NCBI RefSeq assembly: GCF_017635265.1
Contig: NZ_JAGBLU010000137.1
Coordinates: forward strand, 78,900-142,899
Length of the DNA: 64,000 bases
Reading direction: 5' to 3'
From: Butyrivibrio sp.
Lineage (GTDB): Bacteria > Bacillota > Clostridia > Lachnospirales > Lachnospiraceae
The notes under the pieces were generated by a model that saw only the letters and a list, made by a program, of their open reading frames with translations, was not told where the DNA came from and ran no database searches. The position numbers and the translations under genes were made by a program. Positions 1-64,000 of this stretch are shown here, piece by piece; the stretch's first letter is position 1, and each line of letters opens with the position of its first letter.

Positions 1-165
1 GATGGAAAGCAGACAGTTGGTCAGTACATTGCTCAGGTTGCTAAGAACAACGGTGCAAAGCTTTCAATCAAGAGATTTGTTCGTTTTGAGACTGGCGAAG
101 GTATCGAAAAGAAAAACGAGAACTTTGCAGAAGAAGTTGCAAAGCAGGCAGCTGGTATCAACTAA
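1..165 (+). CDS. tsf: Elongation factor Ts, C-terminal fragment
   Basis: The window opens inside this gene: the frame starting at base 1 is open for 54 codons and ends in TAA at 163-165. The reading contains [15 protein letters not shown] and ends [13 protein letters not shown], which is the usual C-terminal end of EF-Ts in clostridia. EF-Ts is the cytoplasmic nucleotide-exchange factor that releases GDP from EF-Tu. No start is visible because most of the gene lies upstream of the window. A hairpin terminator follows at 226-275, so tsf ends its operon (usually rpsB-tsf). The call rests on recognising the tail, with no full-length check possible. Confidence 0.85.
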
Positions 166-225
166 TTTATTTTGTACATCGTAGTTTGTTTCGATACGAT
201 TCTTATAGCTAATTGAAACAATAGA

Positions 226-275
226 AAAGAGCCTGGTTTCTTTCATATTAAAAACAGAAACCAAGCTCTTTTTTT
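226..275 (+). terminator. Intrinsic terminator after tsf
   Basis: GAGCCTGGTTTCT (229-241) pairs with AGAAACCAAGCTC (256-268), with one unpaired base in the stem, and a run of seven T follows at 269-275. It closes the tsf transcript and separates it from the min operon. Confidence 0.85.
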
Positions 276-290
276 ACGTAAATTCGTACT

Positions 291-318
291 TTGATTTTAA
301 AAACAGATGTTTTATACT
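291..318 (+). promoter_or_regulatory. Predicted sigma-70 type promoter for minCDE
   Basis: TTGATT (291-296) and TATACT (313-318) are separated by 16 bases and lie directly after the tsf terminator, about 30 bases before the minC start. This is a sequence match only. Confidence 0.55.
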
Positions 319-349
319 GTATAAGTATGATTGAGGTTTAAGGTTGGTG

Positions 350-1114
350 ATGTTTTTGAATCAGACGGTTACTATTAAAGGAACAAAATCCGGAATCATA
401 TTGGTTTTGGATGCAGAAGTCTCTTTTGAAGATTTAAAAAAAGAAGTTGCTGTTAAGTTTGATGAGGCATCCGGTTTTCTTGGAAACAACAAAATGGGGC
501 TTATTATTCGAGGCCGCACTCTTTCCGAGAGCGAAGAGGACGAAATTGTTGATATTATAAATAACCATTCACAGCTTAAGATTGTTTGTATTATTGACGA
601 AGAGTCTGAAAAGGAACGCCTGTTTTCATCTGTTAATATTTCTGAAAATGAAAATGTTGATAGCGTTCAATCGGATGAGCCGGTGATTTCTCAGGAAATC
701 GTAGATGATTATGCCAACAATGCTTTGGTATATAATGGTAACTTACGTTCAGGACAGGACGTGTCTTGTAAACAGAGTGTTGTGATACTTGGCGATGTCA
801 AACCTGGAGCAAATGTAGTATCTTACGGAAGTATCTTTATTTTAGGAGAGCTTAGAGGTAATGCTTTTGCAGGTGCAGGCGGAGATAAAGATGCCTTTGT
901 TATGGCACTTGCTCTTAATCCATTACAGGTTAGAATAGCAGACGCAATAGCTATTTCACCTGATGCAGAGAAAGGGCCAAAGCTTAAAATCAGAAAGAAA
1001 AAGCTTTTAGCAAATGCTCAGGCTAATGAGCCTGAAGTGGCATATATCGAAAATGGTCATATAGTTAAAGCGTCTTATGGACCATCATTTTTAAGACAGT
1101 TAAACAAAAAGTAA
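350..1114 (+). CDS. minC: Septum site-determining protein MinC
   Basis: MinC is the FtsZ-assembly inhibitor that blocks division away from midcell; MinD recruits it to the membrane. The N-terminal part (about residues 1-75, starting MFLNQTVTIKGTKSGI) is the FtsZ-binding MinC_N domain. The C-terminal part (from about residue 125) has the right-handed beta-helix signature GQDVSCKQSVVILGDVKPGA and YGSIFILGELRGNAFAGAGG, used for dimerisation and MinD binding. The frame is also open from TTG 344 and GTG 347; I chose ATG 350 because AAGG at 340-343 is then at a normal spacing. It is the first gene of minC-minD-minE. Confidence 0.93.
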   Translation: MFLNQTVTIKGTKSGIILVLDAEVSFEDLKKEVAVKFDEASGFLGNNKMGLIIRGRTLSESEEDEIVDIINNHSQLKIVCIIDEESEKERLFSSVNISENENVDSVQSDEPVISQEIVDDYANNALVYNGNLRSGQDVSCKQSVVILGDVKPGANVVSYGSIFILGELRGNAFAGAGGDKDAFVMALALNPLQVRIADAIAISPDAEKGPKLKIRKKKLLANAQANEPEVAYIENGHIVKASYGPSFLRQLNKK

Positions 1115-1127
1115 TTGGAGGACAAGT

Positions 1128-1910
1128 ATGGGAGAAGTCATAGTTGTAACATCTGGTAAAGGTGGTGTAGGAAAGACAACCACTACAGCTAATATCGGAA
1201 CAGGATTGGCTAAGTTAAACAAAAAGGTTGTACTGATTGATACAGACATAGGACTTAGAAACCTTGATGTTGTAATGGGTCTTGAGAATAGGATTGTTTA
1301 TAACCTCGTTGATGTTATCGAGGGTAACTGCAAGCGCAATCAGGCTCTTATCAGAGATAAGAGATATGAGAATCTGTTTCTTTTGCCGGCAGCTCAGACA
1401 AAAGATAAGACAAGTGTTACTCCTGAACAGATGAAGAAGCTTACAGAAGAGCTTAAAGAAGAATTTGATTATGTAATTCTTGATTGTCCTGCCGGAATTG
1501 AACAGGGATTTAAGAACGCCATTGCAGGTGCTGACAGAGCTCTTGTGGTAACTACACCTGAAGTATCAGCTGTACGTGATGCTGATAGGATTATCGGACT
1601 TTTAGAGGCTAATGAGATTAAAAAGACTCATCTCATTGTTAACAGATTGCGTGCTGATATGGTAAAACGTGGCGATATGATGTCTGCTGATGATGTAATA
1701 GATATTCTTGCAGTTGAACTGATTGGTCAGGTTCCTGATGATGAGAATATTGTAGTTGCTACCAATAATGGTGAGCCACTTGTTGGTGATAGTTCACTTG
1801 CAGGGCAGGCATATATGAATATATGCCGTAGAATTACAGGAGAGCAGGTTCCATTTCTTGATTTGGATCCTAAGAAAGGATTATTTTCTTGGTTTACTAA
1901 GAAAAAGTGA
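1128..1910 (+). CDS. minD: Septum site-determining ATPase MinD
   Basis: MinD is a membrane-associated ATPase of the ParA/SIMIBI class that carries MinC to the membrane and is released by MinE. The deviant Walker A motif GKGGVGKTT is at residues 10-18, followed by the DTDIGLRNLD motif near residue 40 and DCPAGIE near 124. The last residues, GLFSWFTKKK, form the short amphipathic helix that binds membrane. The length of 260 residues is typical. The gene starts 13 bases after minC with GGAGG upstream and is followed 15 bases later by minE. Confidence 0.97.
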   Translation: MGEVIVVTSGKGGVGKTTTTANIGTGLAKLNKKVVLIDTDIGLRNLDVVMGLENRIVYNLVDVIEGNCKRNQALIRDKRYENLFLLPAAQTKDKTSVTPEQMKKLTEELKEEFDYVILDCPAGIEQGFKNAIAGADRALVVTTPEVSAVRDADRIIGLLEANEIKKTHLIVNRLRADMVKRGDMMSADDVIDILAVELIGQVPDDENIVVATNNGEPLVGDSSLAGQAYMNICRRITGEQVPFLDLDPKKGLFSWFTKKK

Positions 1911-1925
1911 TAAGGGGGCTATGTT

Positions 1926-2204
1926 ATGAAGATATCAGATTTTTTCAAGAAAAAGTCTTCCAGTGATGTTGCAAAAGATCGTTTAAAGCTTGTTCTTGTT
2001 TCTGATCGTGCATCCTGTTCGCCTGAAATTCTTCAGAAGATCAGAAGCGATATCATAGAAGTATTATCTAAATATGCAGAAATTGATATGGAAGGAATAG
2101 ATATCAATATTACGAATGTCGATACAGAAACCAATGATGGCAAGACTGTTCCGGCCTTATATGCGAATATTCCTATCAAGAATATGAATCATAATCTTAA
2201 GTGA
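1926..2204 (+). CDS. minE: Cell division topological specificity factor MinE
   Basis: MinE stimulates the MinD ATPase and confines MinCD activity to the poles. The 92-residue protein begins with the membrane-targeting segment MKISDFFKKK, then the anti-MinCD helix and strand region AKDRLKLVLVSDRASCSP (about residues 16-33), and a C-terminal topological domain. AGGGGG lies upstream of ATG 1926. With minE present the cell should show Min oscillation rather than the static MinJ/DivIVA arrangement of Bacillus; this last point is inference. Confidence 0.95.
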   Translation: MKISDFFKKKSSSDVAKDRLKLVLVSDRASCSPEILQKIRSDIIEVLSKYAEIDMEGIDINITNVDTETNDGKTVPALYANIPIKNMNHNLK

Positions 2205-2210
2205 TTTTTA

Positions 2211-2239
2211 CCCGGGAAGAACTTCTTTCCGGGTTTTTT
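2211..2239 (+). terminator. Intrinsic terminator after minE
   Basis: CCCGG at 2211-2215 with AAGA pairs with TCTT and CCGGG ending at 2233, and six T follow (2234-2239). It ends the minCDE operon. Confidence 0.9.
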
Positions 2240-2335
2240 GTGTGGATTAATCGTCTAAGACTTACGATATATTATTAAACTTAATAGTTTACATATAATG
2301 AATTCAAATTTCAGAATAATTTTGCCAAAAAATAA

Positions 2336-2364
2336 TTAGTATTTTATGAATAATATTGTATAAT
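2336..2364 (+). promoter_or_regulatory. Possible promoter of the OhrR-like gene
   Basis: A perfect TATAAT at 2359-2364 has a poor -35 (TTAGTA, 2336-2341) at 17 bases. It lies 35 bases before the start codon. A weak -35 would suit a regulated gene, but no clear operator was identified. Confidence 0.4.
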
Positions 2365-2398
2365 TAAATAGCATAAAATTATATTAGGAGTTTTTATA

Positions 2399-2839
2399 AT
2401 GGATAACGAAGAGAAGTACGAATCATTAAAACTTGGAAATCAATTATGCTTTCCTTTATACGCATGTTCAAAAGAAATAATCAGAAGGTATAAACCATAC
2501 CTTGATAAAATTGATCTTACCTATACTCAGTATATTACCATGATGGTAATGTGGGAGAAAAAGACAGTTAATGTTAAGACTTTGGGAGAGTGTCTTTATC
2601 TTGATTCTGGTACACTTACTCCTGTTTTGAAAAAGCTCGAGGCAAAGGGCTATATAACAAGGGAGCGTTCCAGTGAAGATGAAAGAAATCTTGTTGTTTC
2701 TATAACACCTGATGGGGAGAAGCTCCGTGATGAAGCTATAAGTATACCTTCGTCTATTGGTTCATGCGTTAAACTTTCTGATGAAGAAGGAAAGGTTCTT
2801 TATAATCTTTTATATAAGATTATTGGAAATGTAAGATAA
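2399..2839 (+). CDS. MarR family regulator, OhrR-like peroxide sensor
   Basis: A 146-residue winged-helix repressor. The N-terminal segment NQLCFPLYACSKEI with Cys17 and the following TYTQYITMMVMWE match the OhrR branch of the MarR family, in which that N-terminal cysteine is oxidised by organic hydroperoxides and DNA is released. The DNA-reading helix region is about residues 60-85 (SGTLTPVLKKLEAKGYITRER), with the wing at DERNLVV. No ohr peroxidase gene is adjacent in the window, so its target is unknown. It has its own AT-rich leader and ends just before the promoter of the metal-sensor/hydrogenase operon. Confidence 0.8.
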   Translation: MDNEEKYESLKLGNQLCFPLYACSKEIIRRYKPYLDKIDLTYTQYITMMVMWEKKTVNVKTLGECLYLDSGTLTPVLKKLEAKGYITRERSSEDERNLVVSITPDGEKLRDEAISIPSSIGSCVKLSDEEGKVLYNLLYKIIGNVR

Positions 2840-2845
2840 TCTTTA

Positions 2846-2874
2846 TTGATTTTTTCTTGTAATAGAAATATAAT
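2846..2874 (+). promoter_or_regulatory. Strong predicted promoter of the csoR-ech-hyp operon
   Basis: TTGATT (2846-2851), a 17-base spacer and TATAAT (2869-2874) sit immediately after the MarR stop codon. A start near 2881 would give a leader of about 90 bases before the metal-sensor gene. The leader contains CTTTTTTTAAATTAAAAAG (a partial dyad, about 2911-2930) that could be an operator. It is the only convincing promoter before the hydrogenase genes. Confidence 0.65.
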
Positions 2875-2973
2875 AAATTTCGGCTTGGTGTGCGGTTTTG
2901 TTGGGATTTGTCTTTTTTTAAATTAAAAAGTCAAAAAATTAACGAAAGCGCACATTGTTTTTGGAGGTTTTTT

Positions 2974-3270
2974 ATGAGTTCTCATACCCATAATCATCAC
3001 CATGATCCTGAGAAGATCAAGGCAATTGTCAACCGTCTGTCTAAAGCCATAGGACATCTGGAGTCTGTCAAAAGGATGGTTGAAGATGACAAGGATTGTA
3101 CTGAGGTTCTTATTCAGCTGGCAGCTGTCAGGTCGGCAATTAACGGCTGCGGCAAGGAGCTTTTAAAAGAACATATCAGTCATTGTATTGTTCATGCTGT
3201 TCAGGACGGTGATGACGGAGCTGTCAAAGAATTAAATGACGCTATCGACAAATTTTTAAAGAGTTCATGA
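2974..3270 (+). CDS. CsoR/RcnR-family metal-sensing repressor (probable nickel sensor)
   Basis: A 98-residue all-helical repressor of the CsoR/RcnR/FrmR family, starting at ATG 2974 behind GGAGG (2963-2967); longer upstream readings lack such a site. The family binds metal through a W-X-Y-Z set of ligands. Here the candidates are His10, Cys42, His67 and Cys71, spaced 32, 25 and 4 residues. From memory this equals the spacing of the nickel sensor InrS (His21, Cys53, His78, Cys82); copper CsoR proteins lack the first histidine. The N-terminus is His-rich (HTHNHHHD). The gene is 42 bases before echA, so it probably regulates the nickel hydrogenase operon that it heads. An extra Cys59 is present. 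Confidence 0.85.
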   Translation: MSSHTHNHHHDPEKIKAIVNRLSKAIGHLESVKRMVEDDKDCTEVLIQLAAVRSAINGCGKELLKEHISHCIVHAVQDGDDGAVKELNDAIDKFLKSS

Positions 3271-3312
3271 GCTTAATCTCATGAAAAATGTATGTGAAAG
3301 GGGCGAAACACC

Positions 3313-5250
3313 TTGGCTATTCCAATTTTAAACGCAGTAAACTTCCTTATCTTATTTCCCTTTATCGTGGCAGTGATCATAGGATTTCTCAAAAAGGCCA
3401 GTCCTTTGAGAAGTGCAGTCATCATAATTGGTGGATTCACAATTATGGCAACTGCTGTTTATGTTGCGGTTCAGGTACTTACATCCGGAGATACTTCTCA
3501 GTTTGTTTACCTTGAACACACACATATTCCGGATATGATCGTTATTGCCGGCGAGATATTCCTGATGGGGCTTGTTTGCTTCCTTAGCATCAAGTACAAA
3601 AAGTACTATGCTATTATTTTTTCTCTTGTTGGAACCATTCCTGTACTTTGGATGGATTTAACAGGACGTGCGGTAGAAGGTAATACACATCTTCGTATTG
3701 ATACTTTTGCTGCAGTAATGTATCTGATTGTAGGAATTGTAGGTATTCTTATCTGCATTTATGCATCAGGATACATGAAAGATTATCATCACCATCATAC
3801 TGATGTTCAGGATCGTTCAAATTACTTCCTGGCACTTATGTTTGTTTTTCTTGGTGCAATGTTTGGTCTTATTTCTTCTGATAATCTCGGATGGATTTAT
3901 TTCTTCTGGGAGATCACAAGTGTTTGCTCATTCCTGATGATCGGTTATACGAGAACACAGGAAGCAGTAGACAATTCATTTAGGGCTCTTTGGATGAACC
4001 TTCTTGGCGGCTGTGGTTTTGCTGCCGGACTTTTATATTGTAATCTGAATCCTGAGCTTATGATTTCAAATTTAAGTCAGGTTACACAGTCATCAGTTCC
4101 GGCTGTTGTTATTGTGCCTGTTACACTTTTTGCTTTTGCGGCTCTTACAAAGAGCGCACAGTTCCCATTCTCAAGATGGCTCCTTGGTGCCATGGTAGCG
4201 CCAACTCCATCAAGTGCGCTTCTTCATTCAGCTACAATGGTTAAGATTGGTGTTTATATGCTTATAAGAGTGGCTCCGGTTATGGCAGGAACCCTTACAG
4301 GAATCATGATCACCGTAATTGGTGGCTTTACATTCTTTGCTGCATCACTTCTTGCAATTACAGTTAGTGATGGCAAGAAAGTACTTGCATATTCAACAAT
4401 TTCTAACCTGGGACTTATTACAGCATGTGCCGGCACAGGTACAACTGAAGGTGTATGGGCAGCTGTAATGCTTGTTCTTTTCCACGCTGTTTCTAAATCA
4501 CTTCTGTTCCAGACTGTCGGTGATATTGAAAACTGCATGGGAAGCCGTGATATTGAGGATATGCACGGACTTATCATTAAACTTCCAAGGCTTGCATTTA
4601 TTATGATTATTGGTATCTGCGGTATGTTTATGGCTCCGTTTGGTATGCTTGTTTCCAAGTGGGCAGCTCTTAAATCATTCGTTGATTCCGGATCTGTCTG
4701 GCTTGTTCTTTTCCTTGTTTTTGGTTCAGGAAGCACATTGTTCTATTGGGCTAAATGGCTTGGAAAGATTTGTACGGTAATCCATCAGTCATTTGAACTT
4801 GAGGATATTACACCAAGAAGTGAAATGGTTTCCATTTTCCCGTTAACATCACTTATCGTTATCATGTGTTTTGCTTTCCCGTGGATGTCAGGGCATATGA
4901 TACAGCCTATCCTTGATGAGGCATATCATACAAGCATTCCGGATGTTATCGGCGGAAGCGATGTAATCATCATGATGATAATGGTTGCCATGGTATTTAT
5001 GATTCCTATCGGATCAAGATTTTTATCAATTGGTAAGAACTCAAAGATGACTATGTCTTATGTTGCCGGTGTTAATGCCGGTGATGACAGACATTATATT
5101 GACTCTTTTGGAAAAGAGAGAGCTCTTTATATGTCAAACTGGTACATGACTGATTATTTTGGTGAAAAGAAACTTCTCTGGCCATGTATTTATGTAGCTA
5201 CTGTACTTGTTGCGGTTATGCTTATTATTGTAGTTGGAGGTGCTTTCTGA
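3313..5250 (+). CDS. echA: Ech hydrogenase subunit EchA (NuoL-like ion-translocating subunit)
   Basis: A 645-residue polytopic membrane protein of the proton-conducting antiporter (NuoL/MrpA) family, the ion-pumping part of energy-converting hydrogenase. The core signatures are YFFWEITSVCSFLMIGYTR around residue 200 and KSAQFPFSRWLLGAMVAPTPSSALLHSATMVK around 280-310, with the conserved lysine in a membrane helix and His residues of the HSATMVKIG segment. The start is TTG 3313, with GAAAGGGG upstream; there is no in-frame ATG nearby. Its stop overlaps the echB start (TGATG). It is the largest Ech subunit and has the usual size for EchA. Confidence 0.92.
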   Translation: MAIPILNAVNFLILFPFIVAVIIGFLKKASPLRSAVIIIGGFTIMATAVYVAVQVLTSGDTSQFVYLEHTHIPDMIVIAGEIFLMGLVCFLSIKYKKYYAIIFSLVGTIPVLWMDLTGRAVEGNTHLRIDTFAAVMYLIVGIVGILICIYASGYMKDYHHHHTDVQDRSNYFLALMFVFLGAMFGLISSDNLGWIYFFWEITSVCSFLMIGYTRTQEAVDNSFRALWMNLLGGCGFAAGLLYCNLNPELMISNLSQVTQSSVPAVVIVPVTLFAFAALTKSAQFPFSRWLLGAMVAPTPSSALLHSATMVKIGVYMLIRVAPVMAGTLTGIMITVIGGFTFFAASLLAITVSDGKKVLAYSTISNLGLITACAGTGTTEGVWAAVMLVLFHAVSKSLLFQTVGDIENCMGSRDIEDMHGLIIKLPRLAFIMIIGICGMFMAPFGMLVSKWAALKSFVDSGSVWLVLFLVFGSGSTLFYWAKWLGKICTVIHQSFELEDITPRSEMVSIFPLTSLIVIMCFAFPWMSGHMIQPILDEAYHTSIPDVIGGSDVIIMMIMVAMVFMIPIGSRFLSIGKNSKMTMSYVAGVNAGDDRHYIDSFGKERALYMSNWYMTDYFGEKKLLWPCIYVATVLVAVMLIIVVGGAF

Positions 5251-6116
5251 TGACTATGATTATTTTTAAGGCTATTCTTTATATTATTTTGGCACCACTG
5301 ATTGGGGGAACACTTGCAGGTGTGGATCGTGTTATTTCTGCACGTATGCAGGGCAGACAGGGGCCTCCGGTTTTTCAGCCGTTTTATGATGTATATAAGC
5401 TTCTTAACAAGCAGACAACCGTTGTTAACAGCATTCAGGTTCTGTTCGTTACAGGATATCTTATTATGACAATCTTCACAGGTACATTGTTCTTTGCGGG
5501 CGGAGATATGCTTTTGGTTTTCTTTGCTCTTTCAATGGCTGAAGTTGTTATGGTAATGGCCGCTTTTTCTACTAACGGTCCTTACAGTATCATGGGTGCT
5601 CAGCGTGAGCTCTTACAGATGATGTGCTACGAACCTATGACACTTCTTGTTGCAATTGGTTTCTACTATGCAAACGGAAGCTTTATGGTAAATGACCTGA
5701 TTCAGGCAAAAGTTCCTGCAATCGTTCAGATTCCCGGTTTCTTTATTGGATTTGTATTTATTCTTATTATTAAGCTTCGTAAGTCACCATTTGACCTTAG
5801 TACTTCACATCATATGCATCAGGAAATGGTTAAAGGTCTTACAACTGATCTTTCAGGTAATAACCTTGCATTCGTTGAAATAGCTGAGTGGTATGACACA
5901 GTTCTTATGATGGGTATAGTTGGTATGTTCTTCTTGACAGCCAATCCTATCAGCAGAGTTTGGGCTTTGATTGCATGTGCAGTAGTATTTTTCCTTGAGA
6001 CACTTATTGATAATCTGTTCCCTCGTGTAAAATACATCACAATGCTCAAAGTTACTTGGTCAGTAATTTTAATTTTTGCAGGTACTAATCTGCTTATTCT
6101 TAACGTACTTAAATAA
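5250..6116 (+). CDS. echB: Ech hydrogenase subunit EchB (NuoH-like)
   Basis: A 288-residue membrane subunit related to NuoH, which joins the membrane arm to the catalytic arm. Several hydrophobic helices are visible, and the loops carry the typical RMQGRQGPPVFQPFYDVYKL (about residues 32-51) and RKSPFDLSTSHHMHQEMVKG (about 180-199) signatures with the conserved acidic and basic residues of the quinone-like cavity. The frame stays open upstream to 5184, but ATG 5250 has GGAGG at 5236-5240 and overlaps the echA stop by one base, so translation is probably coupled. Confidence 0.93.
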   Translation: MTMIIFKAILYIILAPLIGGTLAGVDRVISARMQGRQGPPVFQPFYDVYKLLNKQTTVVNSIQVLFVTGYLIMTIFTGTLFFAGGDMLLVFFALSMAEVVMVMAAFSTNGPYSIMGAQRELLQMMCYEPMTLLVAIGFYYANGSFMVNDLIQAKVPAIVQIPGFFIGFVFILIIKLRKSPFDLSTSHHMHQEMVKGLTTDLSGNNLAFVEIAEWYDTVLMMGIVGMFFLTANPISRVWALIACAVVFFLETLIDNLFPRVKYITMLKVTWSVILIFAGTNLLILNVLK

Positions 6117-6130
6117 TACGAGAAGGGAAT

Positions 6131-6829
6131 GTGAGATCAATGAAAATATCTAAATCACCATGGGTGTTACATTATGATGCATCCAGCTGCAATGGCTGTG
6201 ATATAGAAGTTCTTGCCACAATGACTCCACTTTATGACGTAGAGCGTTTTGGTATCATTAATACCGGTAATCCTAAGCATGCTGATGTTTTGCTTTTAAC
6301 AGGCGGAATAAATGCTCAGACAGCTCCTGTTGTAAGGCAGCTTTATAATATGATGCCGGATCCGAAGGTTGTTGTTGCCTGCGGTATCTGTGCTTGTGAC
6401 GGCGGTATCTTTAAAGAGTGTTATAACATCTTGGGCGGAGCTGACAAAGTTGTTCCTGTAGATGTATATGTTCCGGGATGTGCTGTACGACCTGAAGCTC
6501 TTATTGAAGGTGTTGTTAAAGCCGTTGGCATTCTTGAAGAGAAGAGAGCAAAGCTTAAGGAATCTATGAAGCAGGGCTATTGTACTGTTGATTACAGCAA
6601 GATGGCTGTTCATATGACAGCTGATGACTACGATCCAAGTACACAGTATGATGCGGTTCTTACAGAGGAAGCGCTTCGTGAGCAGGCTGAAGAAAAAATA
6701 AAAGCTACTGCTAAACCGGCTCCGAAGCCGGCTCCTGCAGCTAATGCAGGTGCAGCACCGGCAGCGGGACCTGTTGCAGGTGGGGCAGCCTCAACGAATA
6801 ATAATGCCGGGAAAGGAGATAATAAATAA
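6131..6829 (+). CDS. echC: Ech hydrogenase small subunit EchC with Ala/Pro-rich tail
   Basis: The NuoB-like small subunit that holds the proximal [4Fe-4S] cluster. The four ligand cysteines are in CNGCD (Cys20, Cys23), CGICACDGG and PGCAVRPE. The conserved domain ends near residue 150. A further ~80 residues follow, the last ~45 being low-complexity (Ala, Pro, Gly, Asn), unlike the compact EchC of methanogens. The start is either GTG 6131 (AAGGG only three bases upstream) or ATG 6140 (12 bases); neither spacing is ideal. The stop overlaps echD by one base. Confidence 0.9.
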   Translation: MRSMKISKSPWVLHYDASSCNGCDIEVLATMTPLYDVERFGIINTGNPKHADVLLLTGGINAQTAPVVRQLYNMMPDPKVVVACGICACDGGIFKECYNILGGADKVVPVDVYVPGCAVRPEALIEGVVKAVGILEEKRAKLKESMKQGYCTVDYSKMAVHMTADDYDPSTQYDAVLTEEALREQAEEKIKATAKPAPKPAPAANAGAAPAAGPVAGGAASTNNNAGKGDNK

Positions 6830-7161
6830 TGAATACAGAATTTATTAGTGTAAATCCTGAAAGCGTTATTGATGAGTCACAGAAGCTTAAGTTTCAAGGT
6901 TACCACCTTATGCAGCAGTGTGCTACACGTATCCCTGATGGATATGAACTTATATATTCTTTTGGAAAAGAACTTGAGGTTAAACAGCTTAAGATCACAC
7001 TTCCGGAAGAGCAGGAGATTTCAAGTATTACAAGTATTTATCCTTGTGCTTTTATTTATGAAAATGAAATGCATGACCTTTTCGGAGTAAAGGTTAAGAT
7101 GATCAATATAGACTTCGAAGGAAAGCTTTATCGTACAGCGATAGAGACACCATTTAAGTAA
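6829..7161 (+). CDS. echD: Ech hydrogenase subunit EchD (NuoC-like)
   Basis: A 110-residue soluble subunit equivalent to NuoC, part of the peripheral arm contacting EchC and EchE. The recognisable segment is SIYPCAFIYENEMHDLFGV (about residues 67-85), the counterpart of the ERE-hDhFGI signature of 30-kDa complex I subunits. The rest is poorly conserved, as usual for EchD. The start codon shares its A with the echC stop (TAATG) and the gene ends 14 bases before echE. Confidence 0.88.
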   Translation: MNTEFISVNPESVIDESQKLKFQGYHLMQQCATRIPDGYELIYSFGKELEVKQLKITLPEEQEISSITSIYPCAFIYENEMHDLFGVKVKMINIDFEGKLYRTAIETPFK

Positions 7162-7175
7162 TTGGAGGAACTGTA

Positions 7176-8255
7176 ATGTCAACAAGAAGTGTTATTCCAT
7201 TTGGACCCCAGCATCCGGTTCTTCCGGAACCAATTCATTTGGACCTTGTAATGGAGGATGAGAAGGTTGTTGAAGCAATTCCTTCAATTGGTTTCATCCA
7301 TAGAGGTCTTGAAAAGCTGGTTGATAAAAAAGATTTTAATGAAATGGTCTATGTTGCAGAACGTATCTGCGGTATCTGTTCTCTCGGTCATGGACTTGGA
7401 TATTCAGAGTGTGTAGAGCATATTATGGATATTGAGGTTCCTGCCAGAGCAAAATATCTTAGAACAATCTGGTCAGAGCTTTCAAGAATTCATTCACATC
7501 TTCTTTGGCTCGGTTTATTGGCTGATGCATTTGGATTTGAGTCTCTTTACATGGATTGCTGGAGACTTAGAGAAGATGCTCTTGATATGTTTGAAGCATC
7601 AACAGGTGGCAGAGTTATTTTTTCTGTTATGAAGATCGGCGGTATAAGACGTGATGTATCTGATGAAATGTTAAAGGACTTTTATCAGAGAATTAATAAA
7701 ATGGAAGAGGATCTTAAGGCGATTGCCAAGCCATTTCTTAATGATCCGGCTGTACAGACAAGACTTCGCGGTGTTGGCGTTCTTACAGCTGAACAGGCAG
7801 ATGCCCTTGGATGTGCGGGACCTTTCCTTAGAGCGAGCGGAATAAGCAGAGATATCAGATCAACAGGATATTGTGCTTATGGAGATATTGATTTTGAGCC
7901 TATAGTTTCTAATGATGGTGATTCATATGCTCGTACCGATTGTCGTATTCAGGAGATATTCCAGGCATTTGATATTATTCGTCAGTGTATCGATAAGATG
8001 CCTTCAGGCGATATCGATGTACCTGTAAAGGGTATGCCTAACGGCGAATATATGATGAGAATTGAACAGCCTCGTGGCGAAGCACTTTATTATGTAAAAG
8101 CAAACGGAACTAAGTTCATAGATAGAATGAGAGTTAGAACTCCCACATTTGCTAATCTTTCAGGCCTTGTGGAGACATTAAAGGGATGCGATCTGGCAGA
8201 TGTACCTATTCTTGTACTTACTATCGATCCTTGTATCAGTTGTACTGAAAGATAA
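7176..8255 (+). CDS. echE: Ech [NiFe] hydrogenase large subunit EchE
   Basis: The catalytic subunit carrying the Ni-Fe(CN)2CO site that reduces protons with electrons from ferredoxin. Both ligand pairs are intact: RICGIC with Cys65 and Cys68, and DPCISC with Cys353 and Cys356. The protein ends three residues after Cys356, so there is no C-terminal peptide to be clipped; some Ech-type large subunits are known to lack it, which fits the absence of a maturation protease gene here. Length is 359 residues. ATG 7176 has GGAGG 7-8 bases upstream. Confidence 0.96.
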   Translation: MSTRSVIPFGPQHPVLPEPIHLDLVMEDEKVVEAIPSIGFIHRGLEKLVDKKDFNEMVYVAERICGICSLGHGLGYSECVEHIMDIEVPARAKYLRTIWSELSRIHSHLLWLGLLADAFGFESLYMDCWRLREDALDMFEASTGGRVIFSVMKIGGIRRDVSDEMLKDFYQRINKMEEDLKAIAKPFLNDPAVQTRLRGVGVLTAEQADALGCAGPFLRASGISRDIRSTGYCAYGDIDFEPIVSNDGDSYARTDCRIQEIFQAFDIIRQCIDKMPSGDIDVPVKGMPNGEYMMRIEQPRGEALYYVKANGTKFIDRMRVRTPTFANLSGLVETLKGCDLADVPILVLTIDPCISCTER

Positions 8256-8285
8256 CGATTATTCTTTTTTGGATGGAGATTAAAG

Positions 8286-8762
8286 ATGGCATTTGTAAGT
8301 TTTAAGAAAACAATTCTTCGTAATCTAGTATCAAAGCCATATACAAGAAAGACAGAAAAGCAATATCCTGAGGGAACAAGAGGCCATGTTGAGAATGATA
8401 TGGATGTCTGTGTCCTTTGTGGTCTTTGCTCAATTAAATGTCCTACACATGCTATTACGGTTGATAAGGCAGCTAAAACCTGGTCAATCAGACCAATGAG
8501 CTGCATTCAGTGTAGATGCTGTGTTGATAATTGTCCTAAGAAATGTCTTTCTATGGGCCTTAGATTCCAGGAACCCGGTGAAGAGAAGATTACTAAAACA
8601 TTTAAACAGTCAGAGAAAGCTATAGCAGCTCAGGAGGCACTTATGAAGGCTGCTAAAGAGCGTGCGGCTGCTGCAGCTGCAGCAAAAGCTGCTGCGGTAA
8701 ATGCAAATGGAGCACAGGCCGGTGGTGCTGCACCTGTTAAAACAGAAGAAAAGAAAGACTGA
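8286..8762 (+). CDS. echF: Ech hydrogenase ferredoxin-type subunit EchF with Ala-rich tail
   Basis: The NuoI-like polyferredoxin subunit that feeds electrons from soluble ferredoxin to EchC. Two CxxCxxCxxxCP motifs bind two [4Fe-4S] clusters: Cys42, 45, 48, 52 and Cys73, 76, 79, 83, with one extra Cys78. The conserved part ends near residue 115; the remaining ~43 residues are alanine-rich and end in charged residues, a second unusual tail in this complex besides that of EchC. The stop overlaps the hypF start (TGATG), joining the structural and maturation genes in one transcript. Confidence 0.93.
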   Translation: MAFVSFKKTILRNLVSKPYTRKTEKQYPEGTRGHVENDMDVCVLCGLCSIKCPTHAITVDKAAKTWSIRPMSCIQCRCCVDNCPKKCLSMGLRFQEPGEEKITKTFKQSEKAIAAQEALMKAAKERAAAAAAAKAAAVNANGAQAGGAAPVKTEEKKD

Positions 8763-11029
8763 TGACAGTTAAAATTATAGTCAAAGGGGCGGTGCAGGGT
8801 GTAGGCTACCGCCCTTTTGTATTAAAAAAAGCAAATGAATACGGACTATTTGGTCAGGTAAAGAATATTGGCGCTGCTGTTGAAATTATAGCATCCGGCT
8901 CTGAAGAGATAATTGATAGCTTTACCAATATGCTTCAAGATGAGCATCCGGATGGCGCTTTTATTTTGAGTGTAGAAAAAACTGTTTTAGATGAAGTGAA
9001 TTTTTTCTTTACTGATTTTTCTATAGTCAAAAGCACAGTGGTGGATTTAAAATCTGAATTACCTGTATTTTTGCCTGATATAGGAGTTTGTGATACTTGT
9101 CTTACTGAAATGCTTTCGGTTGATAACAGAAGATATAAGTATCCGCTTATCAGTTGTGCTTCATGTGGTCCCAGAATAAGCATTTTAGATTCACTTCCAT
9201 ATGATCGAAACACAACTACAATGTCGGATTTTACCATGTGTCCAAAATGTTCTCATGAATATAAGAATGGTCGAAGGACACATGCACAGACTATTTCATG
9301 TCATGATTGCGGTCCTTTTATGATTTTGGACTACTTTGATGGCAGTGGTACCTGCCATCTGGAAAGACAAGAAGCTGTAGACAGAGCTGTTTCATTATTA
9401 AAAAACAATAAGATACTTGGCTTAAAGGGAATATCCGGCTACCAGCTTATCTGTAAACCTGAAGATGAAATTTTAAAGAGATTAAGACTTATAAAAGGAC
9501 GTGAAAATAAACCTTTTGCGGTTATATTTTCAACTATAGATAAAATAAAAGAAAGAGCTTTTGTTAATGCTAAAGAAGAAGAACTTCTTTTATCATCTGC
9601 AAGACCTATAGTTTTATTGAAAGCAAAGAAAGGCTTTGATTATGAGGTTTGTAAGGATAGCGACTATATTGGGGCCTTTTTACCATCTGCAGGGATTCAC
9701 AGACTTTTGACGGACGAACTAGGTCCGCTTGTCTGTACAAGTGCAAATATCTCAGGTCAGCCCATGATAATTGATGATAAGGATTTTAAAAACACATTTT
9801 TTAATAAGGAATTATGTGTTGAGGGTATTCTTTATCATGATCGAAGAATTAATCAGCCCCAGGATGATTCTGTAATGTTTGTCATAGAGCAGGATAAAGA
9901 TATTTTTTCCTCCCAGTTTATAAGAAGAGCACGGGGATTTGCACCATTGCCGATACTTTGCCCAAGTACATGTTCGGATTCTTCAATAATGTGTTTTGGA
10001 GGGGATTTAAAGAGTACTTTTTCATTTGCCAAAAAAGACAGAGTGATCATGAGCCAGTTTATCGGTGATCTTGAAGATGCTAAAACGCTGGATAATTTTG
10101 ATTTATTAATAAACAGATACAGTAAGCTTTTTTCTTTTACACCTGATATTGCTGTGTGCGATAGACATCCGCTGTATCATTCGTCAAAAAGAGCTTTTGA
10201 TTATGCCAAAGCAAGAAATATAAAGCTTTTAAGTATTCAGCACCATTATGCACATGTTTTATCTGTAATGGCTGAAAACAGTTTACACTCTTGCATAGGA
10301 ATTGCTTTTGATGGAACAGGCTTTGGTGATGACGGTAAAGTATGGGGCGGTGAAATCTTTTTATGCAAGGATACTGAATATAAAAGAGCAGGACACCTGT
10401 CATATATAAAGCTTATGGGAGGTGACAGTGCTCCCAAAAAAGCAGATCTTGTTAAAAATTGCTATGAGTATGCTTTAGGCAATAATATATCCGATATTGT
10501 GAAAGCTGCTCTTTTAAATAATATAAATACTTTTGAGACATCAAGTGTAGGAAGGCTGTTTGATGCAGTCTCGGCGCTTTTGGAAATAAAAACCTACAAT
10601 TCTTACGAAGGCGAATGTGCTTGCAGCCTTGAAAAAGAAGCTTCTAAATCCGACGGAGTGAATTATCCCGTATTTGAATGTAAGATGGTTGATGATGAAG
10701 AAACAATTATTTTAGATCAATTGGATTTGTTTAAGCAGATTTACGAATGCAAGGCTTCGGGGGCATATGATATTAAAGATATTGCATATGGTTTTCATAT
10801 GTCTTTGACTTCATATATCTTAAATGTTTGTAGTATACTGAAAGACAGAACAAAAGAAATAAATGTATGTTTATCCGGCGGTGTATTTGCCAACAGAATT
10901 TTATTAAAAAATACAGTTTCTGTTTTAAGAAAAGAAGGATTTAATGTATATTGGAACAGGCTTGTTCCATCAGGTGACTCGGGAATTGCTCTTGGTCAGG
11001 CTTATTATGGATTATTAAGGAAGGAATAA
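8762..11029 (+). CDS. hypF: Carbamoyltransferase HypF
   Basis: HypF uses carbamoyl phosphate and ATP to carbamoylate the C-terminal cysteine of HypE, the first step in making the CN ligands of the [NiFe] site. Domains in order: acylphosphatase (VKGAVQGVGYRPFV, residues 5-18), paired zinc fingers (CDTC and CASCG near 112-138, CPKC and CHDCG near 160-183), a YrdC-like nucleotide-binding domain (about 200-385), and a Kae1-like domain with HHYAH and GVFANR motifs. The length of 755 residues is standard. It is translationally coupled to echF and followed two bases later by hypC. Confidence 0.97.
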   Translation: MTVKIIVKGAVQGVGYRPFVLKKANEYGLFGQVKNIGAAVEIIASGSEEIIDSFTNMLQDEHPDGAFILSVEKTVLDEVNFFFTDFSIVKSTVVDLKSELPVFLPDIGVCDTCLTEMLSVDNRRYKYPLISCASCGPRISILDSLPYDRNTTTMSDFTMCPKCSHEYKNGRRTHAQTISCHDCGPFMILDYFDGSGTCHLERQEAVDRAVSLLKNNKILGLKGISGYQLICKPEDEILKRLRLIKGRENKPFAVIFSTIDKIKERAFVNAKEEELLLSSARPIVLLKAKKGFDYEVCKDSDYIGAFLPSAGIHRLLTDELGPLVCTSANISGQPMIIDDKDFKNTFFNKELCVEGILYHDRRINQPQDDSVMFVIEQDKDIFSSQFIRRARGFAPLPILCPSTCSDSSIMCFGGDLKSTFSFAKKDRVIMSQFIGDLEDAKTLDNFDLLINRYSKLFSFTPDIAVCDRHPLYHSSKRAFDYAKARNIKLLSIQHHYAHVLSVMAENSLHSCIGIAFDGTGFGDDGKVWGGEIFLCKDTEYKRAGHLSYIKLMGGDSAPKKADLVKNCYEYALGNNISDIVKAALLNNINTFETSSVGRLFDAVSALLEIKTYNSYEGECACSLEKEASKSDGVNYPVFECKMVDDEETIILDQLDLFKQIYECKASGAYDIKDIAYGFHMSLTSYILNVCSILKDRTKEINVCLSGGVFANRILLKNTVSVLRKEGFNVYWNRLVPSGDSGIALGQAYYGLLRKE

Positions 11030-11031
11030 AT

Positions 11032-11250
11032 ATGTGCGTTGCAATACCAGGTAAAGTTATTCAAATAGATGGCACTAAAGCTACGGTGGATTTTAGTGGC
11101 AATACTGTTATAGCTCAGGCAGGACTTGTTGATGTGAAGGTTGGAGACAGAGTCCTTGTTCATGCGGGCTGTATTATTCAGACAATGGACGATAAGCTTG
11201 CTGATGAAATGGAAGAATTATTTAATGAGATTGAGGATTTGACAGTTTGA
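11032..11250 (+). CDS. hypC: Hydrogenase maturation chaperone HypC
   Basis: A 72-residue chaperone of the HypC/HybG family. The essential N-terminal Met-Cys (MCVAIPGKV) is present; Cys2 holds the Fe(CN)2CO unit between HypD and the large subunit. The rest is a small beta barrel (VGDRVLVHAG), with an acidic C-terminal helix. It sits two bases after hypF and one base before the hypD start codon. Confidence 0.95.
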   Translation: MCVAIPGKVIQIDGTKATVDFSGNTVIAQAGLVDVKVGDRVLVHAGCIIQTMDDKLADEMEELFNEIEDLTV

Positions 11251-11251
11251 T

Positions 11252-12298
11252 ATGGCAAAATTAAGTTTTGAAGATATTCTTGATGAATTAAAGAATTATG
11301 ACGGAGAAGAAGTTCATATCATGGAAGTATGCGGAACTCATACTGCCGCAATTTCTGAAAACGGTATTCCATCTATGCTTTCTCCAAAGATCAAGCTTAT
11401 TTCAGGGCCGGGATGTCCTGTTTGTGTCACTGTTACAGCAGTGATTGACAAACTTGTGGAACTTTCCATGGATGATAATACTGTGGTACTTACCTTTGGC
11501 GACCTTATAAGAGTTAAAGGGACAAATAAGTCTCTTGCTGATGCCAAGGCAGACGGCGGACATGTCAGGATGGTTTATTCTCCAATGGAAACTGTTAAGC
11601 TTGCAAAGGAGGATCCTTCAAAGACCTACGTTTTTGCTGCCATAGGCTTTGAGACCACTACGCCAGTGTACGCAATGGTTTTGGAAGAGGCTGTTAAAGA
11701 TGGCGTAAAGAACTTAAAACTTTTGACTTCTTTAAAAACCATGCCTGAAGTGATCAGATGGGTTGTGAAAAACGGCGGCGGAATTGATGGTTTTATTGCT
11801 CCGGGACATGTTTCTGCTGTTACAGGAAGTGACATCTTTAAAGAACTTTCAGATGAGCTTGGAATCCCGTTTGTTGTGTCCGGTTTTGAAGGAAAGCAGC
11901 TTATAATGACCATATATGCTCTTGTAAACATGAAAGGGAAATCCGGCATAAAAAACTTCTATAAGAATGTAGTAACAGGTCAGGGCAATGTAAAAGCAAT
12001 GGAAGTTGTAAATAAATATTTTGAAGTATCGGATGCTTCATGGAGAGGAATGGGTAAAATCAAGGGCTCCGGAATGATTCTTCGAAAAGAGTATTCTTCT
12101 TATGATGCAGGAAGCTTCGGACTTGATGAAGATCATATGCCGCCCGGATGTTGTTGCGAAAAAGTTTTGGTTGGTAAGATAAAGCCGGCTGAATGTCCTT
12201 TGTTCGGCAAATCATGCACGCCGGATAACGCCCATGGTGCATGCATGGTATCAACGGAGGGCAGTTGCTATAACTATTTTGTATCAGGAAGAAGATAA
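11252..12298 (+). CDS. hypD: Hydrogenase maturation protein HypD
   Basis: HypD is the [4Fe-4S] scaffold on which Fe(CN)2CO is assembled with HypC and HypE. The signatures MEVCGTHT (about residues 24-31) and SGPGCPVCVT (about 51-60) carry the iron-binding cysteine and the redox pair. C-terminal cysteines (PPGCCCEKVLVGK, then CPLFGKSC) match the Fe-S cluster ligands. The length of 348 residues is normal. It overlaps no neighbour but is separated from hypE by only four bases. Confidence 0.96.
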   Translation: MAKLSFEDILDELKNYDGEEVHIMEVCGTHTAAISENGIPSMLSPKIKLISGPGCPVCVTVTAVIDKLVELSMDDNTVVLTFGDLIRVKGTNKSLADAKADGGHVRMVYSPMETVKLAKEDPSKTYVFAAIGFETTTPVYAMVLEEAVKDGVKNLKLLTSLKTMPEVIRWVVKNGGGIDGFIAPGHVSAVTGSDIFKELSDELGIPFVVSGFEGKQLIMTIYALVNMKGKSGIKNFYKNVVTGQGNVKAMEVVNKYFEVSDASWRGMGKIKGSGMILRKEYSSYDAGSFGLDEDHMPPGCCCEKVLVGKIKPAECPLFGKSCTPDNAHGACMVSTEGSCYNYFVSGRR

Positions 12299-12302
12299 AC
12301 AG

Positions 12303-13313
12303 ATGAAGATTACAATGGCACATGGAAGTGGCGGTGAGTCGACTTCTAAATTGATAAAAGAGATTTTTGCAAAGCATTTTCATAATGAAATTTTAGATAA
12401 ACTTGAAGATTCAGCTGTGGTTGAAGGTGCAGGTAAATTGGCGGTTACAACGGACAGCTTTGTTGTTACTCCAATTGAGTTTCCCGGTGGAGACATAGGA
12501 AGATTATCTGTATGCGGTACTGTTAATGACCTTTTAATGAGTGGTGCTAAGCCAATGTATCTGACATGTGGCTGCATATTGGAAGAAGGCCTTGACATTG
12601 ATATTTTGGATCGTGTGATAAAATCCATGGCGGATACTGCTTGCGAAGCGGGAATTAAGATAATAACCGGTGATACAAAAGTAATTGAAAATAAAGGCGG
12701 TGTGCCTGGGCTTATAATCAATACTTCCGGAGTTGGTTTTGTTTCGGAAGATCTTGATGTGCCGGGGCCATTTAATCTCAAGGACGGTGACAAGATTATT
12801 ATTTCAGGTAATCTTGGCGACCACCACGCTGCAATTTTAGGAACAAGAATGGGAATACAGAACAATATTGTCTCTGATGCAGCGCCCCTTGTCGAAATGG
12901 TAAAAGGGCTTTTGGAAGAGAAAATCGAAGTTCATGCCATGCGCGACGTAACAAGGGGAGGGCTTGGAACTGTACTTAACGAGTTCTGTGATAGTTCAAG
13001 ATGTAACATTGACCTTTATGAAGAAAAAATGCCGGTTTCACCTGCTGTCAAAGACTTCTGCGGACTGTTAGGGCTTGATCCCATGTATATGGGCAACGAA
13101 GGAAAGATGGTTCTTTCTGTTTCATCCAAAGATGCTGACAGAGCGGTTTCTATAATAAAACAATCCAAATATGGCGAAAATGCATGTATAATTGGTGAAG
13201 TAATAAAAAATACTGATACAGCCAATAAAAGAAATGTAGTTCTTAATACAAAAATCGGCGGCAAACGAATCATTGGTTTAATGTATGGAGAAGGTCTTCC
13301 AAGAATTTGTTAA
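12303..13313 (+). CDS. hypE: Hydrogenase maturation protein HypE
   Basis: HypE dehydrates the carbamoyl group received from HypF to a thiocyanate that donates CN to iron. It is an AIR-synthase-like ATPase: MAHGSGGESTSKLI at the N-terminus, the TGDTKV loop and MRDVTRGGLGTVLNE in the C-terminal half. The protein ends PRIC, the invariant C-terminal cysteine that is modified. The start is ATG 12303; the longer open frame from 12234 lies inside hypD. Length is 336 residues. It ends the hydrogenase run; hypA and hypB are not in this window and must be elsewhere or replaced. Confidence 0.96.
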   Translation: MKITMAHGSGGESTSKLIKEIFAKHFHNEILDKLEDSAVVEGAGKLAVTTDSFVVTPIEFPGGDIGRLSVCGTVNDLLMSGAKPMYLTCGCILEEGLDIDILDRVIKSMADTACEAGIKIITGDTKVIENKGGVPGLIINTSGVGFVSEDLDVPGPFNLKDGDKIIISGNLGDHHAAILGTRMGIQNNIVSDAAPLVEMVKGLLEEKIEVHAMRDVTRGGLGTVLNEFCDSSRCNIDLYEEKMPVSPAVKDFCGLLGLDPMYMGNEGKMVLSVSSKDADRAVSIIKQSKYGENACIIGEVIKNTDTANKRNVVLNTKIGGKRIIGLMYGEGLPRIC

Positions 13314-13364
13314 ATGATGTAAAATAAGAGTCGTAACTTTCGTTTTTTGAAGGGATGTTATTTA

Positions 13365-14207
13365 ATGGAATTTAAAAGAATCAATAAAGATACTGTTACT
13401 TGCATTATAACTGAAGATGATATGGATGAGCAGGGAATTAAGCTCGAAGATTTATTTGAAAAGAAAAAAGAAGCTATGGACTTTTTGCATGATGTCATGA
13501 GAAAAGCTCAGGAGGAAGTTGATTATAAACCAACAGGCTCTTTTATGCCGATGCAGATTACCGTATTGCCGGATCATTCTATTTCTTTAACGCTATCAGA
13601 AAATGCCTCCGCATCATTTGGTGAAATATTAAAAAATCTTACTGAAAAAGCAGGAATTACAATTCCCAAAAATGTTTTGGAAGATATCGGTGATTCAGAA
13701 AATGAAGACAGAATAAACAGGCTTAATGAATACTTAAAAAGCCTTAAGCAGCTTACCAATTCTGTTAAAAATATAATGGAAGAATCGAATACTTCTGATA
13801 ACAGGAACAAGATTTCCATTAATCAGAACGCATCAGCTGCCACTAACAAGGAAAAGGCTGACAAAATTTCAAACAGAGCCACGAAAGTAAACAAGGATAA
13901 GGAACGTCTTAAGTTCCATGAATATGTTTTTACTTTTGGAAATATAAATACTGTTATTGAGTTTTGTAAGAAGGCACCAAGAGATCTTAAGATTTCAAGT
14001 TCTCTTTATAAAAATGAAAAAGATGGTTTATATTATCTTGATCTTAAGAGACTTGATGAAGAGCCTAAGGTGTTTGCTTCATTGTTTACAATGGCATATG
14101 AGTTTGGACATTTTCAGGCTTCCAACCAGCATGTGATTGCACATATCCGTGAATCCTATGATCTTTTGATCGGGGACAGAGCTATTTCTTCTTTAGCCGA
14201 AGTATAA
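13365..14207 (+). CDS. mecA: MecA-type adaptor protein
   Basis: A 280-residue protein with the MecA/YpbH domain plan. The N-terminal target-binding part (MEFKRINKDTVTCIITEDDM, then DFLHDVMRKAQEE) and a C-terminal ClpC-binding domain from about residue 185 (YVFTFGNINTVIEFCKKAP to the end) are joined by a Ser/Asn/Lys-rich linker of about 45 residues. In Bacillus MecA presents substrates to ClpCP. ATG 13365 has AAGGG upstream; TTG 13347 is also in frame. It is longer than Bacillus MecA because of the linker. A terminator follows. Confidence 0.85.
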   Translation: MEFKRINKDTVTCIITEDDMDEQGIKLEDLFEKKKEAMDFLHDVMRKAQEEVDYKPTGSFMPMQITVLPDHSISLTLSENASASFGEILKNLTEKAGITIPKNVLEDIGDSENEDRINRLNEYLKSLKQLTNSVKNIMEESNTSDNRNKISINQNASAATNKEKADKISNRATKVNKDKERLKFHEYVFTFGNINTVIEFCKKAPRDLKISSSLYKNEKDGLYYLDLKRLDEEPKVFASLFTMAYEFGHFQASNQHVIAHIRESYDLLIGDRAISSLAEV

Positions 14208-14213
14208 ATGATG

Positions 14214-14254
14214 GCTGACGATATTAGTTAGATAATAATATCGTCAGCTTTTTT
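14214..14254 (+). terminator. Intrinsic terminator after mecA
   Basis: GCTGACGATATT (14214-14225) pairs with AATATCGTCAGC (14237-14248), followed by a run of T. It lies seven bases after the mecA stop. Confidence 0.9.
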
Positions 14255-14286
14255 TCTGATAACTGTATGGATTGAGATTAATAATT

Positions 14287-14994
14287 ATGAGACTAAATAA
14301 ATTTATTGCCGGTTGTGGTGTATGTTCGAGAAGAGAGGCTGATAAGCTGATAGAGGAAGGCCGAGTTAGCATAAATGGCGAAATTGCAGGCTTTGGAGCG
14401 CTCGTTTTAGATGGGGATACGGTCTTAGTAGACGGAAAAGAAATTTCATTACAGGAAGAAAAGATTGTAATTGCATATTATAAGCCTGTTGGAGTTACCT
14501 GCACAGAAAAAGATAAATTTGCCCAAAAAACTGTAATCGAGGACCTTGGCTTTGAAAAAAGAGTTACATATGCCGGAAGACTTGATAAAGAGTCAGAAGG
14601 GCTTCTGCTTATGACAAATGACGGAGATCTTATTAATGCCATGATGAGAGGTGCTTCAGGTCACGAGAAAGAATATGAAGTGACTGTAGATAAAGAAGTC
14701 ACCGCAGACTTTATAAGGGCCATGTCAGGCGGTATATATTTAAAAGAACTTGATAAAAAAACACGCCCCTGCAAGGTGAAAAAAACGGGAAAATACTCTT
14801 TTGACATAGTATTAACCCAAGGATTAAACAGACAAATCCGCAGAATGTGTGATGCTCTTGGCTTTTCGGTTAAAAAACTGAAAAGAATCCGGGTAATGAG
14901 TGTGAGGCTTGAGGATTATAACTTAAAGCCCGGAGAACATATCGTTCTTACAAAAGAGGAAGTAAAAAAACTCTGTAAAGATGCTGGATTATAA
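14287..14994 (+). CDS. rluF: 23S rRNA pseudouridine synthase, RluF type
   Basis: A 235-residue enzyme of the RsuA/RluB/E/F family. An S4 RNA-binding domain (MRLNKFIAGCGVCSRREADK, residues 1-20) precedes the catalytic domain with GRLDKESEGLLLMTNDGDL, whose Asp is the nucleophile, and ends with QGLNRQIRRMCDALG. The region KEYEVTVDKEVTADFIRAM and the TRPCKVKK segment follow E. coli RluF closely, so 23S U2604 is the likely target. ATG 14287 is chosen; TTG 14272 in the same frame has no better ribosome site. Confidence 0.85.
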   Translation: MRLNKFIAGCGVCSRREADKLIEEGRVSINGEIAGFGALVLDGDTVLVDGKEISLQEEKIVIAYYKPVGVTCTEKDKFAQKTVIEDLGFEKRVTYAGRLDKESEGLLLMTNDGDLINAMMRGASGHEKEYEVTVDKEVTADFIRAMSGGIYLKELDKKTRPCKVKKTGKYSFDIVLTQGLNRQIRRMCDALGFSVKKLKRIRVMSVRLEDYNLKPGEHIVLTKEEVKKLCKDAGL

Positions 14995-15031
14995 GAAAAA
15001 TTAAGATTATACTGTAAATATTACAAATTTG

Positions 15032-18686
<3,655 letters not shown>

Positions 18687-18703
18687 TTACGGGGTGATGA
18701 CTA

Positions 18704-19669
18704 ATGCCAATTAAGATTAAGAACGACCTCCCGGCAAGGGAAATCCTCGAGCAGGAAAATATTTTTGCAGTTGATGAAAACAGAGCGCTTCATCAGGATA
18801 TCAGATCTTTGCAGATCTGTATATTAAATCTGATGCCGCTTAAAGAGGACACTGAGTTGCAGTTATTAAGATCCATGTCCAACACGCCTCTTCAGATTGA
18901 TGTATCTTTTATGCAAATGAGTTCTCACCATTCATCAAATACTTCACCCAACCATCTAAACAGGTTCTATCATCCATTTGATGAACTGAAAGGCAACACA
19001 TATGATGGTCTTATAATAACCGGTGCACCGGTAGAACAAATGGCTTTTGAAGAAGTTGATTACTGGGATGAATTATGCAGGGTGTTTGAGTGGTCCAAAA
19101 CTAATGTTACTTCAACCTTTCATATCTGTTGGGGAGCACAGGCCGGTATTTATTATCATTACGGAATAGATAAAAAGCCTCTCAGTGAAAAGAGATTTGG
19201 TATCTACAAGCATAGGGTAATGAATAGAAAAGTTCCCCTTGTAAGAGGCTTTGATGATGTTTTTTCAATGCCTCATTCAAGACATACGGAAACACCTGCT
19301 GAAGATATACATAAGTGTAAAGATCTTGTGGTTTTGGCAGAATCTGATGAGGCAGGAATATTCCTTTGCATGAATAAAACTGGAAGTCAGATATTTGCAA
19401 TGGGGCATGCTGAATATGACAGGCTTACACTTGACTCAGAATATAAAAGAGATCTTTCGAAAGGTCTTGATATAAAGATGCCCAAGAATTATTATCCTGA
19501 TAATAATCCAGAGAACACACCTGATCTTTTGTGGCGAAGTCATGCCAATATTCTTTATACAAATTGGCTAAACTATTACGTATATCAGAACACACCATAT
19601 CAGTGGGGACAGATATTAGACGAAGAGAAGAGAAAAATGGCATCCAAAGTTTTAACCAAAAAAATGTAA
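18704..19669 (+). CDS. metA: Homoserine O-acetyltransferase (MetA family)
   Basis: This enzyme acylates homoserine in methionine synthesis. The catalytic Cys142 is in HICWGAQAG, the histidine in SRHTE (about residue 235) and the glutamate in GHAEYDR. Despite the MetA family being named for succinyl transfer, residue 111 is Glu (APVEQM); published work on Bacillus MetA showed that Glu here selects acetyl-CoA and Gly selects succinyl-CoA, so the acetyl donor is predicted. GGGGTG lies upstream of ATG 18704. Length is 321 residues, slightly longer than E. coli MetA. Confidence 0.93.
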   Translation: MPIKIKNDLPAREILEQENIFAVDENRALHQDIRSLQICILNLMPLKEDTELQLLRSMSNTPLQIDVSFMQMSSHHSSNTSPNHLNRFYHPFDELKGNTYDGLIITGAPVEQMAFEEVDYWDELCRVFEWSKTNVTSTFHICWGAQAGIYYHYGIDKKPLSEKRFGIYKHRVMNRKVPLVRGFDDVFSMPHSRHTETPAEDIHKCKDLVVLAESDEAGIFLCMNKTGSQIFAMGHAEYDRLTLDSEYKRDLSKGLDIKMPKNYYPDNNPENTPDLLWRSHANILYTNWLNYYVYQNTPYQWGQILDEEKRKMASKVLTKKM

Positions 19670-19685
19670 TGGGAGGATAAAAGAG

Positions 19686-20510
19686 ATGGAGCTTAAGAAT
19701 ATTTATACATGTTTTCCCGGAGGAAAGCATAAAGTATTAACACTTAGCTATGATGACGGTAAAATTGCTGACAGGAGACTTGTTGCGCTATTTAACGAGT
19801 ATGGGCTTAAAGGCACATTTAACGTTAATTCAGGTCTTGGGGACAGACCTTTTACCAATGATTATGATGAAAGGATACCTTTTTCAGAATTTAAAGAACT
19901 GTACAAAGGTCATGAAGTTGCATGTCACACGGTTTTGCATCCCACAATAGCAAGATGTCCTAAAGAACAGATGGTTCTTCAGGTTATTGAGGACAGAAGA
20001 AAGCTTGAAGAAGCTCTCGGCTACACTGTCAGAGGACTTGCATATCCTAACGGTTCAGTTGATGACAATGTTGTTGATGCATTAAAGGCTTGTGGCATCA
20101 GACATGCCAGAACAGTACATTCCACACTTAATTTTGCACTTCCTACAGATTATCTTAGATGGAATCCAACATGTAGTCACAAAAATGAAGCTTTGCAGCG
20201 CCTTTCAGAAGAATTTATAGGACTTCACAAAACTCAGTACTTGTACATGTTCTATGTATGGGGACACAGCTATGAGTTTGAGATAGATAAGAATTGGAAT
20301 GTTATCGAAAATTTTGCAAAAACTGTGTCCGGTAAGGATGACATCTGGTATGCAACCAATATTGAAATTGTGGATTATATGGATGCTGCTTCAAGAGTTC
20401 AGGTATCGGTAAATGGTGATTTTGCTTACAATCCAAATGCTATAAGTGTTTGGCTGGAAGTTGATAAAAAACATGTTGAACTGAAACCCGGAATTACGAC
20501 TTCATTATAA
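19686..20510 (+). CDS. Polysaccharide deacetylase family protein
   Basis: A 274-residue protein with a NodB-homology (carbohydrate esterase 4) domain. The metal-binding motifs are LSYDDGK (about residues 21-27) and HTVLHP (about 80-85), and AYPNG matches motif 3. There is no signal peptide or membrane helix, so it is predicted cytoplasmic, unlike cell-wall deacetylases; this form often acts on small substrates. The last ~45 residues (from about ASRVQVSVNG) look like a small beta domain. GGGAGG lies upstream. It is 16 bases after metA and probably cotranscribed. Confidence 0.8.
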   Translation: MELKNIYTCFPGGKHKVLTLSYDDGKIADRRLVALFNEYGLKGTFNVNSGLGDRPFTNDYDERIPFSEFKELYKGHEVACHTVLHPTIARCPKEQMVLQVIEDRRKLEEALGYTVRGLAYPNGSVDDNVVDALKACGIRHARTVHSTLNFALPTDYLRWNPTCSHKNEALQRLSEEFIGLHKTQYLYMFYVWGHSYEFEIDKNWNVIENFAKTVSGKDDIWYATNIEIVDYMDAASRVQVSVNGDFAYNPNAISVWLEVDKKHVELKPGITTSL

Positions 20511-20624
20511 ATTGTTAATATTTTATGGACCGTGGTATCATTGTTTTTTCTATTAAAATAAGTTAAAATATATTTGTTAGGTCGTTTATTTTATTAGAAT
20601 GAGTTTAGACAAGGAGATTATTCT

Positions 20625-21104
20625 ATGGCCCAGAATGTAGAGAACGATGACCTTGAAGTAAAGACTGATTTAAAAAAGAAACCTACAAAGAAGACTAAAG
20701 AAATGCTTGAAGAAAATGCTAAACAGATAGAAGAACTTAAGGCTCTTCAAACGGAACTTGATCATGAGCTTGCTCTGCTTGATAAAGATGAACAGGAACT
20801 GGGTGAAAAGTCTGCACTTGAACTTAAGGTAACTCATAAAAAATTTGGTGAAGGACAGGTTATTAAACAGGATGGCAAGTACATTGAAGTTAAGTTTGCC
20901 GATGTTGTCAAGAAGTTTGTCCTTCCCGGTTGTTTTGCCGATAAATTTCTCGAACTTGCTGATGAAGATGTTTATGAATATTACGTGAAGGCCAATGAAA
21001 TACATAAGAAGCGTATGAATGCCGAACTTAAGGCAAAATCAGCAACCTTTGCTATTCAAAGACATGAAGATGCAATTGAAAAATTAAATGCAAAATTAAA
21101 ATAA
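20625..21104 (+). CDS. Small coiled-coil protein with a UvrD-tail-like beta domain
   Basis: A 159-residue protein that I do not recognise as a named family. Residues 1-60 are charged and predicted coiled coil (EENAKQIEELKALQTELD). Residues about 67-107 (VTHKKFGEGQVIKQDGKYIE, then VKFADVVKKFVLPG) resemble the Tudor-like domain at the end of UvrD/PcrA helicases, which binds RNA polymerase. A lysine-rich helix follows. The start has AAGGAG upstream. It is preceded by a 114-base gap and followed by a terminator. Function unknown. Confidence 0.7.
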   Translation: MAQNVENDDLEVKTDLKKKPTKKTKEMLEENAKQIEELKALQTELDHELALLDKDEQELGEKSALELKVTHKKFGEGQVIKQDGKYIEVKFADVVKKFVLPGCFADKFLELADEDVYEYYVKANEIHKKRMNAELKAKSATFAIQRHEDAIEKLNAKLK

Positions 21105-21144
21105 AAAATTAGCACATCACATTTTGTGATGTGCTAATTTTTTA
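21104..21144. terminator. Bidirectional terminator between convergent genes
   Basis: AAAATTAGCACATCAC ending at 21120 pairs with GTGATGTGCTAATTTT (21126-21141), flanked by A-runs on the left and T-runs on the right, so it can end transcription from both sides. It lies between the plus-strand coiled-coil gene and the minus-strand activase gene. Confidence 0.92.
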
Positions 21145-24100
21145 CATTGCTTTTTTTATTGATTCATCGACTTTCTTTTGAGCAGTTGAGAGCATGAGCT
21201 TAATTCTGTTAAGCTGATTTACTTCGGATGCACCGGGATCATAATCAATTGCAACGATATTGCATCCCGGATACAAATGTCTCATCTGTTTAATAACACC
21301 TTTTCCTACAACGTGATTAGGCAAGCATCCAAATGGCTGTGTACATACAATATTTGTTGCACCTTGTTCTATAAGTTCAACCATTTCACCTGTTAAGAAC
21401 CAGCCTTCACCGGTCTGATTACCTATATCAACGATTGGTTTAGCATATTCAACAAGCTTGTAGATGCTTGTCGGCGGCTCAAAGTGCACACTTTTTTCAA
21501 AGGCTTTCGTAGCGCCACCACGAAGCTTTTCAATTGCCCAAATTGCCACTCTCATAAGTGCAGCTGTTTTAGCTGATGTACCGAGTTCTTTTGCTTTGTA
21601 AATCTGATTGTAGAAGCAGTAGAGCATAAAATCAATAAGATCCGGAACAACAGCTTCTGCACCTTCAGCTTCCAATAGATCAACCAGATGGTTATTGGCA
21701 GCCGGAGCAAATTTAACAAGGATTTCTCCAACAACGCCAACTCTTGGCTTTACTTCATCAGTAATTTCGATTTTATCAAAATCCTCAATTATAGCGCGGC
21801 ACATCTTTTGGAACTTAATAAAGCTCATATGCTTTGCGGATACAAAATCAATACATTCTTTTTTCCATTTTTTATGAACAGCTTCAGTAGAACCCTTTAC
21901 TTTTTCATAAGGCCTCATTCTGTATACACAACGCATGAAAATATCACCAAATACAGCGCCGTAGGCTGCTCTTTCAAGCATTTCAAAGTTGATATGAAAG
22001 CCCGGATTTGCTTCAAGCTTTGAAAGGTTAAGTGAAACAACAGGAATTTGTTCCATACCGGCCTTTTTCAGAGCTCTGCGGATAAAGCCGACATAGTTTG
22101 TAGCTCTGCAGCCGCCACCGGTCTGCGACATTATCACAGCGGTTCTGTTAAGATCATATTTTCCTGAATGGAGTTCGTCCATAATCTGACCGACAACCCA
22201 AAGAGAAGGATAGCAGGCATCATTGTTTACATACTTAAGTCCCATATCTATAGCATGTCTGTTGTCATTTTGCATTACAACAAAGTTATAACCACAAGCT
22301 CTGAAAGCAGGCTCTAAGATATCAAAATGAATAGGAGACATCTGAGGGCAAAGTATTGTATAGTTCTTTCTCATTTCTTCGGTGAAAAGAACTCTGTTAT
22401 TAGCAGTAGAACGGATAGTTCTCTGCTCATTTTTTTGCTTTCTTACACGAATAGCCGCAAGGAGAGAACGAACCCTTATTCTGGCACTTCCAAGGCTGTT
22501 TACTTCATCAATTTTAAGACAAGTATATATTTTGTCAGATCCGGAAAGGATATCATTGACCTGATCGGTTGTTACAGCGTCAAGTCCACATCCGAATGAG
22601 TTGAGCTGAATAAGGTCGAGGTCGTCACGTGTTCTTACAAAGCTTGCAGCAGCATAAAGTCTTGAGTGATACATCCACTGGTCAGAAACAATTAATGGCC
22701 TGTCCGGTTTTCCAAGGTGTGAAACGCTGTCTTCTGTCAGAACCGCAACGCCATAGGAACAGATCATGTCAGGAATACCGTGGTTAATTTCAGGATCAAC
22801 GTGGTATGGTCGGCCTGCAAGGACAATTCCATGCTTTCCGTTTTCTTCCATCCATTTCAGGGTTTCTTCGCCTTTATTTTGGATATCTTTTCTGGCTTTT
22901 TGCATTTCTTCCCAGCCGAGTCTGGAAGCCTCGATTACTTCTTCGGCTGAAATTTCGGAAAATTCTTTGACAAGTGAAGCAGTAGCAGTTTCAAGACTTG
23001 TAAATGCCATGAAAGGATTGCGCAGCTTAACTTCACCGTTTGTGATGGCTTCAACATTATTTTTGATATTTTCCGAATAAGAAGTAACAATAGGGCAGTT
23101 GTAATGGTTGGTAGCTCCTTCAACTTCTTTTCTCTCGTAGAAAAGTCCCGGATAGAAGATGAAATCAACCTTTTGCTTTATCAGCCATTCAACGTGTCCG
23201 TGAGAGAGCTTTGCAGGGTAGCATTCTGACTCACTGGGAATGGATTCAATACCAAGCTCGTAAATCTGATGTGTTGATCTTGGAGAAAGAACAACCCTAA
23301 AGCCAAGCTTTGTAAAGAAAGTGAACCAGAATGGATAATTTTCATAAAAATTCAGGACTCTTGGAATGCCAACAGTTCCTCTAAATGCCTTGTCTGCTTC
23401 AAGGGGCTCATAACCAAAAATTCTCTTGTATTTGTAATCAAAGAGGTTAGGAATATTATCGGCATTCTTAACTTTTCCGATACCTCTTTCACATCTGTTG
23501 CCGGAGATATGAGTTCTGCCACCCGTAAATTTGTTTACAGTAAGACGGCAGTGATTCGTGCATCCCTGGCATGTTGTCATGCTTGTGGAATATTCAAGAT
23601 TATTGATCTGATCAATTCCAAGCATTGTAGTTTTATAATTATCAGTTTCGTAAAAACGTTCTCTTGCAATAAGAGCAGCACCAAAAGCACCCATGATTCC
23701 GGCAATATCAGGACGAATTGCTTCGGCACCCGAAATGATTTCAAATGCTCTTAAAACCGCATCGTTATAGAATGTGCCACCCTGAACAACTATATGATTT
23801 CCCAGATCTTTTGCATCAGAGACCTTGATTACTTTAAACAATGCATTTTTTATAACAGAGTAGGCAAGACCTGAAGAAATATCAGCTACATCAGCGCCTT
23901 CCTTCTGTGCCTGTTTAACCCTTGAATTCATGAAAACAGTACATCTTGTTCCAAGGTCAACAGGGGATTTTGCATAGAGAGCAACCTTTGCAAAGTCCTG
24001 AACGCTATAACCAAGTGATTTGGCAAAAGTTTCTATAAATGAACCGCAACCTGAAGAGCAGGCTTCGTTTAACTGTACCGAATCAACTGAATTGTTCCTG

Positions 24101-25395
24101 ATATGAATGCATTTCATATCCTGGCCACCAATATCAAGGATACAGTCAACCTTAGGATCAAAGAAAGCAGCTGCATTATAATGGGCAATTGTTTCAACTT
24201 CGCCGTCGTCAAGTAAAAGAGCTGACTTAAGAAGCGCTTCGCCGTATCCTGTTGAACATGAACGGGCAATAGCTACCCCTTGGGGCATAAGCTTATAGAT
24301 TTCCTGTATTGAAGAGATTGCTGTCTTTAAAGGACTTCCGTTGTTACTTGAATAAAATGAATAAAGAAGATCACCGTCTTCACTGATAAGGGCGCATTTT
24401 GTAGTAGTTGAACCTGCATCTATACCAAGAAAAGCTTTTCCCTTGTAACCGTCAAGTTTTCTGGTTTTTACTTTATACTTATCCTGACGTGTTCTGAATG
24501 CGACATAGTCATCTTCGTTTTTAAACAATGGATCAAGACGTGATACTTCAGCTTCCATAACTATCTTATGGGAAAGCTTGTCAGTCATTTCGTTCATTGA
24601 ATAAGAAACTTCTTCTTTTGCATTTAAGGCTGAGCCGATGGCAGCAAAAAGATGAGAGTTATCGGTTTCAATGGTATGCTCTTCATCAAGTTTTAAGGTA
24701 CGGATAAATGCAGCTTTAAGCTGATCAAGGAAATGAAGAGGACCTCCTAAAAATGCGACATGTCCTCTTATGGGCTTACCGCATGCAAGACCTGAAATTG
24801 TCTGGTTTACAACTGCCTGAAAAATAGAAGCGGCAAGGTCTTCTTTAGTTGCACCTTCATTGATAAGAGGCTGAATATCGGACTTGGCAAACACACCACA
24901 TCTGGCTGCAATTGTATAAAGAGAGTTGTAGTTTCTGGCATATTCATTAAGACCTGTAGCATCAGTCTGTAATAAGGATGCCATCTGGTCTATAAATGAT
25001 CCGGTTCCTCCGGCACATATACCATTCATTCGCTGCTCAACGTTACCATCTTCAAAATATATGATTTTGGCATCTTCACCACCAAGCTCAATCGCAACAT
25101 CGGTTTTGGGTGCAAGTTCTTTTAAAGATGTTGAAACGGCTATTACTTCCTGCACAAACGGAACATTCAAATGCTTTGCAAGAGTTAATCCTCCGGAGCC
25201 TGTAATAACAGGATGGATAGTAATATCTCCGCTAACCTTATAAGCTTCCTGCAAAAGATCAGATAATGTTTCCTGAATATTGGCAAAGTGTCTTTTGTAA
25301 TCTGAAAAAATGATATTACGATCACTATCCAAAAGGGCCACTTTAACAGTAGTGGAACCAATATCAATACCTAATGTGTAGTCTTTTGAAATCAT
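21142..25395 (-). CDS. Giant acyl-CoA dehydratase activase-related fusion protein
   Basis: A 1417-residue protein. Two BadF/BadG/HgdC-type ATPase domains come first: LGIDIGSTTVKVAL with NGICAGGTGSFIDQ (residues 8-270), and LGIDAGSTTTKCAL with NEACSSGCGSFIE (about 322-585). The glycine-loop cysteines would hold a [4Fe-4S] cluster. A Cys-rich segment (TTCQGCTNHC) and a DUF2229/HgdB-like half follow to the end. Relatives of 2-hydroxyglutaryl-CoA dehydratase activases inject electrons into a partner by ATP hydrolysis, but in these fusions the substrate is not known. It is alone on the minus strand, with GGTT-poor AT-rich upstream sequence. Confidence 0.88.
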   Translation of the reverse strand: MISKDYTLGIDIGSTTVKVALLDSDRNIIFSDYKRHFANIQETLSDLLQEAYKVSGDITIHPVITGSGGLTLAKHLNVPFVQEVIAVSTSLKELAPKTDVAIELGGEDAKIIYFEDGNVEQRMNGICAGGTGSFIDQMASLLQTDATGLNEYARNYNSLYTIAARCGVFAKSDIQPLINEGATKEDLAASIFQAVVNQTISGLACGKPIRGHVAFLGGPLHFLDQLKAAFIRTLKLDEEHTIETDNSHLFAAIGSALNAKEEVSYSMNEMTDKLSHKIVMEAEVSRLDPLFKNEDDYVAFRTRQDKYKVKTRKLDGYKGKAFLGIDAGSTTTKCALISEDGDLLYSFYSSNNGSPLKTAISSIQEIYKLMPQGVAIARSCSTGYGEALLKSALLLDDGEVETIAHYNAAAFFDPKVDCILDIGGQDMKCIHIRNNSVDSVQLNEACSSGCGSFIETFAKSLGYSVQDFAKVALYAKSPVDLGTRCTVFMNSRVKQAQKEGADVADISSGLAYSVIKNALFKVIKVSDAKDLGNHIVVQGGTFYNDAVLRAFEIISGAEAIRPDIAGIMGAFGAALIARERFYETDNYKTTMLGIDQINNLEYSTSMTTCQGCTNHCRLTVNKFTGGRTHISGNRCERGIGKVKNADNIPNLFDYKYKRIFGYEPLEADKAFRGTVGIPRVLNFYENYPFWFTFFTKLGFRVVLSPRSTHQIYELGIESIPSESECYPAKLSHGHVEWLIKQKVDFIFYPGLFYERKEVEGATNHYNCPIVTSYSENIKNNVEAITNGEVKLRNPFMAFTSLETATASLVKEFSEISAEEVIEASRLGWEEMQKARKDIQNKGEETLKWMEENGKHGIVLAGRPYHVDPEINHGIPDMICSYGVAVLTEDSVSHLGKPDRPLIVSDQWMYHSRLYAAASFVRTRDDLDLIQLNSFGCGLDAVTTDQVNDILSGSDKIYTCLKIDEVNSLGSARIRVRSLLAAIRVRKQKNEQRTIRSTANNRVLFTEEMRKNYTILCPQMSPIHFDILEPAFRACGYNFVVMQNDNRHAIDMGLKYVNNDACYPSLWVVGQIMDELHSGKYDLNRTAVIMSQTGGGCRATNYVGFIRRALKKAGMEQIPVVSLNLSKLEANPGFHINFEMLERAAYGAVFGDIFMRCVYRMRPYEKVKGSTEAVHKKWKKECIDFVSAKHMSFIKFQKMCRAIIEDFDKIEITDEVKPRVGVVGEILVKFAPAANNHLVDLLEAEGAEAVVPDLIDFMLYCFYNQIYKAKELGTSAKTAALMRVAIWAIEKLRGGATKAFEKSVHFEPPTSIYKLVEYAKPIVDIGNQTGEGWFLTGEMVELIEQGATNIVCTQPFGCLPNHVVGKGVIKQMRHLYPGCNIVAIDYDPGASEVNQLNRIKLMLSTAQKKVDESIKKAM

Positions 25396-25595
25396 GTTTT
25401 AACCTCAACTTCTAAATCTATTGTTAAGCTATATCTACTAATTAAATGTAGCTAAAGACAATCTATATGATTATAATGCAGCGTTATATAAAAATCAATT
25501 ATATTAAATTGCATAAAATTTAAAAATGGACATTCGCATTCCCTGACTTTTATGATATTATTACTCTGTATGAGTATGTAAGGGAGATTTGTAAC

Positions 25596-27860
25596 ATGAA
25601 AAGTGCAAAGCGTCTTGTACTGATATTATTATCTTTTTTGATCATATTTTGTTATATGACGCTTACAGGCAAAGCATCCGGCGGAGTATCCAAGACTGTC
25701 AGAGTTGGATATTATCAAAATGAGGCATTTCAGGAAGGAGCTTCTGAAAATTCTGTAAAGAGCGGATATGCGTATGAGTATTATCGTAAAATATCCGAAT
25801 ATACCGGATGGAACTATGAATATGTATATGGTGATTTCGTGACCGTTTATAATATGCTTCTGAAGGGCGAAGTGGATATGGTTGCCGGGCTTGCATATAC
25901 CGAAGAGAGAAGCCGAATTATTTCTTATCCTGAAAGTCCTATGGGGACAGAGCTTTACAGTCTCGTTAAACATGAAGGCGATGAGACAATTACTACAAGT
26001 CCTTCTTCGCTTCAGGGAAAAAGTATTGGTGTCCTCAACAGTGCAATCAAAGAGTCTTTGGAAGAATTTTTGGTTGAAAAAAAAATCAATGCGAATATTG
26101 TTTCATTTAGAGATTATGATGCACTTCTTTCAGCTTTTGACAAAAGAGAAGTTGATACACTTGCCGGCGAAAGTGACGGTATTTATGACAGAAGTCATGC
26201 AGAAACTTTATATTCTTTTGGCGAAAGTGATTATTACATTTGTACCAGTAAGGATAGGTCTGATCTTTTGAAAGAGCTTAATGAGGCACAAAAACAGTTG
26301 TTTCTGGAATACCCTGATTATATAAGTTCGCTCAGAAACAAGTATTATCCGGAAACCCTTGCCAGCAGAGCGTTTACACAATCTGAAAAGAACTGGTTAA
26401 ATACACACGATAGTATTGTGGTCGGATATTTAAATAACTATCTTCCTTATAGTGATACAGACGAAAATGGTAAGGTGACAGGAATTGTAAAAGACCTTTT
26501 ACCTTATGTGTTTAAAGAGCTGGGTTATGACAGCATGACCATAAAGTATGTTCCATACGACAGTTATGATGATATGGTTATGGCAATCGATGAGGGAGAT
26601 ATAGAACTTGCTTTTCCTGTGGGAGGAGGACTTTTCTTCTCTGAAGAGGATGGTTTGTTTATTTCAAAGCCTGTTATTTCTTCTCTAACAGATCTTATTT
26701 ATTCAACCGATTACTATGACAATTCTCAGCAGTTATTTGCTGTTAATGAAAAAAATAAGCTTCAGTACTATTACATTATGACGCATTATCCCGATGCAAA
26801 GATTGAGTTTTATCCCTCAACCGATGCATGTCTTAAAGCTGTATTAAACGGAGAAGCCACATATACTACATTAAATGGATTAAGAACAGCTTCGATGCTT
26901 AAGAGAGCAGATTTTGACAAACTTTCTTTCAGGCAACTTGGCTATGCCGATGATAGATGCTTTGGAATTAAGATTGGCAATGACGGTCTGTTGAAGCTTA
27001 TAGACAGAGGTTTAAGCAGAACAGGCTCCGAATATATAAATAATCTTTCTTCGGTATATTCGGATCGTATGTATACTTATACTTTTAAGGATTTCCTTAA
27101 AGATAATTTTATCGGTGCGTTTATTGTATTTTTAGCTGTGCTTGCTACATTGTGTCTTCTTTTAGCATATAGCGTTTACGTTAACAACAAGAGAATAAAA
27201 GAAAAAGAAAAGTCAAAAAAAGATCTTGAACTTGCAAATAGGGAAAAATTTGTTTTTCTTAATAAGATGACCAATTATATGCGGGATCCTATAAATAATA
27301 TTGTCACTTTGATAAAGTTCTCGGAAAATGCAAAAGATATTCAGTTGATAAAAGAGAACCTGACAAAGATGGACGCACATAGCAAGGATCTCATGACAAT
27401 ACTTAACAACATTCTCAATATCAGTAGCTTTGAGAGTGGACAGGTTAAACTCCAAGATCAGCTCAGTCTTTATAATTTCTTTGGCAAAAGAGTACTTGTT
27501 GTTGAAGATACACTTCCCAATCAGACAATTACCGGTAACATTATGAAGAAAGCCGGAATGGAAGTGCAGGTTGCCAATGATGGTCTTGACGCTTTTGAAA
27601 AAGTTAAAGCTGCACCGAGTGGCTATTTTGATGCAATCCTTATTAATGTTGATGAAAAAGATCTTCAGGGATTTCTTTTTATTAAGAGGATAAGGGAACT
27701 TGAAGATGATATCAGATCAGAAGTGCCTGTTATTGCTATTACAGGTGATGATTCTGACAATGAAAAAGAAAAGATTATTAAGTCAGGGCTGAACGGTTAT
27801 ATAACAAAGCCTTATGATGTCAATGCGGTTCTTGATAAAATGTCAGGAATAATTTTATAA
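25596..27860 (+). CDS. Degenerate hybrid sensor: two solute-binding domains, pseudo-HisKA, pseudo-receiver
   Basis: A 754-residue membrane sensor. A signal segment (residues 7-25) is followed by two SBP_bac_3-type extracellular domains (about 34-255 and 270-485), a membrane helix (about 506-530), a HisKA-like helix pair, and a receiver domain (about 627-750). The H-box that normally reads MSHDIRTP reads MTNYMRDP, so the phosphate-accepting His is Asn560. No HATPase domain follows. In the receiver VVED, the Thr in AITG and the Lys in TKPYD are kept but the phosphate-accepting Asp is Asn684. It therefore cannot do ordinary phosphorelay. It heads the run ending at 29948, with AGGGAG upstream. 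Confidence 0.85.
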   Translation: MKSAKRLVLILLSFLIIFCYMTLTGKASGGVSKTVRVGYYQNEAFQEGASENSVKSGYAYEYYRKISEYTGWNYEYVYGDFVTVYNMLLKGEVDMVAGLAYTEERSRIISYPESPMGTELYSLVKHEGDETITTSPSSLQGKSIGVLNSAIKESLEEFLVEKKINANIVSFRDYDALLSAFDKREVDTLAGESDGIYDRSHAETLYSFGESDYYICTSKDRSDLLKELNEAQKQLFLEYPDYISSLRNKYYPETLASRAFTQSEKNWLNTHDSIVVGYLNNYLPYSDTDENGKVTGIVKDLLPYVFKELGYDSMTIKYVPYDSYDDMVMAIDEGDIELAFPVGGGLFFSEEDGLFISKPVISSLTDLIYSTDYYDNSQQLFAVNEKNKLQYYYIMTHYPDAKIEFYPSTDACLKAVLNGEATYTTLNGLRTASMLKRADFDKLSFRQLGYADDRCFGIKIGNDGLLKLIDRGLSRTGSEYINNLSSVYSDRMYTYTFKDFLKDNFIGAFIVFLAVLATLCLLLAYSVYVNNKRIKEKEKSKKDLELANREKFVFLNKMTNYMRDPINNIVTLIKFSENAKDIQLIKENLTKMDAHSKDLMTILNNILNISSFESGQVKLQDQLSLYNFFGKRVLVVEDTLPNQTITGNIMKKAGMEVQVANDGLDAFEKVKAAPSGYFDAILINVDEKDLQGFLFIKRIRELEDDIRSEVPVIAITGDDSDNEKEKIIKSGLNGYITKPYDVNAVLDKMSGIIL

Positions 27861-27876
27861 AAACAGAGGATAATAT

Positions 27877-28755
27877 ATGAATGAATTTTTAAACAACATG
27901 GAAAAGAAATTTGGAAAATATGCCATTCCAAATCTTACTCTTTACATCATCGGAATGTATGTACTTGGATATGTTTTGCAGCTTGCACCTGCAAGAGTAA
28001 ATATACTTGGTTTTTTGACTCTTGATCCTTATGCTGTTTTACATGGGCAGATCTGGAGGCTGGTATCCTGGCTCTTAATACCACCAAGCTCATTTAATAT
28101 TCTTATTATCATTACCCTGTTCTTTTATTATTTTGTGGGAACAAGCATGGAAAGAACCATGGGAACATTCAGATATAATGTCTTTATTTTCGGCGGCGTT
28201 ATACTAATGATTCTTTCATCTTTTGTAACAATGCTTGTTTATAAGGTGTTCTTTGGAATTGGAGGAGAAGCTCTCGGTGCTGTAATGAGTGCTTTTTCCA
28301 TATATTTTAGTACTTCCTATATTCAGGAAATGGTTTTCCTTGCTTTTGCAATGTGCTTCCCTGATGTACAGGTACTTCTCATGTTTATAATACCAATTAA
28401 AGTTAAGTACCTTGGATATTTTTATGCTGCAATTCTTGTTTATAATGCGGTGATGGGAATAGCAGGAAGCAATTATTTCGTATTCTTTGCTATTTTGTTC
28501 CAGTTTATCAATCTTTTCTTATTCTATCTGCAGACAGGTAAAATCAGTCATTTGAGGCCAAAAGAGGTTAAGAGGCGAAGAGATTTTCAAAGAAATGCAA
28601 AGATTATGCCTAAAGGAATTACAAGACATAAATGTGCAGTATGCGGAAGAACAGAAGAGGATTCGCCAGATCTTGAATTCAGGTTCTGTTCGAAATGCAA
28701 CGGCAATTATGAATATTGTCAGGATCATCTATTTACACATCAGCATGTTAAATAA
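27877..28755 (+). CDS. Rhomboid-like membrane protein with C-terminal zinc ribbon, probably not a protease
   Basis: A 292-residue protein with about six membrane helices and a cytoplasmic tail. HGQIWRLVSW and the following TM2 (VGTSMERTMGTFRYNV) match the L1-TM2 region of rhomboids, and MCFPDVQVLLMFIIPIKVKYLG matches the later loop. The GASG motif is not present (the aligned place reads STSY) and the TM6 histidine is missing, so peptide cleavage is unlikely. The tail has CAVCGR, CSKC and CQDH metal-binding motifs. It begins 16 bases after the sensor gene. Binding rather than cutting of membrane proteins is an inference. Confidence 0.75.
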   Translation: MNEFLNNMEKKFGKYAIPNLTLYIIGMYVLGYVLQLAPARVNILGFLTLDPYAVLHGQIWRLVSWLLIPPSSFNILIIITLFFYYFVGTSMERTMGTFRYNVFIFGGVILMILSSFVTMLVYKVFFGIGGEALGAVMSAFSIYFSTSYIQEMVFLAFAMCFPDVQVLLMFIIPIKVKYLGYFYAAILVYNAVMGIAGSNYFVFFAILFQFINLFLFYLQTGKISHLRPKEVKRRRDFQRNAKIMPKGITRHKCAVCGRTEEDSPDLEFRFCSKCNGNYEYCQDHLFTHQHVK

Positions 28756-28764
28756 AGGAGCATC

Positions 28765-29523
28765 ATGGGAAATTTAGACAACAAAGAAAAAGAATTTGCA
28801 ACAATTCTAAAAAATATAACAAGACAAGCACGCGAAAACAGAAATGTTATAACTTCTGACGAAGTCAAAAATGCTTTTTCAGAACTTAAACTTGATGACA
28901 AACAATTTGAGATGGTTTTTGAATATTTAAAAAACCATAAAATCGGTGTTGACTCAGAAGCTGTTTTTGCAGATGAAGATCTCTCCGATGAAGAAAAAAA
29001 CTATTTGGATGACTATATTGAAAGTTTAAAAGCTCTACCTGTATATACTGATGGCGAAAAAGAGGCTATAACAATAGCTGCGTTAGCCGGTGAAAAGGAT
29101 GCGCAGGAAAAGCTTATTACCATGTATCTACCATTGGTTGTTGATGTTGCGAGAATGTATTCTGAACAGGGAGTTTACCTGGAGGACCTTGTGGGAGAGG
29201 GGAATGTTGCTCTTACAAAGGGGGTGACAATGCTTGAAGCGGTTGGTGAACCTTCTGAAGTAGAGAGCTTTCTCTATAAACTTATGCTTGATGCAATGGA
29301 GAACATTATTCAGGAGAACTTATCAGAAGATGCCGGTAGTCAGAAAGTTTTAAAGCTTGTTCAGGAAGTTGCGGATAAAGCAAGTGAGCTTGCTGAAGAC
29401 CTCAGAAGGAAAGTTACCGTAAAAGAACTTATGGATGAGACGGGATGGGACGAAGATAAGATCAGAAGTGCTATTAAATTTAGCGGTGATAATATTGAAG
29501 ATTTAGATAGTGGAGAGAAGTGA
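28765..29523 (+). CDS. Sigma-70-like protein lacking regions 2.4 and 4
   Basis: A 252-residue protein. Residues about 14-65 resemble sigma region 1.1 (VITSDEVKNAFSELKLDD). EKLITMYLPLVVDVARMYSE and YLEDLVGEGNVALTKGV (about 112-150) match regions 2.1-2.2, the RNA-polymerase clamp contact. The next segment is acidic (GEPSEVESFLYKLM) instead of the aromatic and basic residues that melt and read the -10 box. KVTVKELMDETGWDEDKI (about 213-230) resembles region 3. Region 4, which reads the -35 box, is absent. It may bind polymerase without acting as a sigma factor. It starts nine bases after the rhomboid-like gene and overlaps the next. Confidence 0.75.
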   Translation: MGNLDNKEKEFATILKNITRQARENRNVITSDEVKNAFSELKLDDKQFEMVFEYLKNHKIGVDSEAVFADEDLSDEEKNYLDDYIESLKALPVYTDGEKEAITIAALAGEKDAQEKLITMYLPLVVDVARMYSEQGVYLEDLVGEGNVALTKGVTMLEAVGEPSEVESFLYKLMLDAMENIIQENLSEDAGSQKVLKLVQEVADKASELAEDLRRKVTVKELMDETGWDEDKIRSAIKFSGDNIEDLDSGEK

Positions 29524-29948
29524 TTCATAACATGCAGAATATTGTAAACGAAGATGATTTTAAATATTACATGCAGGATATTGAAAGATATTATTTTGGA
29601 GCTCGTTATAATTATAATGAGCTCTTAAATAATGAAATGGTTCCATTCAAATTCAAGACCGTAATTACCAAGTATATAAAAGATGATGTAGATCTTGATA
29701 CATCTTTAGAAAGTCATTTGTATTATATAAACAGAGACGGATTTGATTATAAGGTGTACAGACAGCTTCACTTAAGAGTAAGAACATCACAGTACAAAGA
29801 TCCCTTAAAACATGAAAAGGGGTTTAAAGAAAAGGTTTATACCATAGAGCAGCTGGCAAAGCTAAGTACCGTTGAAAAAGAAGAGAGGGGAATAATAATA
29901 AGAGAGCTTATTATTTCCAAACTTGCGCTTTTTGGTTTTTCTGTTTAA
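29520..29948 (+). CDS. Uncharacterised 142-residue protein in the sensor operon
   Basis: I do not recognise the family. The protein is soluble, without signal peptide or membrane helix. It contains LESHLYYINRDGFDYKVYRQ and a C-terminal IIIRELIISKLALFGFSV, and is rich in Tyr, Lys and Glu. GTG 29520 overlaps the stop of the sigma-like gene, with GGAG four bases upstream; ATG 29532 is an alternative. The overlap suggests coupled translation and a shared function with that gene. The gene faces rpmB across a shared terminator. Confidence 0.65.
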   Translation: MIHNMQNIVNEDDFKYYMQDIERYYFGARYNYNELLNNEMVPFKFKTVITKYIKDDVDLDTSLESHLYYINRDGFDYKVYRQLHLRVRTSQYKDPLKHEKGFKEKVYTIEQLAKLSTVEKEERGIIIRELIISKLALFGFSV

Positions 29949-29994
29949 CGGAAAGTGAGAATAGTACAGCTTTTAATAATATTTTTAGACAAAT

Positions 29995-30025
29995 AAAAAA
30001 ACTACCTGCTACCAGGTAGTTTTTA
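29995..30025. terminator. Bidirectional terminator between the sensor operon and rpmB
   Basis: AAAACTACCTG (29997-30007) pairs with CAGGTAGTTTT (30013-30023), flanked by A-run and T-run. It can serve both the plus-strand operon and the minus-strand rpmB gene. Confidence 0.88.
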
Positions 30026-30034
30026 TTATTAACA

Positions 30035-30220
30035 TTAAGCTCTTTCAACCTTGTTTGATCTAAGGCAACTTGCGCAAACGTGCATTCTCTTTGACTGACC
30101 GTTGACCTTAACAGCAACGTGCTGAACGTTTGACTTCCAAACTCTGTTAGATCTTCTATGAGAATGGCTTACGTTGTTACCGAAATGAACGCCCTTGCCA
30201 CAAATATCACATTTAGCCAT
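30035..30220 (-). CDS. rpmB: 50S ribosomal protein L28 (zinc-binding form)
   Basis: A 61-residue protein beginning MAKCDICGKG. It keeps both cysteine pairs, CDIC and CASC, so it is the zinc-binding type. HSHRRSNRVWKSNVQ is the usual RNA-contacting region. GGAGG lies upstream on the minus strand (about 30227-30231). It is encoded alone and divergently from the Asp23 gene, an arrangement common in Firmicutes. Confidence 0.96.
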   Translation of the reverse strand: MAKCDICGKGVHFGNNVSHSHRRSNRVWKSNVQHVAVKVNGQSKRMHVCASCLRSNKVERA

Positions 30221-30428
30221 TTTGACACCTCCTTATAAGCCATGTAATCTTAACAAATAGCATATTATTGCTTAGCTTTCCGCAACATTGATATATTATC
30301 AGAAACGAAAACCAATTGCAAGCAAAATATACAAAAATTATGGTTTATTTTTTTATTAACTGCTATTATAATACTATATGGTATGCGAAAACGGCGGTCA
30401 TATGTGCTGCCTGTTAAGGAGGATTTAT

Positions 30429-30791
30429 ATGAAAGCTTCTGTGGTAAACACACACATGGGAAATATTTCTATTGATAATGAAGTTATTGCCCAGTATGCT
30501 GGTGCGGTGGCAATGGAATGCTTTGGAATCGTTGGCATGGCTAATGTCAATGTCAAGGACGGACTCGTTAGCTTACTTAAGCTTGATTCCATGACTAGAG
30601 GCATTAATGTAACACTTGATGAGAACAACAAGCTTAAACTTGATTTTCATGTTATAGTTGCTTACGGAGTAAGCATTTCTGCAGTATCGGATAATCTTAT
30701 TGATACTGTTAAATATAAAGTAGAAGAGTTTACCGGGCTCGAAATCGAGAAGATTAATATCTACATCGAAGGCGTCCGTGTTATAGATTAA
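30429..30791 (+). CDS. Asp23/Gls24 family envelope stress protein
   Basis: A 120-residue protein with the Asp23 fold: ISIDNEVIAQYAGAVAMECFGIVG at the start, then DFHVIVAYGVSISAVSDNLI and INIYIEGVRVID at the end. This is the YloU-type member found directly before the DAK2 gene in many Firmicutes. The precise role is unclear; Asp23 relatives associate with the membrane. ATG 30429 has AGGAGG upstream; the frame upstream to 30378 lacks a better start. It is 33 bases before the DAK2 gene. Confidence 0.9.
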   Translation: MKASVVNTHMGNISIDNEVIAQYAGAVAMECFGIVGMANVNVKDGLVSLLKLDSMTRGINVTLDENNKLKLDFHVIVAYGVSISAVSDNLIDTVKYKVEEFTGLEIEKINIYIEGVRVID

Positions 30792-30824
30792 TTGGCTCGA
30801 TTGAGTTCTAGGAGGAATTAGGTT

Positions 30825-32609
30825 TTGAGTAATAATGTAATTGACGCTAAGCTGCTGTCAAAAATGTTTTTAGCTGGTGCCAAGAATCTTGAGGCAAAAA
30901 AAGAATGGATTAACGAACTTAACGTATTTCCTGTTCCGGACGGTGATACAGGAACCAATATGACAATGACAATTATGTCAGCTGCCAAGGAAGTTTCGAA
31001 TCTTGGTGACAACGCAGATATGGCAGCTATTTGCAAGGCTATTTCATCAGGTTCACTTCGTGGTGCAAGAGGTAATTCGGGAGTTATACTTTCTCAGCTC
31101 CTCAGAGGATTTACCAAGGTTGTTAAGGAGCATAACGAACTTAATGTTGAGATTCTTTCAGCTGCTTTTGATAAAGCTGTGGAAACAGCATATAAAGCTG
31201 TTATGAAGCCTAAGGAAGGTACAATTCTTACAGTTGCCAAGGGCGCTTCTGAAAAGGCTCATGAACTGGCTGCTGAAGGTACTGATGATATTGAGTATTT
31301 CTGCAGCGAAGTTATTAAATACGCAGATGAAGTACTTGCCAAAACTCCTGATATGCTGCCTGTTCTTAAGCAGGCCGGTGTTGTGGATTCCGGCGGACAG
31401 GGACTCATGCAGGTTCTTAAGGGAGCTTTTGATGGCTACCTCGGAAAAGAAATTGATCTTTCTATAAGCGAAGAATCTACTACTCCGGGTGCCAAAGCTA
31501 TGGCAAGTGGCAAGAAAGTAGAAGAGGCAGATATTAAGTTTGGTTATTGTACAGAGTTCATAGTTCTTTTATCAAAACCGCTTAATATTAAGCAGGAAAT
31601 AGATTTCAAGTCATTCCTTGAGTCTATTGGCGATAGTATTGTTATGGTTGCTGATGACGAAATCTGTAAAGTTCACGTTCACTCCAATGATCCCGGTCTT
31701 GCTATTCAGAGAGCGCTTATGTATGGTCAGCTTTCAAATATGAAGATTGACAACATGAGAATGGAACACAGAGAGAAGCTCTTCCATGAGAACAGCGATG
31801 GTTCATGGGCAGAGATTAAAACTGAGATAAATGGCGCTGCTGAACTTACACCTACATATCTCCCCGGAGACGATATACCCCTTGGTGATAAGGTTGAACT
31901 TGATGATAAGACTGAGGAAGTTCCTCAGATGCCTCATAAGGAAGTTGGTTTTGTTACAGTATGTGCCGGTGAAGGCTTGGCTGAAATATTCAGAGGCCTT
32001 GGCGTTGATTATGTAATAGAGGGCGGACAGACCATGAACCCCAGCACTGCTGACATTATGGATGCGGTAGATAAGGTTAATGCTGATACTGTAATAGTAC
32101 TTCCCAACAACAAGAATATTATTCTTGCAGCTAATCAGGCTGCGATTATGGCAGAAGATTCAGACAATGGCAAAAAAATAATTGTTGTTCCTTCCAAAAC
32201 AGTTCCTCAGGGTGTAACAGCTTTAATTAATTATGTCCCCGATGTTTCTTTGGATGACAATGTAACAGCTATGACTGATGCGTTAAAAACTGTTAACACC
32301 GGTGAAGTAACTTATGCTGTAAGAGATACTGTTATTGATGACGTTCAGATTAAACAAGGCGATTACATGGGTATAGGTGATTCCGGAATTCTTTCTGTGG
32401 GCTCCGAAATTGCTGATGTAACATTTAATATGCTTGATAAGATGATGAATGATGATCTTGAACTTATAAGTGTTTACTACGGCGGAGACGTAGATGAAAA
32501 GGAAGCGGATGATCTCAGAAGCAGGATTTCCGAGAAATATCCTCAGTGCGATGTAGAACTTCAGTATGGTGGACAACCAATTTATTATTATATTGTTTCT
32601 GCAGAATAA
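30825..32609 (+). CDS. fakA: DAK2 domain protein, fatty acid kinase subunit FakA-like
   Basis: A 594-residue kinase subunit. The N-terminal Dha-kinase-type domain has VFPVPDGDTGTNM (about residues 31-43), the Mg-ATP site, and SLRGARGNSGVILSQ. A middle domain (FGYCTEFIVLLSKP) and a C-terminal DegV-like domain (GFVTVCAGEGLAEIF, then GGQTMNPST) follow, as in FakA/YloV. FakA phosphorylates fatty acids held by DegV-type FakB proteins; a DegV gene lies 2.2 kb downstream. The start is TTG 30825, nine bases after GGAGG; no in-frame ATG is nearby. Confidence 0.88.
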   Translation: MSNNVIDAKLLSKMFLAGAKNLEAKKEWINELNVFPVPDGDTGTNMTMTIMSAAKEVSNLGDNADMAAICKAISSGSLRGARGNSGVILSQLLRGFTKVVKEHNELNVEILSAAFDKAVETAYKAVMKPKEGTILTVAKGASEKAHELAAEGTDDIEYFCSEVIKYADEVLAKTPDMLPVLKQAGVVDSGGQGLMQVLKGAFDGYLGKEIDLSISEESTTPGAKAMASGKKVEEADIKFGYCTEFIVLLSKPLNIKQEIDFKSFLESIGDSIVMVADDEICKVHVHSNDPGLAIQRALMYGQLSNMKIDNMRMEHREKLFHENSDGSWAEIKTEINGAAELTPTYLPGDDIPLGDKVELDDKTEEVPQMPHKEVGFVTVCAGEGLAEIFRGLGVDYVIEGGQTMNPSTADIMDAVDKVNADTVIVLPNNKNIILAANQAAIMAEDSDNGKKIIVVPSKTVPQGVTALINYVPDVSLDDNVTAMTDALKTVNTGEVTYAVRDTVIDDVQIKQGDYMGIGDSGILSVGSEIADVTFNMLDKMMNDDLELISVYYGGDVDEKEADDLRSRISEKYPQCDVELQYGGQPIYYYIVSAE

Positions 32610-32641
32610 TTTGCATGATATCAGTTATGTTCGATGACCAT

Positions 32642-32675
32642 AAGCCGGGCTTTTTTGCCTGGCTTTAGTTTTTTA
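32642..32675 (+). terminator. Hairpin between fakA and recG
   Basis: AAGCCGGGC (32642-32650) pairs with GCCTGGCTT (32657-32665) with one G-T pair, a six-T loop between them, and a T-rich tail (TAGTTTTTT). It probably acts as a terminator or attenuator between the two genes. Confidence 0.75.
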
Positions 32676-32689
32676 GACAGAGGTGTGTT

Positions 32690-34759
32690 TTGGGGCGCAG
32701 AGAATTTGAAGAAAGAGTAATAAATCTAAAAGGCATAGGTGAAAAAACAGCAAAGCTGTTTGAAAAATGCGGGGTATATACCTGTGGTGACCTTATAAGT
32801 TATTATCCAAGAACTTATGACACATATGGTCCTATAATTAATGCCTGTGATGCTAAAACAGGTGAAGTATGTGCCTTGAAACTCACCATTATAGGGAGCA
32901 TTACAAAAAGGAGGGTAAGAAACCTTTCAATTATTGCCTTTGAAGCTGCAGATCAAACTGCAAAAGTTAAGATGACATACTTTAATGCGCCTTATCTGGC
33001 AAGTGCCTTGAAATCCGGAACAACTCATGTTTTTAGAGGCGTTGTCCAAAAAAAAGGATCTTTTTTATCAATTGATCAGCCTAAAATGTACAGGCTTGAA
33101 GAGTATATGGCTCTTAGCGGGAAGATGCAACCCAGATATCCGCTTGTTAAGGGGCTTTCCAATAATACTGTTATTAAAGCAATGAATGAAGCCTTCAAGA
33201 ATATCGGAAGCTTATCTGAATATGTTCCTGACGATATTTTAAAGAGATTAGGACTTATCGGATACAGCAAGGCTGTGTCTGGAATCCATTTCCCAAACAA
33301 TGAAAATGATTTGGAAAATGCAAGAAGAAGACTTGCCTATGATGAGTTTTTGCTGTTTGTATTAAAGCTCAGGCTTTTAAAAAAATCTCAGGAAGTAATC
33401 AAAAACGCCTATCCGATGATAGCTGTTTCAGAAACGCAAAGGCTTCTTGAAAGGCTTCCGTATAATCTGACAAATGCACAGCTACAGGCCTGGAAGGATA
33501 TACAAAATGATCTTTTGGGCGAGAGTGTAATGAACAGACTTATTCAAGGGGATGTTGGTTCCGGAAAAACCATCATTTCCTTGTTGGCTCTATTGACTAC
33601 AGCTGCCAACGGATATCAGGGGGCGCTAATGGCTCCGACAGAGGTGTTGGCAGCTCAGCATTACGAAAGTTTTAAGGAGATAATAAAAAAATATGATCTA
33701 AAGGCTTTAAAGCCTGTTCTTCTTACAGGAGCTTTATCCGAAAAGGCTAAAAAGGAAGCCAGAAGGCAAATAAGTGAAGGTGAAGTAAACTGTATCATTG
33801 GAACGAATGCTCTTATTCAGGATAAAGTAAACTACAGGAATCTTGCTTTGGTTGTGACAGATGAACAGCATAGATTCGGAGTCAGACAAAGGGAATCTCT
33901 TGCGGGAAAAGGTGATAAAGTACATGTTCTTTTGATGAGTGCGACTCCAATCCCGAGGACACTTGCTATTATCCTGTACGGAGATCTTCACATATCTGTG
34001 ATCAATGAGCTGCCGGGCGGAAGAAAAAAGATAAAAAACTGTGTTGTAGGAACGGACTACAGACCTACAGCTTATAAATTTATCAAAAGTCAGATTGAAG
34101 CCGGGCATCAGGCCTATATTATTTGTCCAATGGTAGAAGAGGGCGAACTTGATAACGTTGAAAATGTTACTGATTATACTGAAAAACTAAGGGCTGTTCT
34201 TCCTTCTGATATAAGAGTTGATATGTTACACGGCAGAATGAAACCTGCTCAAAAGGATCAAATAATGGATTCTTTTGCCAAAAAAGACATTGATGTTCTT
34301 GTTTCCACTACTGTTATTGAGGTAGGTATAAATGTACCAAATGCGACTGTTATGATGATTGAAAATGCCGAAAGATTCGGGCTGTCGCAGCTTCATCAGT
34401 TAAGAGGAAGAGTTGGAAGGGGAGATGCGCAGTCCTACTGCATTTTCATTAATACCTCCGATTCTAAAGAAGCAAAACAGCGACTTGATATAATGAATAA
34501 ATCAAATGATGGATTTAAGATTGCAGAGGAAGATTTAAGGCAACGAGGCCCCGGTGATTTGTTCGGTGTAAGGCAAAGCGGGAATCTTAATTTTAGAATT
34601 GGCGATATATACGGCGACAGCGATCTGGTAAAAGAATCTGCCATGGATGCTGACAGAATTCTTTCTGAAGATCCGGATTTAGAACTTCCACAACATACTG
34701 TACTTAAAGATTTGCTTGGTACAAAATCTGCAAATTTTGTTGACTTTACAATCTTATAA
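32690..34759 (+). CDS. recG: ATP-dependent DNA helicase RecG
   Basis: RecG reverses stalled replication forks and migrates branched DNA. The wedge/OB domain comes first (residues about 1-240), followed by superfamily 2 motifs: Walker A GDVGSGKTI (about 284-292), DEQHRFGVRQR (motif II), SATPIPRT (motif III), STTVIEVGINVPNATVM and QLHQLRGRVGRG (motifs V and VI). The length of 689 residues is normal. The start is TTG 32690 with AGAGGTG upstream. The position after Asp23 and DAK2 is typical of Firmicutes. Confidence 0.96.
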   Translation: MGRREFEERVINLKGIGEKTAKLFEKCGVYTCGDLISYYPRTYDTYGPIINACDAKTGEVCALKLTIIGSITKRRVRNLSIIAFEAADQTAKVKMTYFNAPYLASALKSGTTHVFRGVVQKKGSFLSIDQPKMYRLEEYMALSGKMQPRYPLVKGLSNNTVIKAMNEAFKNIGSLSEYVPDDILKRLGLIGYSKAVSGIHFPNNENDLENARRRLAYDEFLLFVLKLRLLKKSQEVIKNAYPMIAVSETQRLLERLPYNLTNAQLQAWKDIQNDLLGESVMNRLIQGDVGSGKTIISLLALLTTAANGYQGALMAPTEVLAAQHYESFKEIIKKYDLKALKPVLLTGALSEKAKKEARRQISEGEVNCIIGTNALIQDKVNYRNLALVVTDEQHRFGVRQRESLAGKGDKVHVLLMSATPIPRTLAIILYGDLHISVINELPGGRKKIKNCVVGTDYRPTAYKFIKSQIEAGHQAYIICPMVEEGELDNVENVTDYTEKLRAVLPSDIRVDMLHGRMKPAQKDQIMDSFAKKDIDVLVSTTVIEVGINVPNATVMMIENAERFGLSQLHQLRGRVGRGDAQSYCIFINTSDSKEAKQRLDIMNKSNDGFKIAEEDLRQRGPGDLFGVRQSGNLNFRIGDIYGDSDLVKESAMDADRILSEDPDLELPQHTVLKDLLGTKSANFVDFTIL

Positions 34760-34793
34760 AAGTAATATTATTTTAGTGTAATAGTATGAAAAT

Positions 34794-34834
34794 AGGAGGA
34801 TTATCGGCTTTTTGTCGATAGAAAACACTATATT
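34794..34834 (+). promoter_or_regulatory. Detached ribosome site and hairpin before the DegV gene
   Basis: AGGAGGA (34794-34800) is the only good ribosome site but lies 34 bases from ATG 34835. Between them TTATCG (34801-34806) pairs with CGATAG (34816-34821), which would bring the site to 13 bases from the start. A short frame, ATG 34786 to TAG 34821 (11 codons), also spans it. The in-frame upstream codons contain no ATG, GTG or TTG before a stop at 34793. Confidence 0.5.
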
Positions 34835-35704
34835 ATGTCTAAGATTGCAGTTATTACTGATAGTAATAGTGGTGTAACTCAGGGGCAGGCCAAGGAGTTG
34901 GGGCTTTTTGTTGTACCTATGCCATTTCGTATAAATGATGAAGATTTTTTTGAGGACATAAATCTGTCACAGGATCAGTTCTATCAAAAGCTTGGAGAAG
35001 ATGCATCAGTTTCTACAAGCCAGCCTTCACCTGATTCGCTTATGTCTCTATGGGATAAGGTTTTGGAGGAATATGATCAGATTATTTATATTCCAATGAG
35101 CAGCGGTCTTTCAGGTTCATGTCAGAGTGCCTACATGATTGCAAGTCAGGAATATGAAGGAAAAGTTTTTGTTGTAGATAATCAGAGAATATCTGTTACT
35201 CAGAGACAGTCTGCACTAGATGCACTTGAGATGGCAAAAGCGGGACTTTCAGCTGAAGAAATTGTCAAAAAGTTAATGGATACTAAATTCGAATCAAGTA
35301 TTTATATCATGCTTGATACGTTATACTATCTGAAAAAAGGCGGAAGGATCACTCCGGCTGCAGCTGCACTCGGAACGCTCCTTAGATTAAAGCCGGTTCT
35401 TCAGATTCAGGGCGAAAAACTTGATGCTTTTGCTAAGGCAAGAACTACCAGTCAGGGCAAAAATATAATGATAAACGCTATCAAATCTGATATTGAAAAC
35501 AGATTTGGCGGTATGGAGAAAAAAGACTTCTACATTGCATGTGCTTATACCAAGGATTTAGAAGCTGCAAAAGCATGGAAAAAAGAAGTTGAAGAGGCAT
35601 TTCCGGGATTTGATATCCATATGGATCCTCTTTCTTTGTCAGTTGCCTGCCATATCGGGCCGGGAGCATTGGCTGTAACTGTTACCAAAAAGTTACATTT
35701 TTAA
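34835..35704 (+). CDS. DegV family fatty-acid-binding protein (FakB-like)
   Basis: A 289-residue two-domain DegV protein. Signatures are IAVITDSNSGVT at the start, STSQPSPDSLMSLWDKV (about residues 59-75), YIPMSSGLSGSCQSA (about 88-102), VVDNQRISV and YYLKKGGRITPAAA. These form the fatty-acid pocket that presents the carboxylate to FakA. Since a FakA-like gene is in the same cluster, this protein may be its carrier subunit; genomes usually have several DegV paralogues with different acyl preference. Confidence 0.9.
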   Translation: MSKIAVITDSNSGVTQGQAKELGLFVVPMPFRINDEDFFEDINLSQDQFYQKLGEDASVSTSQPSPDSLMSLWDKVLEEYDQIIYIPMSSGLSGSCQSAYMIASQEYEGKVFVVDNQRISVTQRQSALDALEMAKAGLSAEEIVKKLMDTKFESSIYIMLDTLYYLKKGGRITPAAAALGTLLRLKPVLQIQGEKLDAFAKARTTSQGKNIMINAIKSDIENRFGGMEKKDFYIACAYTKDLEAAKAWKKEVEEAFPGFDIHMDPLSLSVACHIGPGALAVTVTKKLHF

Positions 35705-35756
35705 TTTGTTTTTATTTTAATTATTTACAGAAAAAGTTTTGAAAAGGGGTTTTTGA

Positions 35757-37679
35757 ATGGCTGCATACGAACAATATGACGCTTCCAGTATTACCGTTTT
35801 AGAGGGGCTTGAGGCCGTAAGGAAGCGCCCAGGTATGTATATCGGTAGCGTTTCAACAAGGGGACTTAATCACCTTGTTTATGAAATTGTAGACAACGCT
35901 GTTGATGAACATCTTGCAGGGTTCTGCACACAAATCCACGTCACGTTAGAGGCTGATGGTTCAGCTACAATAGAAGATAACGGAAGAGGTATTCCTGTAG
36001 GAATGCACGCCAAAGGTATTACTGCTGAGCGTGTTGTTCTTACTATGCTTCATGCCGGTGGTAAGTTTGATAATAATGCTTATAAAACCAGCGGTGGTCT
36101 TCATGGTGTAGGATCATCCGTTGTTAATGCTCTTTCGACAAGAATGAGTGTAAAAATAAAAAAAGACGGTTTCATTTATGAAGATACATATGAACGCGGA
36201 ATTCCTACAACCGAGCTCAAAAATGGACTTTTGACTCCACTGGGAACCACCAAAGAAACCGGAACTACCATCAATTTTTTACCGGACGATACAATTTTTG
36301 AAAAAACAAGATTTAAAGAAGATGATATAAAATCAAGACTTCATGAGACTTCTTACCTTAATCCTTCACTGACTATTATTTTTCAGGATAAGCGTCCCGG
36401 CGTGGAGGAATACGTTGAATTCCATGAGCCTGATGGAATCACCGGATTTATCAAGGACATGAACAAATCCAAAGAGGCTGTCCATGATGTGGTTTCCTTT
36501 AGCGGTGAAAGTGAAGGCGTTGAAGTGGAAGTGGCATTTCAGTATGTCAACGAATTCCATGAGGAAGTGCTTGGCTTTTGCAATAATATCTATAATGCTG
36601 AGGGCGGAACTCATCTTACAGGCTTTAAGACAATGTTTACCAACATTATCAATCAGTATGCAAGAGAACTTAACATCCTCAAAGATAAGGATAACAATTT
36701 TACAGGTACTGATGTCAGAAATGGCATGACTGCGGTAATTTCTATTAAACATCCCGATCCACGATTTGAAGGTCAGACTAAAACAAAACTTGATAATCAG
36801 GATGCGGCTAAGATTGTATCCAAGATAACCGGCGATGAAATGACAAGATTTTTTGACAGAAATCTTGAAACATTAAAATCCATCATAGGTTGTGCCGAAA
36901 AAGCGGCCAAGATCAGAAAGACAGAAGAAAAAGCTAAAACAAATATGCTCACCAAGCAGAAGTATTCCTTTGATTCAAACGGTAAGCTTGCCAATTGTAT
37001 CAGTAAAGATGCTTCGAAATGCGAGATATTCATAGTTGAGGGAGATTCTGCCGGTGGCAGTGCCAAAATGGCAAGAGACAGGAATTTTCAGGCTATTCTT
37101 CCTATACGAGGTAAAATCCTTAATGTAGAAAAAGCCAGTATTGATAAGGTTCTTGCAAATGCAGAGATCAAGACAATGATCAACGCCTTTGGCTGCGGTT
37201 TTTCTGAAGGATACGGCAATGATTTTGATATAAATAAGCTTCGATATGACAAGATTATTATTATGGCGGATGCCGATGTAGACGGTGAACACATTTCAAC
37301 GCTTCTTTTGACATTGTTCTATAGATTTATGCCGGAGCTTATCTATCAGGGACATGTATATATTGCAATGCCGCCTCTTTATAAAGCAATGCCTTCCAAA
37401 GGCAAGGAAGAGTATCTGTATGATGATAACGCGCTTACAAAATACAGAAAAACTCACAAGGGCTCTTTTACGCTTCAAAGATACAAAGGTCTGGGTGAAA
37501 TGGATCCCACTCAGCTATGGGAAACAACACTTGATCCTGAAAAGAGGCTTCTTAAGCTTGTAGAAATCGAGGATGCCAAAATGGCATCTCAAATGACTGA
37601 GCTTCTCATGGGTATTGATGTACCTCCGAGAAGAGATTTTATACACCAGCATGCTACAGATGCTGAATTAGATATTTAA
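35757..37679 (+). CDS. parE: Type IIA DNA topoisomerase subunit B (ParE/GyrB type)
   Basis: The ATPase subunit of topoisomerase IV or gyrase, 640 residues. GHKL ATPase motifs are EIVDNAVDEHLAG, DNGRGIPV and GGLHGVGSSVVNAL. The TOPRIM domain has EGDSAGGSAKMARDRNFQ and MADADVDGEHIS, and the tail QRYKGLGEMDP is intact. It lies 17 bases before the A subunit gene and far from any dnaA-recF context. Assignment to ParE rather than GyrB rests on the partner lacking a canonical GyrA box, and is not certain. AAGGGG lies upstream. Confidence 0.8.
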   Translation: MAAYEQYDASSITVLEGLEAVRKRPGMYIGSVSTRGLNHLVYEIVDNAVDEHLAGFCTQIHVTLEADGSATIEDNGRGIPVGMHAKGITAERVVLTMLHAGGKFDNNAYKTSGGLHGVGSSVVNALSTRMSVKIKKDGFIYEDTYERGIPTTELKNGLLTPLGTTKETGTTINFLPDDTIFEKTRFKEDDIKSRLHETSYLNPSLTIIFQDKRPGVEEYVEFHEPDGITGFIKDMNKSKEAVHDVVSFSGESEGVEVEVAFQYVNEFHEEVLGFCNNIYNAEGGTHLTGFKTMFTNIINQYARELNILKDKDNNFTGTDVRNGMTAVISIKHPDPRFEGQTKTKLDNQDAAKIVSKITGDEMTRFFDRNLETLKSIIGCAEKAAKIRKTEEKAKTNMLTKQKYSFDSNGKLANCISKDASKCEIFIVEGDSAGGSAKMARDRNFQAILPIRGKILNVEKASIDKVLANAEIKTMINAFGCGFSEGYGNDFDINKLRYDKIIIMADADVDGEHISTLLLTLFYRFMPELIYQGHVYIAMPPLYKAMPSKGKEEYLYDDNALTKYRKTHKGSFTLQRYKGLGEMDPTQLWETTLDPEKRLLKLVEIEDAKMASQMTELLMGIDVPPRRDFIHQHATDAELDI

Positions 37680-37696
37680 GGTTTGTTAGGGGAAAA

Positions 37697-39937
37697 ATGG
37701 TGGAAGATAGAATTATTAGAACCGAATATTCTGAAGTAATGCAGAAGTCTTTCATAGATTATGCCATGAGCGTCATAATTGCGAGAGCTCTTCCTGACAT
37801 AAGGGATGGTCTTAAACCGGTTCAGAGAAGAACTTTATATGATATGTATGAACTTGGTATAAGATATGACAGACCATATAGAAAAAGTGCCAGAATAGTG
37901 GGCGATACCATGGGTAAATATCATCCTCATGGTGACAGCTCTATTTATGACTGTCTTGTAGTAATGACTCAGGATTTTAAAAAGATGATTCCTCTTGTAG
38001 ATGGTCATGGAAATTTTGGCAATATTGAAGGTGATGGTGCCGCTGCTATGCGTTATACAGAGGCCAGACTTTCAAAAGTTACTCAGGAAAACTTTCTTCA
38101 GGATCTTGATAAGGATGTTGTGGATTTTTTACCTAACTTCGATGAAACAGAAAGAGAACCATCGGTACTTCCTGTTAAGATTCCGAACTTTCTTATAAAC
38201 GGCTCCGAGGGTATTGCTGTTGGTATGGCAACCAGCACTCCGCCTCATAATCTTGCTGAAGTCATTGATGCTGAGATTGCTTATATCCAGGATGATTCTT
38301 TGACTACCAGGGATCTGATGAAATATATTAAGGGACCGGATTTCCCAACAGGCGGAATCGTAATTAACAAAGATGAGCTTAAGAATATCTATGAGACCGG
38401 TCAGGGTAAGATTAAGATAAGAGGTAAGGTTGAGACCGAAAAAGGGAAAAACGGTCACATCAACCTTATTATTACAGAAATTCCTTATACAATGATCGGG
38501 GCCGGAATCGGCAAGTTCATGGCTGATGTTGCTGAGCTTGCTGAAAAGAAAATCACAAATGATATTGTGGATATTTCTAATCAGTCATCAAAAGAAGGCA
38601 TCAGAATTGTCATTGAGCTTAAGAAAGATACAGATGTAGAGAATTTTACAAATCTTCTTTACAAAAAAACAAAGCTTGAAGATACTTTTGGTGTTAATAT
38701 GCTGGCAATTGATAACGGAAGACCCGAAACCATGTCTCTAAAAGAGATCATGAGAGCCTGCGCAGATTTCCAGTTTGAAGTGGCAACAAGAAAGTATACA
38801 ACGCTGCTTAAAAAAGAACAGGAAAAGAAAGAAATACAGGAAGGTCTTATCAAAGCCTGCAACGTTATCGATCTTGTTATAGAAATACTTAGAGGCTCAA
38901 AAGACAGGGCGATGGCAAAAAACTGTCTGGTCAACGGAATGACTGAAGGCATTAATTTTAAGTCCAGAGAATCCGAAGCTATGGCTTCACAGCTCATGTT
39001 TACCGAAGCTCAGGCTGATGCGATTCTTGAAATGAGACTATATAAGCTCATCGGGCTTGAGCTTGACGCTCTTATCAAAGAACATGAACAGACTGTAGCC
39101 AATATTTTCAGATATGAGGATATTTTGGAAAGCCATGAATCAATGTCTATGGTAATTCAAAATGATCTCAACAAGATCAAGAAAGAATATCAATCTGCCA
39201 GAAAAACTGTAATAGACAACAGAGAAACTGCTGTTTATGAAGAAAAGCCGGTAGAAGAAACAAATGTAGCATTTATCATGGATAGATTTGGTTATGCCAA
39301 AACAATTGATGCTACAACTTATGAAAAAAACAAAGAGACAATTGAAGCTGAATTCAAATTCTCATTTATTATGAAGAATACCGGAAAAGTATGTTTCTTT
39401 ACAAATACAGGTAATCTTCATACAGTAAAAGCAATGGACCTTCCACAGGGGAAAATGAGAGATAAAGGTGTTCCGATAGATAATGTCAGCAACTTCGATG
39501 CATCAAAAGAAAATATTGTCCTTGCTGCCAGTCAGTCTGAACTTAATCTTTACAGACTTCTCTTTACTACCAAACAGGCAATGATGAAGATTGTTGATGG
39601 CGGTGAATTTGATGTTTCAAAGAGAACTGTTGCCGCAACCAAGCTTATGGACGACGATGAAGTTGTAAATGTTGAAGTTCTTCATACACAAAAGACTGTT
39701 ATTCTTCGCACCAATGAAGGATACTTCTTGAGATTTTATGTAGACACCATACCTGAAAAGAAGAAGGCTGCTGTTGGTGTAAGAGGAATGCGCCTCGGGA
39801 AAAATGATTATATCAGAGACGTATATTATTTAAATGACATGGAAGAAAAGGCCATTGAACACAATGACAAAGAACTTCAGCTTGGACATCTTAAAGTTAC
39901 AAGCAGAGATACAAAAGGAACAAAGGTGAGATTATGA
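37697..39937 (+). CDS. parC: Type IIA DNA topoisomerase subunit A (ParC/GyrA type)
   Basis: The DNA-cleaving subunit, 746 residues. The catalytic tyrosine is Tyr120 in AAAMRYTEARL, and the quinolone-pocket segment is HPHGDSSIYD (about residues 76-85). The C-terminal beta-pinwheel (from about residue 520) is short, and where gyrase has the GyrA box (QRRGGKG) it reads QGKMRDKG. This and the length favour ParC, which decatenates chromosomes, but clostridial nomenclature is mixed. The stop overlaps the rsmD start (ATGA). Confidence 0.8.
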   Translation: MVEDRIIRTEYSEVMQKSFIDYAMSVIIARALPDIRDGLKPVQRRTLYDMYELGIRYDRPYRKSARIVGDTMGKYHPHGDSSIYDCLVVMTQDFKKMIPLVDGHGNFGNIEGDGAAAMRYTEARLSKVTQENFLQDLDKDVVDFLPNFDETEREPSVLPVKIPNFLINGSEGIAVGMATSTPPHNLAEVIDAEIAYIQDDSLTTRDLMKYIKGPDFPTGGIVINKDELKNIYETGQGKIKIRGKVETEKGKNGHINLIITEIPYTMIGAGIGKFMADVAELAEKKITNDIVDISNQSSKEGIRIVIELKKDTDVENFTNLLYKKTKLEDTFGVNMLAIDNGRPETMSLKEIMRACADFQFEVATRKYTTLLKKEQEKKEIQEGLIKACNVIDLVIEILRGSKDRAMAKNCLVNGMTEGINFKSRESEAMASQLMFTEAQADAILEMRLYKLIGLELDALIKEHEQTVANIFRYEDILESHESMSMVIQNDLNKIKKEYQSARKTVIDNRETAVYEEKPVEETNVAFIMDRFGYAKTIDATTYEKNKETIEAEFKFSFIMKNTGKVCFFTNTGNLHTVKAMDLPQGKMRDKGVPIDNVSNFDASKENIVLAASQSELNLYRLLFTTKQAMMKIVDGGEFDVSKRTVAATKLMDDDEVVNVEVLHTQKTVILRTNEGYFLRFYVDTIPEKKKAAVGVRGMRLGKNDYIRDVYYLNDMEEKAIEHNDKELQLGHLKVTSRDTKGTKVRL

Positions 39938-40485
39938 GAGTAATTGCGGGTTCAGCAAGGAGACTGCATCTTGTTTCTCCTGATGGAAATGATACAAGAC
40001 CTACTCAGGACAGAATAAAAGAGACACTTTTTAATATGATACAGAATCAGGTTCCGGGATCGGTTTTTGTTGATCTGTTTTCCGGTAGTGGCGGAATAGG
40101 TATTGAAGCCCTTTCAAGAGGCGCTACAAGGGCATATTTTATTGAAAATGCCACACCTGCTTATAAGTGCATTATGGAAAATTTAAGGACTACACATTTT
40201 GAAGATGTTTCGACTGTTCTCAAACAGGATGTAGTTCTTGGCATCAGAAATATTCATGAAAAAGAAGTTGATATTATTTTCATAGATCCGCCATATCATG
40301 AAGATTTGTATGAAAGAACATTAAGCAGTCTTTCAAACATGGATTATGTTACCGAAAACACAATGATAATTATTGAAAGTTCTTTGGATATGGATTTTTC
40401 GTTCGCAGATGATTACGGATTTGAAGTTAGAAGAGAAAAGGAATATAAAACAAATAAACATGTATTCCTTTATAGAAAGGAGTAA
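39934..40485 (+). CDS. rsmD: 16S rRNA (guanine966-N2)-methyltransferase RsmD
   Basis: A 183-residue SAM-dependent methyltransferase that modifies G966 of 16S rRNA. RVIAGSARR at the start is typical. The SAM-binding motif is VDLFSGSGGIGIEALSRGA (about residues 46-64) and the catalytic motif is DIIFIDPPY (about 111-119). The start overlaps the topoisomerase stop by four bases. It is followed two bases later by coaD, the standard rsmD-coaD pair. Confidence 0.95.
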   Translation: MRVIAGSARRLHLVSPDGNDTRPTQDRIKETLFNMIQNQVPGSVFVDLFSGSGGIGIEALSRGATRAYFIENATPAYKCIMENLRTTHFEDVSTVLKQDVVLGIRNIHEKEVDIIFIDPPYHEDLYERTLSSLSNMDYVTENTMIIIESSLDMDFSFADDYGFEVRREKEYKTNKHVFLYRKE

Positions 40486-40487
40486 CA

Positions 40488-40976
40488 GTGAAGGTTGCAG
40501 TTTACCCGGGAAGTTTTGATCCTGTTACCTACGGACATTTAGACATTATAAAACGCGCATCCCGGATGTTTGATAAGGTTATAGTTGCTGTTATGTGCAA
40601 TTCAGCCAAAACTCCATTGTTTACGCTAGATGAACGTGTTAAAATGTTAAGGGAGTCGGTAAGCGACTTGAATAACGTTTATATTGAGTCTTTTAGCGGT
40701 CTATTAATAGACTATTGTAAAAAAGAAAATATACATATCGTTATTCGTGGACTTAGAGCTATTACAGATTTTGAATATGAATTGCAAATAGCCCAGACCA
40801 ATAAAGAGCTATCACACAATCAGGTCGATACGGTTTTTTTAACAACATCAATCAAATATTCATATCTTAGTAGTTCTGTAGTTAAGGAAGTTGCGAGCTA
40901 TAACGGCGATATAACTCCTTGTGTTCCGGAGTTTGTTGCAGATACATTGTATAAAAAGTATGGCTTTCGAAAATAA
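40488..40976 (+). CDS. coaD: Phosphopantetheine adenylyltransferase CoaD
   Basis: CoaD adenylates 4'-phosphopantetheine in coenzyme A synthesis. The nucleotidyltransferase motif GSFDPVTYGHLDII is at residues 8-21, RGLRAITDFEYE is near 88-99, and the KYSYLSSSVVKE segment near 126-137 replaces the ISSxxR motif, as usual in CoaD. Length is 162 residues. The start is GTG 40488, seven bases after AAAGGAG. Confidence 0.96.
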   Translation: MKVAVYPGSFDPVTYGHLDIIKRASRMFDKVIVAVMCNSAKTPLFTLDERVKMLRESVSDLNNVYIESFSGLLIDYCKKENIHIVIRGLRAITDFEYELQIAQTNKELSHNQVDTVFLTTSIKYSYLSSSVVKEVASYNGDITPCVPEFVADTLYKKYGFRK

Positions 40977-40993
40977 CTATGGGGGAAATTATA

Positions 40994-41686
40994 ATGACCA
41001 GCAGAATAGAACAGCTCATTGATGAAATAGAAACTTATATTGATAATTGTAAACCTCAGCCTCTCTCACAGACCAAGATCATTGTTAATAAAGAGGAAAT
41101 CGATGAGCTTTTAAGAGAACTTAGAAGCAAAACTCCTGAGGAAATAAAAAAGTATCAGAAGATAATCAGTAATAAAGAGGCAATATTGAATGATGCCAGA
41201 AAAAAAGCTGAAGAAATAGTTAATCAGGCAACAATAAAAACAAATCAGCTGATTAACGAACACGAGATCATGCAGCAGGCATATGCACAGGCCAATGAAG
41301 TTGTTTCACAGGCAGCTATGCAGGCAAAAGAAATACTTGATAATGCAATGATTGAGGCGAACAACATGAAGGGAGCTGCTGTTCAGTATACAGATCAGCT
41401 TTTAGCCGGAGTTGAGGATGTTATTGCACAGTCAATTGATGCGACAAGCAAAAATAATGATGAAATCATTGATGCAGTAAAACAGCATAGTATGGATATC
41501 GTTAAGTCAGTTTCACAAAGTAATGACAGTATTCTTTCAGCGCTTACTCAATATAGTGAAGTTATAAAGTCAAACAGAGCTGATCTTAAACAGCCGGAAG
41601 TTTCAGGTAATACGTCGTCTTCAGGCGCCGAGTCTGCACAAGCTATAGCACCAGCAGAAGGAATAAATCTTGATATGCTCAACTGA
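40994..41686 (+). CDS. Coiled-coil protein following coaD
   Basis: A 230-residue, almost wholly helical protein with a long coiled coil (about residues 45-150) rich in Ala, Glu, Asn and Gln, for example ARKKAEEIVNQATIKTNQLI. The tail (from about 195) is Ser/Ala-rich and disordered. Relatives after coaD in this clade are often labelled ATP-synthase subunit H-like or DivIVA-like from the coiled coil alone, and I would not assign either. ATG 40994 follows GGGG at 40981-40984; an earlier in-frame ATG at 40979 lacks a ribosome site. A terminator follows. Confidence 0.75.
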   Translation: MTSRIEQLIDEIETYIDNCKPQPLSQTKIIVNKEEIDELLRELRSKTPEEIKKYQKIISNKEAILNDARKKAEEIVNQATIKTNQLINEHEIMQQAYAQANEVVSQAAMQAKEILDNAMIEANNMKGAAVQYTDQLLAGVEDVIAQSIDATSKNNDEIIDAVKQHSMDIVKSVSQSNDSILSALTQYSEVIKSNRADLKQPEVSGNTSSSGAESAQAIAPAEGINLDMLN

Positions 41687-41696
41687 TATCAACAAT

Positions 41697-41725
41697 ATAA
41701 GCTGCCGCTAAATGCGACAGCTTAT
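41697..41725 (+). terminator. Intrinsic terminator ending the fakA-coaD region
   Basis: ATAAGCTG (41697-41704) with CGC pairs with GCG and CAGCTTAT, followed by a T-rich stretch. It lies just after the coiled-coil gene. Confidence 0.75.
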
Positions 41726-41754
41726 TTATTCTTAAGTATATAAGTGGGGGACTT

Positions 41755-42813
41755 ATGAAAAATTGTATTGTTTCGTTTTGCCTTATTTTTGTTCTGATTT
41801 TAGGAATAGCTTTCAACATTGATACAGTAGATGTGCAAGCATCAAATGAAAAACCTGTCGTGGTTGTTATTGATCCCGGACATGGTGGAACAGGAGAACG
41901 AAACCTTGGCGCTCAATATAATGGCTTTTCTGAAAAAGAGCTTACTATGCAGGTTGCCACTGCAATGAAAGCAGAGCTGGAAAAATATGATAATGTAACA
42001 GTCTACTTAACAAGAACAACTGATACTATTGTTTCTCTTGAACAAAGAGCTATTTTTGCACAAAGTGTTAATGCAGACTTTATGTTTAGTATTCATTTTA
42101 ATGCATCATTAGAACATGATTTTTATGGCTCAGAAATCTGGACATCAGGTTTTGGAAATTATTATAAAAAAGGAGCTGAGTTTGGGCAGATTATTTCGGA
42201 TGACCTTGAAAGCCTTGGATTATACAAGAAGGGAGTAAAAACCAAGCTTGGGCAGAGCGGCAAAGATTATTATGGTATCATCAGGCAAAGCGTAGCAAGA
42301 GAGATTCCTTGCGTTATTATTGAGCATGCTTATCTTGATCACATTTATGATCTCCCTTTACTTAGAAGTGCAAACTTCATGCAGACCCTTGGAATTACTG
42401 ATGCAACCGCAGTTGCCAAATATTTTCATCTGTCATCAAAAAGTACAGGCGCAGATTTTAGTACATTTAATGTGAAAAGTGTAAGCGAACCAAAAAGTCC
42501 TCTTTCCAAGGATCTTACCGAGCCTGATTATTGTAAAGCACAAGTACTTTCATTTGACGCAACAAGTAGAAATGCTTTAGTTCAGATGAGTACGAAGGAC
42601 AGCCAGAGTCCTGTTATTTATTTTTCATATAGCTATGATGGCGGAAATACGTTTTCTTTGCTGCAAATGTGGGATAGAACAAAGGAAACCCAATCATTTA
42701 ACATTTTAATTCCTAAAGGTATTACCAACCCACAAATTGTGTGCAGAGCCTACAACAATTACGAATTATATACTCAGAGTGAACCTGTAAATGTTCCGGA
42801 GTATTCAAATTAA
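41755..42813 (+). CDS. Secreted N-acetylmuramoyl-L-alanine amidase
   Basis: A 352-residue exported cell-wall hydrolase. A signal peptide (residues 1-30, cleavage probably after VQASA-like VDVQAS) precedes an Amidase_3 domain. Zinc ligands are His in IDPGHGG (about residue 43), Glu in NGFSEKELT and His in FSIHFNAS; the catalytic Glu is in CVIIEHAYLDH. The C-terminal ~110 residues form a separate domain that I do not recognise, probably wall- or self-interacting. GTGGGGG lies upstream. It cuts the amide bond between MurNAc and the peptide stem. Confidence 0.88.
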   Translation: MKNCIVSFCLIFVLILGIAFNIDTVDVQASNEKPVVVVIDPGHGGTGERNLGAQYNGFSEKELTMQVATAMKAELEKYDNVTVYLTRTTDTIVSLEQRAIFAQSVNADFMFSIHFNASLEHDFYGSEIWTSGFGNYYKKGAEFGQIISDDLESLGLYKKGVKTKLGQSGKDYYGIIRQSVAREIPCVIIEHAYLDHIYDLPLLRSANFMQTLGITDATAVAKYFHLSSKSTGADFSTFNVKSVSEPKSPLSKDLTEPDYCKAQVLSFDATSRNALVQMSTKDSQSPVIYFSYSYDGGNTFSLLQMWDRTKETQSFNILIPKGITNPQIVCRAYNNYELYTQSEPVNVPEYSN

Positions 42814-42826
42814 AGAGGAAAAAGTT

Positions 42827-43558
42827 TTGAGACTTGATAAGTTTCTCGGTGACCATAATATTGGCACACGTAAACAAATAAAGGAATATGTAAAAAACGG
42901 AAGATGTCTGGTTAATGGTCAACCTGTCAAAAAGTCTGATATTCACATAGATGAGAGTAATGATGAGATCACTTTTGATGGTAAAATTCTATCATTTAGT
43001 AAATTTCATTACTATATGCTTAATAAGCCGGATGGAGTTGTTTCGGCAACTACTGATGGCAGGAACAAAACGGTTCTTGACCTATTAAAGACTGAAAATG
43101 TCAGAGGGCTTAATCCTGCGGGACGCCTTGATATTGATACAGTGGGACTTCTTCTTTTAACTGATGACGGCGGCCTTATTCATAGGCTTTTATCACCAAA
43201 AAAGCATGTTGATAAGACTTATGAGGTGCATCTTGAAAAAGATATTTCCGATGATGATATTAAACTACTGGAAAATGGCGTTGATATCGGTGATAAAAAA
43301 GATAATGGAGACCCTTTTCTTACACTTGAAGCCAAAGTATGTAAAAAAGGAAAAGATGATAATGGTAACCCGGTGATTCATCTTACCATTCATGAGGGAC
43401 GTTTTCATCAGGTAAAAAGAATGATGGAAGCCATAGGAAACAGAGTGGTATTTTTAAAAAGGATAACATTTGGTCCTTTGGTCCTTGATGAGAATCTATC
43501 TTATGGAGAATACAGAAAACTTACAGAAGATGAATTAAGAAAACTGGGAGTAGAGTAA
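42827..43558 (+). CDS. rsuA: 16S rRNA pseudouridine synthase RsuA
   Basis: A 243-residue enzyme of the RsuA group. The S4 domain is residues 1-60 (RLDKFLGDHNIGTRKQIKEY), and the catalytic motif PAGRLDIDTVGLLLLTDDG (about residues 100-118) holds the nucleophilic Asp. YYMLNKPDGVVS and SPKKHVDKTYEV match RsuA, which modifies U516 of 16S rRNA. The start is TTG 42827, seven bases after AGAGGA; the open frame back to 42791 overlaps the amidase and has no ribosome site. Confidence 0.88.
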   Translation: MRLDKFLGDHNIGTRKQIKEYVKNGRCLVNGQPVKKSDIHIDESNDEITFDGKILSFSKFHYYMLNKPDGVVSATTDGRNKTVLDLLKTENVRGLNPAGRLDIDTVGLLLLTDDGGLIHRLLSPKKHVDKTYEVHLEKDISDDDIKLLENGVDIGDKKDNGDPFLTLEAKVCKKGKDDNGNPVIHLTIHEGRFHQVKRMMEAIGNRVVFLKRITFGPLVLDENLSYGEYRKLTEDELRKLGVE

Positions 43559-43561
43559 CTG

Positions 43562-44173
43562 GTGAATAATATGAAAAAAGCATTTAAAGGTGAATTTGGG
43601 TACATCGAGTACAGGAAAAAGGTGGCAATAATAAGAACTATAGTGTTCCTTCTCGTAGTTCTTGCAATATTTTTTTCAGGACTTTTTATATACAAAAGCC
43701 AGAAAAGTATATTTAGTATAATTGCTGCTGTCTTATGTCTTCCTACAGGATGGAGCGGAGTTAATCTTATTATGTTTTTAAGGGCTAAAGGATGTTCTTT
43801 GGGAGATTATGAGAAAATTTCCCGGGTAAAGGGCGGGCTTTTAATCCATTATGATCATATCATTACATCTTATGACAAGAATTATTATATAGCGGCATCT
43901 ACAGTACTGGATAAAAATATCTGTGCATTGGCTGCTGATAAGGATATGGAAGAATCCGACTGTGAAAAGCACATAAAAAAAATGATGGTGGGAAGCGGAT
44001 ATTCCGGCTACAGCATCAAGGTTTTCACCAATACTGAAAAATTTTGTGAAAGACTGTCTCAACTTGAAAAGCTCCGCAATGAGAAAGGAATTGATCCTTT
44101 TGCCATTGAAAATTCCTGGCAGGAAGGAACTGTACAGACACCGGCAGGAGTGCTTTTGTCTATTTCCTTATGA
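43562..44173 (+). CDS. Uncharacterised membrane protein
   Basis: A 203-residue protein that I do not recognise. Two membrane helices are visible (about residues 21-44 and 49-72), with the positively charged N-terminus predicted inside, followed by a soluble domain of ~125 residues containing YDHIITSYDKNYYIAAS and KKMMVGSGYSGYSIKVF. GTG 43562 is used; ATG 43571 is also possible. It starts three bases after rsuA, so it is probably cotranscribed. Confidence 0.65.
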   Translation: MNNMKKAFKGEFGYIEYRKKVAIIRTIVFLLVVLAIFFSGLFIYKSQKSIFSIIAAVLCLPTGWSGVNLIMFLRAKGCSLGDYEKISRVKGGLLIHYDHIITSYDKNYYIAASTVLDKNICALAADKDMEESDCEKHIKKMMVGSGYSGYSIKVFTNTEKFCERLSQLEKLRNEKGIDPFAIENSWQEGTVQTPAGVLLSISL

Positions 44174-44218
44174 TAATTAAGAACTGAATTTTTAGTTTGT
44201 TTTGATAGATAAAAAATT

Positions 44219-45184
44219 ATGAAAGAAATTAAGATTACTGCAAATCAAGAAAATAAGCGATTAGACAGCTTTTTGAAATCATATTTATCCAATGCTTCCG
44301 GAAGTTTTATTTATAAGATGCTTCGAAAAAAGAATATAACGTTAAATGATAAAAAAGCTGATGGAAAAGAAAAACTACAGGTTGGAGATACTATTAAAAT
44401 CTACTTTTCTGATGAAACACTAAATAAGTTTGTGGGTCAGAACAAAGAAAAAACATCAGGTTTTGGTTCAGATACATTTAAAGGCCTGAATGTTGAGGTG
44501 ATTTACGAAGATGAAAATGTTGTTTTTGTAAATAAACCAGCAGGACTACTTTCCCAAAAAGCTGAAAAAAACGACATCAGCTTAAATGACTGGCTTATAT
44601 CTTACCTAATGGATAAAGGTGAAGTTAGCAGGGAAAGTCTTTTAACATATAAGCCATCTATATGCAACAGGCTGGACAGAAATACATCGGGGCTGGTTAT
44701 ATGCGCCAAGTCTTTAAGCGGCGCCAGAGCAATGAATAATATGCTTAAAGACAGAACACTTGATAAGTATTACAGGACGATTGTATCCGGAAAGGTAGAT
44801 AAAGCTATAAGGCTTAAGGGATACCTTTATAAAGATGAATCACAAAATAAGGTTTTTATTAAAAACAGTGATCCCAAAGATGAGAGATACTCATATATAG
44901 AGACAGAGTATGTTCCTTTAAAATATAATGAAGATCTGAATTTTTCTTTATTAGAGGTTAAACTTATAACAGGAAAGCCGCATCAGATAAGGGCGCATCT
45001 TTCGAGTATCGGGCATCCGCTTGTTGGGGATATAAAATATGGCGGAAAAAAATTTAAAAATATAAACTATCAGATACTGCACAGCTTTTGCATCAGTTTT
45101 CCGGCTGATATGTCCGGAGAACTCAGCTATTTAGCAGGGAAAAAGTTTGTTGCAAAACAGCCCGGTATTTTTGACATGATTTAG
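44219..45184 (+). CDS. RluA-family pseudouridine synthase
   Basis: A 321-residue RluC/RluD-like enzyme. An S4 domain covers about residues 10-65, and the catalytic domain starts at VNKPAGLLSQ. The active-site motif reads CNRLDRNTSGLVICAKS (about residues 147-163): the nucleophilic Asp is kept, while the usual HRLDRDTSG has His and the second Asp replaced by Asn. GKPHQIRAHLSSIGHPLVGD is intact. The target site on 23S rRNA cannot be decided from sequence alone. This is the third pseudouridine synthase in the window. Confidence 0.85.
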   Translation: MKEIKITANQENKRLDSFLKSYLSNASGSFIYKMLRKKNITLNDKKADGKEKLQVGDTIKIYFSDETLNKFVGQNKEKTSGFGSDTFKGLNVEVIYEDENVVFVNKPAGLLSQKAEKNDISLNDWLISYLMDKGEVSRESLLTYKPSICNRLDRNTSGLVICAKSLSGARAMNNMLKDRTLDKYYRTIVSGKVDKAIRLKGYLYKDESQNKVFIKNSDPKDERYSYIETEYVPLKYNEDLNFSLLEVKLITGKPHQIRAHLSSIGHPLVGDIKYGGKKFKNINYQILHSFCISFPADMSGELSYLAGKKFVAKQPGIFDMI

Positions 45185-45197
45185 GAACATTTTTTTC

Positions 45198-45244
45198 GGG
45201 TATTTGACACACATTACATTCAAATATCCCAAAATTCTTTTGGT
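45198..45244 (+). other. Paired hairpins in the recU leader
   Basis: GGGTATTTGA (45198-45207) pairs with TCAAATATCCC (45220-45230) with one bulged base. Directly after it, CCAAAA (45229-45234) pairs with TTTTGG (45238-45243), overlapping the first by two bases, so the two are mutually exclusive at the edge. The first also follows the stop of the upstream gene, so a terminator/antiterminator or a simple terminator without T-run is possible. Confidence 0.45.
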
Positions 45245-45273
45245 GTGAATATTGGGTTATGGAGGAGGGGAGT

Positions 45274-45813
45274 ATGCCAACCTGGAAATCAAGGGGGCTT
45301 CGAGGTTCAACTTTAGAAGAATTGATCAACAGATCAAATGAGCGCTATCAGGAACTGGGGCTTGCGCTTATACAGAAGATTCCTACGCCTATTACACCTA
45401 TTAACATTGAAAAAGAAACAAGACATATTACACTTGCGTACTTTGATCAGAAAAGTACCGTAGATTACATTGGAGTTGTTCAGGGCATTCCTGTTTGTTT
45501 TGATGCAAAGGAATGCGCCACAACCACTTTCGCTTTAGAGAATATCCATCCCCATCAGGTTGCGTTTATGCAGGACTTTGAGAAACAGGATGGTGTTGCT
45601 TTCTTTTTAATATATTTTACAAGTCTGAATGAATTCTATTATTTACCCTACAGGAATTTAAAAAACTATTGGGACAGAGCTGAAAACGGCGGAAGAAAAA
45701 GTTTTCGTCATGATGAGCTTGACCTGTCATATGTGATAAAAACGCCGGGTGAATCCGGAATACTTATTCCTTTTCTTGATGCCATTCAAAAAGATTTAGA
45801 AGAAAGAGAATAA
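45274..45813 (+). CDS. recU: Holliday junction resolvase RecU
   Basis: RecU resolves four-way DNA junctions in Firmicutes. The 179-residue protein carries the nuclease core STVDYIGVVQGIPVCFDAKE (about residues 62-81) with the Asp, Glu and Lys that bind metal, and PHQVAFMQDFEKQDGVAFF after it. RGLRGSTLEELINRSNERY is the N-terminal arm. It is shorter than Bacillus RecU (about 200). ATG 45274 follows GGAGGAGGGG. The longer frame from 45259 would begin inside the ribosome site. Confidence 0.93.
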   Translation: MPTWKSRGLRGSTLEELINRSNERYQELGLALIQKIPTPITPINIEKETRHITLAYFDQKSTVDYIGVVQGIPVCFDAKECATTTFALENIHPHQVAFMQDFEKQDGVAFFLIYFTSLNEFYYLPYRNLKNYWDRAENGGRKSFRHDELDLSYVIKTPGESGILIPFLDAIQKDLEERE

Positions 45814-45817
45814 GTAT

Positions 45818-45847
45818 TTGACATAACTATTTGCGTGATGGTAAACT
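45818..45847 (+). promoter_or_regulatory. Predicted promoter of the histidine operon
   Basis: A perfect -35 TTGACA (45818-45823) and TAAACT (45842-45847) at 18 bases lie just after the recU stop and about 65 bases before hisZ. I saw no T-box or His-codon-rich leader peptide in the short space that remains. Confidence 0.5.
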
Positions 45848-45910
45848 CTTTACTATATTAGCATATTATCAAATTAGCACTTTACTTTGTGAAAGCGAAA
45901 AGAGGTAATT

Positions 45911-47020
45911 ATGAATAAAGTTCTTTTACATACTCCTGATGGAGTAAGAGATATTTATGGCGCAGAGTGTAGCGATAAAAAAATAGTTGCAGATAAGATT
46001 CACAAAAAAATGAAAAGTTTTGGCTATCAGGATATTGATACGCCAACATTTGAGTATTTTGACGTTTTTGCAGAGGAGATAAATACATCCGATGCAAAAG
46101 AGCTTTATAAGTTTTTTGACAAAGAAGGAAACACTTTGGTTCTTAGACCTGACTTTACGCCTTCTATTGCCAGATGCGCTTCAAAGGTTATGCTTGAAAA
46201 TGGTACTCCTGTACGAGTTTGTTATGAGGGAAAAACTTTCCTTAATACCTCCAATCTTCAGGGAAAACTTAAAGAGAACTACAATATTGGTGTAGAGCTT
46301 ATGAATGAAAATTCTGTAATGGCTGATGCAGAGGTGATTGCTCTTTTGGTTTCCTGTTTGCAAAGTGTCGGACTTAAGGATTTTCAGATAAGTGTAGGAG
46401 ATGCCGGATACTATAAAGGGCTTTGCATTGAAGCAGGAATTGATACGGAAACCGAGGAAAGCATAAGAGAACAGATTACTGCAAAAAACTATTTTGCTGC
46501 TGAAAACCTTATGAATAAAAGAGGAATTGACTCTAAATACATTGATCAGATTTTGAAGGTATCTGAATTTACCGGCTCCGATGATGCACTTGAAAAAGCA
46601 GAAAATCTTGCAAATAACAAAATGTCGCTGGATGCGGTAAAAAGACTAAAGAGTCTGTATAAAGTACTTACCTGTTACGGTGTTCAAAAATATATATCCT
46701 TTGATCTTGGAGTTCTCAGTAAGTTTAATTATTATACGGGAGTAATATTTAGTGCTTATACCTATGGGGCTCCCGATGCTATTGCCAAAGGCGGCAGATA
46801 TGATAATCTCCTTGGAAAATACGGTAAAGACGCCCCGGCTATTGGATTTGCCATTATGTTGGATGATTTATTATCAGCATGTAAAAGACAACAAATTGAA
46901 TTAGAACATGAAGAACCTTTAATTACTGTTACATATAATGATAGTAATTTTGAAGAAGCTTGTAAACGTGCAACAGAGCTAAGACTACAGGGTAAAAATG
47001 TATGTCTTTTACCTGAATGA
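45911..47020 (+). CDS. hisZ: ATP phosphoribosyltransferase regulatory subunit HisZ
   Basis: HisZ is a catalytically inactive histidyl-tRNA synthetase relative that activates short-form HisG. The 369-residue protein shows class II synthetase motifs: TPDGVRDIYG, FEYFDVFAEE, LVLRPDFTPSIARCAS (motif 2 region) and AKGGRYDNLLGKYG (motif 3 region). It lacks the C-terminal anticodon-binding domain of HisRS except for a short tail. Its location immediately before short hisG confirms the identity. Confidence 0.94.
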   Translation: MNKVLLHTPDGVRDIYGAECSDKKIVADKIHKKMKSFGYQDIDTPTFEYFDVFAEEINTSDAKELYKFFDKEGNTLVLRPDFTPSIARCASKVMLENGTPVRVCYEGKTFLNTSNLQGKLKENYNIGVELMNENSVMADAEVIALLVSCLQSVGLKDFQISVGDAGYYKGLCIEAGIDTETEESIREQITAKNYFAAENLMNKRGIDSKYIDQILKVSEFTGSDDALEKAENLANNKMSLDAVKRLKSLYKVLTCYGVQKYISFDLGVLSKFNYYTGVIFSAYTYGAPDAIAKGGRYDNLLGKYGKDAPAIGFAIMLDDLLSACKRQQIELEHEEPLITVTYNDSNFEEACKRATELRLQGKNVCLLPE

Positions 47021-47031
47021 TCGGAGGATAA

Positions 47032-47667
47032 ATGAGGTACTTAACATTTGCCCTTGGAAAAGGGAGACTTGTAGATAAAACAATGGAGATACTTGGAAAA
47101 TGCGGTATTTCCTGTGATGAGATTCTGGATAAAAAAACAAGAAAACTGATTTTTACCAATGAAGAATTAAAATTAAAATTCTTTTTGGCCAAAGGACCTG
47201 ATGTTCCTACTTATGTTGAATATGGGGCAGCTGATATAGGAATTGTCGGTGCAGATACCATAATGGAAGAAAAGAGAAGAGTTTATGAGGTTTTGGATCT
47301 TGGCTTTGGAAAGTGCAGAATGTGTGTCTGTGGTCCGGCTGAGGCCAAAAAGCTTTTGGAACATCGCGAAATGATACGTGTTGCAAGCAAGTATCCTGAA
47401 ATAGCAAAAGACTACTTTTTTAACAAAAAGCACCAGACAGTTGACATCATTAAGCTTAATGGTTCCGTTGAGCTTGGTCCTATTGTGAATTTAAGTGATG
47501 TCATCGTTGATATAGTTGAAACCGGTTCAACTCTCAAAGAAAACGGGTTAGAGGTTTTGGAAGAAATTTGCCCGCTTTCTGCAAGAATGATTGTTAACCA
47601 GGTCAGCATGCAGATGGAAACGGAAAGAATCAGAAAGCTTATTAATGATATAAAGGAGAACCTGTAA
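47032..47667 (+). CDS. hisG: ATP phosphoribosyltransferase, short form HisG
   Basis: The first enzyme of histidine synthesis, joining ATP and PRPP. At 211 residues it is the short form that lacks the C-terminal regulatory domain and needs HisZ. Typical segments are TFALGKGRLVDKTMEIL, YGAADIGIVGADTIMEE, and the PRPP loop DVIVDIVETGSTLKENGL (about residues 157-174). GGAGG lies upstream of ATG 47032, 11 bases after hisZ. Confidence 0.96.
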   Translation: MRYLTFALGKGRLVDKTMEILGKCGISCDEILDKKTRKLIFTNEELKLKFFLAKGPDVPTYVEYGAADIGIVGADTIMEEKRRVYEVLDLGFGKCRMCVCGPAEAKKLLEHREMIRVASKYPEIAKDYFFNKKHQTVDIIKLNGSVELGPIVNLSDVIVDIVETGSTLKENGLEVLEEICPLSARMIVNQVSMQMETERIRKLINDIKENL

Positions 47668-47671
47668 AAAT

Positions 47672-48970
47672 ATGCGTATATGTAAATTGACAAATGAAAC
47701 TAAAAAAGAGCTTTTAGGTAACCTTTTACAAAGAAATCCGGGAAACTATGCTGAATATGAAAATACAGTCAATGAAATAATTACAAATGTAAGAAACAGC
47801 GGTGACAAAGCACTTTTCGATTACACCCTTAAATTTGACAAGTTCGATGTATCAAAAGACACAATCAAAGTCACAAAAGAAGAAATTGCAGATGCATATA
47901 ATGAACTTTCTGATGATTTCATAGATGTAATGAAAAAAAGTGCTGAAAACATCAGGGTATTCCATGAAAAACAAAAGAGAAACAGCTGGATTGACACGAA
48001 GGAAGACGGAAGCATACTTGGACAGAGAATTCTTCCGATTGAAATTTCAGGTGTTTATGTTCCGGGCGGAAAAGCAGCCTATCCATCAAGTGTGCTTATG
48101 AATGTAGTTCCTGCTAAAGTGGCAGGAGTAGAGAGAATAATCATGTGTACACCTCCATCCAAGGATGGTAAAGTAAATGCAGGAACTTTGGTTGCTGCAG
48201 ACATTGCAGGTGTTACTGAAATTTACAAAGTAGGCGGAGCGCAGGCAATTGCCGCTATGGCTTTTGGCACAGAATCTGTCCCAAAAGTAGACAAAATTAC
48301 GGGTCCGGGTAATATTTTTGTGGCACTTGCAAAAAAAGCCTGCTTCGGACATGTTTCAATAGATTCAATTGCAGGTCCCAGTGAAATACTTGTTCTTACA
48401 GATGAAACTGCAAATCCAAGATTTGTTGCCGCAGATTTATTATCTCAGGCAGAACATGATGAGCTTGCAAGCAGTATTCTTATTACCACATCCGAAGAAA
48501 TTGCAAAAAAAGTATCTGAAGAAATAGATGAATTTTTAAAAACTCTTTCAAGAGCTGATATTATAAAAAAATCCTTAGACAATTATGGCTACATATTTAT
48601 TGCAGACACAATGGATGATGCTGTTGATGCCGCAAATGCTATTGCATCGGAACACTTGGAGATTATAACAAAAAATCCATTTGAAACGATGACCAGGATA
48701 AAAAATGCAGGTGCTGTTTTCCTTGGAGAGTATTCTTCAGAGCCGCTTGGTGATTACTTTGCCGGTCCTAATCATATATTGCCGACAAATAGGACGGCCA
48801 GATTTTTCTCTCCATTAAGTGTGGATGATTTTGTTAAGAAAACCAGTATTATATCGTATTCAAAGGAAGGCTTGCATAAGGTTCATAATGATATTGAGCT
48901 TTTTGCCAAAGAAGAAGGACTCACGGCTCATGCAAATTCAATTGCAGTCAGATTCGAATTTTGCAAGTAA
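47672..48970 (+). CDS. hisD: Histidinol dehydrogenase HisD
   Basis: HisD makes the last two oxidations to L-histidine with NAD and zinc. The 432-residue protein contains GVYVPGGKAAYPSSVLMN, KITGPGNIFVALAKK, IDSIAGPSEILVL and AADLLSQAEHDELASS, the last carrying zinc-binding Gln and His. The C-terminal SEPLGDYFAGPNHILPT is the usual substrate-binding segment. It begins four bases after hisG. Confidence 0.97.
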   Translation: MRICKLTNETKKELLGNLLQRNPGNYAEYENTVNEIITNVRNSGDKALFDYTLKFDKFDVSKDTIKVTKEEIADAYNELSDDFIDVMKKSAENIRVFHEKQKRNSWIDTKEDGSILGQRILPIEISGVYVPGGKAAYPSSVLMNVVPAKVAGVERIIMCTPPSKDGKVNAGTLVAADIAGVTEIYKVGGAQAIAAMAFGTESVPKVDKITGPGNIFVALAKKACFGHVSIDSIAGPSEILVLTDETANPRFVAADLLSQAEHDELASSILITTSEEIAKKVSEEIDEFLKTLSRADIIKKSLDNYGYIFIADTMDDAVDAANAIASEHLEIITKNPFETMTRIKNAGAVFLGEYSSEPLGDYFAGPNHILPTNRTARFFSPLSVDDFVKKTSIISYSKEGLHKVHNDIELFAKEEGLTAHANSIAVRFEFCK

Positions 48971-49062
48971 ACTTTCTAAAGTAAGTATAAAATGCAAGTT
49001 TTATAGATTGTTTATAATTGATTCGCAAGATTTTGTTTACATATAATCAGGAGACACAAATT

Positions 49063-49653
49063 ATGGGTGAAAGAATTGCAAGTGTTATTAGAAAAACTAA
49101 TGAGACAGATATTAGCGTAAAGCTTAACTTGGATGGAAATGGCACTTCTGTCATAGAAACCGGAATTGGCTTTTTTGACCATATGCTCACAGCTTTTGCA
49201 AAACATGGCCTTTTTGATCTGGAAGTTAAGGTTAAAGGGGATCTTAATGTTGACGGACACCATACAGTTGAAGATACCGGAATAGTTTTGGGGCAGGCTA
49301 TACTCCAGGCACTTGGTGATAAGAAAAGTATCAGGCGATATGGAAATGAGATTCTTCCTATGGATGAATCCCTTGTTCTTTCAGCTGTTGATTTGTGCGG
49401 AAGACCATACTTTGTGATGGATGCAGATTTTAAGGCACCTATGGTAGGTGATTTTGACACACAACTTGTTAGCGAATTTTTCTATGCGGTTTCCTATTCT
49501 GCAATGATGAATATTCATCTGAGAGTTATTGCCGGAACCAATGACCATCACAAAATAGAAGCTATGTTTAAAGCTTTTGCAAAATCGCTTGATATGGCTA
49601 CATGTATTGACCCAAGAATAACTGATGTTCTTAGTACAAAAGGAGCTTTATAA
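49063..49653 (+). CDS. hisB: Imidazoleglycerol-phosphate dehydratase HisB
   Basis: A 196-residue monofunctional dehydratase. The manganese-binding His motifs are GFFDHMLTAFAKHG and DGHHTVEDTGIVLGQA in the first half, and MNIHLRVIAGTNDHHKIEAMFKAFAK in the second. ATG 49063 has AGGAGA upstream; the frame extends upstream to 49018 without a better site. A 92-base gap separates it from hisD, and I found no convincing separate promoter there. Confidence 0.96.
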   Translation: MGERIASVIRKTNETDISVKLNLDGNGTSVIETGIGFFDHMLTAFAKHGLFDLEVKVKGDLNVDGHHTVEDTGIVLGQAILQALGDKKSIRRYGNEILPMDESLVLSAVDLCGRPYFVMDADFKAPMVGDFDTQLVSEFFYAVSYSAMMNIHLRVIAGTNDHHKIEAMFKAFAKSLDMATCIDPRITDVLSTKGAL

Positions 49654-49654
49654 T

Positions 49655-50872
49655 ATGTCAAATATCAGAAAGATCATTCCAAGTATATATCTGTTCAACG
49701 AAAAAGCTGTTAAAGGCATAAATGATAGGACTGTTGTTTATGATGATCCGCTTTTATATGTTGATGAATTGAATAAAAGCGGTATCGGAAGTATTTTTGT
49801 TTATGATTTATCTGAAGGTCAGACTGATGAGGCACACGAAAAAGCTTTGGATATGATAAAGCTTATATGCAAAAAAGCTGATGGTAATATTATCGGAGCA
49901 GGCAATATTAAGAGAATGGAAGATGTAAAAAAGCTCTTGTATGCAGGCTGTGCGAAGGTTGCGCTTAATTATTCCAAAGACAGTGAAGTTGCTGTTACCG
50001 CTGAAGTATCTGAGAAATTCGGAAAAGAAAAAATTCTTGTGCTTTTTGATTCTGAAAGCGAACTGAAAACCGATAAAAATCTAATCGAAAAATATTCCGT
50101 TGAGCTTGTTTATTTTCCGAAATCAGAGAGAGATCTTGCCGGTACAGATATTGATTTTACAATCACTTATGTTATTGATGAATATCTTGAGAAAGCGGAT
50201 TGCTACAAAAAATCCATTGTTGATAACGGACTTGAACTTTTCACGCTTAAACCTGCATTTTCCTGGAATGATCTGAAAAAGAATTCTGACGGAATGGTTC
50301 CTGTTATTGTTCAGGATTATAAAACCGATCAGGTTCTTATGCTGGCATATATGGACGAAGAGGCTTATAATAGAACTCTCGAAACAGGAAAAATGACATA
50401 TTACAGTCGCAGCAGAAAATCTCTTTGGATTAAAGGAGAAACCAGTTCTCATTATCAGTTTGTCAAAGCTCTTTATGCTGATTGTGACATGGATACGATT
50501 CTGGCAAGTGTTAAGCAGATCGGAGCTGCTTGTCATACAGGTAGCTATTCATGCTTTTTTAATGAAATTGCAAAAACTGATTTTGAAAAAAAGAATCCTC
50601 AAAAAGTACTGGAGGATGTTTTTGAAGTCATTAAAGACAGAAAAGTTAATCCGAGACAGGGCTCGTATACAAACTATCTTTTTGATAAAGGTATAGATAA
50701 AATTCTTAAAAAGGTAGGAGAAGAGGCAACGGAGATAGTTATAGCTGCAAAAAATCCAAATGATAATGAAATAGTTTACGAAATGTCTGATTTCCTGTAT
50801 CATATGATGGTCCTCATGGCAGAAAAAAATGTAAGCTGGGAGGATATAACAGACGAATTGTCACGAAGATAA
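49655..50872 (+). CDS. hisIE: HisI-HisE bifunctional enzyme with an N-terminal HisA/HisF-like domain
   Basis: A 405-residue fusion for steps two and three of histidine synthesis. The first ~205 residues resemble part of a HisA/HisF barrel (IIGAGNIKRMEDVKKLLYAG, then CAKVALNYSKDSE) but are too short for the full 250-residue barrel. HisI (about 213-310) has the metal-binding YYSRSRKSLWIKGETS and DCDMDTI and CHTGSYSC motifs. HisE (about 322-405) has KVGEEATEIVIAAKN. ATG 49655 follows AAAGGAG at 49638-49644; the longer frame starts inside hisB. Confidence 0.9.
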   Translation: MSNIRKIIPSIYLFNEKAVKGINDRTVVYDDPLLYVDELNKSGIGSIFVYDLSEGQTDEAHEKALDMIKLICKKADGNIIGAGNIKRMEDVKKLLYAGCAKVALNYSKDSEVAVTAEVSEKFGKEKILVLFDSESELKTDKNLIEKYSVELVYFPKSERDLAGTDIDFTITYVIDEYLEKADCYKKSIVDNGLELFTLKPAFSWNDLKKNSDGMVPVIVQDYKTDQVLMLAYMDEEAYNRTLETGKMTYYSRSRKSLWIKGETSSHYQFVKALYADCDMDTILASVKQIGAACHTGSYSCFFNEIAKTDFEKKNPQKVLEDVFEVIKDRKVNPRQGSYTNYLFDKGIDKILKKVGEEATEIVIAAKNPNDNEIVYEMSDFLYHMMVLMAEKNVSWEDITDELSRR

Positions 50873-50881
50873 GGAAAAGAT

Positions 50882-52758
50882 ATGAACGAAAACTTAGCTC
50901 TTAGCGATGAGACTTTGCTTGAACTTGAGAAACCCGAAAGATACATTGGAAATGAGGTCAACAGTGTCTATAAAGATAAAAACAGTGTTGATATAAGATT
51001 TGCCATGTGTTTTCCGGATGTATACGAGATAGGCATGTCTCATCTTGGTATTCAGATTCTTTACGGAATGTTTAATTCCTATGATGATGTATGGTGCGAA
51101 AGAGTCTACTCACCTTGGGTAGATGCCGACAAAGTCTTCAGGGAAAAGGACATTCCTCTTTTTGCGTTAGAATCACAGGATGAAATCAGAAAATTTGATT
51201 TCCTTGGTTTCACAATTCAGTATGAAATGTGTTACACAAACATTTTGCAGATATTAGACCTTTCAAAGATACCTCTTTTAGCCAAAGACAGGGATTGGGA
51301 CCAACCGATTGTTATTGGCGGAGGGCCTTGCACTTATAATCCTGAACCGATAACAGACTTCTTTGATATGTTTTATATTGGTGAAGGTGAAACAAAATAT
51401 AGAGAAATATTTGATTTATATAAGGCTTGCAAAAAAGAAGGTACTTCACGTCAGGAATTCCTGCGCCGCTGCTCCCATATTTCCGGAATTTATGTGCCGT
51501 CATTTTATGATGTTAAATACAAAGAGGACGGAACTATTCTTTCCATGCAACCTATTTACGAGGATGTTCCGGCTGAAATCAAAAAGGAAATGTGTCTTGA
51601 TATTTCCAATCAGTTTTATCCCACAAAACCGGTAGTTCCTTACATTAAAATAACTCAGGACCGAGTTGTTTTGGAGATAATGAGAGGATGTATCAGAGGT
51701 TGCCGTTTCTGCCAGGCAGGTCAATATATAAACCACTTCGCGAAAAAGACGTGGATCATTTAAAAGAACTTGCCCTTGAAGCTTTAAAAAACACAGGTTA
51801 TGAAGAAATATCCCTTAGTTCCTTAAGCTCAAGTGATTATTCAAAATTGCCTGAACTTATAAATTTCCTAATTAAGCACTGTAATGAAAAGAAAATAAAT
51901 ATTTCATTGCCTTCACTTAGAATTGATGCTTTTTCTCTGGATGTAATGAGTAAAGTACAGGATGTAAAAAAGAGCAGTCTTACTTTTGCTCCCGAGGCCG
52001 GAACTCAAAGAATGAGAAATGTTATAAATAAAGGACTTACAGAAGAAGACATCTTAAGAGGTTCTCACGAAGCATTTCTGGGTGGATGGAATAAAGTAAA
52101 ATTGTATTTTATGCTCGGTCTTCCGACTGAGACAGATGAAGACATACTTGGAATTGGTGATATTGCCAATAAGGTAGCTGTTGAATACTTTGAAACCGTA
52201 CCCAAAGAGAAAAGAAACGGAAGAACAATTGATATCGTTGCAAGTACTTCATTTTTTGTTCCCAAGCCATTTACACCTTTTCAGTGGGCACCTATGAATA
52301 CCAAAGAAGAATTTCTTGATAAAGCAAATAAAACAAGAAAAGGTATTATGTCTCAGCTCAATCAGAAACATATTAAATACAATTGGCATGAAGCTGATGC
52401 AAGCATGATGGAAGGAATTTTGGCGCGTGGTGACAGAAGGTTAAATGAAGTTATTCTTAAAGCCTATAAAAAGGGCTGCATATATGATGCCTGGGGAGAA
52501 TATTTTAAATTCGATACCTGGATGGAAACTTTTGAAGAGTGTGGAATTGATCCTTTCTTTTACACAACAAGAGAACGTGCGGAAGATGAAATATTCCCTT
52601 GGGATATATTAAATTGCGGCGTTTCAAAGAGCTTTCTTTTAAGAGAATGGAAAAATGCACTTGAAAACAAACCTTCATCAAACTGCAGGCTTTCATGCCT
52701 TGGATGCGGTGCAGCATCTTATGGAGTTGGAGTTTGTACTGAGAATGGCAAAGCTTGA
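50882..52758 (+). pseudogene. B12-binding radical SAM protein (TIGR03960 family), interrupted by a frameshift
   Basis: Two overlapping frames, 50882-51763 and 51688-52758, together encode one ~625-residue protein. The first has the B12-binding-like N-terminus (PDVYEIGMSHLGIQILYGMF) and the complete radical SAM motif CIRGCRFCQAG. Relatives continue with an IYRPxREK-type segment; here IYKPLREKD is found only in the second frame. Only two bases, CA at 51722-51723, stand where a codon is expected, so one base is missing. There is no slippery heptamer. It is either a true mutation or a sequencing error. The family is thought to act with the DUF2344 protein encoded next. Confidence 0.85.
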
Positions 52759-52840
52759 AGCTGATTATGTAAAGTTTCAGTATCAGTTTCAGGCTGTGGC
52801 AGGCAATATTTAAGCTTACGTTATCGTAGGAGAAAAGTTC

Positions 52841-53569
52841 ATGAATAAATTACGTGTAAAATTTATCAAGCATGGTCCGATCAAGTTTGTTGGACATCTT
52901 GATATTATGAGATATTTTCAAAAAGCAATAAGAAGAGCCGAAATAGATATAAAGTATTCAAAAGGCTTTAGTCCCCATCAGCTCCTTTCTTTTGCTCAGC
53001 CCTTAAGTGTAGGTGTTACAAGCGACGGCGAATACCTTGATATGACAGTTAACAGCATGACTTCAGTAACGGATGTTATGGATAAACTTAATTCTGTTAT
53101 GAATGAAGGTATTAAAATTATCGCAATAGACGAGCTTGATGAAGCAACTTCCAAAGCTATGACCGATGTTTATGCAGCAAGATATACAGCTGGGTTCAGG
53201 GAGTCGTCAAAGCCTGATTTTGACTGGATCGCAGAGTTTGATAAGTATTTAAAAAATGATAAGCTTCCGGCTATGAAAAAGACAAAGAGCGGTTTCAAAG
53301 AAATTGATATGAAACACATGGTCTTTGACTATAAGCTTGATCCTCAAAATGAAACAGTTGATCTTTTGCTGAGTATGAGCAGTTCCGAAACTCTTAAACC
53401 GGCTCTTTTATTTGAAGGATTTTTTAAGAGCCTTGATAAAGAATTTTCCGTATCTATGCTTTCTCTTCACAGAGTTGATATTTATAAGCTTGTTGAGGAT
53501 GGCGATACAAAATATATTGAGCCTTTTATTGTTACCAATGATCAAAAGAGGTTTTATTTAAATGGCTGA
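52841..53569 (+). CDS. TIGR03936/DUF2344 radical SAM-associated protein
   Basis: A 242-residue protein of the DUF2344 family, which is fused to or follows the TIGR03960 radical SAM protein in many Firmicutes. The N-terminus LRVKFIKHGPIKFVGHLDIM and RAEIDIKYSKGFSPHQLLSF are diagnostic. The biochemical role is not established; the usual neighbourhood with RNase G and ribosomal genes suggests RNA or ribosome modification, which is inference. TAGGAG lies upstream, and the end overlaps the RNase gene by eight bases. Confidence 0.88.
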   Translation: MNKLRVKFIKHGPIKFVGHLDIMRYFQKAIRRAEIDIKYSKGFSPHQLLSFAQPLSVGVTSDGEYLDMTVNSMTSVTDVMDKLNSVMNEGIKIIAIDELDEATSKAMTDVYAARYTAGFRESSKPDFDWIAEFDKYLKNDKLPAMKKTKSGFKEIDMKHMVFDYKLDPQNETVDLLLSMSSSETLKPALLFEGFFKSLDKEFSVSMLSLHRVDIYKLVEDGDTKYIEPFIVTNDQKRFYLNG

Positions 53570-54755
53570 GATTGTTACATCCGCTTATCACGGAGCACCG
53601 CTTGTTGCAGCTTTTATTGATAATAAGCTTGAGTTTCTGGAGTTTGTCAGAAAAAAAGAACTTAATAATATATACATTGGCCGGGTAGATCATATTGTTA
53701 AGAATATTAATGCCGCATTTGTACGATATAATGGTGATGAAATAGGTTATCTGCCTTTAAAGAACATATTGCCGGTTTGCGTATTAAACAGAAAGCTCAG
53801 CACCAATGAAAATGTTAAGGCCGGCGATGAAGTTGTAGTACAGGTTGAAGTTGAGAAAATAAAAACCAAAAAAACAAAGCTTACCACTTATATTTCTTTA
53901 TCCGGCAAATACACAGTTATAACTTTGGGAAGATGTGGAGTAGGAGCATCTTTAAAGCTTGATGACAAAACAAGAAAAAGACTTGCAGGTGATGTTAAGG
54001 AAAGCTTTTATTTATTAACACAAGACTATATTAACAAACTAGGCGGCACATCAGTTGGAATGATAATAAGAACCAATGCCGTTGATATTTCGTCTGATGA
54101 TAATAATGCAATACTTGATGATGCCAGAGAATGCATAGAGCTTTTGATTCATATCATTACTAATGCTTCTTGCAGGACCTGTGGCAGCTTATTATATTCA
54201 AAAGAGCTTTCAATTTATTCCGAAAATGACGATATAAATGCTCCATACATTGATAAAGCCAAAGCATTTTTAAAAACAAGAGATATTATTGATCCTATTG
54301 TTGTTAAAGATAACGGAATACATGGAATTAATTCAAAGGTTGATGAACTTAAATCTAATAAAGTATGGCTTAAAAGCGGTGCATATCTGATAATAGAGCA
54401 GCTTGAAAGTTTTAATGCCATAGATGTTAATTCCGGAAAAGCAATCACCGGAAAGAAAGACATTTCAAAAAAAGTCAATATGGAAGCTGCTGTTGAAATA
54501 ATGCGGCAAATTCGTTTACGCAATTTATCCGGAATGATTTTGATAGATTTTATCAACATGCAAAACGAAGAGGATTATAAAGACCTTATAGATATTGTGA
54601 CAAGTTATGCCAGAATGGATTATGTTCACACCAGCTTTATTGACATAACCGGATTGGGCATTATGGAACTTACAAGAAATAAAAACGATAAATCATTAAA
54701 AGAAATCTTACATGATGTTGAAAAACCTGTTGACATTAGTAAACATCAATGCTAA
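53562..54755 (+). CDS. rng: Ribonuclease E/G family protein (RNase G)
   Basis: A 397-residue endoribonuclease that would process rRNA and mRNA. An S1 domain (NIYIGRVDHIVKNINAAFVR, about residues 33-52) is followed by the catalytic region, where the magnesium-binding aspartates lie in FNAIDVNSGK and MILIDFINM. It is shorter than E. coli RNase G (489), as is common in clostridia. CRTCG (about residue 205) may contribute to a metal site. Its start overlaps the DUF2344 gene. Confidence 0.88.
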   Translation: MAEIVTSAYHGAPLVAAFIDNKLEFLEFVRKKELNNIYIGRVDHIVKNINAAFVRYNGDEIGYLPLKNILPVCVLNRKLSTNENVKAGDEVVVQVEVEKIKTKKTKLTTYISLSGKYTVITLGRCGVGASLKLDDKTRKRLAGDVKESFYLLTQDYINKLGGTSVGMIIRTNAVDISSDDNNAILDDARECIELLIHIITNASCRTCGSLLYSKELSIYSENDDINAPYIDKAKAFLKTRDIIDPIVVKDNGIHGINSKVDELKSNKVWLKSGAYLIIEQLESFNAIDVNSGKAITGKKDISKKVNMEAAVEIMRQIRLRNLSGMILIDFINMQNEEDYKDLIDIVTSYARMDYVHTSFIDITGLGIMELTRNKNDKSLKEILHDVEKPVDISKHQC

Positions 54756-54770
54756 TATATCATGGTATGC

Positions 54771-54824
54771 CGCATAACTAGGCAAAAGTGGGTTTTTACC
54801 CCGCCAAAGTTAGCGAGTTTTTTT
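54771..54824 (+). promoter_or_regulatory. Candidate ribosomal protein L21 leader
   Basis: A compact three-part hairpin precedes rplU: CGC(A)TAACT (54771-54779) pairs with AGTTAGCG (54808-54815), GGC (54781-54783) with GCC (54803-54805), and GGGT (54790-54793) with ACCC (54798-54801). A T-run follows at 54818-54824. This position and shape fit the L21 leader known from Firmicutes, thought to be bound by L21 for feedback control. The T-run means it may also terminate transcription from rng. Confidence 0.65.
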
Positions 54825-54841
54825 GAAGAAGGAGGTAACTT

Positions 54842-55150
54842 ATGTACGCAATTATTGTAACTGGTGGAAAGCAGTACAAAGTTTCCGAGGGTGATGAAAT
54901 CAGAGTTGAGAAGCTTGATGTTGAGCCCGGAAAAGAAGTAACATTTGATAATGTTATTGCAGTAAACGATGACAAGACTCTTAAGGTTGCCGGCGATGTT
55001 AACGGTGCTAAGGTTAGCGCTACAGTTGTTGAGCAGGGTCGTGGTAAGAAGGTTGTTGTTTACAAGTACAAGAGAAAGACTGGATACCATAAGAAAAATG
55101 GTCACAGACAGCCATTCACACTTGTAAAGATTGAAAAGATCTCTATGTAA
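54842..55150 (+). CDS. rplU: 50S ribosomal protein L21
   Basis: A 102-residue protein starting MYAIIVTGGKQYKV, with KVVVYKYKRKTGYHKKNGHR near the C-terminus, both diagnostic of L21. AAGGAGG lies seven bases upstream of ATG 54842. It begins the conserved rplU-prp-rpmA-obgE order. Confidence 0.98.
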   Translation: MYAIIVTGGKQYKVSEGDEIRVEKLDVEPGKEVTFDNVIAVNDDKTLKVAGDVNGAKVSATVVEQGRGKKVVVYKYKRKTGYHKKNGHRQPFTLVKIEKISM

Positions 55151-55170
55151 TTATTAACAATTGGAATTAT

Positions 55171-55500
55171 ATGACTACTATTACAATTACCAAGACGTCC
55201 GTTGATAAATACAAATCCATTGAATGCAATGGTCATGCAGGTTTTGCTGATTATGGCAATGATATTGTATGCGCAGCTGTTTCAGTCCTTACTATAAATC
55301 TTATCAATTCAATTGATAATTTTACCGATGATGAGATAAGCGTTGTGCAGGATGAAGACAAGGGACTGATAAAGCTTAGTTTTAAAGATGAACCGAGTTA
55401 TGATTCAGATTTATTATTAAGATCTTTTGAACTTGGAGTAGACAGTATATTCCAACAGTATGGAAAGAAATTTCTGAACATTAAATTTAGGAGGGAATAA
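55171..55500 (+). CDS. prp: Ribosomal-processing cysteine protease Prp
   Basis: A 109-residue protease of the YsxB/Prp family. The catalytic His is in NGHAGFADYGND (about residue 22) and the catalytic Cys in DIVCAAVSVL (about residue 34). In Staphylococcus Prp removes the N-terminal extension of L27 before ribosome assembly, and here the matching extension is present in the next gene. It sits between rplU and rpmA, the standard arrangement. Confidence 0.93.
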   Translation: MTTITITKTSVDKYKSIECNGHAGFADYGNDIVCAAVSVLTINLINSIDNFTDDEISVVQDEDKGLIKLSFKDEPSYDSDLLLRSFELGVDSIFQQYGKKFLNIKFRRE

Positions 55501-55503
55501 GTC

Positions 55504-55791
55504 ATGATGAATATGAACCTTCAATTTTTTGCTCACAAGAAGGGTGTTGGATCTACTAAGAACGGTAGAGATTCAGAGTCAAAGAGACTTGGAGCAAAAA
55601 GAGCTGACGGACAATTCGTAAAGGCCGGTAATATTTTATACAGACAGCGTGGAACACACATTCATCCTGGTGTTAATGTAGGAATCGGCAGCGATGATAC
55701 ATTATACGCACTTGTTGATGGTGTTCTTAGATTTGAGCGCAAGGGCAGAGATAAAAAGCAGGCTAGCGTTCATCCTGTAGAGAATAAGTAA
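55504..55791 (+). CDS. rpmA: 50S ribosomal protein L27 with a Prp-cleavable N-terminus
   Basis: A 95-residue L27 precursor. It begins [20 protein letters not shown]; the LQFF-A motif matches the Firmicute cleavage site, so mature L27 should start AHKKG. The body ([18 protein letters not shown], then [15 protein letters not shown]) is typical. The start may be ATG 55504 or 55507. AGGAGGG lies upstream. A terminator follows. Confidence 0.97.
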
Positions 55792-55802
55792 TTTGTTTAA
55801 GC

Positions 55803-55840
55803 GGGCTTCAAACACTTTTATGTTTGGAGCCTTCTTTTTT
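55803..55840 (+). terminator. Intrinsic terminator after rpmA
   Basis: GGCTTCAAACA (55804-55814) pairs with TGTTTGGAGCC (55821-55831) with one G-T pair, then CTTCTTTTTT. It separates the ribosomal genes from the obgE leader. Confidence 0.9.
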
Positions 55841-55863
55841 ACCAGATCATATTCGATTTTTGA

Positions 55864-55962
55864 GGAGCATGATACTGTTCGATACGTATTGTGTCGAGTT
55901 ACTGTATCATAATCCGAAATGATTTAGTCAGATATAAACTATTGTTTATAGAGGAGAAATTA
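55864..55962 (+). promoter_or_regulatory. Conserved structured leader, copy B (before obgE)
   Basis: The counterpart of the ligA leader at 15032-15130, with the same length and the same distance to the start codon. TGATACTGT (55870-55878) pairs with ACTGTATCA (55901-55909) except for one T-T mismatch, and inside it TCGATAC (55879-55885) can pair with GTGTCGA (55891-55897). A third hairpin, ATAAAC (55934-55939) with GTTTAT (55944-55949), stands directly before TAGAGGAG, the ribosome site. An upstream terminator means transcription probably begins at or just before the element. Confidence 0.7.
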
Positions 55963-57306
55963 ATGCCGGTATTTGTAGATAAAGCTAGAATCTTTATACA
56001 GAGTGGTAAGGGCGGAGACGGACATATCTCATTCAGAAGAGAAAAATATGTTCCCAATGGCGGCCCTGATGGCGGTGACGGTGGCAAAGGTGGCGATGTT
56101 ATCTTTGTTATTGATGAAGGAATAAATACTCTTGCTGATTTCCATTATGGTGGAAAGTATAAAGCAGAGAATGGTCAGGATGGAAATAAGAGACGATGCC
56201 ATGGAAAGAATGGCCAGGATCTTTACATAAAGGTTCCGGAGGGCACGGTTATTAAAGAAGCCGAATCCGGAAAAGTTATTGCTGATATGAGTAGCGGCAA
56301 TAAAGAGGTTGTTGTACTTAAGGGTGGCAAGGGTGGTAATGGTAATATGCATTACGCGACTTCTACTATGCAGGCACCTAAATACGCTCAGCCGGGACAA
56401 CCGGCTCTTTCTCTTGAAGTTATTTTGGAACTGAAAGTGATTGCTGACGTTGGACTTGTAGGTTTCCCAAATGTTGGTAAATCTACTTTCCTTTCAAAAG
56501 TGTCAAATGCTAAACCCAAGATAGCAAATTATCATTTTACAACTCTTTCACCTATGCTTGGAGTAGTGGATTTAAATGATGCAAAAGGTTTTGTCGTTGC
56601 CGATATTCCGGGACTTATAGAAGGTGCATCAGAAGGTGCTGGACTTGGGCACGAATTTTTAAGGCATATAGAAAGAACCCGCATGATGATACATGTGGTT
56701 GATGCTGCTTCTACTGAAGGAAGAGACCCGATTGCGGATATTGATGCTATCAATGATGAATTAAAAAACTATAATGCTGATATAACAAATAAACCACAGG
56801 TAATAGCTGCAAATAAAATTGATATGCTGCCTGATGGTGAAGAGGCTGAAATCATACAAAAAATTCGTGACAAATATGAACCGCTTGGTGTAAAAGTATT
56901 TGCAACTTCAACCCTTACTGGAAAAGGTATTCAGGAACTGTTATACTATGTAAGTAGAGCTCTTTCTGAACTTCCACAGGAATCAGTGGTATTTGAACAG
57001 GAATTCTTCCCTGAAACCATGATGAGGGATTCAGATGAAGCATTTTCTGTTTATTATGACAAAGATACTGCCGAATACGTGATTGAAGGCCCTAAAATTG
57101 AGAAAATGCTTGGCTATACCAATCTTGAATCTGAGAAAGGTTTTGCTTTCTTCCAGAAGTTCCTTGCTGATAATGGTATTCTTGATGAACTTGAAAAGCT
57201 TCATATCGGTGAAGGTGACACAGTCAGAATGTATGGCTATAGTTTTGAATATTACAGAAATGCAGATACTCAGCCCGTATCTGAAGATGAGGATGAAGAA
57301 GAATGA
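55963..57306 (+). CDS. obgE: GTPase ObgE (CgtA)
   Basis: An essential 447-residue GTPase of 50S assembly and stress control. The glycine-rich Obg fold is residues 1-158 (SGKGGDGHISFRREKYVPNG), the G domain follows with GFPNVGKST (G1), TTLSP (G2), DIPG (G3) and ANKID (G4), and an OCT domain occupies about 355-430, ending in an acidic tail (EDEDEEE). The start is ATG 55963 after AGAGGAG; the frame upstream to 55891 runs through the conserved leader. The stop overlaps yhbY by four bases. Confidence 0.97.
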   Translation: MPVFVDKARIFIQSGKGGDGHISFRREKYVPNGGPDGGDGGKGGDVIFVIDEGINTLADFHYGGKYKAENGQDGNKRRCHGKNGQDLYIKVPEGTVIKEAESGKVIADMSSGNKEVVVLKGGKGGNGNMHYATSTMQAPKYAQPGQPALSLEVILELKVIADVGLVGFPNVGKSTFLSKVSNAKPKIANYHFTTLSPMLGVVDLNDAKGFVVADIPGLIEGASEGAGLGHEFLRHIERTRMMIHVVDAASTEGRDPIADIDAINDELKNYNADITNKPQVIAANKIDMLPDGEEAEIIQKIRDKYEPLGVKVFATSTLTGKGIQELLYYVSRALSELPQESVVFEQEFFPETMMRDSDEAFSVYYDKDTAEYVIEGPKIEKMLGYTNLESEKGFAFFQKFLADNGILDELEKLHIGEGDTVRMYGYSFEYYRNADTQPVSEDEDEEE

Positions 57307-57611
57307 CATTAACAAGTAAACAAAGAGCTTATTTAAAGAGTCTTGCTGCAGATTTAGATCCTGTTTTTCAAATCGGAAAAGCAACAGTAACACCTGAAAT
57401 AACAGATGCTATTGCAGAAACTTTTAACACACACGAGCTTGTTAAGATTACAGTTTTAAAAAATTGTGTCGAAGATGTTAATAATGTTGCTATAATGATT
57501 TCAGAAAGAACAAGATCAGATCTTGTTCAGGTTATTGGACGTAAATTTGTTTTATATAAACCATTTAAAGATAATCCAAAGATTGTACTTCCTAAAACTA
57601 AGAAAGCTTAA
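57303..57611 (+). CDS. yhbY: YhbY-family RNA-binding protein
   Basis: A 102-residue CRM-domain (CRS1/YhbY) protein associated with ribosome precursors. MTLTSKQRAYLKSLAADLDP and FQIGKATVTPEI are typical, and the GxxG-type loop region is near VIGRKFVLYKP. The start overlaps the obgE stop (ATGA). Confidence 0.95.
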   Translation: MTLTSKQRAYLKSLAADLDPVFQIGKATVTPEITDAIAETFNTHELVKITVLKNCVEDVNNVAIMISERTRSDLVQVIGRKFVLYKPFKDNPKIVLPKTKKA

Positions 57612-57637
57612 TTCTTTTAACGGCCGGAGGTAGTAAT

Positions 57638-58246
57638 ATGGAAAGCAGAAAAATAGGAATACTTGGTGGAACCTTTGATCCTATCCACAATGCTCATTTG
57701 CTTCTTGGAGAATCTGCAAGGGAGCAGTTTGGACTGGACAGAGTAATCTTTATACCTAACAATCTTGCACACTTACCAAACAGAACCGAAGTTACGAGTG
57801 GTGAAATTCGTTATCAGATGGTAAAAATGGCCATTAATGATAATCCTTATTTTACCTGCTCAAGAATTGAGATTGATAAACCTGATGGAACTTACACCTA
57901 CAATACCATTCAGGAACTTAAGCTTATGTATCCGGGAGATGAATTATTCCTTATTCTGGGCGGAGATTCAGTGATTGGTATTGACAACTGGTATAAATCA
58001 AAAGAACTTCTGCAGTCATGTACTATTCTGGCTGCTGTAAGAGAAGATGATAATCTTGCAGCCCTTGATAAAAAACGTAAAGAGCTTGGAACAATTTATG
58101 GAGCAGATATAAGACTTCTGAAATTTAACAGAATTGATATTTCTGCTACTGAAGTTCGTAATCGTGTTCGTACCGGCAGATCTATAAGATATATGGTTCC
58201 GGATGAAGTAATTGAATTCTTATGTATAAAAGGATTATACAAATGA
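57638..58246 (+). CDS. nadD: Nicotinate-nucleotide adenylyltransferase NadD
   Basis: NadD adenylates nicotinate mononucleotide in NAD synthesis. The 202-residue protein has the nucleotidyltransferase motif GGTFDPIHNAHLLLGE (about residues 10-25) and the C-terminal RIDISATEVRNRV motif. LGGDSVIGIDNWYKSKEL is conserved in the family. GGAGG lies upstream. The stop overlaps the yqeK start. Confidence 0.96.
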   Translation: MESRKIGILGGTFDPIHNAHLLLGESAREQFGLDRVIFIPNNLAHLPNRTEVTSGEIRYQMVKMAINDNPYFTCSRIEIDKPDGTYTYNTIQELKLMYPGDELFLILGGDSVIGIDNWYKSKELLQSCTILAAVREDDNLAALDKKRKELGTIYGADIRLLKFNRIDISATEVRNRVRTGRSIRYMVPDEVIEFLCIKGLYK

Positions 58247-58824
58247 AGACAATTGAAATAACTCAAAGACTTAGAAAAGAGCTTTCTAAGGAACTTAAAC
58301 CAGACAGATTTGATCATACTCTTGGTGTTGCTTATACCGCTGCAAATATGGCGTTTATTTACGGTGCTGATGTTAATAAGGCATTAATAGCCGGAATGCT
58401 TCATGATTGTGCTAAATGTATGTCGCATGAAGAGCAGATAAAAATCTGTGAAAAGAATAATATTGAGCTTACAGATGTAGAAAGGAAAAATCATTCCCTA
58501 TTACATGCAAAAGTCGGAATGTATCTTGCAAGAACAAAGTACGACGTTTATGATACTGAGATACTGGGTGCTATCAGATGGCATACTACAGGTCGGGAAA
58601 ACATGACTCTTCTTGAAAAAATCGTCTATATAGCAGATTTCATTGAGCCAAACAGAAAACCGCTTGAAGATATGGAAATAATCAGGAAAGAAGCTTTTAC
58701 TGATCTGGATAAGTGCCTTGCTCATATTCTTCATAATTCTGTTATTTATTTAAAAACAATTGGTAAAGAATGCGATGAAGCTACATTGAATGCTTATCAT
58801 TTCTACAAAAAATATTACGAATAA
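58243..58824 (+). CDS. yqeK: YqeK-type HD hydrolase (symmetrical Ap4A hydrolase)
   Basis: A 193-residue HD-domain protein. The metal-binding residues are in FDHTLGVAYTAANMA, GMLHDCAKCMS and AIRWHTTGRENMT. YqeK of Firmicutes hydrolyses Ap4A symmetrically. ATG 58243 overlaps the nadD stop; the frame upstream to 58222 lies inside nadD. The order nadD-yqeK-rsfS is standard. Confidence 0.93.
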   Translation: MKTIEITQRLRKELSKELKPDRFDHTLGVAYTAANMAFIYGADVNKALIAGMLHDCAKCMSHEEQIKICEKNNIELTDVERKNHSLLHAKVGMYLARTKYDVYDTEILGAIRWHTTGRENMTLLEKIVYIADFIEPNRKPLEDMEIIRKEAFTDLDKCLAHILHNSVIYLKTIGKECDEATLNAYHFYKKYYE

Positions 58825-58836
58825 TCGAGGTTATAT

Positions 58837-59196
58837 ATGGCAGATATAGAGATTTCAAAAAACATGGCAAAAATGGCTGTTGAAGCCCTTGAGGACAGAA
58901 AGGGAGAGGATATTCACGTTATTGATATAAGTGAAATATCTACACTTGCAGATTATTTTGTGATTGCCAGCGGTACAAATATCAATCAGGTTCAGGCTCT
59001 GGCTGATAATGTTCAGGAAAAGCTCGGAAGATCCGGACACGATACAAAAAACGTAGAAGGTTATGAGACAGGAAAGTGGATTCTTCTTGACTTTGGAGAT
59101 ATCATTGTTCACGTATTTGACAGTGAAAACCGTCTTTTCTACAACCTTGAACGTATCTGGCGCGATGGCAAGCTTATCGATGCTTCCGCTCTCTAA
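58837..59196 (+). CDS. rsfS: Ribosome silencing factor RsfS
   Basis: A 119-residue protein that binds L14 and blocks subunit joining in starvation. DYFVIASGTNINQVQALADN and EGYETGKWILLDFGDIIVHVF are diagnostic. It is the last gene of the obgE-rsfS run and is followed by the long hairpin at 59217-59428. Confidence 0.96.
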   Translation: MADIEISKNMAKMAVEALEDRKGEDIHVIDISEISTLADYFVIASGTNINQVQALADNVQEKLGRSGHDTKNVEGYETGKWILLDFGDIIVHVFDSENRLFYNLERIWRDGKLIDASAL

Positions 59197-59216
59197 TAAC
59201 TATACATTCTTATAAA

Positions 59217-59428
59217 CAGACGCAGATGATATGGAAGTTTAGACATAGTTATGTTCACTCCGGTATTTTTCAATGTGATAAATTGGACATAAAACGCCCA
59301 CAAAAGACTTGTTTCATGCTTATTCAGAGCACAAGTCTTTTGTGGGCTTATTTATATCCATTTATCATCATTTCAAAATAAATCGTTCACATAACTATGT
59401 CTAAACTTCCACAGCATCTGCTGTTCTG
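59217..59428 (+). repeat. Long hairpin 1 with a 20-nt loop, downstream of rsfS
   Basis: Arms of 95 and 97 bases flank a 20-base loop (59312-59331, TTTCATGCTTATTCAGAGCA). The inner 16 bp (59296-59311 with 59332-59347) and a 22-bp outer block (59233-59254 with 59389-59410) pair perfectly; between them the arms still match with scattered mismatches, and GCAGATG pairs with CATCTGC near the ends. No frame is open in it. Read in the rsfS direction the loop is nearly identical to that of hairpin 2 read in the lexA direction. It may act as a terminator but has only TTATTTAT after the inner stem. Confidence 0.85.
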
Positions 59429-59458
59429 CTAAAAAATATTATCTTGACAGTAAATAGA

Positions 59459-59652
59459 AAAATCCATTCATGCCCATAGCTTTGGATAGAGCGATTTAGT
59501 ATGAGCAATAGAGACTGTTAATAAAAAATAATTCGCCTCATTTCCTGTTTTGAATAAGCATGAAAGGAAATGAGGCGAATTATTTTGAATTTACTGTCTC
59601 TTTGCGAATACTACCCGAGCTCTGGACAAAACTATGGGCACAAATGGATTTT
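59459..59652 (-). repeat. Long hairpin 2 with the same loop, downstream of lexA
   Basis: Two 87-base arms flank a 20-base loop (59546-59565), which on the minus strand reads TTTCATGCTTATTCAAAACA. The inner 19 bp (59527-59545 with 59566-59584) are perfect, and the outer ends (59459-59479 with 59632-59652) match except two bases. The stem sequences are unrelated to those of hairpin 1; only the loop is shared (18 of 20). On the minus strand the inner stem is followed by TTATTTTTTATT, so it can terminate the lexA transcript. The gene-free stretch 59197-59678 consists almost only of these two hairpins. Confidence 0.85.
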
Positions 59653-59678
59653 ATTTTTGCTCTCGCAAGAAAGTATAG

Positions 59679-60299
59679 TTATTTGTAAAAGCGCATGATG
59701 CCGAAGACTTTGCCGAGGATAGTGCAGTCGTCTACTATGATTGGTTCCATGGTATCGTTCTCAGGCTGAAGTCTGATGTGACCTTTTTCTTTGTAGAAGG
59801 TTTTTACTGTTGCTGAATCATCAATGAGCGCAACGACCTGATCACCATTCTTTGCTGTATTGCAAACCTGAACAAAAATCTGGTCACCGTTAAAAATACC
59901 GGCATTTATCATCGAATCACCCTTAACATTTAAAATAAAAGCATCTGAACCCTTAGGACACATACTTGCAGGAATAGGGATGTATGAATCAATATTCTCC
60001 TCTGCAAGAATAGGAGCACCTGCAGCTACCTGACCTATAACGGGAATGCTGACAATCTCAGTTCTTACCATGTTAAAACCATCATCACAGATTTCAATTG
60101 CACGAGGTTTTGTAGGATCTCTTCTGATATATCCATTTTTTTCAAGTGTTTCCAAATGAGAGTGAACAGAAGAAGTAGACTTAAGATTAACTGCAGCGCA
60201 GATATCTCTTACTGAAGGCGGAAAGCCTCTTGAAAGAGTTTGCTCTTTAATATAATCCAGTATTTCCTGCTGTTTCTTTGATATATTCCCTTTAACCAT
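59679..60299 (-). CDS. lexA: SOS repressor LexA
   Basis: A 206-residue repressor. The N-terminal winged helix (QEILDYIKEQTLSRGFPPSV, then STSSVHSHLETLEKNGY) reads the SOS box. Self-cleavage occurs at Ala93-Gly94 (VAAGAP), with catalytic Ser129 (GDSM) and Lys166 (ATVKTFY). GGAGGT lies before the minus-strand start. LexA boxes in the shared upstream region indicate self-control together with the divergent LysM gene. Confidence 0.97.
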   Translation of the reverse strand: MVKGNISKKQQEILDYIKEQTLSRGFPPSVRDICAAVNLKSTSSVHSHLETLEKNGYIRRDPTKPRAIEICDDGFNMVRTEIVSIPVIGQVAAGAPILAEENIDSYIPIPASMCPKGSDAFILNVKGDSMINAGIFNGDQIFVQVCNTAKNGDQVVALIDDSATVKTFYKEKGHIRLQPENDTMEPIIVDDCTILGKVFGIMRFYK

Positions 60300-60387
60300 G
60301 TGGACCTCCCAAATATTTTCTTAATTCAGTATAACAAACTTCATTTGCAAAAGCAAATGTTTGTTCGGAAAATTTGTTCGATTTTTG

Positions 60388-60416
60388 TTGACAAACAAAT
60401 GTTTGGCTGCTACTAT
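60388..60416 (+). promoter_or_regulatory. Promoter of the YneA-like gene with an embedded LexA box
   Basis: TTGACA (60388-60393), 17 bases and TACTAT (60411-60416) form a good promoter facing the LysM gene. The dyad CAAACAAATGTTTG (60392-60405) covers the -35 and spacer, so bound LexA would block polymerase. Confidence 0.7.
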
Positions 60417-60421
60417 GTATA

Positions 60422-60449
60422 TAGAACAGCTGTTCGTAACAAATGTTCG
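60422..60449. promoter_or_regulatory. Two further LexA boxes
   Basis: AGAACAGCTGTTCG (60423-60436) is a near-perfect match to the Gram-positive box CGAAC-N4-GTTCG, and GTAACAAATGTTCG (60436-60449) is a second, overlapping one. A weaker half-site version, CGAACAAACATTTG on the minus strand, lies around 60354-60367 nearer lexA. Several boxes in one divergent region suit tight control of both genes. Confidence 0.7.
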
Positions 60450-60497
60450 TTGAGAGATTGGTTAGTAGTGTTTGGGTTTTGTATGTGAGGTATAAAA

Positions 60498-60917
60498 ATG
60501 AGTGAAGCAATGATGGCTGCAGCAAGTCTTTATAATGATTCAAGATTTTTTAGTCCAAGTGAAGTACGTATCAGAGAAAATAAAAAGCGCAGAGCGAAGA
60601 TCGTTCGAAGACAGTATATTAGCCTTATAACAGTAATTTCTGCAATGATATTTGCATTTTTCTTCTTTACTTTTTCATTATTATCAGATGCTCAGTCAGA
60701 GACTTTTGTTCCTGAGTACAAATATTATAAGACCATAACAGTTCATACTGGAGATACTATCAGTAATATTGCTGAGAGATATTTTGACTCAGATAAATAC
60801 AAAAATCTTGATCAATATATCAGTGAAATAGAAGATATCAACGGTCTTGGTGATACGTCTCTGGTAATGGCAGGAGAACAGCTTATTATTCCATACTATT
60901 CAACTGAATATAAATAA
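60498..60917 (+). CDS. YneA-like LysM protein, SOS division inhibitor
   Basis: A 139-residue protein with a basic N-terminus, one membrane helix (about residues 41-63) and a C-terminal LysM domain (YYKTITVHTGDTISNIAERY, about 77-96, to the end). Bacillus YneA has this plan, is encoded divergently from lexA, and delays division in the SOS response. Position, LexA boxes and domain plan agree here, although direct sequence similarity is weak. TGAGG lies upstream of ATG 60498. Confidence 0.8.
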   Translation: MSEAMMAAASLYNDSRFFSPSEVRIRENKKRRAKIVRRQYISLITVISAMIFAFFFFTFSLLSDAQSETFVPEYKYYKTITVHTGDTISNIAERYFDSDKYKNLDQYISEIEDINGLGDTSLVMAGEQLIIPYYSTEYK

Positions 60918-60919
60918 TT

Positions 60920-60968
60920 GCGATATTAAAAAAATAAAATCAACGATATCAATTGATATTTGTATCGC
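60920..60968. other. Nested palindromes between the YneA-like and DHH genes
   Basis: A perfect 14-base palindrome, ATATCAATTGATAT (60946-60959), lies between GCGATA (60920-60925) and TATCGC (60963-60968), which also pair. It could be a weak terminator after the LysM gene or an operator before the DHH gene; there is no T-run that would favour the former. Confidence 0.45.
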
Positions 60969-61031
60969 ATTTACAATTTTCTTTTTACATAAAACCTCCA
61001 ATAGTGTAATATATACTCATTGGGGGCTTTT

Positions 61032-62558
61032 ATGAAATTATCCAGTTTACTTTGTTATAATTCAATAGTCATTCAGTGCCATGATAATCCTGATGCAGAT
61101 GCTATCTGTTCAGGATATGTTCTTTATAGATACTTTTCAGATAAAGGTAAAAAAGTAAGATTTATTTATTCAGGAAATTTTGAAATTTCTAAGAGTAATC
61201 TTGTATATCTGATAGAAAGACTCCATATTCCAATTGAATATGTTACAAAGCTTAGTTCAAAGCCTGAGCTTCTTCTTATGGCTGATTGCCAGTATGGTGA
61301 GGGCAATGTTCATAAATTTTCAGCGAAGAATGTAGCGGTGATCGATCATCATCAGGTATCAACCACACTGCCAAAGCTTAATGAAGTAAGAAGTAATCTT
61401 GGTAGTTGTTGCACTGCTATATGGTATCTTCTTAAGCTTGAAAAAGAGGAAGACTTTTTTGATAAAAAGATAAGTACAGCCCTTTATTATGGTCTGTACT
61501 CAGATACCAACGCATTTTCTGAAATATCTCATCCTTTGGATCGAGACATGATAGAGAGTCTGGACTATGACAAGAGCCTTATTTTAAAGCTCAAAAACAT
61601 GAATCTTACGCTTCGTGAAGCAAAGGTTGCAGGAGTTGCAATGCTTGGCATTGAATATCATGAAAATGGTAAATATGCCATATTAAAGAGTGATCCTTGT
61701 GACCCTAATATCTTAGGTCTGATAGGAGACTTCATCATTGCAATAGATTCCGTCGATGTTTGCATTGTATATAGTATCTTATCATTTGGTGTTAAGTTCT
61801 CTATAAGGAGCTGTTCCAAGGAAACAAGAGCAGATGAGCTTGCTTCTTTCCTTGCAAATAAAATAGGTTCCGGTGGTGGTCATGTTGAAAAGGCCGGCGG
61901 TCTATTAAAAAATGAACTGATAAAAAAGCAGTATCCCGAGTATGTTGAAATAGAAGATATGGCAGCCAGGTATTCTATTTCCAATATAATCAAAGAACGC
62001 CTTAATACATATTTTGATGATTGTGATATCATCTATGCAAAAAAGGCATCCATTGATCAAAAGAGTATGAAAAAGTACCGTTCATCAAATCTTGTAGTTG
62101 GCGTGATCGATCCTAAAGACTTTGTTGCACCGGGTTCAATGGCTATCATCAGAACACTTTCAGGTGACAAAAATATTGAGATAAAAAATAAGACAATGCT
62201 TGTCATTACTGAAAATGGTGATGTTGTCCCGATCACAAATGATAATTATCTTAGCAGCTACACAAAAACAAGAAAAAAGTTCAGGCTAAGTACGGATTAT
62301 AATCCAACAATAAAGATTGCTGACACCGGAAAAACGTATGTCTTAATGGATTATGTAAAACCTTTCATATCAACCGGCAATATGAATATCAAAGCAAAAA
62401 AACTAACAAAAATGACAAAATTATTCACTTATTGGGATAATGAGAAATATATGCTCGGTCAGAAGGGTGATTATATCGCAATAAGTCAGGATGATGAGCA
62501 CAATATCTTTATTATTGATAAGAACCAGTTTAAGAAGACATATGCTTCTGTGAAATAA
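61032..62558 (+). CDS. DHH family phosphoesterase with C-terminal extension
   Basis: A 508-residue protein. The N-terminal DHH domain has HDNPDADAICSGY (about residues 17-29), MADCQYGEGN and VIDHHQVS, which bind two metal ions; the DHHA1 domain has IGSGGGHVEKAGG (about 284-296). Together they resemble nanoRNase/cyclic dinucleotide phosphodiesterases. The C-terminal ~190 residues (from about 315) are unrecognised and include PGSMAIIRTLSGDKNIEI and a run of beta-like segments. ATG 61032 follows GGGGGC; TTG 61020 overlaps that site. The exact substrate is not decided. Confidence 0.8.
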   Translation: MKLSSLLCYNSIVIQCHDNPDADAICSGYVLYRYFSDKGKKVRFIYSGNFEISKSNLVYLIERLHIPIEYVTKLSSKPELLLMADCQYGEGNVHKFSAKNVAVIDHHQVSTTLPKLNEVRSNLGSCCTAIWYLLKLEKEEDFFDKKISTALYYGLYSDTNAFSEISHPLDRDMIESLDYDKSLILKLKNMNLTLREAKVAGVAMLGIEYHENGKYAILKSDPCDPNILGLIGDFIIAIDSVDVCIVYSILSFGVKFSIRSCSKETRADELASFLANKIGSGGGHVEKAGGLLKNELIKKQYPEYVEIEDMAARYSISNIIKERLNTYFDDCDIIYAKKASIDQKSMKKYRSSNLVVGVIDPKDFVAPGSMAIIRTLSGDKNIEIKNKTMLVITENGDVVPITNDNYLSSYTKTRKKFRLSTDYNPTIKIADTGKTYVLMDYVKPFISTGNMNIKAKKLTKMTKLFTYWDNEKYMLGQKGDYIAISQDDEHNIFIIDKNQFKKTYASVK

Positions 62559-62584
62559 AATATCTTTATGTCGCCTATAAAGCT

Positions 62585-62622
62585 CCGATATTTCAGACAG
62601 TAGAAATATCGGGGTATTTTTT
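62585..62622 (+). terminator. Intrinsic terminator after the DHH gene
   Basis: CCGATATTTC (62585-62594) pairs perfectly with GAAATATCGG (62603-62612), followed by GGTATTTTTTTG. Confidence 0.9.
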
Positions 62623-62738
62623 TGTTATTTTTTTACATTGAAGTAGCAAAGTAAATAATGTTAATATTTAAAAGCTACTATTTTAAATAATTAATTCAAA
62701 GAATTAGCAGTCAAACCAATCTGTTTTTGGGAGTTAAA

Positions 62739-63860
62739 ATGGGGAATTACAGAAAAACACATTACCGAACCAGAGATGGCCAAAGAATGAGCGCTTCTCA
62801 ATATAAAAAAAGAAGAAAACTTGAAATATGCTTTCATATTGCTTCTTTAGTTTTAATACTTGGTCTTATAACTTCTGGCATTTGTTTTCTAGCATATAAA
62901 CTCAAGCATAAACCTGTTGAAAATACAGAAGTAGCGCAGGATGCAGCCACTACAGAGCTGACAATTGTAGACACAGTCGTTGAAGATGTAGAAATAGAAG
63001 AAGAGAATCCATATTTGAAAGCCTCAGAAGATGCTGATTCTTTTTTTGACGGATATATTGTTGATATTGATTCAGACACAGCTTATATATCAAGTGAGGA
63101 AGTTCAAAGCTCTTATGGTGTTCTGGTAAATCTGGATACAGGAAAAGCCGTTGCATCAAAGGATGGAAATGTCAGGATTAATCCGGCTTCAATGACTAAG
63201 ATATTGACTCTTTTAGTTGCTGCCGAACATATAGATTCACTTGACGGAACATATACAATGACCCAGGAAATAGGTAACTATGTCTTTAGTAAGGATTGTA
63301 GTGCTGTAGGACTAAAAGTCGGCGATGTACAGACTGTAAAAGACATGATGTATGGAACCATACTTCCATCAGGTGCCGATGCAGCTATGATGCTTGCAGA
63401 ATATGTAGCCGGTTCTCAAGAAGCTTTTGTTGAGCTAATGAATGAGAAGCTTGAAGAACTTGGTTTATCAGATACAGCTCATTTCACCAATTGTATTGGA
63501 GTCTACGATGAAGACCATTACTGTACACTTACAGATATGGCAATGATCCTCAAAGCCGCTGAAGAAAATGACCTGTGTCATGAAGTATTAAATGCCAGAA
63601 CCTATACAACATCGCCCACATCTGAACATCCGGAAGGAATCACTATTTCTAACTGGTTCATGAGAAGGATAGAAGATAAGGATATCCATGGCGAAATAAT
63701 GGGTGCAAAGACTGGATTTGTCAATCAGTCCGGTTGTTGCGGTGCCAGCTACATGATTTCTAATGATGGCACTCACTATATCTGCGTGACTGCTGATGCA
63801 TGGAGTTCATGGAGATGCATTTATGATCAGGTAGATATATATCAAACATATACAAGTTAA
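62739..63860 (+). CDS. D-alanyl-D-alanine carboxypeptidase (DacF-like PBP)
   Basis: A 373-residue low-molecular-weight penicillin-binding protein. A basic N-terminus and one signal-anchor helix (about residues 31-54) are followed by an acidic linker and the S11 peptidase domain (from about 115). The active-site serine is in INPASMTKIL (SxxK); the second motif reads LPSGADAA, with Ala where SxN has Asn, and the third is GAKTGF (KTG). It trims the terminal D-Ala of peptidoglycan stems outside the membrane. ATG 62739 follows TGGGAG; TTG 62727 overlaps that site. Confidence 0.88.
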   Translation: MGNYRKTHYRTRDGQRMSASQYKKRRKLEICFHIASLVLILGLITSGICFLAYKLKHKPVENTEVAQDAATTELTIVDTVVEDVEIEEENPYLKASEDADSFFDGYIVDIDSDTAYISSEEVQSSYGVLVNLDTGKAVASKDGNVRINPASMTKILTLLVAAEHIDSLDGTYTMTQEIGNYVFSKDCSAVGLKVGDVQTVKDMMYGTILPSGADAAMMLAEYVAGSQEAFVELMNEKLEELGLSDTAHFTNCIGVYDEDHYCTLTDMAMILKAAEENDLCHEVLNARTYTTSPTSEHPEGITISNWFMRRIEDKDIHGEIMGAKTGFVNQSGCCGASYMISNDGTHYICVTADAWSSWRCIYDQVDIYQTYTS

Positions 63861-63861
63861 A

Positions 63862-64000
63862 ATCAGAACCACCGGCTTAGCCGGTGGTTTGTTCTGGCCC
63901 TATAAGGGCCTTTTACCGGCAAAGCCTAAAGGCTTATCGAAAATAATTCTACTTCTGCAAATTTTGCTTCGCTGCCTTTCAGGCCATTTCTTTTTGCATC
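63862..64000 (-). mobile_element. Possible right end of an IS200/IS605-type (TnpB) element, cut by the window edge
   Basis: The last 140 bases hold a tight succession of small hairpins: AACCACCGGC-TTA-GCCGGTGGTT, GGCCCTATAAGGGCC (63897-63911) and GCC-TAAA-GGC. On the minus strand a frame is open from base 64000 for 24 codons (DAKRNGLKGSEAKFAEVELF, then SISL) and stops at 63926-63928, just before the hairpins. A C-terminal coding end followed by a hairpin-rich end is the layout of tnpB with its guide RNA. The protein tail is too short to identify, so this rests on layout and is tentative. Confidence 0.35.
63867..63889. terminator. GC-rich hairpin after the carboxypeptidase gene
   Basis: AACCACCGGC (63867-63876) pairs perfectly with GCCGGTGGTT (63880-63889) around TTA. 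It can end the carboxypeptidase transcript, but may belong to the insertion-sequence end that follows. Confidence 0.7.

Follow-up and report, generated by a model that had tools for sequence, protein, structure and literature searches.

Butyrivibrio genomes carry a scattered family of hairpins of about 200 bases in which the loop is nearly constant and the stems are variable yet paired. Two members lie between the convergent genes rsfS and lexA in the window, the 64,000-nucleotide stretch of a Butyrivibrio genome analyzed here. Across the family the loop and internal mismatches are constant, the stems covary, position and orientation relative to genes are shared, and the same gene end differs between species in the hairpin it bears. 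A paired form of types A and B is dispersed. We consider these genus-wide giant imperfect palindromes, which stand at the terminator position, mostly in sense and directly behind stop codons, to be best explained as REP-like mobile 3'-end terminator hairpins, a reading in which we place about as much belief as doubt.

The original prediction described two long fold-backs between rsfS and lexA with the same 20-nt loop, each loop in the sense orientation of the gene directly upstream. Both hairpins are present as located (Table 1) and fold far below shuffled sequences. As RNA, 59217-59430 on the plus strand (hairpin A) reached -98.8 kcal/mol (z -15.0) and 59440-59660 on the minus strand (hairpin B) reached -96.5 kcal/mol (z -13.9), with 0 of 200 shuffles as good in either case. 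On recounting, the oppositely oriented loops A (+) and B (-) are alike at 18 of 20 positions (90%), and each is in the sense of its preceding gene, A to rsfS and B to lexA. Because of similar end motifs (TACATTCTTA and CAAGAAAGTA) and the outer flanks AATAACTA / TAGTTATT, we count A and B as a single tail-to-tail unit of ~480 bp, best explained as a composite of two hairpins, one per convergent gene; as a whole, we hold this explanation with even confidence. Rfam 15 at gathering score gave no match on any hairpin of the window and 14 loci, so that a known RNA family was rejected for these, and a permissive scan of the window region gave 30 matches, all sub-gathering and many of them microRNA precursors.

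Table 1. Features of the rsfS-lexA intergenic region and its two genes, in window coordinates.
Feature	Position	Strand	Basis and remarks
rsfS gene	58837..59196	+	end 20 nt upstream of hairpin A; ORF and Pfam RsfS, E 9.4e-36
Left end motif of composite A/B unit, TACATTCTTA	59203..59212	+	sequence; several other copies read TACTTTCTTG
Hairpin A (type A)	59217..59428	+	fold; covariance model match C115:138148-138299, E 6.3e-24
Foot of hairpin A	GACGC 59219-59223 / GCTGTTC 59420-59426	+	
Conserved internal loop of hairpin A	5' side CACTCCGG 59256..59263; 3' side AAATCGTTCA 59380-59389	+	sequence, family alignment
Conserved 2x2 TC/TC internal loop of hairpin A	5' side 59270..59271; 3' side TC 59373-59374	+	
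Inner stem, loop and T-rich tail (predicted terminator-like core of A)	59296..59355	+	sequence, family profile
Apical loop A, TTTCATGCTTATTCAGAGCA	59312..59331	+	sequence, fold
Hairpin B (type B), sense to lexA	59459..59652	-	fold; covariance model match C115:138376-138527, E 8.3e-23
Inner stem, loop and T-run (predicted terminator-like core of B)	59521..59590	-	sequence, fold, family profile
Apical loop B, TTTCATGCTTATTCAAAACA	59546..59565	-	sequence, fold
Right end motif of composite A/B unit, CAAGAAAGTA on +	59666..59675	-	sequence
lexA gene	59679..60299	-	stop codon adjoins right end of unit; ORF, Pfam LexA_DNA_bind and Peptidase_S24

A search of the source genome with the 15-mer from the loop, as the original prediction had proposed, found further copies with pairing arms. 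Exact matches to the 15-mer number 19, and allowing up to 2 mismatches raises the count to 66, compared with 15 for a reversed control pattern. Most of the 24 loci with 0-1 mismatches form a long hairpin around the loop, the exceptions being three that are partial or broken (L007, L008 and L022) and one truncated at a contig end (L020), while no long hairpin was found in the six 2-mismatch loci folded (L025-L030). The 19 exact 15-mers, together with matches across the genus, rule out a chance local duplication with inversion. Several copies are located at contig ends, so the family may be under-counted.

Types A, B, C and others are told apart by stem sequence. The source genome holds five tail-to-tail A/B pairs including that of the window, with loops ~240 nt apart (contigs C40, C76, C115, C132 and C133, the partner on C76 having one mismatch). 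BLAST of the window unit against the same genome gave 51 matches; these include four further A/B units of full length, which are 90-94% identical and have flanks that differ from unit to unit. By eye, A/B units share similar inverted ends, TACTTTCTTG...CAAGAAAGTA. Some A/B copies are broken, and some single copies, for example L063, resemble remnants of pairs. Three loci (L080, L086 and L380) resemble hairpins that have shrunk to their outer stem, with a short palindrome and A/T tracts left. At two others (L079 on C113 and L082 on C28) one half of hairpin A continues into unrelated sequence that is nearly identical at both loci, and a shared repeat precedes it; no transposase that would mark an autonomous element was found among the ORFs listed there.

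Hairpin size is about 190-300 nt, with arms mostly of about 90-150 nt each. The apical loop is kept as TTTCATG(C)TTATTCARARCA or shorter variants, and two internal mismatches are kept across the family, a 2x2 TC/TC loop and a CTCGG / AAATCGTTC loop. Many types also share a paired foot, G(G)ACGC / GCTGTYC, and the stems in between are free. We built an alignment (A1) and a covariance model (R1) from 22 cores. Double changes occur at 21 of the 25 consensus pairs of this alignment, and among its 550 cells there are 3 one-sided changes and 4 wobbles, with 92.2% paired and about 8% unpaired. The covariation score, which uses a structure taken from the same alignment, was 0.706, compared with 0.193 when shuffled and 0.10-0.14 (maximum 0.138) with partners slid. 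The stems covary almost wholly through Watson-Crick exchange, and the apical and two internal loops stay constant, which together bear out the claim of a conserved loop with free but paired stems. Among the eight hairpins of one genome (G207), outer arms are 59% identical across copies, and arm complementarity is 72% within the same copy versus 53% between different copies. Three copies in LB2008 are closer to each other, with outer arms at 77%.

The position of the hairpins behind genes is equally regular. In a named, pattern-matched set, 22 of 23 hairpins have their loop centre 60-170 nt downstream of a same-strand stop codon, compared with 384 of 4156 random positions (9%), and 5 of 23 have an opposite-strand stop beyond the loop. 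This count used ORFs of at least 100 codons, one locus (L303) was dropped as a non-hairpin, and a few of the hairpins are orthologs of each other; the lone exception is the second member of a hairpin pair. In a wider cleaned set of 96 distinct hairpins the corresponding numbers are 77 and 24, so that the sense orientation at 3' ends anticipated by the original prediction is found in most copies. A looser count of orientation over 101 rows gave 73 same, 21 opposite and 7 unclassified. These became 70, 17 and 4 of 91 after ten rows were dropped as chance matches or the same hairpin read on the other strand (L084, L124 twice, L133 -, L151 at 2489, L173, L230 -, and antisense rows in L248, L250 and L252). 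Hairpins in opposite sense include L137, L138, L139/L166/L167, L226, L238 and some A/B copies. The stem base of many E-type copies is close to the stop codon.

By its base composition, the inner stem resembles an intrinsic terminator. The T fraction peaks at 0.89 at 16 nt past the loop, where GC is near 0, downstream of a GC-rich stretch. The inner stem is followed by a T-tract in 94 of the 96 distinct hairpins, and in two equally sized outer windows 25 and 39 of 96 have one; in a looser set the numbers are 108 of 119 versus 68 of 119 in a control window of unequal size. A consensus terminator scan of the window region, restricted to loops of 3-8, found none. The hairpins share the A-tract, GC-rich stem, T-tract and place behind stops of Rho-independent terminators, and many relatives have, by eye, an ordinary-looking one at the same spot; they differ in the ~20-nt constant loop, in a core nested in a far longer palindrome and in forming a dispersed family. 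Behind a permease-like gene (named by eye), the hairpin was present in 7 of 30 fetched genomes out of 55 matching, and in sense in 7 of 7, three of these genomes being closely related (G305, G306 and G364); the other 23 have mostly an ordinary-looking terminator by eye. At a convergent locus fetched from 30 of 79 genomes, R1 matched SIG345 (G330) only, where the hairpin (L295) takes up all of the sequence separating two convergent stop codons; of the other 25 complete gaps, the majority contain, by eye, either a different long palindrome or a short hairpin resembling a terminator. At this one locus R1 therefore does not match just any long palindrome, since the single match in 30 was the one with the constant loop and several others were giant palindromes. 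Very long near-perfect palindromes with GGGGACGGTTC-like units, some nested, were seen at four loci (L342, L346, L355 and L356); they are unmatched by R1 and occupy the same intergenic gap in other Butyrivibrio species. A Clostridiales-1 RNA (RF01699) lies beside a tRNA on the contig of one E-type hairpin (L304:124-287).

Of 79 genomes of the genus, 21 contain the loop pattern with up to 2 mismatches; lone matches may be chance. With R1 at E <=0.01 and the best <=39 candidates per genome scored, at least 45 of the 79 genomes match, up to 35 times per genome; the sum of at least about 400 matches includes weak ones (E near 0.001-0.01), not all of them checked. Copies with pairing flanking arms in relatives, on which the original prediction depended, are found across Butyrivibrio. 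Among 397 genomes of the bacterial family (334 genera), R1 matched 2, both of the same genus, with the best 7 candidates per genome scored, so that weaker relatives could be missed. The exact E-type loop pattern occurs in 23 stretches of an 84,980-species collection. Of these, 21 are titled Butyrivibrio, one from Eubacterium sp. is a real hairpin, and one from a proteobacterial MAG is no hairpin. Carriers of E-type hairpins include the laboratory strains LB2008 and B. hungatei NK4A153. Two exact-pattern scans of viral contigs gave one match, which folds into no hairpin and lends no support to carriage by phages. No description of such elements in Butyrivibrio was found among the top-ranked literature matches; PMC10434271 counts inverted repeats of 6-30 bp.

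Between species, the core is kept in place. In 13 ortholog comparisons, which are partly non-independent, core and loop differed at 52 of 1930 sites (2.7%), outer arms at 146 of 1188 (12%), the stretch just before the outer arms at 26 of 364, and the CDS end at 406 of 3612, or at 267 of 3360 without L120/L160, where the upstream side is unaligned (range for the CDS end 8-11%); the loci were chosen for a recognisable loop in both species, which favours conservation. In 14 comparisons, 706 of 738 core pairs were unchanged, and the 32 changed pairs comprised 9 G.U, 5 A.C, 10 mismatches and 8 double changes (7 Watson-Crick). One-sided changes in the core fell on the 3' arm in 21 of 24 cases, and the outer arms had 90 one-sided changes. 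When hairpins were counted along their full length in 17 comparisons, Watson-Crick pairs had undergone 152 one-sided changes, compared with 21 compensated ones, which indicates that decay is common, mainly in the outer arms. Three copies are plainly broken (L066, L067 and L084).

The hairpin behind a given gene can also differ between species. One gene is followed by a broken B in the source genome (G000), an A/B pair in G305, a C-like single in G306 and a B in G364, and behind a second gene the hairpin type differs between G305 and G306/G364. At rsfS-lexA, G364 has the order of the window, and in G305 and G306 rsfS is followed by one B and a chemoreceptor gene, after which comes lexA. This chemoreceptor gene adjoins the B hairpin (L208 and L209; MCPsignal by Pfam in L208/G305). 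Gene segments beside copies are inverted between close species at L077/L120/L160 and L072/L307/L312, where it looks as if hairpin copies mediate inversions. No clean empty site was found for L072 or rsfS-lexA, which are rearranged or occupied in three close relatives, and none that could reveal a target duplication was found among related loci. The suggestion of a palindromic mobile element is favoured by the spread of the A/B type and its four other units in different flanks.

Selection on the sense RNA is expected to leave G.U pairs far above A.C. A first wobble count covered those hairpins, 72 of 83, whose folds had 55 pairs or more. G.U made up 207 of 5758 pairs in the sense fold versus 195 of 5667 in the antisense fold, which was the more stable (-100.0 vs -93.1). 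In 35 E-type hairpins G.U made up 142 of 2982 pairs in sense versus 111 of 2915 in antisense, a slight sense excess (Wilcoxon p 0.04, binomial 0.06), and the antisense folds were again more stable on average. G.U is therefore hardly above A.C (207 vs 195; 142 vs 111), rather than far commoner as in structured RNA, and we conclude that pairing is mainly a DNA matter or that the fold is too stable for single pairs to count. The small strand bias of the wobble pairs also fits the mobile terminator hairpin. Selection on an RNA or single-strand DNA fold, one origin proposed for the pattern, agrees with the conserved loop and paired stems, but its RNA form agrees poorly with these counts. The other proposed origin, snap-back copying, is partly supported, since nearly all changes between types are double Watson-Crick changes, as copying or repair from arm to arm would give; the inverted-copy test on CDS ends was weak overall. 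In a swap/permutation test of whether the outer arm repeats the end of the host CDS in inverted form, over 70 loci that include a few chance-match rows, the mean was 15.3 versus 14.4 (p 0.025). Only L236, whose stem extends 33 nt into the CDS, was clearly positive, and we reject an inverted host CDS end as the general source of the outer stem.

One alternative to the mobile terminator hairpin is a host regulatory RNA element, in which the mRNA 3' end would present its constant loop to a small RNA or a protein controlling stability or processing, the genes would form a regulon and mobility would be secondary. Sense orientation in 22 of 23 and 7 of 7 hairpins, a core kept in place more than the neighbouring CDS and compensation in 7 of 32 changed core pairs all agree with such an element, and covariation of pairs is shared with structured RNA elements. 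Nevertheless, we think it somewhat unlikely: G.U is hardly above A.C (9 vs 5 in the core), antisense folds are on average more stable, outer arms drift, the same gene end bears a different hairpin type or none, and no described family in Rfam 15 reached gathering score on the hairpins scanned. Another possibility is that ordinary terminators were lengthened in place by template switching, with no mobility and a constant loop that reflects shared origin. Double Watson-Crick changes with hardly any wobble step, the single palindrome that makes up the entire convergent gap of L295 and the reach of L236 into its CDS could be explained in this way, yet a constant loop at unrelated loci requires dispersal, extension into the CDS is not general and A/B copies are dispersed, which makes this account hardly credible. 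A classical terminal-inverted-repeat MITE inserting at TA, of whose ends the hairpins would be parts, seems very improbable. The A/B unit is MITE-like in being short, without evident gene and multi-copy, and in its similar ends TACTTTCTTG...CAAGAAAGTA (by eye, in A/B units only) and window flanks AATAACTA / TAGTTATT; it differs in consisting of two hairpins that each fold on themselves and have similar loops but dissimilar stems. Other types also occur as singles, and D and E singles in the loci inspected are without such ends. No autonomous copy was met in analyses that were aimed at the hairpins, and no clean empty site was found.

The nearest known kind is the REP/BIME/REPIN class, which the Butyrivibrio hairpins resemble in dispersal, stem mismatches, inverted pairs and location at gene ends. 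REP and BIME elements are described as dispersed imperfect palindromes in inverted pairs behind coding regions, read strand-specifically and, in E. coli, with conserved stem mismatches (PMC3733652, PMC8266576, PMC3116915). Here TC/TC and CTCGG/AAATCG are the conserved mismatches and the five A/B pairs are the inverted pairs. REPs are 20-50 nt long (PMC8266576), and most of them bear a GTAG or CGTC tag that is unpaired. According to PMC8266576, TnpA-REP recognises the single strand in its folded form by the foot tag, the mismatch and the loop, and does so strand-specifically. The Butyrivibrio hairpins exceed this size range and have a constant ~20-nt loop. Their foot, G(G)ACGC/GCTGTYC, is a paired one, with CGTC in its complement but not as an unpaired tag. 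In 29 of 30 fetched Y1 loci from 12 genomes, searched with R1 at E up to 1 in flanks of <=1500 nt and including five of eight long-form matches, a single match at E 0.16 was found, and a RAYT link was therefore set aside. On the grounds of size, foot, loop and the absence of a flanking RAYT gene in the searched loci, we keep the family outside REPs. Long-form Y1 transposases, which by length we take to be RAYT-like, occur in five of the 12 Butyrivibrio genomes searched (L262, L263, L264, L272 and L273); near that of L263 is a separate short palindrome, AGGGACGGAGGTT, outside the constant-loop family. A further alternative is a giant REP-like element that is purely selfish, with a Y1/HUH enzyme moving the folded single strand and gene ends serving as merely tolerated targets. 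Such an element would share the tail-to-tail pairs, stem mismatches and place behind genes described for REP/BIME in PMC3733652 and PMC8266576, and could explain the dispersed and partly broken A/B copies. We consider it quite improbable: the hairpins are roughly four to ten times as long as REPs, an unpaired GTAG tag was not seen, the Y1 loci searched gave no transposase with flanking hairpins, and the core is conserved in place; sense orientation and in-place conservation exceed what such an element needs. Group IIC introns also insert in one orientation beside gene-end hairpins. So do insertion sequences that target terminators or REPs, as PMC1525189 describes, but no ribozyme, reverse transcriptase or transposase was seen in the Butyrivibrio hairpin.

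Several results speak against the mobile terminator hairpin, namely the hairpins in opposite sense, the empty consensus terminator scan with its loops of 3-8, and the failure to find a clean empty site or, in the Y1 loci searched, a transposase gene with flanking hairpins. For this hairpin, a possible mechanism can nevertheless be outlined. The A-tract, GC-rich inner stem and T-tract would stop transcription, which would leave the loop near the mRNA 3' end. The loop would most likely be the recognition element, and a putative factor could read it and the internal mismatches on the folded strand; that this factor is a loop-binding protein is a guess. Copies may spread to other gene ends as folded DNA, by analogy with what is thought for REP elements, and the arms could stay complementary if mismatches in the folded strand were repaired or recopied from the partner arm.

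A wider reading, which we regard as speculative and rather unlikely, is that of a mobile gene-end module in which the hairpin displaces the native terminator, a shared factor reads the loop, a regulon spreads by transposition and the arms are kept complementary via DNA recopying of the folded strand. If this were true, the mRNA 3' end of each gene reached would fall under a common factor. The combination of a constant loop with free Watson-Crick stems is unlike usual RNA evolution, where G.U steps are common, and unlike plain transposon copies, which have their stems in common. The family, which R1 matches about 400 times in at least 45 genomes of one genus, provides a natural series on how palindrome arms stay complementary. 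It also allows one to ask how elements reach gene ends in one orientation and if a terminator can spread as a mobile part.
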